Positions 1 through 64,000 of a stretch of 64,000 nt of DNA are shown here, piece after piece (within the stretch, counting starts at the first letter, position 1; every line of letters starts with the position of its first letter). Source of the DNA: Brevibacillus sp. DP1.3A (GTDB lineage: Bacteria; Bacillota; Bacilli; Brevibacillales; Brevibacillaceae); NCBI RefSeq assembly GCF_013284245.2, contig NZ_CP085876.1, positions 6,024,001-6,088,000 on the forward strand, given 5' to 3'. Made by a program: the position numbers and the translations under genes. The notes beneath the pieces are model-generated. The model was not told the origin of the DNA. It saw nothing but the letters and a program-made list of their open reading frames with translations, and did no database searches.

Positions 1-911
1 GAGCATCCAAAGCTACCGTTACTTTAGAGGTAACAAACAACAACGGACTAGATTGGATAAATGCGATTCCCTGCGAAGAGGTTACCTTTCCAACTCCCTC
101 TACCTCACTACTTTTACGAGCCAGATTAGACTCGCCTACTGCAAATCTATCTCCAGAGCTGTACGGGTATCGTGTGATTACAGGTACTCTTACAGGGGAG
201 GTCATCCAAGAGTTTGTAAGCACCAAACTCCCTTCTGTCTCTCCCATTGCTCATGCCTCGATTACCGCTGATCAAACCCTTCAAGAAGGCTCAATAAACT
301 GGTACCTGACCAACGACGGCGGCGCTACTTGGGAATCAGCAGTCCTTGGACGCAAACATTCCTTTAAGAACCCGCTTTTTGCAGATTTACGGGCAAAGGC
401 AGTCATTACCTCGCCTTCTGGCTCCGTGAAATCACCTGTCATCTCTGGTTACACCCTTACCAATTCCAACCTATTACTCACTCCAGCCCAAACAGGAACC
501 AACCTAACCGTCACCATGTCCTCCGACCAAACCCTAACCGCCCCTGACACCTTCACCAAAATTACTTTCAATACACCCACCCACGACGAACTGCAACAAT
601 TCGATAAAAACCTAAATCGCTTTATCGCAAAGACACCCGGCGACTACTTAATTGTTGGCTCAGCACGCATCAAAAGCCCAACCACCTCACCAAATGGTCT
701 GCATCTAGAAGTCCGAATCAATGGTGAACTCCATAAAGTACTCAACAGCATCGTCTCCTATTCCAACCATGCCTGGTGTTTAAACGGCTCAAGCATTGTC
801 CGACTTCAACCTGGCGACTACGTAGAGCTTTTCGGTTACTCCTTTTTTACCAATGCCGTCATAGAAGCCACCCCCACCTATTCTTACTTCCAAATCAAGC
901 AGTTGTGGTAG
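1..911 (+). CDS. Phage tail fibre-like protein, C-terminal part (5' end outside window)
   Basis: The reading frame is open from the left edge (first full codon at base 3) to TAG at 909-911, so only the C-terminal 302 residues are present. An internal GTG at 174 is unlikely to be the start because coding sense continues upstream of it. The last ~130 residues have the look of a C1q/TNF-like beta-sandwich: alternating polar beta-strands, then GDYLIVGSARI, LEVRING, a GDYVELFGYSF strand and a final YFQIKQL strand. Such domains end phage tail fibres and some spore-surface filaments. The holin-like gene 660 bp downstream favours a phage or phage-like tail particle. Exact family not recognised. Confidence 0.6.
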   Translation, partial: ASKATVTLEVTNNNGLDWINAIPCEEVTFPTPSTSLLLRARLDSPTANLSPELYGYRVITGTLTGEVIQEFVSTKLPSVSPIAHASITADQTLQEGSINWYLTNDGGATWESAVLGRKHSFKNPLFADLRAKAVITSPSGSVKSPVISGYTLTNSNLLLTPAQTGTNLTVTMSSDQTLTAPDTFTKITFNTPTHDELQQFDKNLNRFIAKTPGDYLIVGSARIKSPTTSPNGLHLEVRINGELHKVLNSIVSYSNHAWCLNGSSIVRLQPGDYVELFGYSFFTNAVIEATPTYSYFQIKQLW

Positions 912-997
912 CATTTTCACTCAAGACACCGTGAGAAATTCCTCAAACTGTCTACTCTATATATAGACCTCACAAGAGAAAGCAGGTGAATAAACGG

Positions 998-1351
998 ATG
1001 ATCCAAACACTACTCAACTCTTCCACTCTCCCTTTGGTAGTATCCAGTGTGCTGACGGCAATCGTCACTTATCTGGTTGCTCGCCACAACAACAAGAAAG
1101 AGTTGATGATTACAGACAGGCAGCAAATCTCGCAGGAAAACCAGCAAATTCGCCAGGAGCTGCGTCAGGAAATGGACAAGCTTCGGGAAGAACTCCACGT
1201 TTGGCGCAACCGTTGCATGGAGCTTGAAACCATCGTGCAGGAGTGGCGAGATAAATACACGACGCTGGTAGTAGAAAGACAACAGCTAGAGTACCGTGTC
1301 AAAGAGCTAGAGACCGAACTCAAAACGTACATGCAGGGACGAGTTTCCTAG
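998..1351 (+). CDS. Small membrane-anchored coiled-coil protein, phage-associated
   Basis: About 117 residues. One hydrophobic segment near the N-terminus (LPLVVSSVLTAIVTYLVA) is followed by a continuous charged coiled coil rich in E, Q and R (roughly residues 35-115). The ATG at 998 is preferred because AGGTGA lies nine bases upstream; a GTG at 986 in the same frame is an alternative. The arrangement resembles the small anchor proteins found near holins in lysis modules, but I do not recognise a named family. It lies between a tail-fibre-like gene and a holin-like gene on the same strand, so a role in phage assembly or lysis is inferred from position only. Confidence 0.6.
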   Translation: MIQTLLNSSTLPLVVSSVLTAIVTYLVARHNNKKELMITDRQQISQENQQIRQELRQEMDKLREELHVWRNRCMELETIVQEWRDKYTTLVVERQQLEYRVKELETELKTYMQGRVS

Positions 1352-1516
1352 ATGTGGTTAATCCAGCCGCATCTCCGTTTGTTCCTCATCAATGACCGCT
1401 TGGTCTAAGGCGTCATCCACGAAGGTGACACCTACCTTCCTTGGGGCGAAATCTCGCCTCGCGAATTAACTCCCTTCCCAATGAATGACGGCTGGATGTT
1501 TGTTTATCAGCCTTGA
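1352..1516 (+). pseudogene. Short ORF interrupted by an in-frame TAA
   Basis: The ATG at 1352 directly abuts the previous stop codon. The frame reads 18 residues (MWLIQPHLRLFLINDRLV), meets TAA at 1406-1408, then continues in the same frame for 35 more residues with clean protein-like sense (GVIHEGDTYLPWGEISPREL and on) to TGA at 1514-1516. The part after the stop resembles the 'hydrophobic-G-x-T-Y-hydrophobic-P' strands of copper-amine-oxidase-N or stalk-type domains. A one-base change of an AAA or CAA codon would explain the stop. Could be a decayed gene or a sequencing error; the continuing sense is visible in the sequence, the domain resemblance is tentative. Confidence 0.5.
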
Positions 1517-1572
1517 TCGCCTCTGACTCCCCGAACCACGCCCCGCTTTAAAAACAAAAGGAGGAACAACCT

Positions 1573-1869
1573 TTGATTGACATAGACCAGTTCATTCACA
1601 GCCTGAGTCTGCTTACTTTTATGGCGATCTTGATCGAAGCCGTAACCGAAATTTTAAAGAACGCCTTCCCCGTACTAAAAGACCGCTCCACTTACATCCT
1701 CTCTATCCTCATTGGCATTTCGCTCTCCCTCGCTTTTCAAGTCAACCCCTTTGGTCTTGAGGGCAGCGGCTACTACGTTTCTGCCGTGCTGGCTGGTATC
1801 CTCACCAGCCGCGGAGCGAACTACCTTAATAGCTTTGTGAAAAAGCTAAATACATCCTCGAAACAATAA
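1573..1869 (+). CDS. Holin-like small membrane protein
   Basis: 98 residues starting at TTG 1573, chosen because AAAGGAGG lies seven to eight bases upstream. Two or three hydrophobic segments (about residues 10-30, 40-57 and 65-80) and a basic, polar C-terminus (VKKLNTSSKQ) fit a class I/II-type phage holin. No endolysin gene follows; a terminator comes next. The unit of fibre end, coiled coil and holin-like protein looks like the right end of a phage or tail-like bacteriocin locus lying mainly left of this window. Confidence 0.55.
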   Translation: MIDIDQFIHSLSLLTFMAILIEAVTEILKNAFPVLKDRSTYILSILIGISLSLAFQVNPFGLEGSGYYVSAVLAGILTSRGANYLNSFVKKLNTSSKQ

Positions 1870-1893
1870 CCTCTTCTTCCTCATACAAAAACA

Positions 1894-1948
1894 AAAGCAC
1901 CTGCCCCGATGCAACGTCAAACGCATCAAGGCAGGTGCTTTGTCTCTT
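1894..1948. terminator. Bidirectional intrinsic terminator
   Basis: Perfect 12-bp stem AAAGCACCTGCC (1894-1905) with GGCAGGTGCTTT (1930-1941), then a T-rich run. It separates the convergent phage-like unit (plus strand) and the ABC/peptidase operon (minus strand). Confidence 0.85.
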
Positions 1949-1956
1949 TTTTCTCT

Positions 1957-3093
1957 CTATACTTCCTCTATCAACCGAGCCAACAAGGTAGCACGCGTCG
2001 ATATTTCTCCCAGTTCGATCCATTCATCCGGCGAGTGGGCGTAGCCACCCTTTACACCAAGTCCATCCAGTGTCGGGACTCCACAAGCAGCAGCGAAGTT
2101 GCCATCGCTTACTCCACCTGTACCCGACTCTTCCAAAGCCATCCCTAGTTCATTGATGCTAATCGATTGTGCAAGGGAAAATAATTTGCCTGTCTCTTCG
2201 GTTCGCTCCATCGGCGGTCGGCGAATGCCTCCCTTTACGCTGATGTTTGTACCGGCGAGCACTGGCGTGAGTTCACTCATTACCTTCTCAATTCGTAATG
2301 CCTCTTCCATCGAGATAAATCTCACGTCTACTTCAGCTTCTGCCGAGTCGGCTACTACATTGGAGCCAATCCCGCCCTTAATGACGCCCACATTGACGGT
2401 CGTTCCTTTCTCGTAATCGGTCAAGGCATGCAGAAATTGCACCTGTCTCGCCAGTTCTTCAATTGCAGAGACACCTTTTTGATGATCGACACCAGCGTGT
2501 GAGGAAATACCGCTGACTGCCACGGAAAAATGGGCGCTTCCCTTCCGCCATGTTTTGAGTGCGCCGCTCGGTTCGGTTGGCGGCTCCAGCACAAAGCTCG
2601 CCACCGAACGCGCGGCTTCTTCTTCTACTAGTCGGCGAGAAGTCGGGCTGCCGATCTCCTCGTCACTGTTTAGCAGGAGCACAATTTTTTTATCTGCAGG
2701 CAGGCGATCTAGCTTCACCAATGCCCGCATCGCAAACATTGCTTGCAAAACTCCCGCTTTCATATCGTATACGCCCGGCCCGTACGCTTTCTCATCCCGG
2801 ATCGCAAATGGTCGGCGAGCCGCCTCTCCTTCTAGCCATACGGTATCGTAATGGCCGATGATGAGGATTTGCTTTTCCCCGTTGCCCAGCGTACAACGTA
2901 CCTGATCGCCATACGTCTTATTCGGGATCAGCTCTGCTACTCCCCCTGTCAGCCGTTGAAACTGCAGGGAGAACCAGCCCGCCATGCGGTCGCCCAGCTG
3001 TTTGTCACGAGAAGGTGAGTCCATGTTGACTGCCTCTTCGAGTAGCTGTAGATAGTGGGACATATTCTCTTGTACATAAGTGTGGATTGACAT
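1957..3093 (-). CDS. M20 family metallopeptidase (glutamate carboxypeptidase / ArgE-DapE type)
   Basis: 378 residues, the usual length for M20 enzymes. Metal and catalytic motifs are intact: GHYDTV at about 80-85 (metal His81, catalytic Asp83), YGPGVYDMKAG around Asp110, NSDEEIGS with the general base and metal-ligand glutamates at 145-146, a VLEP glutamate near 170, and a late AHSPDEW histidine. The family hydrolyses an amide or peptide bond next to a carboxylate (carboxypeptidase G2, acetylornithine and succinyl-DAP deacylases). It starts 12 bases after the permease gene, with AAGGAAGAGG upstream of ATG, and is the last gene of the ABC importer operon. That suggests it processes the imported amide or peptide-like solute; the substrate cannot be read from the sequence. 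Confidence 0.85.
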   Translation of the reverse strand: MSIHTYVQENMSHYLQLLEEAVNMDSPSRDKQLGDRMAGWFSLQFQRLTGGVAELIPNKTYGDQVRCTLGNGEKQILIIGHYDTVWLEGEAARRPFAIRDEKAYGPGVYDMKAGVLQAMFAMRALVKLDRLPADKKIVLLLNSDEEIGSPTSRRLVEEEAARSVASFVLEPPTEPSGALKTWRKGSAHFSVAVSGISSHAGVDHQKGVSAIEELARQVQFLHALTDYEKGTTVNVGVIKGGIGSNVVADSAEAEVDVRFISMEEALRIEKVMSELTPVLAGTNISVKGGIRRPPMERTEETGKLFSLAQSISINELGMALEESGTGGVSDGNFAAACGVPTLDGLGVKGGYAHSPDEWIELGEISTRATLLARLIEEV

Positions 3094-3105
3094 AGTGCCT
3101 CTTCC

Positions 3106-3906
3106 TTAGTGAGATTGTGAATTGAGTCCGAATAGGCGCTCTAGTCCGTACACTTTTTCCAACAAGACGATGAACACCAGACTCAGCAGGATGACCACCG
3201 AGGAAATCGAAGCCACCAACGGGTCAAGTGTTTCCTGCATATAGGTGAAAATCGCGAGTGGCAGCGTCGTCGTATCCGGTGCCACCAAGAATAAGGAAAC
3301 CGTCACATTGTCAAACGACGTCAAGAACGAAAAGATCATCCCCGACACGATGGCCGGACGCAACAGTGGCAACGTAATATCCCAGAACACCCGAAACGGA
3401 TGGGCCCCCAGCATGTATCCCGCTTTTTCCAACGTATAATCGAACGAGCTAAGCCCTGTGAGCACCAGCCTTACGACATACGGAATCGAGATTAGCATGT
3501 GCGCCAGCAAAAGCCCCGTAAACGTCCCTGCGATACCAATTCGCGTGAAAAACAGCAGCGCGGAAATCCCGATAATAAGCGAAGGAACGGTAAGCGGCGA
3601 AAGCATCAGTGCGTTGATGATACCGCTCCCACGAAACTTGTATTTGGACAGCGCGAATGCAGCCAATGTCCCTATGAGAGTCGCCAAAATGGCCGTTACC
3701 GTAGCTAGCTTAAGACTAAACCACAGCGAATCGATGAACTCCGGTCGATCCAAAATCATTTCATACCACTGCCACGAAAACCCTTCCGGTGGAAATCCGA
3801 GATATCCTGCTGCGGTAAAGGAGCTCGGGATAATGACCAGAAACGGCAGATTGACCAAAACAAGCACAAAGAACGTGATGAGTCCGAGTACGTTTATTTT
3901 TTTCAT
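3106..3906 (-). CDS. ABC transporter permease, PotC-like
   Basis: 266 residues with about six membrane segments and the binding-protein-dependent permease domain. The EAA-loop region GAHPFRVFWDITLPLLRPAI lies near residues 165-185. An N-terminal segment is followed by the extracellular WYEMILDRPEF loop typical of PotC/YdcV-type permeases for polyamines, Fe(III) or 2-aminoethylphosphonate. It overlaps the preceding permease gene by four bases (3903-3906), implying translational coupling. Second permease of the importer. Confidence 0.88.
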   Translation of the reverse strand: MKKINVLGLITFFVLVLVNLPFLVIIPSSFTAAGYLGFPPEGFSWQWYEMILDRPEFIDSLWFSLKLATVTAILATLIGTLAAFALSKYKFRGSGIINALMLSPLTVPSLIIGISALLFFTRIGIAGTFTGLLLAHMLISIPYVVRLVLTGLSSFDYTLEKAGYMLGAHPFRVFWDITLPLLRPAIVSGMIFSFLTSFDNVTVSLFLVAPDTTTLPLAIFTYMQETLDPLVASISSVVILLSLVFIVLLEKVYGLERLFGLNSQSH

Positions 3907-4745
3907 GACGCAAACACCTCTTTATACCGCTTGGTTTCAATCAGCTTCGTATACAAAGTCACCAATAGGATCGTGCTGCCCAGAAGCAGGAAGGCAAGTG
4001 CCGCACCCAAAGGCCAGTTCAGTGTCGCCATGATTTGCTCATAAGCGATGACAGGCATAACTTTCACGGACGTTCCCCCCATTAAGGCAGGTGTTACAAA
4101 AGCGCTCATCGACAAGCTGAACACCAGTGTCGTGCCGGCAATAATCCCCGGCAAGCACAAGGGCAAAGTCACACTGAAAAACGTACGTGCGCGGGAAGCC
4201 CCCAAAATCGACGCCGCCTTATTCAGGGACGGATCGATGGCATACAAGCTGGTTGCAATCGCTAGAACCATGTAGGCAATAAAGGAATCCGTCAGACCGA
4301 TCACAATCCCCAGCTCGTTGTACAACAACCGCAATGGTTGATCGATCAACCCCAGACTGATCAACGTTTCATTGATCCACCCTTTTTCACCCAAAACCAC
4401 TACCCAACCGAAGTTGCGAATCACAACACTGATGAGGTGAGGGGCCAGGATTAGCATCGTGACGATTCCACGCATTTTCCCTGTAGCCTGCGCCATGTAC
4501 ATCGCTACAGGAAATCCGAGCAAGAGACTCGCCAGTACCGTCCAGAGACTCACACGAATCGTCCGCCACAGAATCTCCAAGTAGTACGGATCTTGTACAA
4601 ACAATAAATAATTGTGTAAAGAGAACGCCTGATTCTCATCCTGGAAGCTAAGCAAAAGCATCATCAGCATCGGGATGATGAATACTCCAAGCAGCAAAAT
4701 CATCGCAGGTGCTGTCAACAATGTAACCGAGAGACGCTTACTCAT
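3903..4745 (-). CDS. ABC transporter permease, PotB-like
   Basis: 280 residues, six predicted membrane segments, with the EAA-type loop GASRARTFFSVTLPLCLPGI around residues 190-210. This is the first permease of a spermidine/putrescine- or Fe(III)-type importer. It starts three bases after the ATPase stop codon, with AAGGGGATGACGG before the ATG. It should form a heterodimer with the PotC-like protein encoded next. Confidence 0.88.
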   Translation of the reverse strand: MSKRLSVTLLTAPAMILLLGVFIIPMLMMLLLSFQDENQAFSLHNYLLFVQDPYYLEILWRTIRVSLWTVLASLLLGFPVAMYMAQATGKMRGIVTMLILAPHLISVVIRNFGWVVVLGEKGWINETLISLGLIDQPLRLLYNELGIVIGLTDSFIAYMVLAIATSLYAIDPSLNKAASILGASRARTFFSVTLPLCLPGIIAGTTLVFSLSMSAFVTPALMGGTSVKVMPVIAYEQIMATLNWPLGAALAFLLLGSTILLVTLYTKLIETKRYKEVFAS

Positions 4746-4748
4746 CCG

Positions 4749-5843
4749 TCATCCCCTTCCTGCGGGCATGACCAGTACGTCGTCCGCGTTCCATTGACAG
4801 TAAACCGTTTGACCTTCTTGGCGGTCCACCGAACTATCGGTCATTTGGACTTTTACTGAAAGCGTATGCTCCCCGACCTTGACCTCACATTCTGTGTACG
4901 AGCCCAGGAAGGAGGCAAGCTGCAAATGTCCTTTTACCCGATTCGCTTCCTCACTGACTGCTGTATCGGTCAGCTTGATTTTCTCTGGTCGGATAAAAAT
5001 GATCACTTTTTCATGGAGTGCCACTGTTCGCTGCTGCTTTGCCGCCTTCACGAGCATTCCACCAGTCGTACGCAGCGTGAGTACATCCCCGTCAATTCCG
5101 ATGACTTCCCCTTCCAAGCGGTTCGTCTTACCGATGAAGGTATGTACGAATTCAGATGCGGGCTGATTGTAAATCTCCAGTGGTGTACCGATTTGCTCCA
5201 CGAATCCGTGATTCATGACCACGATGCGATCAGAGAGCGCTAGCGCCTCTTCTTGGTCATGTGTAACGAAAATAGTCGTAACGCCGATTTCGTGATGTAA
5301 GCGCTTTAACTCATCACGTAGCTCTTCACGAAGTTTGGCATCCAAGTTACTGAGCGGCTCATCCAAAAGCAGGAGCGACGGCTCAATAACAAGCGCCCGT
5401 GCAATCGCAATCCGCTGACGTTGTCCGCCAGATAGCTGATTTGGGTAGCGGTCTGCTACGTTTGGCAGCTTGACCAGCCCAAGTACACGATTCACACGCT
5501 CTTGCATTTCTTGCTTGTTCACTTTGCGTAATTTCAATCCGTAGGCGATGTTTTCCGCCACAGTCATATGCGGGAACAGCGAGTACGTCTGAAACACCAT
5601 TCCCAGCTCCCGTTTGTACGGAGGCACGCCATTCATTCGCTGTCCCTTGATCAAGAGGTCTCCGCCATCCGGGTCCAAAAAACCGGCAATCATATTCAAG
5701 GTCGTGGTCTTACCGCAACCAGATGGGCCGAGGAACGAGATGAATTCGCCTTGCTCCACCTGCAGGTTGAAGTTTTGAACAACGACATTGCTTTGAAATT
5801 TTTTCATGATGCCGCGCAGTTCAACGTCAATCACCTTGGTCAC
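4749..5843 (-). CDS. ABC transporter ATP-binding protein, PotA-like
   Basis: 364 residues. Walker A GPSGCGKTT at 39-47, Q-loop near FQTYS (~84-88), signature LSGGQ at 137-141, Walker B LLLLDEP at about 157-163, H-loop VTHDQ. The C-terminal ~100 residues form a TOBE-like regulatory domain (IRPEKIKL and following). Starts with GTG at 5843 and sits eight bases after the binding-protein gene. It powers the importer encoded around it. Confidence 0.92.
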   Translation of the reverse strand: MTKVIDVELRGIMKKFQSNVVVQNFNLQVEQGEFISFLGPSGCGKTTTLNMIAGFLDPDGGDLLIKGQRMNGVPPYKRELGMVFQTYSLFPHMTVAENIAYGLKLRKVNKQEMQERVNRVLGLVKLPNVADRYPNQLSGGQRQRIAIARALVIEPSLLLLDEPLSNLDAKLREELRDELKRLHHEIGVTTIFVTHDQEEALALSDRIVVMNHGFVEQIGTPLEIYNQPASEFVHTFIGKTNRLEGEVIGIDGDVLTLRTTGGMLVKAAKQQRTVALHEKVIIFIRPEKIKLTDTAVSEEANRVKGHLQLASFLGSYTECEVKVGEHTLSVKVQMTDSSVDRQEGQTVYCQWNADDVLVMPAGRG

Positions 5844-5851
5844 GTGAATAC

Positions 5852-6970
5852 CTACTTTCCTGTTTTAGGTGCGATTTCTTTGTTAAAGCGATCCAGCCAA
5901 GCAGATGTTTCCTTGCTCACTACGCTATAGTCGAAGTTAACAACCTTTGTACGATCGAATTCCAATGTTTTCGCTACATCGTCTGGTAGCTTCACAGATG
6001 TTGCCGGATTGTAGTACAGCTTCGTTGCGTACATCGTTTGAATTTCATCTGTCAAAAGGAAATCGACGAATGCTTTTGCCGCTTTTGGACTCTTCGAACC
6101 TTTTACCAGCGTAGCTACGTTCGGTACGATGTTTCCGCCCTCTTCAGGGAAAATGAACTCCAATGGTACGCCTGCTTCTTTTTGTGTCAAGCTACGCGCC
6201 ATTGTCCAAGTGGTGTACGCTGCGCTCTTGTTTTGCAGATTTTGCTGAAGCTGTGCTGCACTCTTCGCAAAGGTCGGCATGTATCCTGCAATCGTTTCCA
6301 TTTGTTTAAAGCCCTGTTCCATATTTTTCTCGGACCCGCCATTTGCGTACGCCAGCATGATCATCGCAGAGCGTCCGAAGTTGCTCGCTACGTCTGTCAT
6401 CGTGATGTAGCCTTTCACTTCAGGCTTAGCTAGGTCATTCCAGGACTTCGGTACAGGCAAGCCTTTTTCTTTTACCAGGTCCGCATTGTAGGAAATCCCC
6501 ATCGGCGTGAAGTTTACGACTACACCGCTATCCTCCGTCACACGCAAATCTTCCGGTACGTTTTTCATGTTCGGAATATCTGTTGCGGATACGGCTTCCC
6601 ATAGGCCTTCTTGACGACCTTTCTCTTGCTCGCCGCCCTCAATGATGGTCAAGTCGATTTGCGGAGCATTTTTCTGTGCCTTAACCTTCGCTACGATGTC
6701 CGTAGAAACCCCGGAAACATAGGTCAGCTTTACATTCGGATACTTCTCGTTAAACTTCTTGAAGACTTCATCCTTCATCATCTTTTCAACGGTCGCGCCG
6801 TTTCCTGCTACTACCAGAGTGTCTTCCAGCAGAGCTTGTGCTTCGGTGCCGCTATTGTTGCCAGCAGCTGGTGCAGGAGCAGATGTTTGCGGCGTGGAGG
6901 AGCCACATCCAGCCAGCAAGGAACCAGTCAAAGCGAAAATGGACAAGACGGATAATGCCTTTTTCTTCAT
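5852..6970 (-). CDS. Extracellular solute-binding lipoprotein of polyamine/Fe(III)-type ABC importer
   Basis: 372 residues. Lipoprotein signal: MKKK, hydrophobic stretch, LLAGCGSS lipobox with the modified Cys at about 22, then a PTSAPAPAAG-type linker. The mature part has the fold signature of the family-1 extracellular binding proteins for iron, polyamines or phosphonates (VVAGNGATVEKMM, VVVNFTPMGISYNADLV, NDLAKPEVKGYI). First gene of the operon binding protein-ATPase-permease-permease-M20 peptidase. It is divergent from iclR, and two palindromes in the shared upstream region suggest IclR control. Ligand not determinable. Confidence 0.88.
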   Translation of the reverse strand: MKKKALSVLSIFALTGSLLAGCGSSTPQTSAPAPAAGNNSGTEAQALLEDTLVVAGNGATVEKMMKDEVFKKFNEKYPNVKLTYVSGVSTDIVAKVKAQKNAPQIDLTIIEGGEQEKGRQEGLWEAVSATDIPNMKNVPEDLRVTEDSGVVVNFTPMGISYNADLVKEKGLPVPKSWNDLAKPEVKGYITMTDVASNFGRSAMIMLAYANGGSEKNMEQGFKQMETIAGYMPTFAKSAAQLQQNLQNKSAAYTTWTMARSLTQKEAGVPLEFIFPEEGGNIVPNVATLVKGSKSPKAAKAFVDFLLTDEIQTMYATKLYYNPATSVKLPDDVAKTLEFDRTKVVNFDYSVVSKETSAWLDRFNKEIAPKTGK

Positions 6971-6998
6971 GTAAGTTCGACCCCCGATTGTCTGTTTT

Positions 6999-7035
6999 GT
7001 TCACAAATAGAGAACAGTGTTTCCTATTCGAGAAC
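6999..7035. promoter_or_regulatory. Pair of 17-bp palindromic operator candidates (IclR-type)
   Basis: GTTCACAAATAGAGAAC (6999-7015) and GTTTCCTATTCGAGAAC (7019-7035). The reverse complement of the second matches the first at 13 of 17 positions, and each has GTTC/GAAC-like ends. Centres are 20 bp apart, about two helical turns, in the gap between the binding-protein gene (minus) and iclR (plus). A TATACT at 7044-7049 could be the iclR -10 box. Regulator assignment is inferred from position. Confidence 0.6.
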
Positions 7036-7198
7036 GATAATGTTATACTAGCATAAAGATACTGACTATTCAAGGTAGTCGTACTAGAAGCATCATTGCC
7101 CCAATTACAGGCTTGTCAGCATTCTTTCTAATGGTAAAATTACTTCAATCGAGACTCTTCTTTTAGAGGGGCTACTGTACGTTAAAGGAGACGTTTGT

Positions 7199-7960
7199 AT
7201 GGACCAAGTATTGTCTTCTGTTCGAAATGGCTGTCGGCTGTTAAAAATATTTCTCGATTCGCCAAAGGAACTCGGGGTAACGGAGCTCAGCAAAAAGCTC
7301 CAGCTGTCCAAGGGAGCTGTTCACAAGCTCCTGTCCACGCTAGAGTCTGAAGGATTTATCCGCCAAAATGAAAAAACCAAGCAGTATACGCTTGGCTACT
7401 CGCTTTTGGAGCTGGGCACTAAGGTGCTCACGAATCACGATATCGTTGATTTTTCCAAACCGTTTCTAGACCAGCTTGTCTCACGGACAAACGAATTAGC
7501 GGTCTTATGTGTACAAGATTCCAAGGACGCGATTTATGTAGCCAAAGAGGATTCGCTTCATCCTGTTCGCTTTACCGTAGAGTCCTTCCGGCGTTTTCCT
7601 CTTTACTCTACCTCCGCCGCCAGGGTTTTGCTCGCCTATCAGCCGGAGGAGTTTCAAGATGAGATATTGCAAGAACATCCGCTGAAAAGCTACACGCCTC
7701 ATTCGTACACGTCGGTCGAGCAAATCAAAGAGGACTTGGCGACCATCCGCGAGCGGGGCTATGAAATCAGCTCGAATCGACGCAATACAGGCGTGACCGG
7801 AATCGCTGCCCCGATTTTTGATTCGACTGGACACGTAACTGCATCCGTCAGTGTCATCGGTCCCTCCGACCGCGTGATGCCGAAACAAGAAGAGATTTTG
7901 CAAGAAACGCTAGCGACGGTACGTGCGATGTCATCTCAGTTAGGGTATCGAATGTCTTGA
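7199..7960 (+). CDS. IclR-family transcriptional regulator
   Basis: 253 residues. Winged helix-turn-helix at about 8-62 (LGVTELSKKLQLSKGAVHKLLSTLESEGFI), then the IclR effector-binding domain (~75-250) with typical PLYSTSAARVLLAY and FDSTGHVTASVSVIGP stretches. ATG at 7199 follows AAAGGAG. Divergent from the ABC importer/M20 peptidase operon, so it most likely senses the imported solute or its breakdown product and controls that operon and itself. Confidence 0.9.
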   Translation: MDQVLSSVRNGCRLLKIFLDSPKELGVTELSKKLQLSKGAVHKLLSTLESEGFIRQNEKTKQYTLGYSLLELGTKVLTNHDIVDFSKPFLDQLVSRTNELAVLCVQDSKDAIYVAKEDSLHPVRFTVESFRRFPLYSTSAARVLLAYQPEEFQDEILQEHPLKSYTPHSYTSVEQIKEDLATIRERGYEISSNRRNTGVTGIAAPIFDSTGHVTASVSVIGPSDRVMPKQEEILQETLATVRAMSSQLGYRMS

Positions 7961-7983
7961 AGCTAGCTTGAGTTGCCATGAAA

Positions 7984-8030
7984 AAACCTCCTGTTCATCA
8001 GTCTGCTCTGATGCCAGGAGGTTTCTCTTT
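7984..8030 (+). terminator. Intrinsic terminator after iclR
   Basis: 10-bp stem AAACCTCCTG (7984-7993) with CAGGAGGTTT (8015-8024), followed by TCTCTTT. Confidence 0.8.
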
Positions 8031-8202
8031 ATGTTGACTCACCGTCTGACATAAGATCAAATCCTTTGCTCAATCCGTTCACCTGCTCTTCACTCAAAAA
8101 ATGATGTTAAATTTTTCATCTTGAGGAGAAACGGTCTTATTAGTTTTTCGTCCTACTAATTGTGAAAAGTATTACGCGCAAATAGAAAGGAAATGACACC
8201 CT

Positions 8203-8742
8203 ATGAGAAAAACATATTTGCTGCTTTCTTCTTTGTTATTCTGTGCTTTGTTTGTTACTGACGCTCATGCAGCTTCACAGCAAGGAACGGTTGCGCCTGT
8301 TCCTTCCCAAGTAATTGTTCCAACAAGTAGCAAGGATAAACTAGGAAATACCATTGAAAAATCAATGGCATATGTGAAAACGTTACAAGTGAAAAATGGA
8401 AAACTATTCGTCTCGCTTGACTATGTTCAATGGTTTTTCGGTGAGGCAGCAGTAAAAGCTTATCGTCAAGATCACCCATTAGAAAAAGAGGACTATCCAA
8501 TGCCCTATTACATTCGTAATAGCAGTCCTAAAATTAGAACGTTTGAAATTTCTCCGAAGGCTTCGTTTACTCTTCAAACCAACTCTACACAAAAAGATGG
8601 GAATTTCCATTGGAATGAATCAGTAAACACCGATACTTTTAAAAAGTTTGTGCTAGCCAAGGGGATTCCTTATCAGATACCATTCCACATTGAAGTAACG
8701 AATGGAATCATCACAAAAGTTACAGAACAGTACGTCCCCTAA
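8203..8742 (+). CDS. Secreted hypothetical protein
   Basis: 179 residues. Clear signal peptide (MRKTYLLLSSLLFCALFVTDAHA, cleavage after AHA at about residue 23). The remainder is soluble and mixed in composition, with a possible beta-rich C-terminus. ATG 8203 follows AGAAAGGAAATG. The gene is visibly richer in A and T than its neighbours. It is alone between two terminators, and its own terminator lies inside the 3' end of the convergent MocR gene. I do not recognise the family; export is the only supported property. Confidence 0.75.
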   Translation: MRKTYLLLSSLLFCALFVTDAHAASQQGTVAPVPSQVIVPTSSKDKLGNTIEKSMAYVKTLQVKNGKLFVSLDYVQWFFGEAAVKAYRQDHPLEKEDYPMPYYIRNSSPKIRTFEISPKASFTLQTNSTQKDGNFHWNESVNTDTFKKFVLAKGIPYQIPFHIEVTNGIITKVTEQYVP

Positions 8743-8755
8743 ACGCAGCTTTCCT

Positions 8756-10234
8756 TCACCCGATCCCTTGGATTGGGTTTTTATTTTCCCATTCCACTTG
8801 CAAATAAGGCTCCCATGCACGTTTCAACAGACGAATTCCCCCCTCAATCTCCTCGATGGTCTGCCCTCCGAAGCCGAACTGAAAAGCCGGAAGTCCATTT
8901 TCCTGTGGATGAACCCATTTATGTGCAATTGGATAGACACGAACGCCTGATGCAGCCGCAATTTGCGTCAACTGTTGCGGAGTGCTCCCACTTTTCACTT
9001 CTACCGTCACAGACAGCCCGGCATCCTGACCCTTGATCCGGATGTACGCCCCAAAGTGTTCCTGCAAGCACTGAAGCAGCGCCCCATGCTTTTTGCGGTA
9101 AAGCGTCCGCATCTTGCGAATATGCCGCTCCCAATCGCCATTTTTCATGAACAAGGCCAGCGTCTCCTGATGAATACGGGATGCCGACTGATCAAAATCC
9201 ACCAATTTCTCCTGATACACCGCCAATAATGCTTGGGGCAAAACCATATAGCTCATCCGAATCGACGGCAGCAAAGCCTTGGAGAACGTCCCCAAATAAA
9301 TGACGCGTCCCTGCGTATCCAGCCCTTGAAGGGAAGGAATCGGCTTGCCATGATAGCGAAACTCACCATCGTAGTCATCCTCCATGATGTAGCTCCCCGT
9401 CTGATTCGCCCAGTGTAGCAGCTTTAGCCGTTTGGCATATGGCATGACAATTCCAGAAGGGTCCTGATGAGATGGTGTGATATAAACTAGCTGCGCTCCA
9501 CTTTCACTGAGCGCTTCCACATCAATCCCATCCTCCGCCAGTTTGATCGGTCGCATATCATAGCCCAAATGGGAAAACACGGCACGAACACCGTGATAAC
9601 CCGGCTCTTCCATCGCAACAGCCTGTCCCCGTATTCCGAATAAGAACCCCAATAAGCTGATTATCACTTGCGTTCCCGCACCGATCACAATTTGCTCTGG
9701 CGTAGCTTGTACACCTCGAGCTCGTCCGAGATAGCGTGCGAGCTCCTCCCGCAGCTGCGGCTCGCCTTGTCGGTCGCCGTAGTAGAGCACATGCTTGTTT
9801 TCTTCCTGCATGCATTGGTTGGTGTACTTACGCCAACGGTCAAAAGGAAAGTGCTCGGCATCTACGCGCGCTTGGTAAAAATCATATTGGACCGGGACTG
9901 GTGAGGGCGTAAGTGGAGGCGTTTGGACGTGAGCCGGTTTAATTGGTTGCTGCCCTTTCCCTGCGGGTACAGGCACTGGCCCATCCCAGTCCACATCGAC
10001 CACATAAAATCCGCTGCGCTCCCGACTCTCGATGTAGCCTTCTGCCATGAGCTGGTGATAGGCGCTCTCGACAGTCGTTTTGCTCACTTGCAAAAACCCG
10101 CTCAACGCCCGAACAGAAGGCAGACGCGTCCCGGAGATCAAGCGCCTCCCTTGGATTTCTGTACAAAAATAGCGATAAAGCTGTTGATAGAGAGGCTCGC
10201 TCCCTTCTACGAAGCGGGGACTAATATCTAGCAC
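8756..10234 (-). CDS. MocR/PdxR-type regulator (GntR HTH fused to class I aminotransferase)
   Basis: 492 residues. The N-terminal GntR winged helix (~10-78: PLYQQLYRYFCTEI, GTRLPSVRALSGFLQVSKTTVESAYHQL) is followed by a fold-type I aminotransferase domain (~115-485) with the PLP-lysine motif TFSKALLPSIR (Lys about 319) and YITPSHQDPSG. Family members such as PdxR and GabR use PLP or its amino acid aldimine as effector. GTG start at 10234 with GGAGGATG upstream. No aminotransferase or pdxST target is adjacent; the neighbouring liv operon is separated by a terminator. Target unknown. Confidence 0.9.
   Translation of the reverse strand: MLDISPRFVEGSEPLYQQLYRYFCTEIQGRRLISGTRLPSVRALSGFLQVSKTTVESAYHQLMAEGYIESRERSGFYVVDVDWDGPVPVPAGKGQQPIKPAHVQTPPLTPSPVPVQYDFYQARVDAEHFPFDRWRKYTNQCMQEENKHVLYYGDRQGEPQLREELARYLGRARGVQATPEQIVIGAGTQVIISLLGFLFGIRGQAVAMEEPGYHGVRAVFSHLGYDMRPIKLAEDGIDVEALSESGAQLVYITPSHQDPSGIVMPYAKRLKLLHWANQTGSYIMEDDYDGEFRYHGKPIPSLQGLDTQGRVIYLGTFSKALLPSIRMSYMVLPQALLAVYQEKLVDFDQSASRIHQETLALFMKNGDWERHIRKMRTLYRKKHGALLQCLQEHFGAYIRIKGQDAGLSVTVEVKSGSTPQQLTQIAAASGVRVYPIAHKWVHPQENGLPAFQFGFGGQTIEEIEGGIRLLKRAWEPYLQVEWENKNPIQGIG
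8758..8787 (+). terminator. Intrinsic terminator overlapping the 3' end of a convergent gene
   Basis: ACCCGATCC (8758-8766), loop CTT, GGATTGGGT (8770-8778), then TTTTATTTT. It serves the secreted-protein gene but lies in the last codons of the minus-strand MocR gene. Confidence 0.7.
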
Positions 10235-10264
10235 GCTTCATCCTCCTCGCTGACCAAATGAAAA

Positions 10265-10291
10265 ACCGACGGAGACAAAATCCCCATCGGT
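10265..10291 (-). terminator. Intrinsic terminator of the liv operon
   Basis: An 11-bp stem (with two G-T pairs), ACCGATGGGGA to TCTCCGTCGGT read on the minus strand (10291-10265), is followed by TTTTTC. It lies between livF and the MocR gene. Confidence 0.8.
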
Positions 10292-10315
10292 ACTCACGTT
10301 TCTATTACACCAATA

Positions 10316-11023
10316 TTACGCCAAATACGCCTCTCTTACCTGCGGATTCATCAATAATGTCTGGGCGTCATCTTGCAAAATAATTTCACCTGTCTGAATC
10401 ACATAACCGCGATGCGCGACAGACAGCGCCTGATTCGCATTTTGCTCGACCAAGAGAATCGTCATGCCTTCCTTGTTCAACTCCGTAACGATGTCAAAAA
10501 TCTGCTCCACCAGAATCGGCGCCAATCCCATCGACGGTTCATCGAGCATGAGAATTTTTGGCTTCATCATCAGTCCACGAGCAATCGCCAGCATTTGCTG
10601 CTCGCCCCCGGACATCGTGCCACCTTTTTGACTAGCCCGTTCCTTCAGTCGCGGAAAGTAAGCAAAGGCACGCTCGATTCCTTCTTCAATCACCTTTTTA
10701 TCGGATACACTGAAGGCACCCATCTCCAAATTCTCGCGTACGGTCAGCTTTGGAAAAATGCGGCGACCTTCCGGAACGTGGGCGATTCCTGCTAAGGCAA
10801 TATCATGTGTACGCATCTGCGTAATGTCTTTGCCATTAAAGATGACTTTTCCTTCTTTGGCACGGGTCTGCGCACAAATCGTTTTCAACGTGGTCGATTT
10901 ACCTGCCCCGTTGGAACCGATCAGCGTCACCACTTCGCCTTCGTTTACCGTTATGCTCAATCCTTTTAATGCGTGGATGCCGCCATAATACGTATGAACG
11001 TTAGTCAGCTCTAGCAATGCCAT
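10316..11023 (-). CDS. livF: Branched-chain amino acid ABC transporter ATPase LivF
   Basis: 235 residues, the short LivF type. Walker A GSNGAGKST at ~37-45, signature MSGGEQQ at ~138, Walker B ILMLDEPSMGLAP, H-loop LLVEQN. AGGAGG upstream of ATG. Last gene of livKHMGF, 14 bases after livG. LivF and LivG form the nucleotide-binding pair of the HAAT-type importer. Confidence 0.93.
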   Translation of the reverse strand: MALLELTNVHTYYGGIHALKGLSITVNEGEVVTLIGSNGAGKSTTLKTICAQTRAKEGKVIFNGKDITQMRTHDIALAGIAHVPEGRRIFPKLTVRENLEMGAFSVSDKKVIEEGIERAFAYFPRLKERASQKGGTMSGGEQQMLAIARGLMMKPKILMLDEPSMGLAPILVEQIFDIVTELNKEGMTILLVEQNANQALSVAHRGYVIQTGEIILQDDAQTLLMNPQVREAYLA

Positions 11024-11037
11024 CGATTTTCCTCCTT

Positions 11038-11814
11038 CTACGACACGTCCGACGCACTTTTTCCGAGATAGGCCTCAATGACGTTAGGGTTGTTGCGGAT
11101 TTGTTCGGGTGTTCCTTCTGCAATTTTTCTCCCGTAATCCAGCACGTGAATGTATTCGCTAAGTCCCATGACCAGCTTCATATCATGCTCGATCAAAATA
11201 ATCGTCAAATCGAGCTCTTTTTTCAGCCGACGAATAAAATCCGTCATCTCAACCGTCTCACGAGGGTTCATCCCTGCCGCTGGTTCGTCGAGCAAAATAA
11301 TTTGCGGATTGGTCGCCATCGCCCGGGCTATTTCCAATCGTCGTTGCAACCCGTAAGGCAGACTCCCTGCTGCTTCATTGGCAATATGCGCGATCCCGAC
11401 ATACTCCATGAGCTGATAAGCCTCGACGCGCGTCCGCTCTTCCTCCTGGCGTACACGTTTGGAGTTGAACAAGATTCCGAGAATTCCAGCCGATAAGCGG
11501 CTATGCACACCCACCATGACATTTTCCAATGCCGTCATTTCTTTGAATAGACGAATGTTTTGAAAGGTGCGGGTGATACCGCGACTCGCGATCTGATCAG
11601 GACGAAGCTTCTTGATACTTTTGCCATTCAGCAGGATTTCTCCCTCGTCTGGCTCGTAAAATCCGGTAATCATATTGAAAAAAGTCGTTTTTCCGGCTCC
11701 ATTCGGACCGATGACCGCCGTAATGCTTCCTTTTTCGATGTCAATCGAGACGTCTTGATTGGCTACCAAGCCACCAAAGCGCTTCGTTAAATTTTTTGCC
11801 TCTAACAATGCCAT
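11038..11814 (-). CDS. livG: Branched-chain amino acid ABC transporter ATPase LivG
   Basis: 258 residues from the ATG at 11814; an in-frame ATG at 11820 is too close to the AGGAGG to be preferred. Walker A GPNGAGKTT at ~36-44, the LivG-specific QNIRLFKEMT insertion region, the signature in SLPYGLQRRLEIARAM (the YGxQR variant usual for LivG) and Walker B IILLDEPAAGMNP. C-terminus ends in the LivG-like NPNVIEAYLG. Confidence 0.93.
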   Translation of the reverse strand: MALLEAKNLTKRFGGLVANQDVSIDIEKGSITAVIGPNGAGKTTFFNMITGFYEPDEGEILLNGKSIKKLRPDQIASRGITRTFQNIRLFKEMTALENVMVGVHSRLSAGILGILFNSKRVRQEEERTRVEAYQLMEYVGIAHIANEAAGSLPYGLQRRLEIARAMATNPQIILLDEPAAGMNPRETVEMTDFIRRLKKELDLTIILIEHDMKLVMGLSEYIHVLDYGRKIAEGTPEQIRNNPNVIEAYLGKSASDVS

Positions 11815-11835
11815 GCTCATTTCCCTCCTCGTCCG

Positions 11836-13119
11836 CTATGACTGTTTTCCAGAAGTCAATTGCGACAGTCTGCCGAGAATCCCCAGCTTTTCTTTGCCAA
11901 ACTCGCTATTTTTGATCGAATCGAGATCGTTTTTCTTCCGTTTGGCTGGAATCAATCCGTTAGGGCGATACAAGGCTACGAGAATGAGCATGATACCGAA
12001 AATGAGTCGCTGGAACTTGGATGGGTCCAGCTGGTTGGGTAAACTGATGAGCCCCGAATTTTGTAAACCGTGCAGGAAGTTGGAGAATTCTTTTAACAGC
12101 TGTACCTGCAAGATCGTGACAAAAGCGGCACCAAGCACAACGCCTGGAATGCTGCCACTACCACCCAGAATAACCATGACCAAGATCCCGATCGATTCCA
12201 TCAGTGTAAAGGAGGTCGGATCGATAAACGTCTGCTTGGCCGCAAAGATAACACCCACGACACCAGCGAAGGAAGCACCCAATGCAAATGCAGCAAGCTT
12301 GGTATTCAACAGGGAAATCCCCATGGACTGGGCAGCCAGCTCATCCTCACGTACTGCAATCCATGCACGTCCCAAACGCGAATGCTCAAAGCGTATATTC
12401 GCCAAAACGATAAAGGCAATTACAAACAAGACGATGAAGTAAAAGTAAAACGGCGTCCCCATTTTGATCCCAAACAGCTCTGGAGACGGAATCGGCGTGA
12501 TTCCCTGCGGACCGTTGGTGATGTTGATGGGCTTGTCCAGGTTGTTGAAGACAATGCGAATGATTTCACCGAAGCCCAAGGTCACGATCGCGAGGTAATC
12601 CCCTTTTACTCTGAGAACTGGCAATCCTAGCAATATTCCGAAAACAGCGGCCACAATCAAGCCGACAATGAGAAATGGCCAAAACCACTCACCGGAGAGC
12701 GGGAAGAGATTCCCTGCAATAAACTCATTCGCTTGCGAGGTCGAGAAAATCGCGTACGCATACGCCCCGGCTGCAAAAAATGCGACGTAACCCAAGTCAA
12801 GCAGACCAGCAAAGCCTACTACGATATTCAAGCCCAAAGCCATCGCTACGTAGATTCCTACCTGTGAAGCTACTTCCATGTAGTATCGGTTTTCACCCGC
12901 TACCAACGGAATGATCAGAAGGAGAACCACAGCACCAATCACCATTTTGATCGTTTTGGAAGCATTGGTGTAATAGACAAGCACAATAGAAGAAAGAATG
13001 CCGAGAAACGCGATGACCGATTTATCCATGAGGTACAACGCGGCAGAAAAAGCTACAATCCAGATCAACGTGAATACGAGCGGAATGCCTTTGAATGATT
13101 TCCAAGCGAGATTTGCCAT
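11836..13119 (-). CDS. livM: Branched-chain amino acid ABC transporter permease LivM
   Basis: 427 residues. Many membrane segments, including an extended N-terminal hydrophobic region (about three extra helices) as in longer LivM proteins. The core has GLNIVVGFAGLLDLGYVAFF and the permease coupling loop GRAWIAVREDELAAQSMGI around residues 255-275. AGGTGA precedes ATG 13119. It sits nine bases after livH and partners with LivH. Confidence 0.93.
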   Translation of the reverse strand: MANLAWKSFKGIPLVFTLIWIVAFSAALYLMDKSVIAFLGILSSIVLVYYTNASKTIKMVIGAVVLLLIIPLVAGENRYYMEVASQVGIYVAMALGLNIVVGFAGLLDLGYVAFFAAGAYAYAIFSTSQANEFIAGNLFPLSGEWFWPFLIVGLIVAAVFGILLGLPVLRVKGDYLAIVTLGFGEIIRIVFNNLDKPINITNGPQGITPIPSPELFGIKMGTPFYFYFIVLFVIAFIVLANIRFEHSRLGRAWIAVREDELAAQSMGISLLNTKLAAFALGASFAGVVGVIFAAKQTFIDPTSFTLMESIGILVMVILGGSGSIPGVVLGAAFVTILQVQLLKEFSNFLHGLQNSGLISLPNQLDPSKFQRLIFGIMLILVALYRPNGLIPAKRKKNDLDSIKNSEFGKEKLGILGRLSQLTSGKQS

Positions 13120-13128
13120 TTATTTCAC

Positions 13129-14079
13129 CTACACTTTCTCTTTTACAGCTTCGCCAAACAATCCTTCCGGCTTGAAGAGAAGCACGAGAATTAAAATACT
13201 GAACGCAAACACATCTTTGTATTCTGCACCAAAGGCTCCGTTGGTCAACGGCCCCATAAAGGCACCAGACAGGGATTCCAGAAGACCGAGGAGCACGCCA
13301 CCGATCATCGCGCCACGCAGGTTCCCAATCCCGCCGAGTACGGCAGCTGTAAATGCTTTTAGACCGAGGATAAAACCGATATACGGATCGATCGTCCCGT
13401 AGTTTTGCGCAAACAGAACACCTGTCGCGCCACCCAGACTGGATCCAATCAAAAACGTAAGCATGATTACTTTGTTTACATTTATGGTCATCAGCGAAGC
13501 CGTACTCTGGTCTTGTGCAACGGCGCGCATGGCGATTCCCCACTTTGTTTTATTCACAAACAACGTCAACGCAATCATCATGACGATCGCAATTACAATT
13601 ACGATCAATCCTTTTGTTGGAATCGTAGCAATACTTCCTAATGGAATCGAACCTGTAAAAAGAGCGGGACTGTTCAGATAAAACTCATTACGAGCTAGTG
13701 CTTCTGTAAACCGTACGAGGTCTTGTAGCAAAAACGAAACGCCAATCGCCGAGATCAATGGCACAAGACGAGGTGCTCCGCGCAATGGTCGATAGGCAAT
13801 CCTCTCAATTCCTACCCCCAAAGCACCAGTTAATACCATGGCAATTATGAGTGTTATGAAAAGTGCGACAAATGGATTCATACCTTCAAGTGCCCCTAGC
13901 GCATCAGAGATCAATAATACCTCTGTACCGATAAAGGCTCCGACCATGAAAATGTCTCCATGGGCAAAGTTGATAATTTCCAAAATCCCGTAAACCATTG
14001 TGTAGCCTAAAGCCACGACTGCGTACATAAATCCAAGTGTCAATCCGTCAACCAACACCTGAGGCAAAATGTTGATCAT
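13129..14079 (-). CDS. livH: Branched-chain amino acid ABC transporter permease LivH
   Basis: 316 residues from ATG 14079, chosen because MINILPQVLVDGLTLGFMYA is the usual LivH N-terminus. The frame is open to 14208, but the extra 43 residues are non-hydrophobic and unlike the family. Contains the MVYGILEIINFAHGDIFMVGAF motif region and the coupling loop GIAMRAVAQDQSTASLMGI-like stretch. A hairpin at 14165-14189 separates it from livK. Confidence 0.92.
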   Translation of the reverse strand: MINILPQVLVDGLTLGFMYAVVALGYTMVYGILEIINFAHGDIFMVGAFIGTEVLLISDALGALEGMNPFVALFITLIIAMVLTGALGVGIERIAYRPLRGAPRLVPLISAIGVSFLLQDLVRFTEALARNEFYLNSPALFTGSIPLGSIATIPTKGLIVIVIAIVMMIALTLFVNKTKWGIAMRAVAQDQSTASLMTINVNKVIMLTFLIGSSLGGATGVLFAQNYGTIDPYIGFILGLKAFTAAVLGGIGNLRGAMIGGVLLGLLESLSGAFMGPLTNGAFGAEYKDVFAFSILILVLLFKPEGLFGEAVKEKV

Positions 14080-14160
14080 GCTTTCCCATCCCTCATTTCT
14101 CTTGTAAACTTGTACAAATTTTCTGCATTCATTCCTTTGACTGGACTTGTTTTCTCGTGG

Positions 14161-14190
14161 AAAAGGGGCCAACACCGGCGTGCAGCCCCC
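14161..14190 (-). terminator. Intercistronic attenuator hairpin between livK and livH
   Basis: On the minus strand GGGGC and GCCCC (14185-14189 and 14165-14169) enclose a second short CAC/GTG stem, followed by TTTT. In this position such a leaky hairpin usually keeps binding-protein mRNA in excess over the permease mRNA; that role is inferred. Confidence 0.55.
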
Positions 14191-14237
14191 TATCCTGATA
14201 TGAGGCATGGGAGTGTGTGCAGCGTTGTGTGGTGTGA

Positions 14238-15473
14238 TTACTCGGCCTTGCCTACGAAAATGGATTTGTCTTTGTCAAACTTGTAAATGAATACATCTGC
14301 ATTTGTGTTGTCACCTTTGTCATCAAAGGTAACCTTGGTAAATTGACCCTGAAAATCTTTGGTTTTGTGGACTGCATCAAGGACTTGCTCGCGGGTTGGT
14401 TTTTTGCCTCCGTTCGCTTTGGTAGCTTCCAAGACACCATTGAGGATGACGTTCATGGAGTCGAAACCGTAGACGGAATAAGTTTCCAGAGGCTTGTTTG
14501 TGACTTTTTTGTACTCTTCAGCCCATTTCTTGCCCTCTTCGGTTTGCGTTACGTCCCCTGCTACTGACGTAAAGACTACACCTTCGACAGCATCACCGGC
14601 TATTTTTATCATATCAGAAGAATCCAAGCCGTCGCCACCCATAAAATAACCCTTAAATCCTTTTTCACGAGCTTGTTTGATCATAATTCCACCTTCTGGA
14701 TAAAGGCCGCCGAAAAAGATGATGTCCGGGTTTTTCACCGTTACCTGGTTAAGTACCGCGCTGTAGTCCTTTTCGCCCTGGGTTATGCCCTCGAAGCCAA
14801 GGATTTGGACCCCGTCCTTTTCGAATTGCATCTTCACTTGATCGCTCAGACCTTGGCCGTATGCTGTCTTATCATGGATAATATAGGCCGTTTTTACACC
14901 AAGTGTATTTTTTGCATAAAGAGCAGCCTTTGGTCCTTGCGCGTCATCGCGAGCACAGATTCGATGAACGGTTTTCTTGCCTTCCTCCGTGAGCTTCACC
15001 CCTGTGTTTGCTGGGGATACCATGACCAGCTTACCTTCCTCGTACTTCACAGACGATGGAATGGCAACACCTGTGTTATAGTGCCCAACTACACCGTACA
15101 CATCAGGGTCAGAGATAAGCATCTCCGCATTGGATACCCCGATTTTCGGGTCGCCTTGATCATCCTGAGGGAAAAGCTGGAGATCAAAGCCAAGGGCTTT
15201 AAACTCTTCCTTACGCTTTTCGAGAGCGTAACCAGCGCCTGTTTTAATCGCATCTCCTACAGCGGAATTGCTCCCGGACAGTGGGGATTGTGTGGCAATC
15301 TTGATGAGGCCTCCCTCGGTTGTTCCGCCACCGCTGTTGCCTGGAGCTGGCTGACTTTGCCCCCCGCTTGCGTTACTTCCGCCGCTTGAATTACTGTTTC
15401 CTGCGCAACCTGTTAATGCCATACTCGCAGCCAATACCGCAGATAAAACCCCGACATAAGAACGCTTTTTCAT
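14238..15473 (-). CDS. livK: Branched-chain amino acid-binding lipoprotein LivK/LivJ-type
   Basis: 411 residues. Signal peptide with lipobox ALTGCAG (Cys ~23), then a Ser/Gly/Asn-rich linker (residues ~25-50) and a type I periplasmic-binding fold (IKIATQSPLSGSNSAVGDAIKTGA, YGVVGHYNTGVAIPSS, AYIIHDKTAYGQGL, FFGGLYPEGG). Typical of leucine/isoleucine/valine-binding proteins. First gene of the liv operon; separated from livH by about 160 bases containing a hairpin. Confidence 0.92.
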   Translation of the reverse strand: MKKRSYVGVLSAVLAASMALTGCAGNSNSSGGSNASGGQSQPAPGNSGGGTTEGGLIKIATQSPLSGSNSAVGDAIKTGAGYALEKRKEEFKALGFDLQLFPQDDQGDPKIGVSNAEMLISDPDVYGVVGHYNTGVAIPSSVKYEEGKLVMVSPANTGVKLTEEGKKTVHRICARDDAQGPKAALYAKNTLGVKTAYIIHDKTAYGQGLSDQVKMQFEKDGVQILGFEGITQGEKDYSAVLNQVTVKNPDIIFFGGLYPEGGIMIKQAREKGFKGYFMGGDGLDSSDMIKIAGDAVEGVVFTSVAGDVTQTEEGKKWAEEYKKVTNKPLETYSVYGFDSMNVILNGVLEATKANGGKKPTREQVLDAVHKTKDFQGQFTKVTFDDKGDNTNADVFIYKFDKDKSIFVGKAE

Positions 15474-15599
15474 TCAGAATGAATCCCCCTTTTATCATTC
15501 TTTGTTCTTGTTACCTAGTCCATCTACCTTGCTAGCCAGGTTGCGACTTTCAAAAACGATAACTCTTCGGGGATCAAAGATAGATGAGGCTTGGTTGAT

Positions 15600-15630
15600 T
15601 TTATTTTAAAATAAATCTGATAATTTACAA
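15600..15630 (-). promoter_or_regulatory. Predicted liv promoter with AT palindrome over the -10
   Basis: On the minus strand TTGTAA (15625-15630), 16-bp spacer, TAAAAT (15603-15608). A perfect 16-bp palindrome TTTATTTTAAAATAAA (15600-15615) covers the -10 box and could be an operator. About 130 bases of leader precede the livK ATG. Confidence 0.5.
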
Positions 15631-15682
15631 GAAGTAAAATATATTTTATATACATATATCATTGATTCACAAACGATCATAT

Positions 15683-15720
15683 TGAGTTTTATGAAAAACG
15701 TCGAGACGTTTTTCACTCAA
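15683..15720 (-). terminator. Intrinsic terminator of the amidohydrolase gene
   Basis: GAAAAACGTC (15693-15702) pairs with GACGTTTTTC (15705-15714), with flanking TTGAGT/ACTCAA extending the stem. It lies just after the stop codon of the minus-strand gene. Confidence 0.6.
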
Positions 15721-15733
15721 AAAAACACCCCCC

Positions 15734-17494
15734 TCAAGGTAAAGGGAGTGCCGGAACGACGATTTGCCCACTCTTAATGTCGACAATGCCATTTGCTGTA
15801 AGACGCGCATACGGCAAGTGAGTAGCGGTAAAAAACAAAATCGAATAAATCGGATCGAGATGGACATGGCCTTTGGACCGGAGCTGATTTACCAAATTTT
15901 CACCCATACTGATCACTTCCTCCATGGGCGCAGACGTGAATTTTCCAGCAAGAGGCAATGGGCATTCGCAGATAATTTTTCCTTCATCGATCAGGACGAC
16001 CCCGCCTTTTATTTCCCGAATACGCTCCAATGCTTGCGCCATCGCTTGGGGATTGCGTCCGATTACGATCCAGTCGCCAGACGCGGAATAGGTGCTAGCC
16101 AGCCCTTCAAGATGCTCACCGAAGCCACGAAGCACTGCTAATGTTCGTTTGCCGCCAGTCGCATCGATGGTGGCAATCAGCGCCAACTGCGAATCGTGCT
16201 GCAAAGATACATAACCATCCTTATCAACGGGCATATCCTCTAGCGACAACCGTGTGATAACGGCATTCAGCATCTGTAACACAGGGGCCTTTCCATCTTC
16301 ATCTGGCCGCAGGCGGAACCAATCAGGATGTGCCTGCTTTTTCAACGGATCTGTCAAACGTAACGAAGCTTGATCCCATTGTGGCTGAACGGTTGGGACG
16401 AGTAGGGTTCCCTTTTCTGCCACCCGTTGTCCATTTGCAATCACGATGGATGGTGTCGGTTGATCCTTTGCCGTCAACAACAGCATATCCGCGATTCGGC
16501 CCGGAGCAATTCCTCCGATCTCCGCGTCCAGCCCGTAATAGACAGCCGGGTTCAGCGTCGCCATAACATACGCTTCCTCTGGCGGCATCCCCGCTTCGAT
16601 GGCCACGCGGATCGTACTATTCATGAACCCGTCACGATGCATCGGCGGCGTACTTCCATCTGATGTCAGCATCATCCGTGATGACCATGGCATCCCCAGC
16701 GCAAGCCACCCTTTCACCAGCTCCGGCAGATCAGGGCGAATGGAGGAATGGCGCAGTGTCGCATACATACCTAAACGGATACGCGACAGCAAATCTTCTG
16801 CATGGATGGCCTCATGACAAGCTGTTACGCCGGCTGCAGCGGCAATGTTCAAGGTCTCGTAAGAAGCTCCCGGATGATGCCCCTCCATCCTTTTCCCCAA
16901 GTCCCGCGTATGTTTCAAACCAAAAAGCAGCGTCTCATCCTCTTGTAAAACACCGCCCCAATTCGTCAACTCCCCACCCTGAATCACGCGTGGATGCTCC
17001 AGCATTCGCGCCAAGCTTTCCTTGGTGAACGCCGGATGAGCTTTCCCTGTCTGCGGATCGAGTCTGCCCCAGAAAAATTGCTTTACCGGATGTGCTACCA
17101 GAGAATCCATGATCGCTGCTGTTTCCGAAAAAGGCAGATGCATGAGCATTAACGAATCCGACATCATTCCAGTCGTTCCCGTTTGTAGAGCAAAGTCAGC
17201 CAACGTGTAAGGGTTGTACCATTGAAACGGATGCGCGTGTGGCTCGATGTAACCCGGCACGAGATATTGCCCAGCCGCCTCCATGATCACGGTCTGATCA
17301 TCGACCAACGGCTCTTTTTCTCCTACATAAGCAATACGTTCCCCTGCCACTACGACATGATACTCTTGCCATTCTTTTGTATACACATTCAGAACGCTTG
17401 CGCCTTTTATCCAGAGGCTTGCCGGTGCCTGACGTCTGCTCACGCGAATCATGTGCAAGTAATCATGATCGGATATGGCTCGTACGCGCATCAT
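15734..17494 (-). CDS. Adenine deaminase-family amidohydrolase (YerA-like)
   Basis: 586 residues from ATG 17494, chosen because AAGGAG lies eight bases upstream of ATGATG; the frame is open 18 codons further but without a binding site. Metal-dependent amidohydrolase: PGYIEPHAHP (~80-90, first metal histidines), ACHEAIHAED, LTSDGSTPP (metal Asp), then the C-terminal adenine-deaminase domain (GGKRTLAVLRGFGEHL, GGVVLIDEGKIICECPLPLAG). Length and motifs match B. subtilis YerA/AdeC proteins, which convert adenine to hypoxanthine. In B. subtilis yerA lies beside purD; here it is 2.7 kb from purD. The exact substrate (adenine or a related purine) is not certain. Confidence 0.82.
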   Translation of the reverse strand: MMRVRAISDHDYLHMIRVSRRQAPASLWIKGASVLNVYTKEWQEYHVVVAGERIAYVGEKEPLVDDQTVIMEAAGQYLVPGYIEPHAHPFQWYNPYTLADFALQTGTTGMMSDSLMLMHLPFSETAAIMDSLVAHPVKQFFWGRLDPQTGKAHPAFTKESLARMLEHPRVIQGGELTNWGGVLQEDETLLFGLKHTRDLGKRMEGHHPGASYETLNIAAAAGVTACHEAIHAEDLLSRIRLGMYATLRHSSIRPDLPELVKGWLALGMPWSSRMMLTSDGSTPPMHRDGFMNSTIRVAIEAGMPPEEAYVMATLNPAVYYGLDAEIGGIAPGRIADMLLLTAKDQPTPSIVIANGQRVAEKGTLLVPTVQPQWDQASLRLTDPLKKQAHPDWFRLRPDEDGKAPVLQMLNAVITRLSLEDMPVDKDGYVSLQHDSQLALIATIDATGGKRTLAVLRGFGEHLEGLASTYSASGDWIVIGRNPQAMAQALERIREIKGGVVLIDEGKIICECPLPLAGKFTSAPMEEVISMGENLVNQLRSKGHVHLDPIYSILFFTATHLPYARLTANGIVDIKSGQIVVPALPLP

Positions 17495-17530
17495 TTCTTC
17501 TCTCCTTGTCGGTCTGCCGATGTTTTTAAC

Positions 17531-17550
17531 AAATGAACGATCATTCATTT
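17531..17550. promoter_or_regulatory. 20-bp near-perfect palindrome upstream of the amidohydrolase gene
   Basis: AAATGAACGATCATTCATTT: ten-base arms with a single mismatched pair (17538/17543) around GATC, 37 bases upstream of the ATG at 17494. The TGAAyGATCrTTCA core resembles TetR-family operators (for example FadR-type TGAATGA/TCATTCA). No tetR gene is adjacent. Confidence 0.5.
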
Positions 17551-17684
17551 CTCTCTACAGCTTCGCCGCCCATAAATCATTCCCCTGCAAGCTTGGTGAT
17601 GGTAGTAACAATTCCCACGGGTGTCTTGTCGTCCTTCATCGCAGACTATCGAATAGAAGTAATTGCGACAGGAGGACAACTCTC

Positions 17685-18224
17685 ATGCATAAAAACGTAG
17701 GTAGAACTGACGCGATGATTCGCATGACTGGCGGTCTCTTAGGCTTGGCATACGGCATCGGAAGAATGAGTCGTCGCCCATACAATGCACCATGGCTGCT
17801 CATGGCTTTTTCAGCAATGCAAGTAGCAGAAGGAGCTACGCGCTTTTGTCCGATGTACGCTGCGATGGGCATCAATACGACAAAAGGGAATGGCATGCAG
17901 GGCATGATGGATCAGCTCAAGAAAAAAGGCGTGCAGATGGCGGTCAATCAGTTTACGCGCTCCATGAATATTGCGCCCATCAAAGACACGAGCAACAACC
18001 AAGATGATGCGAGCAATACTCCATCAACCACCAACAAGACAAACATACAGTATTCTGCAAGCCCACAATCATCAGCGAACCAGGAAAAACAACCAATCAA
18101 CAATCAGCAAAACACGGAGCTTACCCCTGAGGATCAACTTCTTGAAAAGGCGGCAAGAGAGTTCATCTCTTTTCGTTCCCAAGAAAATAACAACAGCAGC
18201 AATCGCTACCCCACGTACACATAA
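17685..18224 (+). CDS. DUF2892-like small membrane protein with long polar tail
   Basis: 179 residues. The ATG at 17685 follows ACAGGAGG. Residues ~1-60 (NVGRTDAMIRMTGGLLGLAYGIGRM, LLMAFSAMQVAEGATRFCPMYAAMGI) resemble the two-helix YgaP/DUF2892 membrane domain. The C-terminal ~110 residues are low complexity, rich in N, Q, S and T, ending in a short predicted helix (EDQLLEKAAREFISFRSQ). Function unknown. A 44-codon membrane ORF follows after 18 bases and probably shares its transcript. Confidence 0.7.
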   Translation: MHKNVGRTDAMIRMTGGLLGLAYGIGRMSRRPYNAPWLLMAFSAMQVAEGATRFCPMYAAMGINTTKGNGMQGMMDQLKKKGVQMAVNQFTRSMNIAPIKDTSNNQDDASNTPSTTNKTNIQYSASPQSSANQEKQPINNQQNTELTPEDQLLEKAAREFISFRSQENNNSSNRYPTYT

Positions 18225-18242
18225 GGAGAGGAGGCACTGCAT

Positions 18243-18377
18243 ATGCTTGTCGGCTCCCAGATGTATGAATGGATGTCCCATAACTTCTTTGTTATTGCCA
18301 CGATCATTGGCGTCATCGGGGTGATGGGATATTACTTCTTTCGGACGTCGAGAAGAAAAGGAAGATATCGTCAGTAA
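18243..18377 (+). CDS. 44-residue single-span membrane protein
   Basis: ATG 18243 is preceded by AAGGAGAGGAGG. The product MLVGSQMYEWMSHNFFVIA... has one hydrophobic segment (about residues 15-33) and a strongly basic tail (FRTSRRKGRYRQ). Stop at 18375-18377, then a terminator at 18391. The strong binding site, placement 18 bases after the previous gene and following terminator support a real small gene. No family recognised. Confidence 0.65.
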   Translation: MLVGSQMYEWMSHNFFVIATIIGVIGVMGYYFFRTSRRKGRYRQ

Positions 18378-18390
18378 AGGAGAAACAACC

Positions 18391-18417
18391 AACCGCCTGT
18401 CATCGGGCGGTTTTTTC
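18391..18417 (+). terminator. Intrinsic terminator
   Basis: AACCGCC (18391-18397) with GGCGGTT (18406-18412), followed by TTTTTT. Ends the small membrane-protein operon just before the MarR promoter. Confidence 0.85.
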
Positions 18418-18419
18418 CA

Positions 18420-18462
18420 TTTACATAATTACTTGTTATGCATATAATTGTCATTGCAAGTA
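18420..18462 (+). promoter_or_regulatory. sigma-A promoter with MarR-type operator
   Basis: TTTACA (18420-18425), 17-bp spacer, TATAAT (18443-18448). The interrupted palindrome ACTTGTTATG (18431-18440) and CATTGCAAGT (18452-18461) matches at eight of ten positions per arm and brackets the -10 box, fitting autorepression by the MarR protein encoded next. Confidence 0.7.
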
Positions 18463-18482
18463 TTTTTGAACGAAAGAGGGTC

Positions 18483-18932
18483 ATGTCCCTGATCGATCAT
18501 TGGCAAAAAGAACCGGTTGGATTTCTCATTGGAAATACATACCGGAGAATGATTCATTATGTTTCCCTTTTTTTAAAGGAGTTTGATTTGACCACGGAGC
18601 AGTTTGCTGTCCTTTATCGGCTACGAGAAGAAGAGGGCATCAATCAAAAAGAGCTGGCCCAGCGCTCGGCCAAGGATCAGCCTTCCATGACACGTATTTT
18701 AGACACACTCGCCAAAAAAGGCTTTATTGAAAAGACATTGAGCGAACAAGACCGCCGCGCCTACATCATTACCCTTTCCCCGAAAGGACGGGAATGGATT
18801 GAGCAGGCGATTCCTGTAGAGGCTCATGCCGTTGCAGACATTTTGGAAGGGATCTCTCCTGAAAAGCTGGCCTTCTTGCGAGAAATCTTGCTGGAGATTA
18901 ACGAGAACATCAATAGAAAAACGACAGACTAG
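18483..18932 (+). CDS. MarR-family transcriptional regulator
   Basis: 149 residues from ATG 18483 (GAAAGAGGG upstream); an upstream ATG at 18438 overlaps the -10 box and is rejected. Winged HTH at ~50-110 (INQKELAQRSAKDQPSMTRILDTLAKKGFI, EQDRRAYIITLSPKG). It lies 11 bases before an MFS exporter gene, the classic repressor-efflux pair, so a small aromatic compound or drug is the likely inducer. Confidence 0.9.
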   Translation: MSLIDHWQKEPVGFLIGNTYRRMIHYVSLFLKEFDLTTEQFAVLYRLREEEGINQKELAQRSAKDQPSMTRILDTLAKKGFIEKTLSEQDRRAYIITLSPKGREWIEQAIPVEAHAVADILEGISPEKLAFLREILLEINENINRKTTD

Positions 18933-18943
18933 GAGTGACAGCA

Positions 18944-20152
18944 TTGGGAGAGAGTAGAGAGAGACTGTGGACGAGAGATTTTGTCCTGTTAACTGTATGC
19001 AATTTGTTGTTGTTTCTCACTGTTCAAATGCAGACCCCTACCTTTCCTGCCTATGTGAAGGAAGCGTATCAGGCCAATGATTTTGTCGTCAGCCTGGTCA
19101 TTAGCTTGTTTTCACTTGCAGCAGTGATCGCAAGGGTGTTTACCGGGGAAGCATTGAAAACGAAAAGCAGTAAGCTCTTGGCGATCGTAGCACTTGGATT
19201 CGTCGCGATTTTTAGCGCAGGCTATTACTGGGCGGGAAGCCTTGTTTTCTTTCTTCTGTTGCGAATCTTGGTCGGCATCGGCTTTGGGATGGGAAGCACG
19301 ACCTTTCCGACGATTGTCTCCAATGTGATTCCTACCAAACGGATCGGCGAAGGCATGGGGTATTTCGGCTTATCGACCAGCTTGGCAATGGCACTCGGCC
19401 CATTGATTGGACTTGGCCTGTTGAATTGGTTTGGATTCGGATCGATGCTCATGGTTCTCGTGTTGTTAGTTGCCATTATTTTTCCGTTGATGCATTTTAT
19501 CCGCGCCTACAATCAGCTTCCTGTGTCGTCCGGGAACGCCCAAACTGTCACAGGCATTCGACGTTTTTATGATAAAAAACTGCTGCTTCCGGCTGGATTG
19601 AATTTTTGTTTGTCTATTACGTATGGCGGGATTCTCAGCTTTTTGGCCTTGTACGGAAAAGAAGCCCACATTGAGAATGTCGGCTGGTTTTTCCTTACGA
19701 ATGCACTAGCGATGGTGTTGGTTCGTCCGTTTTCCGGCAAGCTGTATGATCGCAAAGGCCACATTGCCGTCCTGCCTCCCGGTGCGATTTTCGTCGGGGT
19801 CAGCCTCTTGCTCCTGTCCCTGACAACGACAGAGTCCCTGCTTCTCGTCTCTGCTGCCTTCTACGGGCTTGGCTACGGCATGATTCAGCCATCTATCCAG
19901 GCGTGGATGGTGAAGGTCGTCACACCTGAGCAACGCGGCATGGCGAACGGACTGTTCTTTAATTCCATCGATCTGGGTATCGCGGTCGGCTCTGTGCTCC
20001 TCGGCGTCATCGCGACACATTCGAGCTACTCTGTCATGTACCGCTGGTCGGCAACGTGCTTGCTGCTGTTCCTCATTGTTTATTTCCTTTCGCAGCTGGC
20101 TGCGGCCAAAGCGAAAAAAGCGGCGGTTGCGAGTGAGAACGTTGGTATGTAA
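18944..20152 (+). CDS. MFS transporter, probable drug efflux
   Basis: 402 residues from TTG 18944, chosen for the AGGAGTGA five bases upstream (a GTG at 18935 overlaps that site). Twelve predicted membrane segments, a motif-A-like stretch after TM2 (ARVFTGEALKTKS) and GFGMGSTTFPTIVSNVIPTKRIGEGMGYFG, and a second-half motif RPFSGKLYDRKG. Typical of YwoG/YfmO-like Bacillus exporters. Follows marR in an operon and ends at a strong terminator. Confidence 0.88.
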   Translation: MGESRERLWTRDFVLLTVCNLLLFLTVQMQTPTFPAYVKEAYQANDFVVSLVISLFSLAAVIARVFTGEALKTKSSKLLAIVALGFVAIFSAGYYWAGSLVFFLLLRILVGIGFGMGSTTFPTIVSNVIPTKRIGEGMGYFGLSTSLAMALGPLIGLGLLNWFGFGSMLMVLVLLVAIIFPLMHFIRAYNQLPVSSGNAQTVTGIRRFYDKKLLLPAGLNFCLSITYGGILSFLALYGKEAHIENVGWFFLTNALAMVLVRPFSGKLYDRKGHIAVLPPGAIFVGVSLLLLSLTTTESLLLVSAAFYGLGYGMIQPSIQAWMVKVVTPEQRGMANGLFFNSIDLGIAVGSVLLGVIATHSSYSVMYRWSATCLLLFLIVYFLSQLAAAKAKKAAVASENVGM

Positions 20153-20159
20153 TAACTAA

Positions 20160-20212
20160 AACAAGCTGTTCCCCAAGTAGAAATTTCTACAGAAGGAACA
20201 GCTTGTTCTTTT
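20160..20212. terminator. Bidirectional intrinsic terminator
   Basis: 13-bp perfect stem AACAAGCTGTTCC (20160-20172) with GGAACAGCTTGTT (20195-20207), then CTTTTTT. Shared by the MFS gene (plus) and purD (minus). Confidence 0.9.
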
Positions 20213-21490
20213 TTATCCCTTTTGCTGATACTTCATCGCTCGTGCCGCAATATCCGTGCGATACTGCGCCCCATCAAACGAAATCCCTTGCACCTTCGCG
20301 TACGCCGTCTCACGTGCCTGCGCCAAATCCGCTCCTGTTGCCACGACGCCAAGTACACGGCCACCGCTCGTAACGATGCCTTCCTCGGTTTCCTTCGTAC
20401 CTGCGTGAAATACCGTAGCTCCCTCGTTTGCCTGACCCAGTCCGTGAATCAACGCACCCTTTGGATATTCTCCCGGATAACCCGGCGCTGCCATGACGAC
20501 ACAGACAGCACTTCCTTTTTGCCATGTCACATCGACTGCATCGAGCTCGCCATTGACCGTTCCGACAAAAATATCCAGCAAATCTGTTTCGAGCAACGGC
20601 AAGAGCACTTGTGTCTCTGGATCACCAAAACGCGCATTGAACTCCACGACTTTTGGTCCTTGCTCCGTAATCATCAGACCTGTGTAGAGAATGCCTTTGA
20701 ACGGAATGCCATCCTTGGCCATCCCTGACGCCATCGGCTGGACAATCGTTTTGACGATCTCGTCCACCAGCTCAGCAGACATTTGCGGTACCGGGGCGTA
20801 TGTTCCCATGCCGCCTGTATTAGGGCCACGGTCATCATTGAAAATTCGCTTATGATCCTGAGAAGTAATCATCGGCTTAACCGTCTCTCCATCGACGAAA
20901 GACAGCATTGACAGCTCTTCGCCGAACATGCACTCCTCAATGACCACGCGCGCTCCCGCTTCACCAAAAACGCTTTCCTGCATGATCTGACGGAGTGCCT
21001 CTTCTGCTTCCTCCACCGTCTCTGCGACAACGACCCCTTTCCCCGCCGCCAAGCCGTCCGCTTTGACAACGATAGGAGCCCCCTGCTCTCTCACGTACGC
21101 ACTCGCCGACTCGAAATCCAGGAACGATTCATAAGCAGACGTCGGAATCTCGTAGCGTTTCATTAAACTTTTCGCAAAAGACTTGCTGCCCTCGATCATG
21201 GCCGCTTTTTGGTTCGGGCCATAGATCGGCAGATTGCGCTCCTCGAAAAAGTCCACAATCCCCGCCAGCAAAGGATCTTCCGGGCCAACGACAGTCAGAT
21301 CGATTCCCTCATCCTTGACGAATTGAACCAGTGCAGCAAAATCATGGACGCCAATCGGCACGTTTTGTGCAATTTGGGCGGTGCCCCCATTTCCTGGCGC
21401 ACAGTATACCTTTGTCACTTTAGAGCTCTGCAACAGCTTCCAGGCAATCGTGTGTTCTCGACCGCCGCCGCCGATCACTAATATTTTCAT
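20213..21490 (-). CDS. purD: Phosphoribosylamine-glycine ligase
   Basis: 425 residues. ATP-grasp enzyme adding glycine to phosphoribosylamine (second step of IMP synthesis). N-terminal MKILVIGGGGREHTIAWKL, PNQKAAMIEGSKSFAK, ATP-grasp IVVKADGLAAGKGVVVA (~140-160), DHKRIFNDDRGPNTGGMG and EFNARFGDPETQ are all intact. AGGAGG before ATG. Second gene of the purH-purD unit, 81 bases after purH. Confidence 0.97.
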   Translation of the reverse strand: MKILVIGGGGREHTIAWKLLQSSKVTKVYCAPGNGGTAQIAQNVPIGVHDFAALVQFVKDEGIDLTVVGPEDPLLAGIVDFFEERNLPIYGPNQKAAMIEGSKSFAKSLMKRYEIPTSAYESFLDFESASAYVREQGAPIVVKADGLAAGKGVVVAETVEEAEEALRQIMQESVFGEAGARVVIEECMFGEELSMLSFVDGETVKPMITSQDHKRIFNDDRGPNTGGMGTYAPVPQMSAELVDEIVKTIVQPMASGMAKDGIPFKGILYTGLMITEQGPKVVEFNARFGDPETQVLLPLLETDLLDIFVGTVNGELDAVDVTWQKGSAVCVVMAAPGYPGEYPKGALIHGLGQANEGATVFHAGTKETEEGIVTSGGRVLGVVATGADLAQARETAYAKVQGISFDGAQYRTDIAARAMKYQQKG

Positions 21491-21571
21491 CGTATTTCCT
21501 CCTGTGTGAGAGGTGATCCACTCTTTAGTACGTGTTTAAAAAAGCGAACGTTACTCCCCGAATAGCCTCTT

Positions 21572-23122
21572 TTAGTGCTTGAAATGACGAGTGCCGGTAA
21601 AGATCATTGCAATGCCCGCTCGGTTACATGCATCAATGGATTCTTGGTCGCGAATGGAGCCGCCTGGCTGAATGATAGCGGTAATCCCTGCTTTAGCTGC
21701 CGCTTCCACGGTATCTCCCATTGGGAAAAACGCATCCGAAGCCATTACCGCGCCACTTGCTAATGCACCTGCTTGCTCGATGGCGATTTTCGCTGCGCCA
21801 ACGCGGTTCATCTGGCCTGCACCCACGCCGATAGTCATATTATCTTTTGCCAAGAGAATCGCATTCGATTTGACGTGCTTGACGACCTTCCACGCGAATT
21901 TCAACTGTGCCAGTTCCTCTTCCGAAGGCTTGCGGTCTGTAACCACTTGAATCTCGCTTTCTTCGAGCTGCTTGTAGTCGAAATCTTGAATGAGTGCCCC
22001 GCCTGCAACAGGAGCCACGCGGAACAGATTGTCCACTTTTTTGGCTGGTTCATTCAGCGCAGGAATACGCAAGAGACGCAGGTTCTTTTTCTCAGCTAGA
22101 ACAGCCAACGCCTCTTCGCTGAAGTCTGGTGCGATGATAATTTCCAAGAAAATCTCTTTCATCGCGAGGGCGGTGTCACGGTCAATCAGGCGGTTTGCTG
22201 CCACGATCCCACCGAAAATAGAGACAGGGTCTGCTTCGTACGCTTTTTGGTAAGCAGCGCGAATATCAGTGCCGATCCCTACTCCACAAGGGTTGGAGTG
22301 TTTAATCGCAACGACAGCAGGTTCAGCGAATTCACGTACAATCGCCAACGCTGCATCTGCGTCATTGATGTTGTTATAGGAAAGCTCTTTTCCTTGCAGT
22401 TGACTCGCATTCCCGATGCTCAACTGATCCGATAACGGCTCCCGGTAAAATGCCGCACGTTGATGTGGATTTTCTCCATAGCGTAAATCCTGTGCTTTCT
22501 CGTAAGTCACCGTGTAGCTCTCAGGCAACAGTTCGCCCACCTGCTCACTCAAATAGCGAGAGATCAAGGCATCATAGGCAGCTGTATGACGGAAAACTTT
22601 TGCAGCCAGCTTGCGACGGGTTTCTAGCGTAGTATCGCCATTTGCTTCAATTTCTTCTGCTACTTTTTCATAATCGGCTGCATCGACCACTACACTGACG
22701 AACGCGTGATTTTTCGCAGCAGAACGCAGCATCGTTGGTCCACCAATATCAATATTCTCAATGGCATCTTCATATGTCACGTCTGGCTTCGCTATCGTTT
22801 CCTTGAAAGGATAAAGGTTCACGACAACCAGATCAATGGTTTCAATCCCTAGGTCCTTTAGTTGCTGAACATGTGCTTCACTGTCCCTTACAGCCAAGAG
22901 GCCGCTGTGGATATTGGGATGCAACGTTTTGACGCGACCATCCAAAATTTCTGGAAATCCAGTCACTTCAGAAATGCCAATGACGGGAACTCCCTCTGCT
23001 TTTAAGAGAGAAGCCGTACCTCCGGTAGAAATGATCTGTACCCCTGCGGCTACCAATCGACGGGCAAACGGAATTAATCCTGTCTTGTCAGAAACGCTGA
23101 TCAACGCTTTTTTCACACTCAC
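21572..23122 (-). CDS. purH: Bifunctional AICAR transformylase / IMP cyclohydrolase
   Basis: 516 residues from GTG 23122, chosen because AGGAGG lies eight bases upstream and [13 protein letters not shown] is the usual start; the open frame to 23182 is not coding. N-terminal MGS-like IMP cyclohydrolase domain (~1-195) and C-terminal AICAR formyltransferase domain with [11 protein letters not shown] (Lys-His pair) near residue 265. Last two steps of IMP synthesis. Has its own promoter with PurBox-like sites, unlike the continuous pur operon of B. subtilis. Confidence 0.96.
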
Positions 23123-23170
23123 GGATAGAACCTCCTGAATTTTAGTGAAAACATGAGTAACTATCGACCA

Positions 23171-23220
23171 AAACACGAACAATACTTACATATTATAAAA
23201 TAATTGTACGCTATTATCAA
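23171..23220 (-). promoter_or_regulatory. purHD promoter with PurBox-like pair
   Basis: Minus-strand TTGATA (23215-23220), exact 17-bp spacer, TATAAT (23192-23197). A PurBox-like AAACACGAACAAT (23171-23183) and an inverted partner ATTGTACGCTATT (23203-23215) each match the known consensus AWWWCCGAACWWT at 11 of 13 positions. PurR repression is therefore likely. Confidence 0.65.
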
Positions 23221-23242
23221 TAACTTCGTCAGGAAAACAAAC

Positions 23243-23277
23243 GCAGCCGCCCATGCCTGTTCGGCACTTGCGACTGC
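23243..23277 (-). terminator. Terminator between spoVIF-like gene and purH
   Basis: On the minus strand GCAGTCGC...TGCC pairs with GGCA...GCGGCTGC (interrupted stem), followed by GTTTGTTTTCC. It isolates the spoVIF-like gene from purHD. Confidence 0.6.
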
Positions 23278-23303
23278 ATACACCTGCATTTGCTTTGATG
23301 AAG

Positions 23304-23681
23304 TTATCGTTTTTTCTTGCCTTTGCCTGATAGCTTTTTGATGCGACCCGACAGTGAGACTGATTTGCTTTTGGCAGTCGCCCTGATTGGCTTGATCGGC
23401 TTCTTCGACTTGCGGCTCTTCGCCTTTACTTCTTTGGGCATTAAGTTCCCTAACTCTTCCATAGAGATGGATTCGCCGTCCTTTACACGATCCCTGACGC
23501 GCTCTTTCGTCTCCTCTGGCACTTCGAATCCCATGTTTCCCAGCTCATCGAGCAACGTATCTACATTGGCTCCGCCCTTCGGCATTTTTTCCGCTAGCTT
23601 CATAATATCGTTAAGCGTCCATTGCCGCCCTGTTTTTTGGCTTAGCTTATCGAGCAAGTTCGAAACAAAATCTCCGCTCAA
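23304..23681 (-). CDS. SpoVIF-like (YjcC-type) sporulation protein with basic tail
   Basis: 125 residues from TTG 23681 (AAAGGGAGGGG upstream). The first ~80 residues (VSNLLDKLSQKTGRQWTLNDIMKLAEKM, LLDELGNMGFEVPEETKERVRDRV, MEELGNLM) follow the pattern of stage VI sporulation protein F of Bacillus, which is needed late for spore germination and resistance properties. The last ~40 residues are a lysine/arginine/serine-rich tail that the short Bacillus form lacks, suggesting nucleic-acid or coat binding. The family assignment is by pattern only. Confidence 0.6.
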   Translation of the reverse strand: MSGDFVSNLLDKLSQKTGRQWTLNDIMKLAEKMPKGGANVDTLLDELGNMGFEVPEETKERVRDRVKDGESISMEELGNLMPKEVKAKSRKSKKPIKPIRATAKSKSVSLSGRIKKLSGKGKKKR

Positions 23682-23781
23682 GTCGGCCCCTCCCTTTGTG
23701 GGAATATCCCTCTCTTACTGTATGTCACAAGAGTTGATTTGGTTTGTCATGATTCGCGGAGGAAGGAAAGCTGTCCAAATA

Positions 23782-23809
23782 TTGACAATGATTTTCAGTT
23801 TCATATAAC
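23782..23809 (+). promoter_or_regulatory. sigma-A promoter of the GGDEF-EAL gene
   Basis: TTGACA (23782-23787), 16-bp spacer, TATAAC (23804-23809), about 44 bases before the ATG. Confidence 0.6.
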
Positions 23810-23852
23810 ATTTGAATGATACCAAACAAAATCCAACAGTCCGGGGGCCCAC

Positions 23853-25976
23853 ATGAACTTTATTCGAAATTCTCTGTTTTCTCCGCCTGTTGACGGTTCT
23901 TTGGGTGGCTTCTCGTCCTCTACCCTTCATGTAACCCTTTTACAACCGATCTTGGAGCATATGGAAGCAGGGGTGACCGTTTACGGGCTTGACGGCAATA
24001 TCCTTTTTTTCAACAAAGCTGCCAAACAATTCGGCATGTCCGAACCGATAAATCTGCACGAGCAAACATACGGCTCTTCTGCCTTTTATCATCCAGACGG
24101 CATTACTCCTGTAGCTTTTGGGGAGTTGCCGTCTGTTCGAGTATTACGCGGGGAAATCGTCAATGGCCAGGAATTATGGACACAACCGAGCGGAAAAGCC
24201 GTTTCGATTCTCGTAGCCAATGGGAAGCTCCTCACCCAAGCATCTGGTGAGCCTGTTGGGGCCCTGATCGTTACACACGATATTACGGAGCGCAAATGGG
24301 CTGAGCAACGGCTGGAGGTTAGCGAACAGCGCTACAAATCACTGTTTGAGCACAACCCGGACATCGTGTGCTGGCTGGATCTGGCAGGCAAGTTCTTGAA
24401 TCTGAATCCTGCGTTTGAAGTCGTCATCGGCTACAGCCTGAACGATCTGCGCAACCAGTCCTTTCATCAGTTGATGGACAGAGAAGGCGTCAAGCGCGTC
24501 CTCTCGATGTCACGTCATACACAAAAAGGCGAATCCGATAATTACGATCTGTCTGTGTTCCATAAAACTGGAGCGCGAATTGAGCTAAACGCCACCGTCG
24601 TTCCTATTGTCGTAAACGAGACCACTGTCGGCTATTTTGTCATTGCCAAAGATATTACCAAACGCAAAGAAACGGAGAGAATGATTCACTACCTTGCCTA
24701 CCATGATACGTTGACCGGGCTGCCCAATCGCTCCTTATTCCAAAGCAAGCTGGAAGATTCGCTACTCCATGCCTCTCACCAGGCACAACCGCTTGCGATC
24801 CTGTTTCTGGACTTGGATCGCTTCAAATACATCAACGATACACTCGGCCATTCCACCGGGGATAGTCTGCTTACGCAAATTGCCGAGCGCTTGCGAGACA
24901 GCGTCGGTCCTCATGATACCGTTTCCCGTCTGGGCGGGGACGAATTTACGATCATCCTGCCAGGAATGGCTCACGATGAAGCGATGGATTTTGCTGAAAA
25001 GCTCATGCAAAAGCTCATCTCACCGATCTTTTTGGGCAACCAAAGCTTCGTGGTCACTACCAGTATTGGCATCAGTCTCTTCCCTCAAGATGGGACCGAC
25101 GCTGAAACCTTGATAAAAAATGCGGACACAGCGATGTACCAAGCTAAGGAACACGGCAGAAACAACTATCAGTTTTTTTGCCCCGAACTGAATGTTGCTC
25201 TCGCCAAAAAAATGATGCTGGAAGCCGGACTTCGAACCGCATTGGATAACAACGAGTTTCAGCTGCATTACCAGCCGCAGTACGATCATGAAAAGATTGT
25301 TGGCCTGGAAGCCTTGATTCGATGGCAGCATCCTGTATATGGAATCGTGTCCCCTCTTGATTTCATTCCCCTAGCCGAGGAGACGGGCTTGATCATCCCA
25401 ATCGGTCAATGGGTGCTGGAAAAAGCCTGCCAACAATGCGTAGAATGGCAGCAGCAAGGCTTGCCACCTGTACGTCTCGCCGTAAACTTGTCCATGCGCC
25501 AGTTGCAAGACAAGCATCTGGTGACAATGGTCCAGCAAACATTGCAAAAGACAGGAATCTCCCCTGCTTACCTTGAGCTTGAAATTACCGAGAGCATTGC
25601 CATGCATCGACTCGATACAGTCATCCCGCGTCTTCAGGCACTTCAAGACATGGGAATTCATATTTCCATCGATGATTTCGGGACAGGCTATAGCTCGTTA
25701 AGCTGCTTGCAGTCGCTCCCGATCAACTCTTTGAAAATTGATCAGTCTTTCATGCGTAACATGTCTACCAACACATCAAATACGTCCATCGTGTCCGCGA
25801 TTGCTGCCATGGCCCATAGCTTGAGTCTTTCTCTAGTAGCCGAGGGCGTGGAGACAGAAGCGCAGCTGGAATTTTTACGCTCGCTTGGCTGTAGCACTTT
25901 CCAAGGCTATTTTTTCAGCAAACCTATTCCGGCAACGGAATGTGAGTGGTTGTTGGCAAACATCGCAGCAAAATAG
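23853..25976 (+). CDS. PAS-PAS-GGDEF-EAL cyclic-di-GMP turnover protein
   Basis: 707 residues, no membrane segments. Two PAS domains (~25-130 and ~150-270; second with FEHNPDIVCWLDLAGKFLNLNPAFE), a GGDEF domain with intact RLGGDEFTII (~365-374) and an EAL domain with intact GLEALIRWQHP, ELEITES, DDFGTGYSSL and VAEGVET motifs. Both diguanylate cyclase and phosphodiesterase residues are kept, so net activity cannot be told. It sits between the two halves of the purine genes on the opposite strand. A link to the pel-type cluster 36 kb away is possible but unsupported here. Confidence 0.92.
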   Translation: MNFIRNSLFSPPVDGSLGGFSSSTLHVTLLQPILEHMEAGVTVYGLDGNILFFNKAAKQFGMSEPINLHEQTYGSSAFYHPDGITPVAFGELPSVRVLRGEIVNGQELWTQPSGKAVSILVANGKLLTQASGEPVGALIVTHDITERKWAEQRLEVSEQRYKSLFEHNPDIVCWLDLAGKFLNLNPAFEVVIGYSLNDLRNQSFHQLMDREGVKRVLSMSRHTQKGESDNYDLSVFHKTGARIELNATVVPIVVNETTVGYFVIAKDITKRKETERMIHYLAYHDTLTGLPNRSLFQSKLEDSLLHASHQAQPLAILFLDLDRFKYINDTLGHSTGDSLLTQIAERLRDSVGPHDTVSRLGGDEFTIILPGMAHDEAMDFAEKLMQKLISPIFLGNQSFVVTTSIGISLFPQDGTDAETLIKNADTAMYQAKEHGRNNYQFFCPELNVALAKKMMLEAGLRTALDNNEFQLHYQPQYDHEKIVGLEALIRWQHPVYGIVSPLDFIPLAEETGLIIPIGQWVLEKACQQCVEWQQQGLPPVRLAVNLSMRQLQDKHLVTMVQQTLQKTGISPAYLELEITESIAMHRLDTVIPRLQALQDMGIHISIDDFGTGYSSLSCLQSLPINSLKIDQSFMRNMSTNTSNTSIVSAIAAMAHSLSLSLVAEGVETEAQLEFLRSLGCSTFQGYFFSKPIPATECEWLLANIAAK

Positions 25977-26053
25977 GGTGAGTCGGTCATAGTTAGAAGC
26001 CGACACCGTATGAAAGGACATGAATAACATGCATGTAGGACGAGAAAACGTGA

Positions 26054-26082
26054 TTGACAAATACTGGTGACAGGAATACGAT
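26054..26082 (+). promoter_or_regulatory. Promoter of the M-box/corA transcript
   Basis: TTGACA (26054-26059), exact 17-bp spacer, TACGAT (26077-26082), ending about 20 bases before the riboswitch. Confidence 0.6.
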
Positions 26083-26099
26083 GACAAAGTCAATCATTC

Positions 26100-26325
26100 A
26101 TCCTCGTTAGGTGAGGCTCCTATACAAACATAGGCCACTGCCCGGAAATATCGAAAGATGCCAATGGGTAGAACAGGAACTGCCGAACTAAGGCTTTTCT
26201 TAAGGTGGCTAAGGAATGTTTCCTTTACGTTGTATAGTGCCAAAGCTCTGGTAGGGGGAGAAAAAGTGGTGTTATTTTGTGCACTTTTCTAACCCTCTAG
26301 ATTTCGCTAGAGGGTTTTTATTTTT
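26100..26325 (+). ncRNA. M-box (ykoK leader) Mg2+ riboswitch with terminator
   Basis: Hallmark M-box stretches in order: GTTAGGTGAGGCTCC at 26106, GGCCACTGCCC near 26133-26143, GATGCCAATGGGT across 26157-26169, GAACTAAGGC and TAAGGTGGCTAAGGAATG up to about 26218. An intrinsic terminator follows: AACCCTCTAG (26291-26300), CTAGAGGGTT (26307-26316), then TTTTATTTTT. High Mg2+ folds the aptamer and favours termination, so the downstream Mg2+ transporter is made in low Mg2+. The mechanism is established for the family; its use here is inferred from corA downstream. Confidence 0.9.
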
Positions 26326-26343
26326 GAAAGGGGGAACGTTTTA

Positions 26344-26448
26344 ATGGACAGTAGTCCAAGTTGCGGAATGAATAACTGCAATCAATATTGTGTACGGAGA
26401 ATTTTCCGACCTTGTGGCGCTGCGGCATGTTCCCCATACCTTATTTGA
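26344..26448 (+). CDS. 34-residue cysteine-rich ORF between M-box and corA
   Basis: ATG 26344 preceded by AAAGGGGG at good spacing, stop TGA 26446-26448. The peptide begins MDSSPSCGMNNCNQYC and has five cysteines (residues 7, 12, 16, 24, 29) in 34. It is the first possible reading frame after the riboswitch terminator and is about 108 bases upstream of corA. It could be a small metal-binding or leader peptide, or chance. The binding site and Cys density are seen; the role is not known. Confidence 0.4.
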   Translation: MDSSPSCGMNNCNQYCVRRIFRPCGAAACSPYLI

Positions 26449-26556
26449 CATTCTCCCTTTTTATGGGACGAGTGTATGTAAGTATCTTTATGTAGACATG
26501 CTTGCGCAACATGGTCGTATCCCTCCGATCCTTATTTGCGAAAGGATGAGAAAACC

Positions 26557-27492
26557 ATGTTGAACATTTACAAAACGAATGCCATGGGAAAAATAGAAGA
26601 ACTGCATCAATTTGAAAAAGGCTGCTGGATCCATCTAACCGATCCTTCTGAGCAAGAAAAGCAACAAGTCGTCAGGGAGTTGTCGATTGACCTTCATTTT
26701 TTGCAGGATGCCCTTGATGACGAAGAAATCGGACGGATCGACAAGGACGGAAACCGCGTAATGCTCTACGTGGACATCCCTATCTCCACGAAGGAAGGGG
26801 CGAAGGACAACTATACGACGGTTCCGCTGGGAATCATGGTGATGGAAGATTATATCTTAACCGTTTGCCTGGTAGAAACGGCTGTCATGAATGAGTTCGT
26901 CCAAGGGAAAGTGAAAAACTTTCACACGCATATGCGAAACCGATTCGTCCTACAAATTTTATCGAATACGTCGCATGATTATTTGCAGTACTTGAAAAAA
27001 ATCAACAAGCAGACAGGAACCCTGGAAAAATCGTTGCGACAATCGACGAAAAACAATGAACTGCTTACCTTGCTTGAATTGCAGAAAGGCCTCGTTTATT
27101 TTTCGACGTCCCTGGAAACGAACAGTCTGTTGATCTCGCTGCTTCGGAGTGGCAGTTATTTGAAAATGTACGAAGAAGATAAGGAACTGCTGGAAGAAGT
27201 AAAAATCGAAACCAAACAGGCCATCAAAATGACGGAAATCTATACCGCCATTTTAGGGAACATCATGAATGGCTTTGGCTCCGTCATCTCCAACAATCTG
27301 AATCGCGTAGTGAAGCTGTTGACCGCCATTACCATTGTCATCACCTTACCTATGGTGATCGGCACCTTTTACGGGATGAACGTCCCGCTTCCTTTTCAGG
27401 ATCATCCGCACGCATTCACGATCATTATGATCATGTCTACCGCCATTACGTCCGTAACAGCCCTCTTGTTTTGGAGAAAGAAGTATTTCTAA
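26557..27492 (+). CDS. corA: CorA-family Mg2+/divalent cation transporter
   Basis: 311 residues from ATG 26557 (AAAGGATGAG upstream; a TTG at 26536 lacks a site). Long soluble N-terminal domain, then two C-terminal membrane helices with the selectivity motif YGMNVPLP between them and a basic WRRKKYF-like end. Homopentameric channel for Mg2+ influx. The M-box riboswitch upstream supports Mg2+ as the physiological ion. Convergent with purN across a shared terminator. Confidence 0.93.
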   Translation: MLNIYKTNAMGKIEELHQFEKGCWIHLTDPSEQEKQQVVRELSIDLHFLQDALDDEEIGRIDKDGNRVMLYVDIPISTKEGAKDNYTTVPLGIMVMEDYILTVCLVETAVMNEFVQGKVKNFHTHMRNRFVLQILSNTSHDYLQYLKKINKQTGTLEKSLRQSTKNNELLTLLELQKGLVYFSTSLETNSLLISLLRSGSYLKMYEEDKELLEEVKIETKQAIKMTEIYTAILGNIMNGFGSVISNNLNRVVKLLTAITIVITLPMVIGTFYGMNVPLPFQDHPHAFTIIMIMSTAITSVTALLFWRKKYF

Positions 27493-27506
27493 AACGAATA
27501 ACCAAA

Positions 27507-27541
27507 AAACCGACATCGTAAAAGGATGTCGGTTTCTTTTT
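27507..27541. terminator. Bidirectional intrinsic terminator between corA and purN
   Basis: 11-bp stem AAACCGACATC (27507-27517) with GATGTCGGTTT (27525-27535), T-rich on both sides. It ends the purC-N operon before it could reach purH. Confidence 0.88.
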
Positions 27542-27552
27542 GATCTCTCGAT

Positions 27553-28161
27553 TTATGTCAGCTGGACAAGCCGTCCTTCCAGCTTCACTCTCTCTTCTGC
27601 TAAATAGCCAATGACCTTCACCAAAAGCTCATGCTCCACAGCATGGATGCGAGCCGCCAAAGTCTCAGCCGTATCTGCTTCTTGCACCGCTACGGGAATC
27701 TGGGCAATGATCGGTCCTGTGTCCAGACCGGCATCAACCAGATGTACCGTTACCCCCGTTATCTTTACCCCGTAAGCGAGTGCTTGACCAATCGCGTCTT
27801 TTCCTGGGAAAGCAGGCAAAAGAGATGGATGCAGATTGATGATTTTTCCTTCGTAGTCAGACAAAAGAGTGTCGCCCACCAAACGCATGTAGCCTGCCAG
27901 CACAACCAGCGATATATCACGTTTTTGGAGCTGTGCCACTATTTCCTGCTCAAAAGCAGCCTTGTCTGCATACTCCTTCGGTTGAAAAACAAAGGCGTCG
28001 ATCCCTAAACGCTCTGCGCGTTCCAAGACCTTGGCACCGGGCTTGTCGCACACGAGCAAGGCAACTTCTACACCTGTGAGCCTGCCTTCTTGTACAGCCT
28101 GCACGATCGCTTCAAAGTTGGAGCCGCTGCCTGAGGCGAAAATGGCCAGCTTTCTCACCAT
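27553..28161 (-). CDS. purN: Phosphoribosylglycinamide formyltransferase (10-formyl-THF dependent)
   Basis: 202 residues. [16 protein letters not shown] start, [14 protein letters not shown] with the catalytic His (~108), and [13 protein letters not shown] with the catalytic Asp; the catalytic Asn lies just before in the INLHPSLLP stretch. Third step of IMP synthesis. Overlaps purM by seven bases. Last gene of the purC-S-Q-L-F-M-N operon, ending at a terminator. Confidence 0.96.
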
Positions 28162-29195
28162 TCCACCCCGTTGTATACGACTTTGCGCTCTCCCGCTTGA
28201 ATATGTCCGATCAAATACGCCTGTTCTCCCAGCTCTTGCAGCTTTTCCATAACACTCACTGCATCTTCCGGCTTCACGACGAGCATCATGCCAACGCCCA
28301 TGTTGAACGTTTTGTACATATCCGGGTAAGAGATATTACCCGCCCCTTGTACCAGCTCGAAGATCGGCAGCACCGGCCAGGAACCAACGTTGATCACAGC
28401 CTGCATTCCTTCTGGAAGCACGCGCGGAATGTTTTCAGTAAAGCCGCCACCTGTGATGTGTGCCAGAGCTTTCACTTCATGTGACTCAAGAACGGATAAC
28501 ACTTGCTTCACGTAAATGCGGGTCGGTGTCAGCAGCTCTTCGCCGAGCTTTTTGCCCAATACGTCAACATGATCATGTAAGGACATGCCCTTGTCTGCCA
28601 AAAGAACCTTGCGAACGAGCGAGAATCCGTTGCTGTGTACGCCGCTGGAAGCCAGACCGATCAGTACATCTCCAGCTGCCACGGACGCTCCTGTAATCAT
28701 TTTGCTCTCGTCCACGACACCTACGGTAAAGCCTGCGATGTCGTATTCGCCTTCTGCGTACATACCAGGCATCTCGGCAGTCTCCCCGCCAATCAGCGAG
28801 CAGCCGGACTGGGAGCAACCTTCCGCGATCCCTTTGACAATCGCTTCGATTTTTTCCGGAATGACCTTATCTACTGCCAGATAATCGAGGAAAAAGAGCG
28901 GCTCTGCCCCTTGAACCACTACGTCATTGACGCACATGGCGACAGCATCGATGCCAATTGTATCGTGTTTGTCCATGGCAAAAGCGAGCTTCAGCTTGGT
29001 TCCTACCCCATCTGTACCAGAAACGAGAATCGGTTTCTCGTATTTTTTGGTATCCAGGCGAAACAGTGCTCCGAACCCGCCCAAATCAGTCATAACTTCC
29101 GGGCGGAATGTTCGTTTGACGTGCTTTTTCATACGTTCGACGGCTTCGTTGCCCGCATCGATGTCTACGCCAGCTTGTTTATATGCTTCACTCAT
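28155..29195 (-). CDS. purM: Phosphoribosylformylglycinamidine cyclo-ligase (AIR synthetase)
   Basis: 346 residues, standard length. [20 protein letters not shown]-terminus, [26 protein letters not shown] and [16 protein letters not shown] are all present. Fifth step of IMP synthesis. GGGGGAGAAACG precedes the ATG; 30 bases after purF. Confidence 0.97.
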
Positions 29196-29225
29196 CGTTT
29201 CTCCCCCTACAAGAGGTTGCTTGTT

Positions 29226-30644
29226 TTAGCATTTAAGCGCAGGTAGCGCTTCTTCGAATTCAATCTCAGTCGGATATTCTCCGTTAAAGCATGCGAGGCA
29301 GTGTCCTCTATTAGGAGCCGAATCGGTGCGGCCAATTGCATCGATCATTCCTTCAACAGACAAGAACGACAGCGAATCAGCCTCAATGATTTGACGAATT
29401 TCCTCTACGGATTTTGTCGATGCAATCAGTTCCTCACGCGACGAGGTGTCGATGCCGTAAAAGCAAGAATTCATAACGGGCGGAGAGCTGATGCGCACAT
29501 GCACTTCTTTGGCGCCAGCCTCACGCAGCATGCGGACGATCCGATTACTCGTCGTACCACGAACAATGGAGTCGTCAATCATGACTACGCGCTTGCCTTC
29601 CACTACCTTGCGAACCGCAGACAGCTTGAGATAGACAGCGCGCTCACGCAGCTCCTGACTCGGCTGAATGAAGGTACGTCCGACATAGCGGTTTTTGATC
29701 AAGCCGATTTCGTACGGAATTCCTGTCGCTTCCGCAAATCCGATAGCAGCAGAGATACTCGAATCCGGTACACCTGTGACGACATCAGCATCAATAGCGG
29801 ATTCCAATGCCAGTTGCTTGCCCAGACGTTTGCGCGCCATGTGGACATTGATTCCGTCGATGTCACTGTCTGGTCGGGCAAAATAAATGTATTCAAACGT
29901 ACAAATCGAACGCTGTGTCGTTTCGGTAAACTTGCTTTCCGTAATGCCATCCTTGTCAATGACGATCAGCTCACCCGGTTGCACGTCACGCCAATATTGC
30001 GCGCCGATAATATCAAATGCACAGGTCTCGGAAGCGACCGTGATCGCGTCGCCGAGACGTCCCAGTGACAGCGGACGCAAGCCATTCGGATCGAGGGCGA
30101 TCACGAGCTGGTTCTCGTTCATGACGAGAAGCGCATACGCTCCCTTGATGTATTGCAGGGCGTCCTTTACCGCTCCCGGCAAATCCTTGCACTCAGAGCG
30201 GGCAATCAGATGTGCGATCACCTCAGTGTCGCTGGTCGTCTGAAAAATGGAGCCCTTTGCTTCCAGTTCTTTTCTAAGCACAGCGGCATTTACGAGATTC
30301 CCGTTGTGGGCAACAGCCATGCTGCCTTGTGCATAGCGGAAAAAGAGCGGTTGGGCATTTTCAATCTTGCTCGAGCCAGCCGTTGTATAACGGGTATGGC
30401 CGATTGCGATATGACCGCTGAACTTCTCCAGATCGCCCTTGCCAAAAGCCTCTGACACGAGACCCATTCCGCGGTGCTTATACCATTTCTCGCCGTCGGA
30501 GGCGCAGATACCTGCGCTCTCCTGACCGCGATGCTGAAGGGCGTGCAGACCCAGATAGGTCAATTGGGATGCTTCTTTGTGGTTGTAGATGCCAAAGACG
30601 CCGCATTCTTCGTTCAATTTGTCCCAGATTACCCGATCAAACAT
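29226..30644 (-). CDS. purF: Glutamine phosphoribosylpyrophosphate amidotransferase
   Basis: 472 residues. The N-terminal propeptide ends NEE and is followed by the catalytic Cys (CGVFGIYNH, about residue 14), which is freed by processing in the Bacillus-type enzyme. PRPP motif [15 protein letters not shown] is present. Cysteines in SCFYGIDT and HCLACFNG match the iron-sulfur ligands of the B. subtilis enzyme. Committed step of purine synthesis. Overlaps purL by 16 bases. Confidence 0.97.
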
Positions 30645-32872
30645 GGAATCGCATCCTTCCAGGCTGCTTTCACCTCTTGAGTCGAAGCGTTGATCGCTTC
30701 TGTACCGTTCACGTTCACTACCAGACGATCGCCGCCGACCGTACCGATGTTCTCGGCAGGTACGCCATGTTCACCTGCCAATGCGAGAATCGCCGCCGCT
30801 TGCTCCCCAGAAGCACTGAGCAAGATGCGAGATTGAGATTCACTGAACAAGAGCACGTCAGCACGCAGTTCGGACGCAAGAGCCACCTGCGCACCGAAGC
30901 CTTTGCCGAAGCCAGATTCAGCCAGTGCGACACCCAGACCACCTTCGGATAAATCGTGTGCGGAGTTCACCAGACCTTGGCGAATCGCTGTGAGAACCAG
31001 CTTTTGTACTGCCGCTTCCTTAGTCAGATCGATTTGTGGAGGACGTCCGGAAATGCTGCCCGTAGCCATCTTTTGATACTCACTGCCGCCCAGTTCAGCA
31101 AAGGTCTCGCCCAATAAGATGATCGCGTCGCCTTCGTTTTTGAAATCCTGGGTCGTAATATGGTCAACATCAGTGATCAAGCCTACCATTCCCACCGTTG
31201 GGGTTGGATAGATCGCGTCACCGCTGCGTTCATTGTAAAAGGATACGTTTCCGCCGATAACCGGAGCATCGAGTGCTACGCACGCTTCGCTCATGCCCTC
31301 GCACGATTTTTCAAATTGCCAGAACACCTCAGGCTTTTCCGGACTTCCGAAGTTCAAGCAGTCCGTAATCGCCAGCGGCTCTGCACCGGAGCAGACGACG
31401 TTGCGCGCAGATTCTGCAACCGCAATGGCACCGCCCACTTTTGGATCGAGGTACACATAGCGACCGTTGCAATCCGTACTCATGGCAAGCGCCTTGCGAG
31501 TACCGCGCACCATGACAACAGCAGCGTCAGAACCAGGCTTTACAGCTGTGTTTGCACGCACGATGTGATCGTATTGCTCGTATACCCACGCTTTATTCGC
31601 CACTGTTGGCTGAGCCAGCAAGCTTTTCAGCGTTACATTCAGATCTTTCGGTTCACTGATTGTAGCCACTGCATCTACATTCGCGTTTGCTTCGTAGTAA
31701 GCCGGCACCGCAGATGGACGATGGTACACAGGTGCGTCGTCTGCCAAGCTGTCTACTGGCACTTCGGCTACTACCTCACCTTGATGCACCAGGCGCAGCT
31801 TGCTGTCTTCCGTTACTTTACCCACTACAGCGGATGCCAAGCCCCATTTATCAAAAATCGCAATCGCTTCTGCCTCTTTGCCTTTTTCCACGACGACGAG
31901 CATGCGCTCCTGCGATTCAGACAACATCATTTCGTATGCAGACATGCCAGCTTCGCGCTGTGGCACCAGGTCGAGATTCATCTCGATTCCGTTTCCTGCC
32001 TTAGATGCCATCTCGGAGCTGGAGCTCGTCAAGCCAGCCGCTCCCATATCCTGAATCCCGACAACGATACCCGTGTCGATCAGCTCCAGGCACGCTTCCA
32101 GCAAGAGCTTTTCCATGAATGGATCGCCGACTTGTACTGCCGGGCGTTTTTTCTCCGACTCTTCTGTGAGCTCCTCGGATGCAAAGGTCGCCCCGTGAAT
32201 ACCATCGCGCCCTGTGCTGGAACCAACGTAGATAACAGGGTTGCCAATACCGGATGCTACCCCTTTTTGAATCTTCTCGTGATCGATCAAGCCGACGCAC
32301 ATAGCGTTAACAAGCGGATTGCCTTCATACGTAGGGTCGAAATTCACTTCGCCACCCACAGTCGGAATCCCGATGCAGTTCCCGTAGCCTGCGATACCTG
32401 CAACTACGTTTTCGAACAAATATTTGACGCGAGGAGACTTGAGCTCCCCGAATCGAAGCGAGTTGAGCAGCGCAATCGGACGCGCGCCCATCGAGAATAC
32501 GTCACGGATGATACCGCCCACACCAGTCGCAGCCCCTTGGTACGGCTCGATCGCAGATGGGTGGTTATGGCTTTCGATTTTGAAAACAACCGCCTGATTG
32601 TCACCGATGTCGACAATACCCGCACCTTCCCCTGGTCCTTGCAAAACGCGAGGTCCTTTTGTCGGGAAACGACGCAGGACAGGCTTGGAGTTTTTGTAGG
32701 AGCAGTGCTCCGACCACATGACGCTGTACAGACCAGTCTCCGTCCAGTTCGGCTTGCGGCCGAGAATTTCTACGACACGCTGATATTCTTCGTCAGTCAG
32801 ACCGATTTCTTTGTATAGTTTTTGATCGGCAATTTGTTCGGCTGTCGGTTCTTTATGCGTGAGTTGTGACAC
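30629..32872 (-). CDS. purL: Phosphoribosylformylglycinamidine synthase, small-type PurL subunit
   Basis: 747 residues, the small PurL that needs PurS and PurQ. Motifs [58 protein letters not shown] and [15 protein letters not shown] are intact. GTG start at 32872 with TTGGAGGGAACA upstream, overlapping purQ by 20 bases. Fourth step of IMP synthesis. A long antisense frame inside this gene is a shadow. Confidence 0.97.
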
Positions 32873-33545
32873 TGTTCTGTTCCCTCCAAGTCTTCAGGAT
32901 CGAGGTAAACATGCGGCGTCCGTCATCGGAAGTCATCCAAGAGTGGACGGCACGCTCCGGGTGAGGCATCATGCCAAGTACGTTTCCACGTTCGTTGCAA
33001 ATGCCCGCGATGTCTTCTAGTGAACCATTCGGATTCTCGCCATGATAGCGGAAAACGATCTGATTGTTCACTCTCAGCTTCGCCAGCGTTTCTTCATCAC
33101 AGTAGTAGTTTCCTTCGCCATGCGCGATCGGAATTTGGATGACTTCCCCTGCCGCGAAATCACGGGTAAAGGAGGTAGCGTTGTTTTCCACACGCAATTC
33201 GGACAGCTTGCAACGGAATTTCAGTGAACGGTTGCGCAAGAGTGCTCCTGGCAACAGTCCGACTTCGGTCAGGATCTGGAAGCCATTACAGATTCCCATG
33301 ATCAGCTTGCCTTCTTCTGCTGCCTTCACCACTTGCTCCATGACGGGTGAAAAACGAGCGACTGCACCACAGCGCAGATAATCTCCATAAGAGAATCCGC
33401 CTGGCAAGAGAATCGCATCATATTTAGAAAGATCCGTATCGGAATGCCATACGTAATCCACAGGCACTCCCATTACATCTTCAACTGCGTTAAACAAATC
33501 AATGTCGGCGTTCGAGCCTGGAAAGACGATAACGGCTACTCGCAT
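32853..33545 (-). CDS. purQ: Phosphoribosylformylglycinamidine synthase glutaminase subunit PurQ
   Basis: 230 residues from ATG 33545, since [17 protein letters not shown] is the family N-terminus and GGAGGGCTAAGG lies upstream; the frame extends to 33569 without support. Class I glutaminase with nucleophile in [10 protein letters not shown] (~86) and the PHPERAVH histidine/glutamate. Supplies ammonia to PurL. Starts four bases after the purS stop. Confidence 0.96.
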
Positions 33546-33549
33546 ATCC

Positions 33550-33798
33550 TTAGCCCTCCACGATATCAAAGCGATAGTCTTCTACCACCGTATTGGCCAA
33601 CAGCTTTTCGCACATTTCACGTACACGCTCTTCTGCTTGCGCACGGTCAGAAGTGTTCAATTCCAGCTCCATGTACTTCCCGATGCGCGCATTGTTTACT
33701 TCATCAAAACCCAAGGTGTGCAGAGCACCTTTTACAGCGTGTCCTTGCGGGTCCAAAACACTCTCGCGCAATGTTACATAAACAACAGCTTTAAACAT
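33550..33798 (-). CDS. purS: Phosphoribosylformylglycinamidine synthase subunit PurS
   Basis: 82 residues, standard length. [31 protein letters not shown] is followed by GKYMELEL-type strands. PurS bridges PurL and PurQ. ATG 33798 lies inside the last codons of purC (8-base overlap), with GGAGGAGACG upstream. Confidence 0.96.
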
Positions 33799-34510
33799 GT
33801 ACGTCTCCTCCTAGTCTCGTAAGCATTTCTTTGTAAGCTTCCTCCACATTGCCCAAATCACGGCGGAAGCGGTCTTTGTCGAGCTTTTCATTTGTTACTG
33901 AATCCCAGAAACGGCATGTATCCGGGGATATTTCATCGGCGAGGAGAATCTCCCCGTCCGCTGTTTTTCCAAATTCCAGTTTGAAATCGACCAAGGTAAT
34001 GTTGCGCTCGCGCAGGTAAGGCACGAGGACCTCATTTACAGCAAGACCCATGCGCTCCAATGTCGCTTGGTCACTCTCGCTCGCAATCCCCAACACTTTG
34101 ATATGGGAGGCATTCACCAATGGATCTCCCAGTGCGTCATCCTTGTAGTAAAACTCGACAACTGGCTGCGGGAGCACAGTCCCTTCTTCCATGCCAAGAC
34201 GCTTGGCCAATGAGCCTGCTGCGATATTGCGAACGACTACCTCCAAAGGGATAATCTCCACTTTGCGAACAACTTGCTCTGTGGCGGACAGCAAACGGAC
34301 AAAATGGTTGTCGATGCCCCGCTCCTTCAGCATGGTGAAAAAGATTGCCGTAATACGGTTGTTCAGCTCACCTTTTCCGGTGATTTGCGCCCGTTTCTCT
34401 CCATTGAATGCTGTTGCGTCGTCTTTGTACTCTACCCAGTACTGATCAGACAAAGATGTCCGATAAATACGTTTTGCCTTACCTTCGTAGAGTTGTTCCT
34501 GTTTTTCCAC
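33791..34510 (-). CDS. purC: SAICAR synthetase
   Basis: 239 residues from GTG 34510, chosen because AAGGTGA lies eight bases upstream and [17 protein letters not shown] is the expected N-terminus; an in-frame TTG at 34534 would add eight residues. SAICAR synthetase motifs [15 protein letters not shown] and [11 protein letters not shown], then [12 protein letters not shown]. First gene of the operon here; in B. subtilis purE, purK and purB would precede it, and they are absent. Confidence 0.95.
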
Positions 34511-34574
34511 CGTAGGAGTCACCTTCCCAGTCAAAAAGGTTGAGTTTAGGTTAATTCACGAACGTTTCAACTAC

Positions 34575-34603
34575 ATTAAAACACAAACATACGCATTTAT
34601 CAA
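34575..34603 (-). promoter_or_regulatory. sigma-A promoter of the purC-N operon
   Basis: Minus-strand TTGATA (34598-34603), 17-bp spacer, TTTAAT (34575-34580); a leader of about 60 bases precedes purC. The leader is too short for a purine riboswitch. Confidence 0.65.
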
Positions 34604-34630
34604 CGAAAAATGCTGGAATACACTTCGACA

Positions 34631-34665
34631 AACGTTCGGTATTTACTGCATGTTTTCCGAACTAT
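34631..34665. promoter_or_regulatory. Inverted PurBox pair (PurR operator)
   Basis: AACGTTCGGTATT (34631-34643) read on the minus strand and TTTTCCGAACTAT (34653-34665) on the plus strand each match AWWWCCGAACWWT at 12 of 13 positions. The CCGAA cores are on opposite strands with 17 bases between them, about 30 bases upstream of the purC -35 box. PurR with PRPP as effector is the established B. subtilis model. Confidence 0.65.
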
Positions 34666-34776
34666 AGATGTTAACATTCGTTTACATGTTCACCATACTG
34701 GCTTTACATCTCCTTATTACAATAGTCCTTAGTCTCGGGACTTTTCGACCATCCACTTATCAGGAGGCAACTGGAG

Positions 34777-36483
34777 ATGCACTCTATCTTTCGCCATTTA
34801 CTCACTCCCTTTACTCGCTTACACAGGCAAGTGCGGCTCCGTACCAAGCTGACGATCCCACTGCTATGCATCCTGCTCATTTCTTCTAGCATGATTGGCT
34901 GGACCTTTTACACCCAGGCAAAAAAGGCGATGATTTCGCAAATGGAGTCCCGCCTTGACTCAGAAACAGACAAGACTACCGAAAAAATATCGCTTTTGAA
35001 GTTCACTTTCGCTAGCGACGATCAAGCCTACCAAAAGCGCCTTCAATACGAATTGCAACAGCAAGAAAGCAATTTGTCTCAGGAAGGCTTGATACTCCAG
35101 CAATATCTGGTCAAAAATGGAGCCTTTCATCCCATTGAAAACGTGACAAAGGGCGCTATTGAAATCCCGCAAGATATCGCGATACGGATGGAAGCAGAGC
35201 GATTCGGCGTGATTCATGTCCCTGTCGATGGTCACATACATACACTGGCCTTTACGCATTCTCCTGAGGAGAGCTACATATACGTCATAGACGTTTTGCA
35301 AGAGTCCTATCTAGGTCCTCTCCATGAGATAACCAAAATAATCGTGGTGACCATTCTCGCTAGTCTGGTCCTTTCTTTGTTGCTTTGCTTGCTGGTTGTA
35401 AAGGGGATAACTGCGCCTTTTCAGACGTTGATTGTGGCAATGCAACAGGTCAGCTCGGGCGACCTCACCCATCGTTCTCTTTTGCAAAACGAGGGTCCAG
35501 AGATTCGTGGGATTTCAAACAGCTTCAATCACATGATCGAGCAAATGTGTGAGATTATTACCGAGATCCAACTCATGATTGAAGAACTGAACAAAGGCGG
35601 CGTCGCTATCAGGCAAACAGCCGATGAAGCAGGCGATCGTTCGTCGATGCTATCGTTGCGTCTCGATACAGTCAACCAAGGCGTCGAACAAACGGCTGCC
35701 TCAACAGATGGCGCCAGCACCTCTTTTCAGCAAATAAAGCAATCGATGGACGGACTGTTTGCGCGTATTTTCTCTGTGATTGAAGCGGGTAAAAAGATGC
35801 AGACAGTCACCCACAATGGACAAAATCGTATCGATGATTTGAACACGATGATCAACCGCTTCTCCCACACGTACGCACAGGTCGACACCCGCATGACTGA
35901 ACTGCGTCGACAATCAGAATCCATTGGAGATGTTGTTCATCTGATCCAAAACGTGGCGAAGCAAACGAAGCTTCTCGCTTTAAATGCGAGTATTGAAGCG
36001 GCCCGTGCTGGAGAATACGGGCGCGGATTTGCAGTCGTGGCCAACGAGGTAGCCAAGCTTGCCAGTGAGTCTGAAAATGCCACATTAGAAATCACGCGGC
36101 TGATGGACGCTGTTCAGGAACAAACCTATGCGATTTCCTCCGAAACCTCACAGGCATCCGAACAGCTTCAGCAAAGCCTGCAAAAGCTCTCAGACGCTGC
36201 ATCTGCTTTTCTTGAGCTTCGACAAGCTGTCGATCAGACAACGGGAGAGCTGCATATAGCCAACGAGGGGTTATCCGACATAACCGAAGGCTTGCACACC
36301 GTAGACATGGCATTGGATGCGTTTGTTGCCATTTCCCAAGAGACCAAAAGCAGCACAGAAGAAATGCTGGTCGCCTCGCGCGAACAACTCACTTCTATTG
36401 AAAAATCACGTCAATTGGCAACAGAGCTTCTATCCTTATCGGAGCGGCTGCAAGAAATCAGTGATCGCTTTCGCGTTGCATGA
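34777..36483 (+). CDS. Methyl-accepting chemotaxis protein
   Basis: 568 residues. TM1 ~28-50, an extracellular sensor of ~140 residues, TM2 ~190-212, HAMP ~212-265, and a cytoplasmic signalling helix pair with the hairpin tip [31 protein letters not shown]. The tip reads E-Y-G instead of the usual E-x-G/Q-G. ATG 34777 has AGGAGG upstream. Divergent from purC, so the PurBox pair lies in its upstream region too. Ligand unknown. Confidence 0.9.
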
Positions 36484-36489
36484 ACAAGC

Positions 36490-36522
36490 AGAGCCTTCCC
36501 CTCCGGGCAGGCTCTTTTCTTT
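36490..36522 (+). terminator. Intrinsic terminator after the chemoreceptor gene
   Basis: AGAGCCT (36490-36496) with AGGCTCT (36509-36515), then TTTCTTTT. Confidence 0.75.
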
Positions 36523-36577
36523 TGATTATGATAAACTTGTCAGTGGTACAACCAATACGTGAAAGAAGGAATTTCAG

Positions 36578-37777
36578 ATGTTTCCATTTGAAGTGTCTTT
36601 TCCTACCAAAATTTACTTTGGCATGGGCGAACTGGAACGTTTGGGCCAAGAAGCAAAATCGATGGGCCAAAAAGCATTGCTCGTCACAGGCGGCAATGCG
36701 GCCAAACGTACAGGAATTTTGGACCGCGCCAAGGCTCTGTTGCAGGAAGCTCAAGTGGCGTATCTTGTTTTTGACAAAATCGAACCGAATCCGCGTACGG
36801 CAACGGTTGATGCCGGAGCTGCTCTTGCTCGTGAGCATCAGTGTGACTTCATCCTGGCTATCGGTGGCGGCTCCGTGATGGATGCCTCCAAAGCGATTGC
36901 GGCAGCAGCCGTTTCTGGACGCCCGATTTACGATTACATGCGGGGAAATCCGAGCGGCTCTGGTCAATTGCTAGTACCCGTTCAGGAAGCACTCCCGATC
37001 ATGACCGTCCCGACAGTAGCCGCTACAGGTTCGGAAGCAAACCATATCAGTGTCCTGACTCATTGGGACACGCATGAAAAATCTTCGATCAACGGCCCAG
37101 CACTTTACCCGAAGATCGCCATTCTTGATCCGTCTGTCACCTTTACCGTTCCAGCTCGGGTCACAGCGGAATCCTGCGCCGATATCTTTTCCCATCTGTT
37201 TGAAAACTATTTGATTAGCGCGGAAGGAACCCACGTTCAGGACGGGATTTCCGAAACACTCATTCGTCTCGTCGTCGAGCACTCCATCACAGCGATCCAG
37301 CAACCAGACCATGCAGAAGCACGATCCACCCTTTTGTGGGCGAGTACACTGGGCATCAGTCCATTCGCTGCTGGCGGTCGTGGTGCTGGTATGCCGTTGC
37401 ACGGAATTGAACATCCGCTGAGCGGAATCTACGATATGGCTCACGGTCGTGGACTGGCGATCCTGTCTCTTCCTTATTTTGAACAGGTGATTTTGCAAGA
37501 CCGTCCCGAGAGACTAGCCCGTATGGGACGTCATTGCTTTGGCGTTACCGTGGAGGACGACGGCGAAGCAGCACGAGCAACGATTGAAGCCGTTCGCCGT
37601 TGGTATGAGCGCATGGGAATCACAGAACGTCTGTCTGACTTCGGCGTGAACAAACAATCGCTGGCACAAATGGCTGAAGAAGCGGTTCGCATCGGCGGAC
37701 GCGGAATCGGGTATCTGCCTAGCTCACGAAAATTGAATGAATTCGATGTGATCGCGATCTACGAGGCTTGCCTGTAA
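36578..37777 (+). CDS. Iron-containing alcohol dehydrogenase (butanol dehydrogenase type)
   Basis: 399 residues. NAD(P)-binding GGGSVMDASKAIA (~93-105), VPTVAATGSEAN, and metal-binding region CADIFSHLFENY, then GMPLHGIEHPLSGIYDMAHGRGLAI with the conserved histidines. Group III metal-dependent ADHs reduce aldehydes to alcohols; B. subtilis YugJ/YugK are the closest style. Single gene between a terminator and an aminopeptidase gene. Substrate not inferable. Confidence 0.9.
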   Translation: MFPFEVSFPTKIYFGMGELERLGQEAKSMGQKALLVTGGNAAKRTGILDRAKALLQEAQVAYLVFDKIEPNPRTATVDAGAALAREHQCDFILAIGGGSVMDASKAIAAAAVSGRPIYDYMRGNPSGSGQLLVPVQEALPIMTVPTVAATGSEANHISVLTHWDTHEKSSINGPALYPKIAILDPSVTFTVPARVTAESCADIFSHLFENYLISAEGTHVQDGISETLIRLVVEHSITAIQQPDHAEARSTLLWASTLGISPFAAGGRGAGMPLHGIEHPLSGIYDMAHGRGLAILSLPYFEQVILQDRPERLARMGRHCFGVTVEDDGEAARATIEAVRRWYERMGITERLSDFGVNKQSLAQMAEEAVRIGGRGIGYLPSSRKLNEFDVIAIYEACL

Positions 37778-37873
37778 TCGAAGCATCAAACACACTGGCG
37801 AGCCTTCGCTCAGTTATGTAATAATACAAATTAATCATTAATCAAAATTATTTTACTACGGAGGTTACCACCT

Positions 37874-38989
37874 ATGGCAGATCCACGCATTAATGAACTG
37901 GCAAGCCGTCTCGTCCGTTACTCACTCCATTTGCAAAAAGGCGAAAAAGTTTTGATTGAAAATACAGGCCTGCAACCTGAACTCGTTCGTGCACTTGTGC
38001 GTGAATCATTTGCAGTTGGGGCTCTGCCTTTGGTCACCTTGAAAGACCAGGAAATCATGCGTGCACTCTATCAAGGCACGAGCGAAGAACACATGGCTCT
38101 GATGGCAAAATACGAGTATGACCGGATGAAAGACATGGACGCTTACATCGCTATCCGCGCTTACGACAACATCAACGAGTATGCCGACGTAGCGGAAGAC
38201 AAAATGGGCATTTATGCTCGCGTCCTGTATCAACCAGTACATACGAACGAGCGCGTTCCGAACAAACGCTGGGTTGTACTGCGCTACCCGAACAAGTCGA
38301 TGGCGCAACTGTCCAAAATGAGTCTCGAGGGCTTTGAAGACTTTTACTTCTCCGTCTGCAATCTGGACTACGCAAAAATGTCCGCTGCCATGACTCCGTT
38401 GAAAGAGCTGATGGAGCGCACCGATCGTGTACGCATCGTCGGTCCAAAAACTGACCTGCGCTTCTCCATTAAAGGAATCAATGCCATCAAATGCGACGGC
38501 AAACGCAATATCCCGGATGGCGAAGTATACACCGCTCCTGTGCGCGATTCCGTGGAAGGAACGATTTTCTACAACGCGGCATCGATCTACAACGGCGTTA
38601 CCTTCAATGATGTTCAGTTCACTTTCAAAGAAGGAAAAATCGTGGAAGCGACCAGCTCCAATACCAAAGCATTGAACGACATCCTCGACACTGACGAGGG
38701 CGCACGCTATATCGGAGAATTCGCGATCGGCTTCAACCCGCACATCCTCCACCCAATGCTGGACATCCTGTTTGACGAAAAAATCGCGGGCAGCTTCCAC
38801 TTCACGCCAGGGAATGCTTACACAGTAGCAGACAATGGCAACCGCTCCTCCATTCACTGGGACTTGGTCCAAATCCAACGCCCTGAATACGGCGGCGGTG
38901 AAATCTGGTTTGACGATGTGCTGATCAGAAAAGACGGGATCTTTGTGTTGCCAGAGCTGGAAGGCTTGAATCCGGAGAATTTGATTTAA
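37874..38989 (+). CDS. M29 family aminopeptidase (AmpS/thermophilic aminopeptidase type)
   Basis: 371 residues, family length. N-terminal INELASRLVRYSLHLQKGEKVLIE, then metal-site glutamates and histidines of M29 in the second half (DGKRNIPDGEVYTAP, EGARYIGEFAIGFN, IAGSFHFTPGNAY, SIHWDLVQIQ). Cytoplasmic Co/Zn/Mg aminopeptidase releasing N-terminal residues. ATG 37874 follows GGAGG. Monocistronic, ending at a hairpin. Confidence 0.92.
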   Translation: MADPRINELASRLVRYSLHLQKGEKVLIENTGLQPELVRALVRESFAVGALPLVTLKDQEIMRALYQGTSEEHMALMAKYEYDRMKDMDAYIAIRAYDNINEYADVAEDKMGIYARVLYQPVHTNERVPNKRWVVLRYPNKSMAQLSKMSLEGFEDFYFSVCNLDYAKMSAAMTPLKELMERTDRVRIVGPKTDLRFSIKGINAIKCDGKRNIPDGEVYTAPVRDSVEGTIFYNAASIYNGVTFNDVQFTFKEGKIVEATSSNTKALNDILDTDEGARYIGEFAIGFNPHILHPMLDILFDEKIAGSFHFTPGNAYTVADNGNRSSIHWDLVQIQRPEYGGGEIWFDDVLIRKDGIFVLPELEGLNPENLI

Positions 38990-39009
38990 ATGAAATGAAT
39001 GAAAAAATG

Positions 39010-39044
39010 GGTTAGGGAATGAGGTTCCCTAGCCTATTTTCTAT
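39010..39044 (+). terminator. Intrinsic terminator after the aminopeptidase gene
   Basis: GGTTAGGGAA (39010-39019) with TTCCCTAGCC (39025-39034, one G-T pair), then TATTTTCTATT. Confidence 0.7.
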
Positions 39045-39082
39045 TGTTCAGAGAAAATAAAGTATTAGACTGGCCTGGTCCA

Positions 39083-39108
39083 TTGAGCTATCGTACCCGT
39101 TAGTTGAA
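39083..39108. repeat. 26-bp flanking repeat, left copy
   Basis: TTGAGC, seven variable bases, CCCGTTAGTT, one base, AA. The same pattern recurs at 39665-39690 on the other side of the GrpB gene. The copy overlaps the last codons and stop (39100-39102) of that gene and is itself an imperfect inverted repeat. Confidence 0.6.
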
Positions 39109-39624
39109 TCCTAAACTGTCCAAAATTGAATTTATAAACTCAGTTTTTTCATCCGTATACAGTAGTTTATCTTTTTCGTGTTTCTGGGAGAGTTTCACTT
39201 TCAACTCTTGATATTCGTTTAGTGCTGCGTCATTTTTCAATAAATAGTCTCTAAATGCAAGTATCTTTTCTAGATACAAACTGCCTGTTTGGAACATGTG
39301 AATTTGATGAGTTCTTGGCTCACCCTTACTGAAATAATGTCTGTCGGGAAGTATGTTTGTTCCCCTATAAGCATATCCAAGCCTCTCTAAGCCTTGGACA
39401 CATTCACTCCCATGTTGATAATCTTTTAATTCAATTCCAATATCAATTATAGGTTTCGCCGATAAGTTTTTCACAGCCGTACTGCCTATATGGTGGACTG
39501 CCAAGATAAGTTCGCCAAGTTCATTTTCTATCTGTGTTTTCTCCCATATAAATTCCTTCTCCCACTCTGCCGTCCAAGCGATAAGAAAGACTTTACCTTT
39601 GGGTAGTCCTAACACTCCTATCAC
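39100..39624 (-). CDS. GrpB family protein (UPF0157, nucleotidyltransferase-like)
   Basis: 174 residues. WTAEWEKEFIWEKTQIENEL, then the family signature VHHIGSTAVKNLSAKPIIDIGIEL (~42-66) and HYFSKGEPRTHQIHMF. These proteins have a nucleotidyltransferase-like fold; the cellular role is unclear. The GTG start at 39624 is uncertain. The gene is much richer in A+T than its surroundings and is bracketed by two copies of a 26-bp repeat, one over its stop codon, so it looks acquired as a cassette. Confidence 0.85.
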   Translation of the reverse strand: MIGVLGLPKGKVFLIAWTAEWEKEFIWEKTQIENELGELILAVHHIGSTAVKNLSAKPIIDIGIELKDYQHGSECVQGLERLGYAYRGTNILPDRHYFSKGEPRTHQIHMFQTGSLYLEKILAFRDYLLKNDAALNEYQELKVKLSQKHEKDKLLYTDEKTEFINSILDSLGFN

Positions 39625-39664
39625 CTCTGCATCAAATTAATCATTCTATTATAATCCAAATTCG

Positions 39665-39690
39665 TTGAGCGTAACTGCCCGTTAGTTCAA
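39665..39690. repeat. 26-bp flanking repeat, right copy
   Basis: Same TTGAGC-N7-CCCGTTAGTT-N-AA pattern as 39083-39108, in the same orientation. This copy has a better internal inverted repeat (TTGAGC...GTTAGTTCAA). Confidence 0.6.
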
Positions 39691-39757
39691 CGGTCCTGGT
39701 CTAAAACTTTGTTATCTCTGTACAGATGCAGACCATTCAGTCGCAAGCAAAACCAAA

Positions 39758-41344
39758 TCAAGCTAACGATCGCAGTATATCATCGATTTTTTTGCCGTTG
39801 GAAATAATTCCGTTATTCATCCAAGTTAGAAAATCAACCTCGTAAACGCGGTTGTTTCGTACAGCAGGCAGATCACGCCACTCTGGCTGCTCCAGCAGTT
39901 CCCTCTCCTTTCCTTCTGCCTGACTATGCCACTTATCGAAAGTAATGAACAGATGATCCGCGGTTAACGTACGCAGGTCCTCTACAGAGAGATTGAACAT
40001 GCCCGGCCTATTCGCTTTTGAAGCTACACCTACTGCGGAATGGGAGCGCAAGCCAACATCGCCATAGAGAACAGTCGAAACAAAGCCTTGCCCTTCTCCC
40101 GCATATTGGATGATGTGGTCCGCCGAGATACGTAAAAAAGCGACCGTTTCACCTTTCATAACCTGACTCAGCGTATGACTCGTGCTCCGTGCTTTGAAAT
40201 CATACTTTGCGATAGCATCGTCGGCCAACTCCGTCCGACCGAAATAATCGGCGACGGTACGCAGCAGCCTACGCCAATTACTTGTCTGCTCACGCAGGAT
40301 GCACGTGTTGGATATGCGTCGGCACTGAGAATATTGCAGTTGCTCGTAACGATCTATAAGCAATATCAAATCCGGCTTATAACCGGAAAGCGCGTCAAAG
40401 TTGCCGCCGTTCTCGTCGAACGTCGGAATATGGTTTAAGCCTAGATAGTCTTGTTTTCCCCATTTCGCATGCCAATACTGGGCGATAGGCTGCATATCCA
40501 GCGCGACTATGAAATCCTCCAAATACGGCGCTACTACTCTAAGCTGTCCCTTGCGGCTGCGACGGTATTGTCCGGGCGATATGCCTACCGTCTGCTTGAA
40601 ACGACGATTGAAATAATATTCATTGTTGAAACCTGCATTCAGCGCAATATCGAGCAGCTTGTCATCGGCGCTTGCCAGCCACTTCTTGGCTTGATTAATC
40701 CGTACTTCATTCAAGTACTGAAGCGGTACTTGACCCGTAGCCTCTTTGAACAGACGGGTATACTTCCAGCGATCAATGCCTGCGAGGGAGGACAGCTCCT
40801 CCAAGTTCAGAAGCTCACGGTAATACTGATGAATATGCCGTATGCTAAGCTCTACCCCATTCCGCTCGATATCCGTTCCCTTATCCTCGGCTGCAGGTGC
40901 ATTTTGGCGGAATAGAAAGAGCAGCAGCTCTTGAAATCTCACAAATCGTTGGAACAGCTCGAGCTCGTCGCTCGCCCCGCGGAGTTCATATAACTCATCA
41001 AGCAGCTCCATCGTCTTCGCGAAGGGTGCGCAGGCAAGCTCTTGCTTATCCGGCAGCAAGCTCGAAGCTGCTTCATAGCCGCTCGTTTCGAAGCACACTT
41101 GGTAATAGCTGCAGCTCATAACCTCTTGATCAACATATAAAGATCTTCCTGGCCCCTGCAAATAGCATTTTCCTTGTCCCGTCCCGCTCATTATAATGAG
41201 CAGTTCAAAGCTCTCCTTATCGTTTCTATCGCTGCCGTCCAAATCACTCATTTCTGCTCGCTCGCCCGCAACGACTAAGCGGATCGATCGCAGCGCATAT
41301 TGGACTAAAGGAGCAGTCCCAGCTTGTTTGCGCTGTTCAATATC
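39758..41344 (-). CDS. AraC-family regulator fused to a siderophore-binding domain (Btr-like)
   Basis: 528 residues from ATG 41344 (TTG 41359 possible). N-terminal sensor-like region (~1-175), AraC double HTH (~180-275: NLEELSSLAGIDRWKYTRLFKEATGQVPLQYLNEVRI, then LLDIALNAGFNNEYYFNRRFKQTVGISPGQYR), and a C-terminal FepB/FhuD-type binding domain (~285-528). B. subtilis Btr has this layout and activates siderophore uptake genes when it binds ferric bacillibactin. The C-terminal domain shares WGKQDYL and surrounding pattern with the adjacent lipoprotein. A Fur-box-like palindrome lies 30-50 bases upstream. Confidence 0.9.
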   Translation of the reverse strand, partial: DIEQRKQAGTAPLVQYALRSIRLVVAGERAEMSDLDGSDRNDKESFELLIIMSGTGQGKCYLQGPGRSLYVDQEVMSCSYYQVCFETSGYEAASSLLPDKQELACAPFAKTMELLDELYELRGASDELELFQRFVRFQELLLFLFRQNAPAAEDKGTDIERNGVELSIRHIHQYYRELLNLEELSSLAGIDRWKYTRLFKEATGQVPLQYLNEVRINQAKKWLASADDKLLDIALNAGFNNEYYFNRRFKQTVGISPGQYRRSRKGQLRVVAPYLEDFIVALDMQPIAQYWHAKWGKQDYLGLNHIPTFDENGGNFDALSGYKPDLILLIDRYEQLQYSQCRRISNTCILREQTSNWRRLLRTVADYFGRTELADDAIAKYDFKARSTSHTLSQVMKGETVAFLRISADHIIQYAGEGQGFVSTVLYGDVGLRSHSAVGVASKANRPGMFNLSVEDLRTLTADHLFITFDKWHSQAEGKERELLEQPEWRDLPAVRNNRVYEVDFLTWMNNGIISNGKKIDDILRSLA

Positions 41345-41372
41345 CATCGTTACTATCAACCGCCTTTTAATT

Positions 41373-41395
41373 GATATTCATTCTCAATGAATATA
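41373..41395. promoter_or_regulatory. Fur-box-like palindrome upstream of the Btr-like gene
   Basis: TGATATTCATTCTCA (41373-41387) matches the 7-1-7 Fur box TGATAATnATTATCA at 12 of 14 positions. It is part of a perfect 9-bp inverted repeat ATATTCATT/AATGAATAT (41375-41395). Confidence 0.65.
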
Positions 41396-41497
41396 GTGTA
41401 AATCAAATCGAGCCACCCATCAACCTTCGTTGAAAAGCGGCTCTTTCTCAATTATGGCGATGAGTCCCGCCAATGAACTAATCACTCTTATTTCCTG

Positions 41498-42502
41498 CTA
41501 AGAAGCCAATAATCGAAGTAAATCATCCATCTTCAACCCGTTGGCCGTAATGGCTCCCGTCTGCCAATACGATCTCTCTACGGGATATACATGGCCGTTC
41601 TTAAATGCAGGAACGGTCTGCCATAACGGATCTGCCTTCATTTCCTCAAGCGCTTTCGTGTTGCTCTCATCCTCCCACGTCCCGTTGGACGGAAGCAAAA
41701 TAATACGGTCCGCGTCAAGCTCCGGAATGACCTCCTTCGACAAGACGATATTGCCCTCCGTCATCGCCTCGGCGAACCTCGGCGCCTTCAGCCCAAGATC
41801 CTCATACAAGATTTGTCCGACAAACGTGTTATGAATGCCGAAAATATTAATCGATTTATCTACGACGTTCATCCGCAGAACAACAAGCTTCTCATCGCCG
41901 ATCGCCGCGTTCAGCTTCGCCTTCACATCGACAATTCGGGCTTCGTAATCGGCAAGAACCTGCTCCGCCTTGTCGCTGAGACCAAGCAATTCGGCGATTA
42001 AGGTCAATGTTTTGCGCGAATCCGCAAGTACGTCGTCCGGCAAGCGGAACGTCGGCGCAACCTTGGAATAGAGCGCGTATTGTGCTACATCGACCTCTCC
42101 GGCGCCGATGATCAAGTCCGGCTCGGACACAAGCATGGCTTCGATGCTGCCGGTCACGTCGAACAACGGCACTTCCAGCTTCAAATAATCCTGCTTGCCC
42201 CACATCGGGTTATAATATTGGACAATAGGCGTTACCCCAAGCGCAACCAAATAATCTTCACGATAAAGAGCTGAGATTCGCTTTGGATTTGTCGGAATCT
42301 CTACCTCTCCGAAGCCATCGGTTACGACGCGCGTTTCCGTCTGAGGCGGAGCTTCGCTTGGCGCTGCCGTTGCCTGTGCAGGCTGATCGGTAGTCACCGT
42401 GGCCACAGCTTGATCGCCTGTCGAGCCGCAACCTGTCACCGTAATCATTGCTGCCGTTATAAGCGATATCCATCCTGTTTTCATAAATCCCGATCTTGCC
42501 AT
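41498..42502 (-). CDS. Fe(III)-siderophore binding lipoprotein
   Basis: 334 residues from ATG 42502 (TTGGAGTGA upstream); the frame runs to 42577 across the Fur box and is not coding there. Signal peptide with lipobox ITVTGCGS (Cys ~25), a Thr/Ala/Pro linker, and a class III binding-protein fold (VTDGFGEVEIPTNPKRISAL, VSEPDLIIGAG, YEDLGLKAPRFAEAM). No permease or ATPase gene is near, so it must share a transporter encoded elsewhere. Perfect Fur box 60 bases upstream. Confidence 0.9.
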   Translation of the reverse strand: MARSGFMKTGWISLITAAMITVTGCGSTGDQAVATVTTDQPAQATAAPSEAPPQTETRVVTDGFGEVEIPTNPKRISALYREDYLVALGVTPIVQYYNPMWGKQDYLKLEVPLFDVTGSIEAMLVSEPDLIIGAGEVDVAQYALYSKVAPTFRLPDDVLADSRKTLTLIAELLGLSDKAEQVLADYEARIVDVKAKLNAAIGDEKLVVLRMNVVDKSINIFGIHNTFVGQILYEDLGLKAPRFAEAMTEGNIVLSKEVIPELDADRIILLPSNGTWEDESNTKALEEMKADPLWQTVPAFKNGHVYPVERSYWQTGAITANGLKMDDLLRLLAS

Positions 42503-42561
42503 GATTAAATTCACTCCAATAAGTTTTATGTTTTGTAGCAAAACAATTCGTTGATTTGTAG

Positions 42562-42576
42562 TGATAATCATTATCA
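42562..42576. promoter_or_regulatory. Perfect Fur box
   Basis: TGATAATCATTATCA, an exact 7-1-7 inverted repeat identical to the B. subtilis Fur consensus, 60 bases upstream of the siderophore lipoprotein start. Confidence 0.9.
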
Positions 42577-42681
42577 TCTTACTTGAGTAAATTTTACCCC
42601 AAATTGGATTGCATGCTCAATACACATTCTCTACGACCAGCTTTATACAAACTCGTCACTTCCTGACTAACGAAAAACAAT

Positions 42682-42710
42682 AAAAAAAGGAGCCTCGCAT
42701 AAGAGGCCCT
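42682..42710 (-). terminator. Intrinsic terminator downstream of the amidase fragment
   Basis: On the minus strand GGGCCTC pairs with GAGGCTCC (one bulge), followed by TTTTTTT. Confidence 0.65.
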
Positions 42711-42725
42711 ATCCACCTGCACTGT

Positions 42726-43073
42726 CTATGAGGTATGCTGAATCAGCTCGGGAAGCATTCGGAGCAGCCGCCGATCATATGCGCATCCCTTTTTCTGACT
42801 CAACTTTAACGTCAGACCCCACTTAAGCGATTGAGCGGCTAGGATTTGCGAACAGGTAAATATGCTTGGAATTTTACAGGCGACACTGTAAGCGGGATTG
42901 AACACGTTGGCCACCTCATATTCGACGACTTGGCCGAGCAGCAGGCTTGTTTCATTTACCGAGAGCCGATAGTCTTCGACTAGCAAGGAGAGCATTTCAG
43001 TAGTTGCGTGCTGAAGCGCTTGTTCGAGCGGTCTGGCGTTGCCGATGCAAGACAAGTGAGTGTCGGACTCCAC
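42726..43073 (-). pseudogene. Acetamidase/formamidase C-terminal fragment
   Basis: The first ~68 residues (VESDTHLSCIGNARPLEQALQHATTEM, LLVEDYRLSVNETSLLLGQVVEYEVANVFNPAYSVACKIP) match the pattern of the C-terminal third of acetamidase/formamidase family proteins. After ACKIP the family pattern stops and ~46 unrelated residues follow, probably after a frameshift or junction. The N-terminal two thirds are missing. The remnant lies between the iron uptake genes and the ydaO riboswitch. Confidence 0.55.
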
Positions 43074-43175
43074 CCTCTCAATAAAACAAGAGATATTCTT
43101 ATTAATCCTACCAAATTTTACGGGTTTCTTTCACCGGTGAATCTCTGTTATTCTAGGTCATGCCAAACAAAACAG

Positions 43176-43308
43176 CCGAAACTTCCTCTCAAATGGAAGT
43201 GCGGGGGATCTTTTTTACTTGCAGATGAGAGATCTGCATGGGGTGAATCGCCAAAGTGCGTAGGGTTGTTTCCTCAATCCGAATCCGTCAACTAACCTCG
43301 TAGGCCAA
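43176..43308 (+). ncRNA. ydaO/yuaA cyclic-di-AMP riboswitch
   Basis: Conserved stretches in order: a short hairpin (ACTTCC...GGAAGT) then GCGGGGGATC at 43202, GGGGTGAATC (43241-43250), and CCGAATCCGTCAACTAACCT then CGTAGGCC ending near 43307. The 5' GCC and 3' GGC can close helix P1. It ends about five bases before the Shine-Dalgarno sequence of the CAP-domain gene, and no terminator follows. ydaO RNAs bind c-di-AMP and commonly control cell-wall hydrolase and osmolyte genes; c-di-AMP usually turns expression off. Confidence 0.9.
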
Positions 43309-43322
43309 AAAAAGGAGACGAT

Positions 43323-43904
43323 GTGAATATGAAACGCCTTGGTACTATTGCAATCGCGACATTGGGATTGGGATTTGTTCTTTCCGGCTTTTCTAACACA
43401 GCTTCTGCCGCTACCACATGTCCGCAATACGGGTATCAACCATATATGCAACCTGTCCAACCGCAAATGCAAGCACCTTACGCAGCACCAGCGAATCAAC
43501 AGCAGCCAGTAAAACAAGCTAACCAACAAGTGGATGCTTCCTCTGTTGGGAAGCAAGTAACTGATTTGGTAAACCAAGAGCGTGCAAAAGCAGGTCTGAA
43601 GCCAGTGGAACTGGATGCTTCCCTGAACAAAGTTGCACAAGCAAAAGCGGCTGATATGTCCAACAACAACTACTTTGACCATACAAGCCCTACGTATGGC
43701 TCTCCATTTGACATGATGAAACAATTCGGTGTATCTTCTATGACCGCGGGTGAGAACATCGCCATGGGTCAACGCACCGCTGAGGAAGTCATGAACCAAT
43801 GGATGAACAGTGAAGGACACCGTCAAAACATTATGAATCCTTCCTTCACCAAAATCGGTGTAGGCTTTGTGAATGGATACTGGGTACAAGAATTCATCGG
43901 ATAA
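43323..43904 (+). CDS. Secreted CAP/SCP-domain protein (YkwD-like)
   Basis: 193 residues. Signal peptide (MNMKRLGTIAIATLGLGFVLSGFSNTASA), a Pro/Gln-rich linker (~32-70), and a CAP domain (~75-190) with LVNQERAKAGLKPV, FDHTSPTYGSPFDMM, GENIAMGQRTAEEVMNQWMNSEGHRQNIM and IGVGFVNGYWVQEF. Secreted CAP proteins of bacilli are wall- or spore-associated; the biochemical role is unclear. GTG 43323 lies five bases after AAAGGAG (ATG 43329 is possible). Control by the c-di-AMP riboswitch ties it to wall or osmotic homeostasis. Confidence 0.92.
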   Translation: MNMKRLGTIAIATLGLGFVLSGFSNTASAATTCPQYGYQPYMQPVQPQMQAPYAAPANQQQPVKQANQQVDASSVGKQVTDLVNQERAKAGLKPVELDASLNKVAQAKAADMSNNNYFDHTSPTYGSPFDMMKQFGVSSMTAGENIAMGQRTAEEVMNQWMNSEGHRQNIMNPSFTKIGVGFVNGYWVQEFIG

Positions 43905-43921
43905 TGAAATTGGTTATAAAT

Positions 43922-43956
43922 GCCGAGTCCTCTAGCGGGGACCCGGCTTTCTTGTT
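43922..43956 (+). terminator. Intrinsic terminator after the CAP-domain gene
   Basis: GCCGAGTCC (43922-43930) with GGACCCGGC (43939-43947), one mismatch, then TTTCTTGTTTTTT. Confidence 0.8.
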
Positions 43957-44029
43957 TTTTCCCAGCCTTGTCTGGAGTGGCATTTGAACATCTATCTCCG
44001 TGAAAAGCCAACAGCTAGCTTTATACGCT

Positions 44030-44677
44030 TTATTCAGATTTACTTCCCATTTCTAGTTGGTTTGTCTTTTCTTCATCCACCGATTCCGCACCTTCTCGAA
44101 TTTTTTCTACAACTTCTTCAGATTTAAGTTGCTTGTGCGAAGGGAGATCTAAAAATGTAGAAGCACGTTGATCGAGCCACAAGCTTTCCTCACCTTCCCT
44201 ATCAGTTGCAACGAAAATAAACCCACCTGAATAACTAAAGTACTTCATGTTTACATCTTCCCCGAGCGTATTTTTCATGTTCTCGTAAAGGTCAAACAAT
44301 TCAGGGCCACTTTTTTCACCACCAGCCATGATTGGCTCTGTATCTGTTGCTATAACGATACCTTTTACTTCATTCTCCTCCATAATGAACGAAAGTTTTT
44401 CATCTGTTGAAGATAGTAGTCCTTGCATATTCGTATCGTTGTAGTTACGTATTTTATCCGCTTCTGGTAAAACAGCTCCCTGAATTGAAAAGTCTGACAG
44501 AGTTACATTCCTACTCGATTTACTTAAGGATTTGTTCTCTTGGTTGCGTGCCTGTTCCATCTTTTTATATGCATGTAGCGCTTCCTTATCCCCTTGGTTA
44601 ATGGCCCCAGCCCAAGTAGCCAATGATATTCCAGCAACAATTACCGCACCAATCAATGTCCATGTGTATTTATTCAT
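44030..44677 (-). CDS. Membrane-anchored hypothetical protein
   Basis: 215 residues. One N-terminal membrane segment (TWTLIGAVIVAGISLATWA) with the rest outside, rich in charged residues and with a folded-looking centre (KLSFIMEENEVKGIVIATDTEPIMAGGE, VNMKYFSYSGGFIFVATD). GGGGGAGTT precedes the ATG. Visibly AT-rich compared with neighbours. No family recognised. It stands alone between two terminator regions. Confidence 0.7.
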   Translation of the reverse strand: MNKYTWTLIGAVIVAGISLATWAGAINQGDKEALHAYKKMEQARNQENKSLSKSSRNVTLSDFSIQGAVLPEADKIRNYNDTNMQGLLSSTDEKLSFIMEENEVKGIVIATDTEPIMAGGEKSGPELFDLYENMKNTLGEDVNMKYFSYSGGFIFVATDREGEESLWLDQRASTFLDLPSHKQLKSEEVVEKIREGAESVDEEKTNQLEMGSKSE

Positions 44678-44751
44678 AACTCCCCCAAAGTTAATTCGTT
44701 TCGTTATAAGAATATTCTATCAAAATTTAGATTTCCATGAATTATGCAATA

Positions 44752-44787
44752 AAAAAATGGAGACATTGAATCGTCTCCATTTTTTTA
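44752..44787 (-). terminator. Intrinsic terminator of the van-like operon
   Basis: 13-bp stem AAAAAATGGAGAC (44752-44764) with GTCTCCATTTTTT (44773-44785). On the minus strand the T-run follows directly, 12 bases after the vanS stop codon. Confidence 0.88.
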
Positions 44788-44798
44788 TTGCCATCATT

Positions 44799-45890
44799 TC
44801 ATCCATACGGCAACCGCACCTCAAAACATGTACGAATCAAATCACTTTGAACAGAAATCGTTCCCCGATGCTTCTCGACGATATTTTTTGCAATAAACAG
44901 GCCGAGTCCAGTGCCTCCCCCTTGATGAGCTCGCGCTTTGTCGCCCGTAAAAAACATTTCAAAAATATGCGGCAGCGCCTCTTCAGGTATCTGGTCACCG
45001 TAATTCATGATTTGAACAACTACTTCATCGCCCTCCCGGTAGGCGTTCATATCGATAAAATGGCCATCGCCCCCGTAGCGTATCGCATTGGTCAGGATAT
45101 TCTCAAATACGCGCGCCAGCAGCTCTCCATCTCCCACGATTACTAATTGAGCAGCAATCGTACATCGCGCGACCAGCTCATTTTTCTCAAAGGAAGGATA
45201 CATCTCTTCATTTAACTGAACCAACAATTCACTCAAATCAATGACCTTTTGCTCGATGTTGACCATGCCGTAATTCATTCTCGTAATTTCGAACAGCTCA
45301 TCAATCAGCTTTTCCAATCGTTGCGACTTGGTAAAAGCAATCGTCGCATAATGCCTCATTTGTTCTTTTGGCATCTGCTCGTCTCGTAAAACTAAATCTA
45401 AATAACCCAGTACGGATGTCAGCGGTGTGCGCAAATCGTGCGCCAGATTCAAAATAAGCTGATCCTTGCTGCTTTCGGCGAAATCTCCTCTTTCTACCGC
45501 CTTTTGCAGCATTTCACTTGCCAGATTGATATCCTTGGCGATATCTGCGAACTCATCATGGGAAGAAATATGCACATTATGCGTAAAATCTCCATTTGCC
45601 AGATAATGAATGCCTTTGGAAATCTCATGAAAATAGCCAACATACCGTTTGGTCAGGAGATAGAACAACAAGATCGCAATGGGAGCAAAAACAAGCAAAA
45701 AGAAATTGATATCTCCCATTTCCTTGATGTAACGGCGAACCAGGGCAAGCGGATCTTCGTACTTGACCTCCGTCCGATAGTAAAACTGGAGCACTTTATA
45801 GAGCAGATAGGTTACGAGACCGGCCAAAAGCATGCCAAACCCAAGAAGCTCAATCATTTTGGAACGAAAGCTATATCTCCTCTTCACCAT
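44799..45890 (-). CDS. VanS-type sensor histidine kinase
   Basis: 363 residues. Two membrane segments (~14-34 and ~60-80) around a short external loop, HAMP-like linker (~80-135), HisKA with H-box NLAHDLRTPLTSVLGYLDLVL (His ~150), and HATPase_c with N-box ENILTNAIRYG, then GGGTGLGLFIAKNIVEKH. The H-box region follows the VanS pattern. It lies 43 bases after vanT, where vanR would be expected, but no response regulator gene is present. The ribosome binding site before ATG 45890 is weak. Partner unknown. Confidence 0.88.
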   Translation of the reverse strand: MVKRRYSFRSKMIELLGFGMLLAGLVTYLLYKVLQFYYRTEVKYEDPLALVRRYIKEMGDINFFLLVFAPIAILLFYLLTKRYVGYFHEISKGIHYLANGDFTHNVHISSHDEFADIAKDINLASEMLQKAVERGDFAESSKDQLILNLAHDLRTPLTSVLGYLDLVLRDEQMPKEQMRHYATIAFTKSQRLEKLIDELFEITRMNYGMVNIEQKVIDLSELLVQLNEEMYPSFEKNELVARCTIAAQLVIVGDGELLARVFENILTNAIRYGGDGHFIDMNAYREGDEVVVQIMNYGDQIPEEALPHIFEMFFTGDKARAHQGGGTGLGLFIAKNIVEKHRGTISVQSDLIRTCFEVRLPYG

Positions 45891-45932
45891 GGAAAAAATG
45901 AACCACTCCCTATCCTCGTTTTCGTCCAGGGA

Positions 45933-48086
45933 TCACTCATGATAGACTCTTTTAACGCGTTCTCCCAAACGGCTTACCAGCTCGTTCGTAATGGTTTTAC
46001 ATTGATGGGCCATTTCCTCGGCAGTGATACCCTCTTCTTGATCTCTGCCGATAAAGGTAACAACATCCCCTTTTTGCACCTCTTCCATGTCTGTAATATC
46101 TACAATAAGCTGATCCATGCAGACAAACCCAATAATCGGTCTCCTTTTTCCTCTGATCAAGCAGGTAGCGCCCGATTGTGACAGCATGCGCGGAACCCCA
46201 TCTGCATATCCGATGGATACGATGGCAATCTTGCTGTCTTTCTGCGCTGTGTGGGCGCGTCCATAGCCCACGGATTCTCCTTTTTCCACCTGTTTCACCT
46301 GCACAACTCTTGCTTTCAGTGATAACACAGGTCGTAGGTCGACGCTTGTTTTTACCTTATCGCCCTGCTTGCTCAACATCCCGTAGAGAGCAATCCCAAT
46401 CCGAGCATAATCGTATTGCAGCTCCCCGTAATTCAGCACGCCGTAACTGCTCTGAACGTGCAGCTTCTGTGGATCGATCCCCTTTTCTTTCAGCTGTTCG
46501 ATCACTTTTTGGAAACGGGCGATTTGATTTTTCGTGTAATCGATATCCGAAGCTTCCAAACTGTCAGCCACACTCAGATGCGTAAAGGTACCGCATACCT
46601 GCAAATTTTTATAACGATACATGGCCGCAATTTTTTCTGTGTGTTCCCAAGATTCCCCGAGTCTCCCCATCCCCGTGTCGATCTTGATATGAACAGGGAT
46701 TTTCACGTTGTAGCCATTCAGCTTTTGGGCATATTCGTCATCTACTACGGTTTGCGTCAGTCTGAAACGGGCGATTTGGCGTATCCGTCGTTCATCGGTA
46801 TAGCCAAGCACCAGAATCTTCCCTTTTACGCCCTTCTTCCGTAGCTCGATTCCTTCATCGATTGTGGCAACTGCGAAGTGATCAATCCCGAGCTTGTTTA
46901 AGAACCTCGCGATTTGCCATCCGCCGTGGCCATATGACTGCGCCTTGACGACTGCCATCATCGCACAATCCTTCGGGAGAACCCGCTCGATTTCCCTGAC
47001 ATTATGTTGGAGATGAGGAAGATGGATATCAGCCCATGCTCTTCCTGTTTGATCCGGTTTCCCACCTCGAAAGCGCTGGATCAGCCTCATCGCCATCACA
47101 GAAAGAACAAACGACAGCACCGTGACCAATGTAAAATGCACCAAGCTGTTTTCAACAAGCAGCCCTGTCAGTCCCGTTACTTTGGCCGCTCCGCGAATGA
47201 GCACAACACACAGCGGATGAATGACATAAACATACAGGCTCAGCTTTCGTAAGATTGGGCGATTTTTGCCTTTCCAGAACAACAGTAGTTGAAAGAGAAA
47301 ATACATGCACGGTATCAAAAAAATATACATACTGTCATGGCGTTGCAGCTGATAAGTGTGTAAAAGCAAGCCTTCCATTACCAGCATACTTCCGAACAAA
47401 ACAAACCCGATGGCATACGGTGCGACCTTTTTCTTTTTCCGCCTGCGGGTATTGGCAATCAACCCTCCCATGACAATAAACACAGGGGCAAAAAATATAC
47501 CGTTCCGCGTGTAATCAAACAGGGTAAACATCGATTGATAGATACTGTCCACATATGGATTCATCTGTGCAAATCCAAAGTAGCTGTCTCCCAATAACCC
47601 GATGCCATACAGCAGCAAAGTCACCCAAAACGTGTTCCATGCGGATAGTCTTGTATACAAAAAGGTACTAATACACACCCCCAGCATAATGCCAGGGAAA
47701 TACCACAGATGATACAAGGTCCCGTTAAACAAGAGGTCTTTCACGACTGAAAATACGGTAAGTTGATCTGTAAAATACCCTGCATACACATTCACTGGAA
47801 GATAGAGAAGAATCGAAAGCAAATATAGCTTTCCTACTTTCCATAAAAACTGCTTCAGCATAGACGCATTTCTGTTGCGATCTGTGCCAAGCTTTTGCAA
47901 GAAGAAAAATCCTGTGCACATAAAGAAAAATGGAACCGCAACCCTGGCAATTGTTCGTGTCAGTGTAAAGTCAGCCCATTCGCTAATGGACAGCAGGGGA
48001 GAAGTATGGATTGCGATGACAAGGATCGCTGCAATGATACGGAATTGATCCAGCCCGCCATACTGTTTTTCACTCCCCACGTTCAT
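45933..48086 (-). CDS. VanT-type membrane serine racemase
   Basis: 717 residues from ATG 48086 (AGGAGGCACGTA upstream; the frame runs to 48167 inside the previous gene). The N-terminal ~340 residues form an acyltransferase-3 type membrane domain (QFRIIAAILVIAIHTSPLL, about ten helices). The C-terminal ~370 residues are a PLP alanine-racemase domain: catalytic lysine in MMAVVKAQSYGHGG (usual VKANAYGHG) and GYGRAHT. In the region where alanine racemases carry a substrate-site Tyr, this protein reads KTITNELVSRLG with Asn, as described for VanT enzymes preferring serine. It would supply D-Ser. Overlaps the VanXY gene by 17 bases. Confidence 0.9.
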   Translation of the reverse strand: MNVGSEKQYGGLDQFRIIAAILVIAIHTSPLLSISEWADFTLTRTIARVAVPFFFMCTGFFFLQKLGTDRNRNASMLKQFLWKVGKLYLLSILLYLPVNVYAGYFTDQLTVFSVVKDLLFNGTLYHLWYFPGIMLGVCISTFLYTRLSAWNTFWVTLLLYGIGLLGDSYFGFAQMNPYVDSIYQSMFTLFDYTRNGIFFAPVFIVMGGLIANTRRRKKKKVAPYAIGFVLFGSMLVMEGLLLHTYQLQRHDSMYIFLIPCMYFLFQLLLFWKGKNRPILRKLSLYVYVIHPLCVVLIRGAAKVTGLTGLLVENSLVHFTLVTVLSFVLSVMAMRLIQRFRGGKPDQTGRAWADIHLPHLQHNVREIERVLPKDCAMMAVVKAQSYGHGGWQIARFLNKLGIDHFAVATIDEGIELRKKGVKGKILVLGYTDERRIRQIARFRLTQTVVDDEYAQKLNGYNVKIPVHIKIDTGMGRLGESWEHTEKIAAMYRYKNLQVCGTFTHLSVADSLEASDIDYTKNQIARFQKVIEQLKEKGIDPQKLHVQSSYGVLNYGELQYDYARIGIALYGMLSKQGDKVKTSVDLRPVLSLKARVVQVKQVEKGESVGYGRAHTAQKDSKIAIVSIGYADGVPRMLSQSGATCLIRGKRRPIIGFVCMDQLIVDITDMEEVQKGDVVTFIGRDQEEGITAEEMAHQCKTITNELVSRLGERVKRVYHE

Positions 48087-48870
48087 TACGTGCCTCCTGA
48101 TGAAACACTGTAATGATAAATCCATCCACGTTGTTGCCCGATATTTCGTATTTCTCACCAGCAACAATCGGGATGTGCGTAACTGTATCGCTAGCCTTTA
48201 CATAGTAGATTTCAATGCTCTCATCATCCACTAGCAAATGCTCCTGATGAAATTCGTAGTTTTTCACATACTCGATATACTCTTCCAGACAAAGCTGAAG
48301 CTTTTCCATTAAAACAGCATGCGGATAGCCCACATACCGAAAATGCCAAGGCTCATCCGAAATCCCTGTCAGCTGTTCCTTGTCTTTGTCGTAGCGTTTG
48401 ATAAACCCATATTGACTGGCACGTTGGCGAAACATTCGGCATACGCCATGATCGGGAAAAGAAGGGCAAATAAAATCGATCTCTTCTCTCTTCTCCCCTA
48501 CATCTATCGCAAGCCCTGTCTGATGCTCACTTTCATTCGGACGCGCAACAAATTGACTAGTAAACACCTGGCCATTTTCGAGCAAGGATTGATCATAAAT
48601 ATCCTTTTGTTCCGTCTTGCTGCGAAAGCCACTGACAGGTACGATTGTATGCTCTGCGTTGCAGGCTTTCAGCAGTTTGGCAAACATCTTCGCAGCCGTG
48701 TTTTCCAGCATCATATTGTTGTGTGCTCCATCGATCAGCCGCATGCGGTTCAGTAGGATACCGTCGTCTGTTTGCCAGCGGATCGGGTACTGGCAATTCA
48801 CCAAAATCAGATGGCCGTGATGCAGATTGTCGCTGTTCAAAGAAATCGTCGAGACGTGAAGTTGTGTCAT
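48070..48870 (-). CDS. VanXY-type D,D-peptidase
   Basis: 266 residues, no signal peptide, so cytoplasmic. VanY/M15 zinc peptidase: GFRSKTEQKDIYDQ, SEHQTGLAIDVGE (zinc His and Asp), EPWHFRYVGYPHA (zinc His and catalytic Glu region). VanXY enzymes hydrolyse D-Ala-D-Ala and UDP-MurNAc-pentapeptide ending in D-Ala. A ~65-residue C-terminal extension with YEISGNNVDGFIITVF also occurs in the VanY-like protein upstream. AGGAGG before ATG, three bases after the ligase gene. Confidence 0.88.
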   Translation of the reverse strand: MTQLHVSTISLNSDNLHHGHLILVNCQYPIRWQTDDGILLNRMRLIDGAHNNMMLENTAAKMFAKLLKACNAEHTIVPVSGFRSKTEQKDIYDQSLLENGQVFTSQFVARPNESEHQTGLAIDVGEKREEIDFICPSFPDHGVCRMFRQRASQYGFIKRYDKDKEQLTGISDEPWHFRYVGYPHAVLMEKLQLCLEEYIEYVKNYEFHQEHLLVDDESIEIYYVKASDTVTHIPIVAGEKYEISGNNVDGFIITVFHQEARNERGE

Positions 48871-48873
48871 CGA

Positions 48874-49926
48874 TTAGTCCTCCTCCAACGCTAGCATAAT
48901 CAATGTATCAAGAAGTTCTTTATAGGAAATCCCCGCAGCACGCAGCATGCTTGGATACCTGCTTTTCGAGGTAAAGCCGGGGATCGTATTCACTTCGTTA
49001 AACACAATGTCTCCGTCTGGTGTGACAAACATATCCACGCGAGCGAAGCCACGACAGCCAAAAACCTGATAGAGATGGGTGGCTGTTTGCTTGATTTTAT
49101 GAGCGAGCTCTTCGTCAATTCTTGCTGGAACATGGATATGGGCAGTCTCCAATGAATATTTTTCTGTGTAATTGAAGAAGCCCTGAAGCAATTCGATTTC
49201 ATCCACTTCCCCCACAATAACCTCACGATTTCCTAGTACCGCGCAGCCTACCTCAAATCCCACGATGTTTTCCTCGATGACTACTTTGTCATCATGCAAA
49301 AGGGCGTTTTCTATCCCGATGACCAATTCTGATGGGCTGTATGCTTTCGTAATCCCAATGGAAGACCCTGCCTTTGCCGGTTTGACATACAAAGGGAATC
49401 CCAGTGCTTCGGTGGCAGATTGAACAGTTGCCAGATCAGTATTTGGATAAACGGTAACGGATCTTGGCGTTTTGATACCGGAGCTTTCCGCCAACGTGTG
49501 GGCGATATCCTTATCCATACAAATCGCAGAGGATAGCATGTGACAACCGACAAAAGGAATTCCGGCGAGCTCCAATAGCCCTTGCACCGTTCCATCCTCT
49601 CCGTTTTTGCCATGCAAAATCGGGAACACCACATCAACCTTCGTGACCGTCATGGTACCGTTCTCCTGTGAAACAATTCCCCGCACCTGTCTGCAAGGAG
49701 AAAGGAAGGCAGGCACACACTTCTCACTTTGATGCCAACTGTCATTTCGAATACTTTCGATGTTGCCGGTATATCGCAGCCATTGCCCTTCCCTCGTAAT
49801 TCCTAGCAAAATCACCTCATACTTTTCCAGACACAAACTCTCCAGCACCGAACTCGTAGATTTAAGAGATACTTCATACTCCGAAGAACATCCCCCAAAC
49901 AAAATCGCTACAGTCAATTTATTCAT
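48874..49926 (-). CDS. D-Ala-D-Ser ligase (VanG/VanC-like)
   Basis: 350 residues from ATG 49926 (AAGGAGTGA nine bases upstream, inside the end of the previous gene; ATG 49932 is too close). D-Ala-D-X ligase ATP-grasp: FGGCSSEYEVSL, FPILHGKNGEDGTVQGLLELAGIPFVG, VKPAKAGSSIGI, FNEVNTIPGFTSKSRYP. The omega loop reads FFNYTEKYSLETAHIHVPA, i.e. EKY as in VanC and VanG ligases rather than the QE-containing loop of VanA/B D-Ala-D-Lac ligases. With VanT downstream, D-Ser is the likely second substrate. Confidence 0.9.
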   Translation of the reverse strand: MNKLTVAILFGGCSSEYEVSLKSTSSVLESLCLEKYEVILLGITREGQWLRYTGNIESIRNDSWHQSEKCVPAFLSPCRQVRGIVSQENGTMTVTKVDVVFPILHGKNGEDGTVQGLLELAGIPFVGCHMLSSAICMDKDIAHTLAESSGIKTPRSVTVYPNTDLATVQSATEALGFPLYVKPAKAGSSIGITKAYSPSELVIGIENALLHDDKVVIEENIVGFEVGCAVLGNREVIVGEVDEIELLQGFFNYTEKYSLETAHIHVPARIDEELAHKIKQTATHLYQVFGCRGFARVDMFVTPDGDIVFNEVNTIPGFTSKSRYPSMLRAAGISYKELLDTLIMLALEED

Positions 49927-49932
49927 ACTCAT

Positions 49933-50808
49933 TCACTCCTTCTTTTCTTTGTTCACGTAGCTTGTTACAATCACGCCGCCCATGTTGTCACCCGAAATCT
50001 CATAGTTGCTAGCAATCGGTACTTTGAGCGTCATCTCTTGATCGACAGGGTAGTAGTTAATTTCATAGATCTTCCCATCATTTGTCACGGAGATCCTTCT
50101 TTCGTCTTTTAGGTAATCCAAGTATTCCTCGAGCGAAAAGTTATTCTGCTTCATGATCGCACTATGCGGCAAACCAACATATCGGAAATGCCAAGGCTCG
50201 AATTCCGTTCCTGTAATGGCTACCTTGTCCTTTGGGTAGCGCAAAATAAAACCGTATTTCCATGAATAATCTTTCAACCACTTGCCTTCAGGGGCGCGCT
50301 CCATTTTCATTTGCGTCGATCCAATATCAAGCGCGGAACCTACATTATGTTCGCTGTAACCGCTCGGCATCGCATACGCTGGCCCCATTTCTGCATATAG
50401 CTGATCTTGTTCTTCCTTGCCTCGATAACCGCTGTTCAGGATAAAGTGGCTCACGTTATCTTGCTGCGCAGCTTTGATCATCTCCAAAAATTCTTTGGCT
50501 ACACTCTCTGACACTTCGATTCTGTGATCGAGCAAACGATAGCCTTGTAACAGTTCTTCATTCTCAGACAACCGAACCACATCGTTTTTTACCCCTGCCT
50601 CATGAACCGGATACTCTTTATTGACCAAGAGAAGGTCTCCTTGATAAATTTGATCCTTTGTTATTTGTATCGATTGGTGCTCCACCTCGGTAGCCTCTCC
50701 CAACGCTTCAGTGTGTCCCCCAATAGTAGGTGGTCCATCTGCTATTTTTTGAATCACGATATATCCAAACAGCAAAAGCATCACAAGCCAAAAAACCCTC
50801 TTTTTCAT
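49933..50808 (-). CDS. Membrane-anchored VanY-type D,D-carboxypeptidase
   Basis: 291 residues. One N-terminal membrane segment (MKKRVFWLVMLLLFGYIVI), so the enzyme faces outward. M15 motifs: GYRGKEEQDQLY, SEHNVGSALDIGS, FEPWHFRYVGLPHS. It should remove terminal D-Ala from pentapeptides outside the membrane, as VanY does. The C-terminal part repeats the YEISGDNMGGVIVT extension of the VanXY protein, pointing to a common ancestor. AAGGAGGAACTG before ATG. First gene of the operon, divergent from a WYL regulator. Confidence 0.88.
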   Translation of the reverse strand: MKKRVFWLVMLLLFGYIVIQKIADGPPTIGGHTEALGEATEVEHQSIQITKDQIYQGDLLLVNKEYPVHEAGVKNDVVRLSENEELLQGYRLLDHRIEVSESVAKEFLEMIKAAQQDNVSHFILNSGYRGKEEQDQLYAEMGPAYAMPSGYSEHNVGSALDIGSTQMKMERAPEGKWLKDYSWKYGFILRYPKDKVAITGTEFEPWHFRYVGLPHSAIMKQNNFSLEEYLDYLKDERRISVTNDGKIYEINYYPVDQEMTLKVPIASNYEISGDNMGGVIVTSYVNKEKKE

Positions 50809-50944
50809 TTACAGTTCCTCCTTCACTTACACATGTAGGATAGGGAAAACTGTTAAAATAAAAAGTAGGGTAAATATAAAATAATTTTAAAGTCGGCCAT
50901 TCATTTTTATAAAGATGCTAGCTGGATAGAGAGGGGGTCAGAGC

Positions 50945-51892
50945 ATGAACAAAACAGACCGTTTGTTGGCAATCGTTCTGGAGCTGCAGCGCAAAGGTAC
51001 GTTACGCGCAGAAGATTTGTCCGCGACCTTCGAGACGAGCATCCGGACGATTTATCGTGACATGCAGGCATTAAGCGAAGCAGGCGTCCCCATCGTTGGG
51101 GCACCGGGTCAGGGCTATTCGTTAATGGAAGGATATTTTCTGCCGCCCGTCAGTTTTTCGGTAGAAGAAGCCGTTGCACTCTTGATCGGAGCAGACATGG
51201 TTGAGCAAGTATTTGACCAAAACTTTGGCAACAGCGCAAGAGCCGTACAGCGCAAAGTAGAAGCGATCCTGTCTGCCGATGTAGGCGAACAAGCCAGCCG
51301 TATCCGCTCAACCTTTCGCCTCATAAGCCCCAGAGCGAACAATTTGCGCGAGCAGGAAAAAGCGCATGCACAACTCCTCCACGATGCGATCATCAATGAA
51401 CGGAAGGTGCGGTTCCGCTATCGGAGGGGTACGCCTGGGGAGGGTGACGATCGTGAAACAGTGCGTGACGTTGCTCCATATGGTCTAGTGCTGGTTCGTG
51501 GTTCTTGGACATTACTCGCTCATTGCGATCTGCGACAGGATATTCGTCGATTCCGCCTGTCACGCATGAGCGGCCTGATTGTATTGGAAGACCGCTTTAT
51601 CCTCCCTGACCATTTCAATTTTGAAGAATACAAGCCTCTCGACGATCGATCCCTGGAGGTGCAGATCGTCATCAGCACAGCTGTCGCTGATCGGGTAAAA
51701 GAATCGGGCTATTTTTTTATAGAAGAGATTACAGAGCATCCGGACGGCTTTCTCGTCAGATTGCGCGTCAGACAAATCGAAGAAATATTGTCTTGGGTAC
51801 TGGGGTTGGGGGCTGATGCGGTTGTTCTTACGCCTGAATCCTTGCGTAGCCGAATGCGCGAAGAAGCCAAACAATTATTCGAACGCTACTGA
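50945..51892 (+). CDS. HTH-WYL transcriptional regulator
   Basis: 315 residues. N-terminal HTH_11 winged helix (~4-58: LLAIVLELQRKGTLRAEDLSATFETSIRTIYRDMQAL), WYL domain (~140-220, VRFRYRRG, APYGLVLVRGSWTLLAHCDLRQDIRRFRLSRM) and WCX C-terminal extension. Divergent from the van-like operon (137-bp gap) and followed after 66 bases by a DinB gene. Either could be a target. An 18-bp perfect hairpin covers its stop codon. Confidence 0.9.
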   Translation: MNKTDRLLAIVLELQRKGTLRAEDLSATFETSIRTIYRDMQALSEAGVPIVGAPGQGYSLMEGYFLPPVSFSVEEAVALLIGADMVEQVFDQNFGNSARAVQRKVEAILSADVGEQASRIRSTFRLISPRANNLREQEKAHAQLLHDAIINERKVRFRYRRGTPGEGDDRETVRDVAPYGLVLVRGSWTLLAHCDLRQDIRRFRLSRMSGLIVLEDRFILPDHFNFEEYKPLDDRSLEVQIVISTAVADRVKESGYFFIEEITEHPDGFLVRLRVRQIEEILSWVLGLGADAVVLTPESLRSRMREEAKQLFERY

Positions 51893-51918
51893 CATACTGC
51901 TGTCAGTAGCGTTCGAAT
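51877..51918. repeat. 18-bp perfect inverted repeat over a stop codon
   Basis: ATTCGAACGCTACTGACA (51877-51894), six-base loop, exact complement at 51901-51918. It contains the TGA of the WYL gene. There is no T-run on either side, so it is not a standard terminator; an mRNA-stability hairpin or protein site is possible. Confidence 0.6.
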
Positions 51919-51957
51919 ATGATAAAAGCAAGAAAACCAAGAGGAGCTGATTCGCCC

Positions 51958-52479
51958 ATGAATACAAAGGAAATCGTGAACAAATTTGAAGACGTGACAA
52001 ACCACTACCTGCATGAATTAGAAGGCATCACCATGGAACAACTCTTGCAAAAACCAAGTGAAGATGAATGGTCGATCGGTCAAATGTACCTTCACTTGAT
52101 CCAATCTGCCCGGTATTTTCAACTAGGAAGTATCGAGAAGTGTAGACAAGGAGGTCCTGCTGTCACAGAAGCAGGTACCGAAAAATCGGAGATCGGTCAA
52201 ACGATATTTGCTCAAGGCTCCTTGCCTCCCATTCGCGTGAAAGTCCCTGCCTCCCCGGAGTACACACCCGCACAACCGGAGAGCAAGGAGCAATTGCATG
52301 ATGGACTCATCAGCGTGCTCACACAAATGAAAGAGCTGGAACCGACTCTAGACGAAATTCCTGCGCATCACACGGTGGCTCACCCAGCCTTCGGTCCGCT
52401 GACGGCCAAGGAATGGTTTGCCGTCGTAGAAATGCACTATCGTCATCACCTGCTCCAGCTCAACCGACTGAAGGGTTAG
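51958..52479 (+). CDS. DinB-like / DUF-type metal-dependent hydrolase fold protein
   Basis: 173 residues from ATG 51958 (AGAGGAG upstream). Four-helix DinB-like pattern: EDEWSIGQMYLHLIQSARYF with a first histidine, and a C-terminal LTAKEWFAVVEMHYRHHLLQLNRL with the HxxxH-like metal ligands. DinB-superfamily proteins are stress-linked thiol or transferase enzymes of mostly unknown substrate. Probably cotranscribed with the WYL regulator. Confidence 0.82.
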   Translation: MNTKEIVNKFEDVTNHYLHELEGITMEQLLQKPSEDEWSIGQMYLHLIQSARYFQLGSIEKCRQGGPAVTEAGTEKSEIGQTIFAQGSLPPIRVKVPASPEYTPAQPESKEQLHDGLISVLTQMKELEPTLDEIPAHHTVAHPAFGPLTAKEWFAVVEMHYRHHLLQLNRLKG

Positions 52480-53252
52480 TTTTTTTCTCCAAACATCCCC
52501 GCAAGCTTTTGATAGGTCGGCGGAAACTCTGCCTGATAACGCAAGAAAGACGGGATCGGGTAGCGGATTCCGCCTTTTTGCGTTCCGACTAATCCCTCCA
52601 CCAGCTCGGCGGCATCGCGAAAATGAAAGCTGAAGGCCATCTCATGATCCTGTGTCTGGGCAAACAATCTGTCGCCATAACACGGTACGATCACTTGCGG
52701 CTGTCCCGTCTGGATCGGTTTGATGGCAATGTCCGCACAGTCGGCCCGACTGGAAAAGGTGGAAGGAATCGATCCACCGCGCTTGTACAGCATCCCCGCC
52801 ACCAATCGCATGACCTGTGCCGCATTGCCGTAAATCACGACGACATCTGGCTCGATCTCTGCCCGCTCCAGCGGAAACGATACATAGTAGCCACTTTCTT
52901 CTGCTGAAAATTTCGGAACATCCAGCTCGCTTTTCGCCCCATTTTCCAGTGAATCTGTATACATCCCACAGGCGAGATGACCCTCTGAATAAAACGCTGG
53001 CTGCTCTTCATAGCCAAAAGCCACCTGCGCGATCGGACAGGACAGATCGGCTCCATTCATCGCGATGCTCCAGCCATAACGCCTTGAAAAACCGACAGCT
53101 TGGCAAATGGTAATCGGATAACCCAGATCACGGACAGGTCGCTTTGCCTTTGACGGCAGAGCGGCTTCTTCTTTTCTGATGCTAACTCCTACAGGAAAGG
53201 TCTCAGTCCTCGCATACATTTGAAGCGCTTGATTCAGCTCGATAGCGTTCAT
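52476..53252 (-). CDS. DUF169 family protein
   Basis: 258 residues from ATG 53252 (GAGGGGG upstream; the frame runs to 53282). LNQALQMYARTETFPVGVSIRKEEAALP, KRPVRDLGYPITICQAVGFSRRYGWSIAM and CADIAIKPIQTGQPQVIVPCYGDR fit the DUF169/COG2043 family. Several conserved cysteines (in TICQA, LSCPIA, LACGMY, RADCAD, IVPCYG) could bind metal. Function unknown. Its stop overlaps the convergent DinB gene end by four bases. Confidence 0.85.
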   Translation of the reverse strand: MNAIELNQALQMYARTETFPVGVSIRKEEAALPSKAKRPVRDLGYPITICQAVGFSRRYGWSIAMNGADLSCPIAQVAFGYEEQPAFYSEGHLACGMYTDSLENGAKSELDVPKFSAEESGYYVSFPLERAEIEPDVVVIYGNAAQVMRLVAGMLYKRGGSIPSTFSSRADCADIAIKPIQTGQPQVIVPCYGDRLFAQTQDHEMAFSFHFRDAAELVEGLVGTQKGGIRYPIPSFLRYQAEFPPTYQKLAGMFGEKN

Positions 53253-53459
53253 TCCATTTACCCCCTCGTTTTTCACATGCACTGCTCATACTCCGAATTT
53301 TTCGTCTTTTTTACCCAAAGTCCTGTCACTCCCTACATTTTTCTCGAAGCTTACAACATCGTAAGGTAATGGAAAGGTTAATCGATAGGGAGTCGAAACA
53401 ATCCCTGTTAGGATAAAAAAAGACTACACGTATGACTTGGGATGGCTGGAGGGTTCACA

Positions 53460-54020
53460 ATGAAAAAGTTCGCATGGCTGGGCACGGCGCTTCTCGTCTT
53501 TTTGTTAATGGGATGCTCCTCCAGTTCACCAGATACAGTACACGGGCTCGGAAAAGAAGAAGCGGCGCAAATCGCTGCAGCCGCTGTTAGACAATATTAT
53601 CAGATGGATGTTGATATGACTGATCGGGAAATCACGCTGGAGGACCCAACCAATTCGGTATACAGAGGAGTACCTGTTCACGCCGTACTGAAACGCGAAC
53701 CTGTGAGTGGCGATGTCCATGGCTTTCACGCCATCATCGAACCGAGGTCAAAGCAAATTCTTTCCCTGTCGATTGACGTTATTGGAATAAACGGAGAAAT
53801 GGCGACAAAAACGATGACAGAAGCAGATTTGGAAAAGACGGCATCAGATTTCATCCGCTCGAAAAACCTGCTTGCGACAAACGACTTCCAATTGGTGAAA
53901 GCTTCTGACGCTCATTCCAATGACGCCAAGCGTTACTTTTATTACACAGATGGCCTAAATGATGTGGCAATCGGAGTGGACCCAGGCCTGCAACAGGTCG
54001 TTACGTTCACGTATGATTGA
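53460..54020 (+). CDS. Hypothetical lipoprotein
   Basis: 186 residues from ATG 53460 (TGGAGGG six bases upstream). Signal peptide and lipobox LLMGCSSSS (Cys ~19). The body has two PepSY-like repeats (EEAAQIAAAAVRQYY then FHAIIEPRSKQILSLSID; LEKTASDFIRSKNL then DVAIGVDPGLQQVVTFTYD). Possibly a YcdB/PepSY-type inhibitor or chaperone of extracytoplasmic enzymes; this is only a pattern-level guess. Confidence 0.75.
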   Translation: MKKFAWLGTALLVFLLMGCSSSSPDTVHGLGKEEAAQIAAAAVRQYYQMDVDMTDREITLEDPTNSVYRGVPVHAVLKREPVSGDVHGFHAIIEPRSKQILSLSIDVIGINGEMATKTMTEADLEKTASDFIRSKNLLATNDFQLVKASDAHSNDAKRYFYYTDGLNDVAIGVDPGLQQVVTFTYD

Positions 54021-54046
54021 CGCACCCTAATCCTTTACATTTACAG

Positions 54047-54092
54047 TGGGTTCTCCGTTGCGACCGCAATCGCTTTTGTAACGGAGAACCCA
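54047..54092. terminator. Hairpin between convergent genes
   Basis: 13-bp stem TGGGTTCTCCGTT (54047-54059) with AACGGAGAACCCA (54080-54092) and an inner GCGA/TCGC pair. T-run is poor; likely a shared terminator of the lipoprotein gene and the CpaB remnant. Confidence 0.6.
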
Positions 54093-54098
54093 TTGCTG

Positions 54099-55000
54099 TT
54101 AGTTTCCGCTGTATTTATCCTCAATTTCCTCTCTCGTTTCCTGATAGGTCTCGGTTGTAAGACTCACCAAGTAATTGGTAAGCTCCTCCTTGGACTGTGT
54201 AGCCAACGCTTCTCTTTCTTGCCTTTTCCCAGTAAGGTACTCCCTCGCTTCATTGCCAATCTTGCCACTCGCAGACAAATGCTCGATCGCCATTCCGATG
54301 TTCAAGCTCTCCCGCCAGTTTTTCTCGTACCAGTCCCGGTCGTAAGCATCCACCCATTTTTTGCGGTCGATCAGCACAGCGTCTGCTTCTGTCAAAGCAT
54401 CTCGTTTCCACTGCTCCCACTTCTGGGCAATTTCTTTCGCGCGTTCCAGCTCTTGCTTGAACTGCTCGCGGGCAGCTCAAGAGCTACCCCCTTGAAGCTG
54501 TTCTCCGATTTGGCCACCATGGCGACTGGCACGTCTTTCATGAACACTTCCGTCACGGGCTTCCCGTTCTCCTCATGCGAGATGATGACGTCCACCCGAT
54601 CTAACGCCTCCAGCTCCTGGTCGAAGACGACATTGGTTGATGAAAACACCGTCACAAGTCTGTTGTTCTGGTCCCGTACAACATTGGCTGGCTTCATGAT
54701 GTTTTTCGTGATGATGTCTCCCTTTGACAAGGGAACGATCGTGACTTGATTTTTCAAGCTAGCTTTATCGATGATGTACGAATCATCCGCGTACTTTTTG
54801 GGGATTTCCCTTACTGTCAATTGGTCGGGTTGAATCAGTGCCCGAGATGGAATATCTGCATTTGCTTCGTAAATTTCCACCATTTCGCCCAGTTGCGCAT
54901 TCAAATCCTTGATTTTTTGCAGAAATAGAAAGCCCGCAAGTGCAGCAAGTAGGAACGATAGTACAAGGAAAATAATTGCCCTACGTTTTGATTCCAACAT
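54099..55000 (-). pseudogene. CpaB/RcpC-like Flp pilus assembly protein, frameshifted
   Basis: Starts ATG 55000 (AGAGAGGGAA upstream). N-terminal membrane segment, SAF-like domain (EANADIPSRALIQPDQLTVREIP, LSKGDIITKNIM) and RcpC-like region (VDVIISHEENGKPVTEVFMKDVPVAMVA, GVALELP). Near 54463-54476 the frame breaks: the original frame ends at 54392 in low-sense sequence. The frame displaced by one base reads on as EQFKQELERAKEIAQKWEQW... to the stop at 54099, a long charged helical tail. A single missing base restores one ~300-residue protein. True decay, sequencing error or a frameshift site are all possible. Confidence 0.65.
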
Positions 55001-55096
55001 CAGAAGATTCCCTCTCTTTTTCGAAAAATCCATTCATGTTCAAACTTTGTCGTTTTATTGCTAATATTGCGAATCAGAAAACTTATGAGAAAGGCA

Positions 55097-55552
55097 CTAG
55101 GAATACATGATTATGACCAGCATGAGACTGGTCCCACCCGCAACAAATGGAGCCAACGGGATTTCTCGCCCCAGCTTTATCCTGCCTGTCATTTTGGCGA
55201 TGGCCCACATGGGAAGCACACTGACTCCCGCAAGCAAATACGTAAGCATGAGCACGACCAACCCCGCTTGCCATCCAACCGCTGCGCCAACCAGAGCGAG
55301 CAGCTTAATATCTCCTCCGCCCATTTGGCCGTTGCTGATCACCGCCATAAGTAACGAAATTCCTCCCAGCACAATAACTCCCATCGCATAAGTCAGCCAT
55401 TTCTCTGGATGAAGGTATGCATGCAGAACGAGAAAATATACAATTCCCGGAAGCGTCAGCCAGTCGTAAATGAGACGGCGGCGTAGGTCGGTATACATAG
55501 CGACTGCCATTACGAAAAGAATGGGAATGATGACATACCAAGATAACACCAT
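55097..55552 (-). CDS. A24 prepilin peptidase (TadV/CpaA type)
   Basis: 151 residues, about five or six membrane helices. Aspartic protease motifs: Asp in AMYTDLRRRLIYDWLTLPG (~22) and the GxGD motif MGGGDIKLLA (~77-86). Short CpaA-type prepilin peptidase lacking the methylase domain. AAGGAGG precedes ATG 55552. It would process Flp-type pilins, but the only other Tad gene nearby is the broken cpaB downstream; no pilin, TadA ATPase or TadB/C platform gene is in the window. Confidence 0.88.
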   Translation of the reverse strand: MVLSWYVIIPILFVMAVAMYTDLRRRLIYDWLTLPGIVYFLVLHAYLHPEKWLTYAMGVIVLGGISLLMAVISNGQMGGGDIKLLALVGAAVGWQAGLVVLMLTYLLAGVSVLPMWAIAKMTGRIKLGREIPLAPFVAGGTSLMLVIIMYS

Positions 55553-55765
55553 ATGTCCTCCTTCCTGCTTTTTGAGGAAAATTTCACCATTACAGACTGT
55601 ATATTAAGGAAATTTGTTGCAAAAATATCCAATATTTTTGTATGTTTTTTGGAAAAGCGCTTTCATTGTCTTGGAGATTACATCCGTTGTCGTTTCATGA
55701 GGCAAACATTTTTTTGTGCTATTCTAGTAGAAAAATACGGCGACGAAAGGTGGGAGTACCGAACC

Positions 55766-56080
55766 GTGCAGGAGTATCTCGAACTGACTGAACTACTTGC
55801 AGAGATTGAACGTCATCCGACTAGTCTGTTGTTTATAAAAACGGCAAACTGCGGTGTTTGCGATGTCACCTACGCAAGAACGATAGAACTGCTGAAACAG
55901 TATCCACAAGTGAAAAGCATCGTGGTATCTATGGAGAGAATACCCAACATTTCCGGTGAGTTTCTCGTATTTACTGCTCCGGCGATCCTGCTGTTTATGG
56001 ACGGAAAGGAAGTATTTCGGCAAGCCCGGTTTGTATCATTTGACGAGCTAGAGCGTGTTCTGACCTCCCTCACTTGTTAA
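55766..56080 (+). CDS. Thioredoxin-like protein (CGVC)
   Basis: 104 residues from GTG 55766, where GGTGGGAG stands upstream; the frame is open from 55553 but the upstream part lacks coding character. Thioredoxin fold with active-site NCGVCDV (~34-38) and cis-proline TAPAILLFMDGKEV. No signal peptide, so cytoplasmic disulfide exchange is likely. Similar to the small YtpP/YbbN-like thioredoxins of bacilli. Stands alone. Confidence 0.82.
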   Translation: MQEYLELTELLAEIERHPTSLLFIKTANCGVCDVTYARTIELLKQYPQVKSIVVSMERIPNISGEFLVFTAPAILLFMDGKEVFRQARFVSFDELERVLTSLTC

Positions 56081-56210
56081 AAATTCACATTTCCCTCCAC
56101 TGTAAACGTTTGGATAACCTCTCTTTTGATGATAGAGTAGAGAGTATGGATAAATCAGATTCGTAAGACAATCTGTTGTATTTTATCGATTTTTGAAGGA
56201 GAGACAGTGG

Positions 56211-57362
56211 ATGAGAGCCTTATTGGTAGACGACGAGCAACTACCCTTGATGCATCTGCAACGATTGCTAGAAAAAGATGTTGGCGGCGTTAAGGTAGTC
56301 GGAGCCTACACCAATCCTCTCGAAGCGATCGACCAAGCAATATCCCTTCAACCAGATGTCGTATTTTTAGATATTAATATGCCGCGCATCAGTGGACTGG
56401 AGATCGGAGAACGTCTGCAAGGAATCGATAACTCCCCAGAGATCGTTTTTGTCACAGGGTACGATAAGTACGCCGTTGATGCTTTTGAGCTGTGCGCGCT
56501 GGATTACATCATGAAGCCCGTACAGCTTCAACGCTTGCAAAAAACAATGGACCGTCTTCGTGAGAGAATCAAGTCCGCGCAAGAAGTCGAGCCTGTTAAA
56601 GAAGAATCAGTCGTTTCCATCCAATGCTTCAATAGTATTTTGTTTCACCAGTCGAATCAGGAGCCACAGGAGATCAAGTGGCGTACGAATAAAGCCCGCG
56701 AGCTGTTTGCGTATTTGTTGCATCACCGCAACAAGATGATCGACAAGGATTCGATTATCGAGCTTTTGTGGCCGGACTATGATGGAAGCAAAGGCGTGAC
56801 TCAGCTATATACGACGATTTACCTCATCCGGCAAACCTTGAAACGCTATGGTCTCCAAACGATATCGATCAACAAAGGCAATTTAGAAGGTGGCTATAAG
56901 CTGACGATCGATTCAGCTGCGATCGATGTGGAAGAATGGGAAAATCGTCTCAAACAGTTACCCCCCCTCTCTCTTGCCAATATGCAAGAGTATGAGCAAG
57001 TGCTCGCGACGTATACGGGCGATTATTTCGGAGACTACGACTATTTGTGGGCAGAGTACGAGCGAGAAAGACTCCGCAGGATGTGGCTGCAGCTCGCCAA
57101 AACAATGAGCAGCTTCTATTTGGGACACGGCAGAGTCCAAGAGGCGATCAACGTCAATCAACGCATTCAGCATTTGCACCCGCTTGAAGAGGACAGCTAC
57201 ATGTTCCTGATGCAGTTGTACGCTTCCTTGGACGATCATGCGGCTGTAGAAGAGCAGTATCAACTCTTGACCTCTCGATGGGAGATTGAACTCGGCTCTG
57301 CTGTAAACGAACATATCACCAAGTGGTATCACATATGGAAACAGGAGACAGAACAAAAGTAG
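56211..57362 (+). CDS. SARP-like response regulator (REC - HTH - BTAD)
   Basis: 383 residues from ATG 56211 (GAAGGAG upstream). REC domain (~1-118) with ALLVDDEQ, phospho-Asp in VVFLDINMP (~54) and the YIMKPV lysine; OmpR-type DNA-binding domain (~150-225, RELFAYLLHHRNKMIDKDSIIELLWP); BTAD helical repeats (~232-380). No histidine kinase is adjacent. It precedes the secreted DUF4832 gene by 32 bases, so it probably shares a transcript with it and may control the neighbouring pel-like cluster. Confidence 0.9.
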   Translation: MRALLVDDEQLPLMHLQRLLEKDVGGVKVVGAYTNPLEAIDQAISLQPDVVFLDINMPRISGLEIGERLQGIDNSPEIVFVTGYDKYAVDAFELCALDYIMKPVQLQRLQKTMDRLRERIKSAQEVEPVKEESVVSIQCFNSILFHQSNQEPQEIKWRTNKARELFAYLLHHRNKMIDKDSIIELLWPDYDGSKGVTQLYTTIYLIRQTLKRYGLQTISINKGNLEGGYKLTIDSAAIDVEEWENRLKQLPPLSLANMQEYEQVLATYTGDYFGDYDYLWAEYERERLRRMWLQLAKTMSSFYLGHGRVQEAINVNQRIQHLHPLEEDSYMFLMQLYASLDDHAAVEEQYQLLTSRWEIELGSAVNEHITKWYHIWKQETEQK

Positions 57363-57394
57363 TGAAACTCTCTCACTAGATCTAGGGGGCACTC

Positions 57395-58789
57395 ATGAAG
57401 ATCCGAAGTGGTCTATACAGCGTACTTCTCGCTGCTTTTTGCATTCTACCTTCCTCTGCCGCCGCCTCCAGTTATGGAACGGCCACTTATTCGCCAAAGC
57501 AATCCCAAGACGTACTACAAAACCCTTATATGGGACTGGCTCCCGATTCACGGACGAGTAATAATGAGCAAGAACACACCCTCGTCTATGCCAACCTAAC
57601 CTGGAGGATGCTTGAACCAACCAAAGGAGATTATGCTTTTGATGAGGTCGAAGACGCAATCCGGTTTGAAGAATGGACAGAAAAAGACGTCAAGTTCATC
57701 CTCCGCATCGTTATGGATCTTCCTGATAAAAAATCGGACATGGAGATACCAGATTGGCTATACAACGAGATCGGCGGGGACAATGACCATTTTGATGATG
57801 GCGAGTGGTATCGAAACGACTATGGCAAAGGCTACAGTCCCAACTACAGTAATCCATTGATTATCAAGTACCACAAGGAATTGATTGACGCTCTGGGAGA
57901 GCGCTACAAGGACGATCCCCGCATTGCTTTCATACAGCTAGGAAGCGTCGGTCACTGGGGAGAATGGCACACAGATACTTCTATTCCTTTCCCTGCAACA
58001 GAAATCACGGATCAGTACGTACAACCGTATCTAGATAATTTCCCTGATTCCATGCTACTGATGCGCAGACCACACCCAGTTGCCAAGGAGTACAAACTGG
58101 GGCTGTTTAACGACATGTTTGGCAACAAAGAAGATACAAACAGCTACCTGTCCTGGATACAGAAGGGCTACGTCTCCTGGCTCACCAAAGAAAAAATGCC
58201 TGCCATGCCCGACTTTTGGAAGTATGCGCCAAGCGGCGGAGAATTCTCTCCATCCGACTCCTTGCCAAGCTACTTTACTCGCTCCTCGATTAACCAGGTA
58301 ATCTCACAAGCCAAAGCTTCGCATATTAGCTGGCTTGGCCCGAATACACCCGCACGTTTCGAAAAAGACAGCGATCAACAAGAATATTTGGACCGCTTTT
58401 TAAACACGATTGGCTACCGCTTCTCCATCACCAAAGAGACACATGCCAAAGCAGTCGAGCCCGGAGACAGCCTCGCTGTGACGATGGATTGGCAAAACCG
58501 CGGTGTCGCTCCATTTTACTTCCCGTGGATTCTCGAGCTGTCCCTCGCGGATGAAGACGGTGAGATCGTAACCAAGACCAACACGGACGAAGACATCCGC
58601 AAATGGCTTCCCGGCAAGAAAACCGTCAAGCAAAGCTTGGAAATTCCGGATAATCTTCCTGAAGGAACATACACTCTCTGTGTAGCAATCCTCGATCCCC
58701 ATACAGAAGAGCCGGGTATTCAATTTGCCATGGAAGGCAAACGCTCGGACGGAAGATATACGTTGGGTACGGTCCAAGTACGAGACTGA
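57395..58789 (+). CDS. Secreted DUF4832 glycoside-hydrolase-like protein
   Basis: 464 residues. Signal peptide ending SSAAAS (~26). N-terminal (beta/alpha)8-like region (~40-330) in the style of DUF4874/GH42-type enzymes: PYMGLAPDSR, YANLTWRMLEPTKGDYAFDEVEDAI, IPDWLYNE, IQLGSVGHWGEWHTD with plausible catalytic Glu (GHWGEWH ~190). C-terminal DUF4832 beta-sandwich (~340-464). GGGGGC precedes ATG. Convergent with the pel-like operon; could trim the polysaccharide made there, a role PelA plays in Pseudomonas. The hydrolase activity is inferred. Confidence 0.8.
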   Translation: MKIRSGLYSVLLAAFCILPSSAAASSYGTATYSPKQSQDVLQNPYMGLAPDSRTSNNEQEHTLVYANLTWRMLEPTKGDYAFDEVEDAIRFEEWTEKDVKFILRIVMDLPDKKSDMEIPDWLYNEIGGDNDHFDDGEWYRNDYGKGYSPNYSNPLIIKYHKELIDALGERYKDDPRIAFIQLGSVGHWGEWHTDTSIPFPATEITDQYVQPYLDNFPDSMLLMRRPHPVAKEYKLGLFNDMFGNKEDTNSYLSWIQKGYVSWLTKEKMPAMPDFWKYAPSGGEFSPSDSLPSYFTRSSINQVISQAKASHISWLGPNTPARFEKDSDQQEYLDRFLNTIGYRFSITKETHAKAVEPGDSLAVTMDWQNRGVAPFYFPWILELSLADEDGEIVTKTNTDEDIRKWLPGKKTVKQSLEIPDNLPEGTYTLCVAILDPHTEEPGIQFAMEGKRSDGRYTLGTVQVRD

Positions 58790-58796
58790 TCCATCC

Positions 58797-58847
58797 AAAA
58801 AATCCCTTCCTGACCACCTGTATAGGAGTCAGAAAGGGATTTTTTCT
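58797..58847. terminator. Bidirectional intrinsic terminator
   Basis: 18-base arms with one mismatch: AAAAAATCCCTTCCTGAC (58797-58814) and GTCAGAAAGGGATTTTTT (58828-58845). Ends both the DUF4832 gene and the pel-like operon. Confidence 0.9.
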
Positions 58848-58855
58848 TCTAATCA

Positions 58856-59542
58856 TTATGGTGCATAATCGCCATCGTAGCTTACCAATGATACGTTTTT
58901 CACACCTTCTACCTCTGAAATATCTTGAACAAATGCCGTATTATCTCCTTTGATTTTGACTTCCACGATCAATTCCACCATCTCTTTGTGTACAGTCTTT
59001 GACTTCAAGGCGTATTTCAGTTTGTTCAACTGATATTTAACCCCGTCATTGGCTTGATCGTGATAATTGATAATGAGCAGATAGGCAACATCTTTCATTT
59101 GCCGCTTGGATAATACAACAATGACAGCCGCCACCACCAGCGATCCAAGGACGGAAACCGGGTACACACCCGCTCCCGTCGCAATACCTACCGAGATCGA
59201 CCAAAACATGAAAACAATATCCAACGGGTCTTTGATGGCAGTACGGAACCGCACGATGCTCAACGCGCCAACCATCCCGAGAGAGAGCACGATATTGGTG
59301 CTAATCGTCATGATAATCAGGCAAGTAAGCATCGCCATTGCCACTAGCGTGATGTTAAAGGTATGTGTATAGACGACACCGCGAAACGTTTTTTTGTAAA
59401 TATAGTAGATGAACAAACCTATCAATCCCGACAGCACAAGCCCTATGATGGTATCAATGATCGAGATGCTGGCGAATTGATCTATTTTTAAGACACTTTT
59501 TTTGATGATATCTTGAAAATTAATCGTATTGGTAGTATCCAT
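58856..59542 (-). CDS. DUF4956 membrane protein
   Basis: 228 residues from ATG 59542 (GAGGAGAAG upstream; the frame runs to 59608). Three or four membrane helices (~25-130), then family signature GMVGALSIVRFRTAIKDPLDIVFMFWSISVGIATGAG and a soluble C-terminal ferredoxin-like part (~150-228). DUF4956 proteins are commonly encoded next to VTC-domain proteins and CotH kinases, as here. Biochemical role unknown; the pattern suggests a membrane partner of the VTC polymerase. Last gene of the operon, 22 bases after the VTC gene. Confidence 0.88.
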   Translation of the reverse strand: MDTTNTINFQDIIKKSVLKIDQFASISIIDTIIGLVLSGLIGLFIYYIYKKTFRGVVYTHTFNITLVAMAMLTCLIIMTISTNIVLSLGMVGALSIVRFRTAIKDPLDIVFMFWSISVGIATGAGVYPVSVLGSLVVAAVIVVLSKRQMKDVAYLLIINYHDQANDGVKYQLNKLKYALKSKTVHKEMVELIVEVKIKGDNTAFVQDISEVEGVKNVSLVSYDGDYAP

Positions 59543-59564
59543 AGTTTCCCGACTTCTCCTCACA

Positions 59565-60299
59565 CTAAAGATTATAGTATTTTTTGGTCTCCTCTCTGCA
59601 AATGACATATTTGGAGATAGCCGATCGCTTATTACTCAGGTTTTGTAGCAAATGTCTAATATGAAACGGCAGGAATTGATCGTACTTCACTTCCATGATC
59701 ATCATGGGCTGATGAATAGCTCTGACCATCATGATGTTTTCGTCAAAAATATCGAGTGAATTGACGTTTGCCTTCAAATACTTATCAAACGTAATTCTGA
59801 CATTCCCTTCTCTCACCAAATACGCCTCTCGGACATAATCCGTAATGACGCGAGGCCGAAACAGATGATTTTTGCACGATAAATAAAAATCTCGTAGCAC
59901 AGCACTTTCTGTCTCTCGCAGAAACTCAACATCACCTGCCAAAATCAGTTCATACTCATCTCGTGTAATCGACGCTGATTCTTTGCAAATGTATCCACCG
60001 AACTTGCTCTTTCGCTCCATTTTGATGACTGCATCACTTTTGTTGTAGATGCGAATACGATACTTTTTTCTTTGAAAAACCCCGTAGTTTTTTTCATAGA
60101 GAGCTGTGTCGTGAAAGTCGTCAAAGTACAGGCTACGAATATGATATCCTTCCTCACTCACAGAATAAGGGTCAGGAGTCGCGATCAGACGCAATTTCTG
60201 CCGCAGCGGCTCGTAATTACTCAGCCGAAGATAATACTTCAACTCATGCCGCAATCGCTTGTTGCCGAGCTGGATGCCCGTGCTCTGTATTCCTTTCAT
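59565..60299 (-). CDS. VTC-domain polyphosphate polymerase-like protein
   Basis: 244 residues. Triphosphate-tunnel-type features: RHELKYYL, IRSLYFDD, RKKYRIRIYNKSD, IKMERKSKFGGYICKESASIT, RITFDKYLKA, MIMEVKYDQFLP, and SAISKYVICRE near the end, giving the basic and acidic tunnel residues of VTC4-like catalytic domains. Yeast VTC4 makes polyphosphate from ATP; bacterial single-domain versions are thought to act likewise but are little studied. The ATG overlaps the cotH stop (60296-60299), implying coupled translation. Confidence 0.88.
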   Translation of the reverse strand: MKGIQSTGIQLGNKRLRHELKYYLRLSNYEPLRQKLRLIATPDPYSVSEEGYHIRSLYFDDFHDTALYEKNYGVFQRKKYRIRIYNKSDAVIKMERKSKFGGYICKESASITRDEYELILAGDVEFLRETESAVLRDFYLSCKNHLFRPRVITDYVREAYLVREGNVRITFDKYLKANVNSLDIFDENIMMVRAIHQPMMIMEVKYDQFLPFHIRHLLQNLSNKRSAISKYVICREETKKYYNL

Positions 60300-62020
60300 T
60301 TCAATACGAACTCCTTCACCCCATGATAAAGCGCATCCTCGGACTCTACCCTGTCAAATGCCGTCTGTGTGTTCCCTTTGCTGTCCCGAACAATCACGCG
60401 CCAGAAAAAGCGACCTTTACCCGGATCGTTTATGGTGTATTGAACCCCTGTCAGCCCCTTGGCCTGCGCGTGTATCTTCGTAAACGCAGGATCGTAACTG
60501 ACGGCAAAGTCGTAAGTCAGATCGTCACCTTGCAGATCATAGGAATGGTCCCAGGCAAAAATGAGCTTATCTCCTTCTTTTCTTGGCTCCCCCATAAAAA
60601 AGGGCATCGGATTCTCTTGGCGTTCATAGTACCTCTTTTTGTTACGCTCCGGTTCACCAGATAGAAGTGCTTGCTCATTGTGAAAATAGGAGACATCCAA
60701 CGGTAAATTATATAAATCAGGTTGTTGCAGCACATATTTACTCACAATCGGATAATAGCTCTTCAAGTATTTTTCCGTTTGCTCCTTCGTAATGATCTTG
60801 CTGATTTCCTCAACCTTTTCGTTAAGCGTTTTGATGTTTTCAGGATCCTTAAAGATGCGGCGATGCAAATTCGACACCCAGTAGTCGGAAATGCCAAACT
60901 GCCATTGTCCTAGCCCTTTTTCTGGGCTTCGCTTGAGCTCTTCTTCAAAAAATCCCCACGATGCGTCGTAGTCCCACGGTAGGAAATACCACTTGTTGGA
61001 GTTGCTAGGGCTGTACAAGTAAAAATTATGAACAGCCGTGTCGTGATTCCCCATCAACAGGTTGGATGCCAGCCATGTATAGTAGTTCTCCCGATCAAAA
61101 TGCTTGTCCAAAAAGTCTTGCGTATTGATCGCAGGATTGTGAAGATCGTCCAGCATCGAAATGAGCTTTTCATGGTTCTCGCTGCCTTTGATCTCCAAAA
61201 TTTTATCAAAGGCTTTCTTATCGTAGGTAGGATCTGTTGCCAGCTTGAGTTGTTCCTCGTAACGGTGGAACTCGAAATCAATTGCCTTGTATAAATTTCC
61301 GTTTCGGTCCAATCCGTGCGCCTGCAAAAATGTTTTGTTCGGCTGTTCAATTTGAGTGAACAAACCGTAATCAACAAAGTCTCGATCCGGATTTTTTTTT
61401 GTCAAATCCTTGATTTTCACTTGAACGAACTGCGTCCGCAAACTGGTCATATTGGGCATTTGCTCAAAATAATCAAAGCTAAGCTTTTGTCGAACACGCG
61501 TCATGTCAGACTTGTGCTTGCTTACGTTGATATTGCGCTGATCCCGCCAGTATCCGGCGCTGTCGAACAAACGGATTTTGTACGATTTTTGTTCCGCTCT
61601 TCTGCTCGATTCCCCCCGCAGCTCAATCGTTCCGTTCGCTCTCGTCTCGCTAAAACCAAAGTACCCCTGGGTTGGCCCCTCCACCGTCCCTTCCTGCATA
61701 ATGACTTTGGCCTGGAGATCTTCTCCCTTTTCATTCCGTCCGCTAGGAGCTAGATTGAGTTCCGTAAAGGTGGTCGTTTTCAATTTCGAATTTTCTTCGT
61801 TGACTACCGTCACATATAAATGGACGATGCTCCCATCAACATCCTGATCGTATACGCTTCTATTCTCAATCAGATCCTCGTTCATCTGCTGAGTTGACGC
61901 CACCTGACTCGTTGCTGGCGGGTTGTCTGACACTGGCTGTTCAGGCGCATCCTGTGTACAACCAGTCGATACAACTCCTAATGCTACGAGTAGGCTCAGT
62001 ATGAATCGTTTTTTCTTCAA
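60296..62020 (-). CDS. CotH-family protein kinase lipoprotein
   Basis: 574 residues from TTG 62020 (GGGGAGGACTTAGG upstream; an ATG at 62077 overlaps pelG and lacks a site). Lipoprotein signal KKKRFILSLLVALGVVSTGC (Cys ~20), linker, then CotH domain (~60-480): IELRGESSRR, KSYKIRLFD, YFEQMPNMTSLRTQFVQVKI, and the kinase-site region NLLMGNHDTAVHNFYLY and LPWDYDASWG. The last ~90 residues form a fibronectin-like beta-domain (FAWDHSYDLQGDDLTYDFAVSYD). Bacillus CotH phosphorylates spore-coat proteins; here the kinase is anchored outside the membrane beside Pel proteins, target unknown. Confidence 0.88.
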   Translation of the reverse strand: MKKKRFILSLLVALGVVSTGCTQDAPEQPVSDNPPATSQVASTQQMNEDLIENRSVYDQDVDGSIVHLYVTVVNEENSKLKTTTFTELNLAPSGRNEKGEDLQAKVIMQEGTVEGPTQGYFGFSETRANGTIELRGESSRRAEQKSYKIRLFDSAGYWRDQRNINVSKHKSDMTRVRQKLSFDYFEQMPNMTSLRTQFVQVKIKDLTKKNPDRDFVDYGLFTQIEQPNKTFLQAHGLDRNGNLYKAIDFEFHRYEEQLKLATDPTYDKKAFDKILEIKGSENHEKLISMLDDLHNPAINTQDFLDKHFDRENYYTWLASNLLMGNHDTAVHNFYLYSPSNSNKWYFLPWDYDASWGFFEEELKRSPEKGLGQWQFGISDYWVSNLHRRIFKDPENIKTLNEKVEEISKIITKEQTEKYLKSYYPIVSKYVLQQPDLYNLPLDVSYFHNEQALLSGEPERNKKRYYERQENPMPFFMGEPRKEGDKLIFAWDHSYDLQGDDLTYDFAVSYDPAFTKIHAQAKGLTGVQYTINDPGKGRFFWRVIVRDSKGNTQTAFDRVESEDALYHGVKEFVLK

Positions 62021-62051
62021 CCTAAGTCCTCCCCAATCTATACGTAACCAT

Positions 62052-63452
62052 CTATTCCATTCGCTTTCCTTTGACAAAGAGCGGCTGTAGGCAGTAGGTG
62101 TAATAATCGATATTTTTCAAGTAATAGATCAACCTGCCGAGACCGGCTACCAGTGCAAGAAACGAAGCAATAAAAAATGAAAAACCGTAGTTATGAAGGG
62201 GCAACATCGCTATGGTGATGACAACGGTACTGACGAGAAATAAGGTTGTCACCGTAAGCGCTCCCTTCCGATCGTCAAAATAGAGCAACATCAGCACGAT
62301 CACAAACATAACAGCGTACAAATACCCCGCGATGACCAAGATGTTGTACCTCTCCATTTGATCGGACGTAAAACCGATATGCGGAAGCAGCGTAATGCCT
62401 AGAGCCAGTGCAACAAAGGAAAAGAACAGCTGCACCTCCATCATGAAGCTGAGCTCCTGCATCAACGTTTGAACCATATCTGTTTTCGCCCGCTTGATAT
62501 CCTGCACCGAGCCTGTGCCCAATATCGTTCCGTAATACGCTCGGTACTTCTCGTAAAAAGCAGTCTCCACAGATACCACAAACATGACCATGGTAGGCAA
62601 TATGCTCAAGGAAGCGTAGAACGCTGGCACGTCGTAAAAAGGCGCAATCACGTAAGTATCCGCCACTACCTCCTGCAACGGGCTCCCCAGCCAGTAAATA
62701 AAATGGTGCACATAAAAACCGAGAGAACAAAAAAGACCCACACCAAGCAGACTTGGGTACTTTTTCACGTACTTCAGGAAATCAAAATAATTCCTTGCCC
62801 GCTTCGGGAAAAAACTCTCCAGATGAAGCATAGATAAGACAATCATCGTAAAAAAGCCGAGATCCAAAGAAATCAGCATCGCGATTCCTTTTTCCAGCTC
62901 AGTCAGATTCAACAGCAGAAACGCAGCCAGAAGCGTAACGGCAACAGCAGCCAAATACCCACGAATGATGCGCATATAATCCTTTAATGCAGACAAGTAG
63001 GCGGATTGTAGCCATACGACGATCAGTTCCACAAAAAGAAGGTAGGCTACGAGCTTAAAGCCAGACGGCAGAGGCGCGAGCCAGTAAAATGCACCGCCGA
63101 GAATTCCCCCCAAACCCAGACAAACAGCGATAACTCCATACAAAGACGCAATGATGTCGTTATACTCACGCAAGTAAATTTTGTCTGCAATATAGCGAGA
63201 AATGACCATGGAAAAGCCGCAGGTAATTAACAGCGAAAACACGAATGCATAAACGACAGCAGCTAAAAAAGACATCCTTTCCAAATAGCTGACATTCAAT
63301 TGAAGAAGGATTTGCTGTAGCACCGTAATCATTACCATACAAATCAGCATCGGTCCGACTGTGACCAGCGAAGAAAATGCATACGCCTTCACACTGGACA
63401 AATACCCTTTATTTCGAAACATTTTCTTCAGTTCAAAGCCAATGCCCGCCAT
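62052..63452 (-). CDS. pelG: PelG-like polysaccharide export membrane protein
   Basis: 466 residues, 12 or so membrane helices. The N-terminus MAGIGFELKKMF is the PelG signature, followed by YLSSVKAYAFSSLVTVGPMLICM and RYIADKIYLREYNDIIASLYG. PelG is a MOP-superfamily-related transporter that carries Pel exopolysaccharide across the membrane in Pseudomonas. It starts five bases after pelF. Confidence 0.9.
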   Translation of the reverse strand: MAGIGFELKKMFRNKGYLSSVKAYAFSSLVTVGPMLICMVMITVLQQILLQLNVSYLERMSFLAAVVYAFVFSLLITCGFSMVISRYIADKIYLREYNDIIASLYGVIAVCLGLGGILGGAFYWLAPLPSGFKLVAYLLFVELIVVWLQSAYLSALKDYMRIIRGYLAAVAVTLLAAFLLLNLTELEKGIAMLISLDLGFFTMIVLSMLHLESFFPKRARNYFDFLKYVKKYPSLLGVGLFCSLGFYVHHFIYWLGSPLQEVVADTYVIAPFYDVPAFYASLSILPTMVMFVVSVETAFYEKYRAYYGTILGTGSVQDIKRAKTDMVQTLMQELSFMMEVQLFFSFVALALGITLLPHIGFTSDQMERYNILVIAGYLYAVMFVIVLMLLYFDDRKGALTVTTLFLVSTVVITIAMLPLHNYGFSFFIASFLALVAGLGRLIYYLKNIDYYTYCLQPLFVKGKRME

Positions 63453-63457
63453 GTTTC

Positions 63458-64000
63458 TTACACCTCGTATTTCCGATACATATTGCGATATCCCGCCAAG
63501 AAATTCTCATGTGTGTAAATAGCCGATACTCTTTGGAAGCCACATCTGCCCATGCGCCGTCTCATGGGCTCGTTTTGGCATAACGTAATGATCGCTTGGG
63601 CAATTTGAGTAAAATGCATGACGGGTACCGTTATCCCTGCGTTGCCATAGTTGTCACCATTGCCGTATAACAATTCCCGACAGCTTCCCACGTCCGTTGT
63701 GACGAAGGGCTTTCTGCATGCCATTCCTTCCAAAATAACGAGCGGTTGTCCTTCACTGATGCTGGTCAAAACAAGCATGTCCATTTTTCCGAGATACTCT
63801 TTCACATTGACCGCACCCGTAAACGTAACATCCTCCAGCTGCAGGCTTTCGACCAATTGCAGGCATTCTGTGTAGTACTCCCCATCTTCATCCGTCGGGC
63901 CCATGATGACAAAGCGTGCGTGTGGCACTTGTTCCTTGACGAGCCCGAAGCTGTGCAGCATTGTTTTAATATCCTTGATGGGTACCACACGGACGACAGC
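63458..64000 (-). CDS. pelF: PelF-like glycosyltransferase, C-terminal part (5' end outside window)
   Basis: 181 codons to the right edge; the frame reads AVVRVVPIKDIKTM at the edge, so the start lies beyond 64000. GT4 glycosyltransferase second domain: RVVPIKDIKT (PelF-typical), FVIMGPTDEDGEYY, VTFTGAVNVKEYLGKMDMLVLTS and the EX7E motif in SEGQPLVILEGMACRKPFV, TTDVGSCREL. PelF uses a UDP-sugar (UDP-GlcNAc in Pseudomonas) to build the Pel chain. First visible gene of the operon. Confidence 0.9.
   Translation of the reverse strand, partial: AVVRVVPIKDIKTMLHSFGLVKEQVPHARFVIMGPTDEDGEYYTECLQLVESLQLEDVTFTGAVNVKEYLGKMDMLVLTSISEGQPLVILEGMACRKPFVTTDVGSCRELLYGNGDNYGNAGITVPVMHFTQIAQAIITLCQNEPMRRRMGRCGFQRVSAIYTHENFLAGYRNMYRKYEV

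Follow-up and report, generated by a model that had tools for sequence, protein, structure and literature searches.

A near-obligate VTC-DUF4956 gene pair, found mostly without Pel, and its predicted recruitment with CotH into a Brevibacillus pel operon

Why do a CotH kinase-like gene, a VTC-type polyphosphate polymerase domain gene and a DUF4956 membrane protein gene follow the exopolysaccharide genes pelF and pelG, and do the five serve one system, as an earlier note on this DNA proposed? In the window, the 64,000-nucleotide stretch of Brevibacillus sp. DP1.3A that was analysed, the minus strand carries the 3' part of the glycosyltransferase gene pelF (63458-64000; whole protein PF11997, E 3.9e-81, and over the NCBIfam PelF cut-off), the membrane exporter gene pelG (62052-63452; PF16933, E 2.6e-144), cotH (60296-62020; PF08757, E 2.8e-53), the VTC domain gene (59565-60299; PF09359, E 2.5e-35, the sole family matched) and the DUF4956 gene (58856-59542; PF16316, E 5.8e-12). 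Open reading frames, Pfam matches and a hairpin confirmed the described gaps of 5, 31, -4 and 22 bases and a single terminator, the gaps being valid if translation of cotH begins at the TTG at 62020, which has GGAGGA immediately 5' in the junction sequence, and that of DUF4956 at the 59542 ATG, a choice backed by the family alignment. The hairpin (about 58797-58845) folds at -29.8 kcal/mol (z -6.7) on the operon strand and -23.1 kcal/mol (z -5.3) on the opposite strand, and because it is strong on both it may also serve the convergent DUF4832 gene. This layout supports the predicted single transcription unit from pelF to DUF4956. A terminator and promoter between pelG and cotH had been named as what would divide it; a simple scan reported nothing terminator-like there on the operon strand (the same scan also missed the 58797-58845 hairpin), and promoter-like matches over the region, 14 against a shuffle mean of 21.5, are fewer than in shuffles and so uninformative.

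The pelD/E/A-like genes that the earlier note suggested looking for ahead of pelF were found past position 64000. In the extended sequence (L002), pelF runs on past the window to L002:10864 and the operon is complete, with a CheY-like gene, pelD, pelE, pelADA and pelF; pelD, pelE, pelADA, pelF and pelG lie on one strand in this order, as in a Gram-positive pel operon. PelADA matched DUF2194 (E 1.7e-212), and pelE, for which Pfam and NCBIfam gave no match, was named by its place and its similarity to the same-place gene of other loci. PelD comprises an epimerase domain that looks intact (GxxGxxG/YxxxK), a membrane region and a GAF domain, with an RxxD-type stretch, R-E-A-D, near the protein end; the PelD GGDEF domain was not matched in Pfam, as is also described for B. 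cereus PelD in the available text of PMC7112168. The CheY-like gene encodes a response-regulator receiver (PF00072, E 1.2e-29) and overlaps the pelD start by 4 bases, and 5' of it lies a strong hairpin with a U tract behind it (-38.8 kcal/mol, z -8.4). A riboswitch ahead of pel was rejected, Rfam giving no match over L002 4000-19000. The Pel operon here is probably under c-di-GMP control.

The pel-cotH-VTC-DUF4956 arrangement itself is already published (PMC7112168, 2020; PMC12345266, 2025; both cited here for their available text). In these Gram-positive pelDEADAFG loci, including S. intermedius SIR_1591-1594, accessory cotH, VTC and DUF4956 genes stand right after pelG in the order seen in the window, with a DUF4832 gene close by in both. 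The published loci come from streptococci, clostridia and bifidobacteria, whereas the window locus belongs to a Bacilli genus and, unlike them, has the intact-looking epimerase domain and RxxD stretch on PelD, the CheY-like gene in front, and a DUF4832 gene that is convergent rather than in line. The larger interest would lie in the wider VTC-DUF4956 module rather than in the arrangement of the window.

We searched 348 genomes of the phylum, 26 of the genus and 14 controls. VTC and DUF4956 occurred in an identical set of 53 of the 348 phylum genomes and in the same 3 of 14 controls, and DUF4956 adjoined VTC on the same strand at 59 of 63 VTC matches. Among named loci (81 VTC genes in 80 loci), DUF4956 was next to 80 of the VTC genes and 3.9 kb from the remaining one. 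Distance matrices over 82 loci gave a correlation of r 0.87 for VTC with DUF4956 and 0.68 for VTC with CotH, with shuffles at or below 0.18. Two genus genomes, G365 and G348, had a VTC match without DUF4956, one VTC being truncated and the other resembling what is left of a deleted Pel locus. VTC and DUF4956 are thus a near-obligate pair.

The neighbourhood proved conserved in the genus, where VTC lay 1,780-1,905 bases from PelG in all 15 genomes with PelG over cut-off (26 searched), a spacing that argues against chance grouping; PelG was near 28 of the 81 VTC genes, all 28 also with CotH and DUF4956. The idea of one Pel system was not supported by the phylum sample, however: 50 of the 53 VTC-DUF4956 genomes gave no PelG match, and of the 12 genomes where PelG passed the cut-off, 9 lacked VTC. 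VTC and DUF4956, often with CotH, are a separate module that is mostly independent of Pel, which corrects a printed statement that the cotH/VTC/DUF4956 triad is not found outside Pel loci. Nor does the cotH-VTC overlap, taken earlier as a sign of joint action, generalize: CotH is upstream of VTC in 27 of 28 Pel loci, and outside Pel loci it often follows DUF4956. The third, exported gene varies, with overlapping counts across 61 VTC loci of 35 for CotH, 17 for a Cthe_2159-type carbohydrate-binding protein and 8 for an LRR/lamin-tail protein. C. perfringens NELoc-2 (PMC2879425) resembles the module, with VTC, a 226 aa membrane protein, a resolvase, VTC, a 222 aa membrane protein and CotH in a row; unlike in the window, pel is not reported in the available text, which labels the small membrane proteins tubulin/FtsZ. 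Our guess, by size and place, is that these two proteins are DUF4956.

The VTC protein (244 aa) is soluble, with the VTC domain alone and no SPX domain found in Pfam. A single-sequence PDB search gave one unrelated weak match (E 0.48), and a profile of VTC relatives was required to match yeast Vtc4 (3g3q, E 1.4e-20). The positions aligned with Vtc4 R264, R266 and E426, the residue set mutated to inactivate the enzyme (PMC9911596, available text), are conserved in 158, 159 and 156 of the 159 alignment rows, so the catalytic residues of the domain are present. PPK1 and PPK2 were not found in this genome, leaving VTC as the sole polyphosphate-making family found among the three sought. A role for VTC as a plain PPK1 replacement was rejected, as the two are not mutually exclusive: PPK1 is commoner in phylum genomes with VTC (16 of 53) than in those without (36 of 295).

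DUF4956, named in 3 papers of the literature searched, has a helical membrane part with an invariant R120-[FY]121-R122 motif, kept in 154 of 155 alignment rows (the remaining row has a gap), followed by a C-terminal ACT-like domain. The predicted model has a mean pLDDT of 84.3, and the R-F-R motif, putatively lining a pore, sits in the least certain membrane part (pLDDT about 63-77). A profile search of the PDB reached a best E of 0.56. In fold searches the C-terminal domain alone matched, aligning with the MgtC C-terminal domain 2lqj (Foldseek E 2.2e-4, Z 9.7) as many ferredoxin-like folds did equally, and the NCBIfam MgtC/SapB match (E 1.1e-5) scored 25 bits, far below the cut-off of 214. 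The eukaryotic VTC complex (Vtc1/Vtc3/Vtc4), as described in the available text of PMC9911596, shares with the bacterial pair a homologous catalytic domain with identical key residues and a tightly linked membrane partner bearing conserved basic residues, the yeast channel being lined with such residues. Unlike that complex, the bacterial pair divides catalytic and membrane parts between two genes, and Pfam found neither SPX nor a Vtc1-type membrane region on its subunits; DUF4956 looks MgtC/ACT-like rather than Vtc1-like.

The genome has a single CotH match, and this protein consists of an N-terminal hydrophobic segment ending in a lipobox-like VVSTGC, a CotH kinase domain and a C-terminal FN3-like domain, with many FN3 domains among the lower-ranked fold matches. 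Sequence and fold searches both led to PDB 5jd9 (E 2.1e-15 and 4.5e-17, respectively), and conserved acidic residues place the protein in the CotH kinase family: D369 (window numbering) is D in all 125 rows reaching that site and D346 in 124 of 126. These counts come from alignment columns, used in place of regular expressions that were too strict (36 and 40 of 82 rows). It thus shares domain, fold and acidic residues with the B. cereus CotH kinases (5jd9/5jda) and differs from them in its predicted export, in its FN3-like domain and in being fused to PelG in relatives. The fusion joins PelG and CotH in one reading frame in 11 loci, with both Pfam domains over cut-off and a linker bearing a hydrophobic stretch and lipobox-like Cys in all 11, and two origins are forced on the PelG tree. 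A first ORF pass had suggested Pel loci without CotH; the genes were hidden behind overlapping ORFs, and a six-frame search removed the appearance, several such loci being fusions. Fusion in one frame couples CotH to the exporter; we found no earlier direct physical link joining the Pel exporter to a kinase-like accessory, and the fusion points experimenters to where the CotH substrate may be sought. Neither the fusion nor a VTC-DUF4956 link was seen in the other papers found, including the available text of PMC8250860 and PMC10657179; supplement figures of PMC7112168 may show fusions.

We give about even weight to a reading in which VTC and DUF4956 form a two-protein membrane polyphosphate synthase/exporter, recruited together with an exported CotH into the Pel operon. 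The two proteins would work together as the bacterial equivalent of the eukaryotic VTC complex: the cytosolic VTC protein may convert ATP to polyphosphate and DUF4956 may pass the growing chain through the membrane. CotH, a predicted membrane-tethered, kinase-like enzyme, would sit outside the cytoplasm at the PelG exit of a complete Pel operon and modify a surface partner or the polymer itself. In S. intermedius, deletion of the DUF4956 or CotH homologue more than halved aggregation in one medium and altered Pel levels (PMC12345266, available text), which speaks for this reading. It also draws on features legible in the sequence, namely the operon layout, the VTC-DUF4956 linkage, the independence of the module from Pel, the PelG-CotH fusions and the intact key residues of VTC and CotH; from them we infer polyphosphate synthesis and export, and the outward placement, activity, substrate and phosphate donor of CotH. 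If true, bacterial and archaeal VTC with its membrane partner would be a second prokaryotic route to make and move polyphosphate, and DUF4956 would gain a testable role. ATP is thought to be scarce outside the cell. A stronger version, in which exported polyphosphate feeds exported CotH and powers extracellular phosphorylation, in Pel operons at the PelG exit (through operon order, lipobox tether or fusion, fused forms perhaps being split at the internal lipobox to yield exporter and lipoprotein), seems quite unlikely.

A regulatory reading, resembling suggestions in the available text of PMC7112168 and PMC12345266, is possible if doubtful: CotH would phosphorylate a Pel-complex protein and tune Pel, with VTC and DUF4956 acting in phosphate metabolism or as MgtC-like sensors rather than as an exporter. 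It suits the ACT-like domain and weak MgtC/SapB match of DUF4956, the fusions that place CotH on the Pel complex, and the S. intermedius mutants of PMC12345266, where loss of DUF4956 gave more Pel but loss of CotH less, with no change, aggregation included, reported in the available text for VTC deletion. These opposite shifts and the lack of a reported VTC phenotype also run contrary to a strict VTC-DUF4956-CotH chain. Regulation alone accounts poorly, however, for VTC active-site residues that are almost always kept, a VTC inseparable from DUF4956, a module that lives mostly without Pel, and signal segments that place CotH where ATP would be scarce.

Exported polyphosphate could instead be a matrix polyanion that binds Ca2+ or cationic Pel, which PelADA deacetylates in part (PMC7112168, available text), with CotH or its alternative partners docking or modifying it. 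The exchangeable exported third gene favours this, but we consider it unlikely, since polyphosphate in a Pel matrix was not found in the literature searched, the GalNAc-rich Pel of S. intermedius implies little charge, and VTC deletion there brought no reported aggregation change (PMC12345266, available text). That a phosphate module simply landed behind pel and is co-transcribed with no shared work is very unlikely. Module and Pel do occur apart more often than together, and the Pel label requires at least 4 forced gains or losses on a quick VTC tree; against this stand retention of the module in every Pel locus of the genus, the uniform gene order of Pel loci, the deletion phenotypes in S. 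intermedius (PMC12345266, available text) and, above all, the two independent origins of the PelG-CotH fusion, which already disfavour it.

Beyond the terminator lies the convergent gene of a glycoside-hydrolase-like DUF4832 protein (57395-58789, plus strand; PF16116, E 1.3e-42; Glyco_hydro_42, E 4.9e-5), of the same family as S. intermedius SIR_1591, an active hydrolase (PMC12345266, available text). Adjoining it is a response regulator gene with winged-helix and BTAD domains (56193-57362, plus strand; PF00072, PF03704, PF00486), assigned to the locus by neighbourhood only. The DUF4832 gene is convergent in 8 of the 15 Pel loci of the genus, and the response regulator is kept beside it in those 8.

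The end of a Pel operon fills the final 5 kb of the window, as read from open reading frames (ORFs) and Pfam matches. All five genes named in an earlier note (pelF, pelG, cotH, VTC, encoding a VTC-type polyphosphate polymerase domain protein, and DUF4956; minus strand, 58856-64000) lay where it had placed them, and its intergenic gaps held when the start codons were taken to be the TTG at 62020 for cotH and the ATG at 59542 for DUF4956. The note read these genes as a possible single system. In streptococci and clostridia, cotH, a polyphosphate polymerase gene, DUF4956 and DUF4832 adjoin pelDEADAFG, the fourth accessory gene being a different one in bifidobacteria, and a regulatory role has been proposed for CotH (PMC7112168); in Streptococcus intermedius all four accessory genes have been deleted (PMC12345266). 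The proposed system is therefore the published architecture, and novelty rests on the VTC-DUF4956 module and on fusions of PelG with CotH rather than on gene order in the window. We found no earlier report of either the pairing or the fusions in the main text of the open-licence papers searched.

In a draw of 348 genomes from the phylum, 53 had VTC, and exactly these 53 also had DUF4956. Of the 63 VTC matches, 59 had a same-strand DUF4956 gene no more than 3 kb away; the four exceptions were a match at the beginning of a contig (DUF4956 being at the edge of a different contig), a partial match, and two pieces of a single gene. In a second collection, of 80 named loci, DUF4956 lay within 2.5 kb of 80 of 81 VTC genes, and 3.9 kb from the remaining one with another gene intervening. 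In the 14 control genomes the two families again coincided, both being matched in the same 3, among them an actinomycete and an archaeon. Within the window's genus VTC was present in 17 of 26 genomes, two of which (G365 and G348) gave no DUF4956 match genome-wide. The VTC match of G348 is truncated, and in G365 (locus L214) VTC directly follows a CheY-like gene with no pel, CotH or DUF4956 gene present, the apparent leftover of an operon whose middle and end were deleted. Across 82 loci, gene-distance correlation was highest for VTC versus DUF4956 (r 0.87), compared to 0.68 and 0.73 for CotH versus VTC and DUF4956, respectively.

PelG was found in 14 of the 348 phylum genomes (12 above cut-off) and in only 3 of the 53 with VTC, adjoining VTC in 2, and VTC was absent from 9 of the 12 genomes with PelG above cut-off. 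The 46 phylum loci with at least 4.5 kb on either side of VTC included 25 triads of VTC, DUF4956 and CotH without nearby PelG and 2 with it. Among the 53 named loci with full flanks these numbers were 22 and 25, a Pel share that is not a census because the collection was gathered with an alignment of near relatives of the window VTC protein. The VTC-DUF4956(-CotH) module is mostly independent of Pel, in contrast to a failure to find the three genes in synteny other than in the Pel locus, reported in PMC12345266. At 61 loci outside Pel the exported third partner was exchangeable: 35 had CotH near VTC, 17 a Cthe_2159-type carbohydrate-binding protein and 8 an LRR/lamin-tail protein (counts that overlap), and 5 had none of the three. 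A paired response regulator and histidine kinase lay near VTC in 27 of the 61.

Another common form of the module (L052-L056, L066, L086, L098 and others) has VTC and DUF4956 followed by a Cthe_2159-type carbohydrate-binding lipoprotein, the set being flanked by an OmpR-type regulator and a histidine kinase. In C. perfringens, two membrane proteins of 222-226 residues encoded beside VTC and CotH genes, CP4_0461 and CP4_0464, are labelled tubulin/FtsZ (PMC2879425); judging from their length and position, these may be misnamed DUF4956 proteins.

Within Pel loci the module has a uniform make-up. Each of the 28 VTC genes linked to Pel in the named collection was accompanied by CotH and DUF4956, and CotH lay upstream in 27 of these cases. 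The neighbourhood whose conservation the earlier note had put forward as a check was kept in the window's genus, VTC lying 1.8-1.9 kb from PelG, with CotH and DUF4956 present, in all 15 genomes whose PelG match exceeded the cut-off, a count that includes the broken Pel locus of G356 (L212; stop within pelG, VTC and DUF4956 shortened). A quick tree of VTC implied 10 changes of Pel label, at least four of them forced by well-supported branches. G356 also has a separate, intact VTC-DUF4956-CotH set (L213). Two successive CotH genes stand between PelG and VTC in L112, L114, L117, L162, L166 and L077, the second being distant from the window CotH (13-18% for several).

PelG and CotH form a single open frame of 1,033-1,093 codons in 11 loci (seven named Paenibacillus or Psychrobacillus loci, Claveliimonas bilis and three genomes of the window's genus), with both Pfam families above cut-offs in every case. 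A quick tree of 42 PelG rows gave two fusion origins, one ten-member clade and C. bilis alone, both forced by well-supported branches. All 11 linkers carry a hydrophobic stretch and then a lipobox-like cysteine; a 19-residue hydropathy window (1.6) flagged the stretch in only 8 because it is short, like a signal peptide. If PelG, with its 12 membrane helices, ends in the cytosol, the extra hydrophobic segment would place CotH outside. Separate CotH proteins (400-700 residues only) had an N-terminal hydrophobic segment in 29 of 30 Pel-linked and 51 of 57 other cases, several of the six without it beginning at a contig edge, and a lipobox-like motif in 17 and 16, respectively.

The VTC profile matched yeast Vtc4 structures (E 1.4e-20), and R81, R83 and E203 of the window protein align with Vtc4 R264, R266 and E426, which were mutated to inactivate the enzyme (PMC9911596). 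These residues are conserved in 158, 159 and 156 of 159 rows, and other site residues are equally constant. CotH matches the fold of B. cereus CotH (E 4.5e-17) and retains the conserved acidic residues in the alignment columns. The DUF4956 model (mean pLDDT 84.3) predicts five helices and an ACT-like domain, and its fold search placed the MgtC C-terminal part among the top matches, equalled by other ferredoxin-like folds; MgtC-like and ACT domains were described in the S. intermedius study (PMC12345266). An R-[FY]-R motif at 120-122 is kept in 154 of 155 DUF4956 rows, the remaining row having a gap, and falls where the model of the membrane part is least certain. The window's genome (G000, 6.66 Mb) has one CotH and one VTC match, and no match to PPK1 or PPK2.

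In the simplest account, VTC and DUF4956 would be two parts of one machine, a polymerase and a membrane path, whose product exported partners would use or present; in the window operon that partner would be CotH, sited at the Pel exporter. Because ATP is lacking outside the cell, we guess that a chain leads from the polyphosphate product to CotH. The deletions in S. intermedius do not favour strict VTC dependence: aggregation in one medium fell by more than half without the DUF4956 or CotH homologue, and Pel levels rose in the DUF4956 mutant and fell in the CotH mutant, while the accessible part of the paper reports no change for the VTC mutant (PMC12345266), though a missing phenotype in one assay is not conclusive. 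The S. intermedius DUF4832 protein is an active hydrolase (PMC12345266).

Past the window end, pelF runs on in G000, and the upstream pelADA, pelE and pelD genes that the earlier note had suggested looking for are present. Two similar response-regulator receiver genes stand in tandem before pelD (L002:15940-16359 and L002:16742-17113, L002 being the G000 region that reaches past 64000), with a receiver gene overlapping the pelD start by four bases; the two are separated by a strong hairpin followed by a U tract. Both are present in 4 of 15 Pel loci of the genus, the others having one or none near. Downstream, a single bidirectional hairpin closes both the operon and the DUF4832 gene convergent with it. 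The N-terminal epimerase domain of PelD has its GxxGxxG and YxxxK motifs in place, and an RxxD stretch lies close to the PelD end. The Brevibacillus domain is described as seemingly active, with residues altered in streptococci and clostridia (PMC7112168). Elsewhere in the window, minus-strand ORFs at 54099-55552 resemble pilus-assembly genes by eye (CpaB-like and prepilin-peptidase-like).
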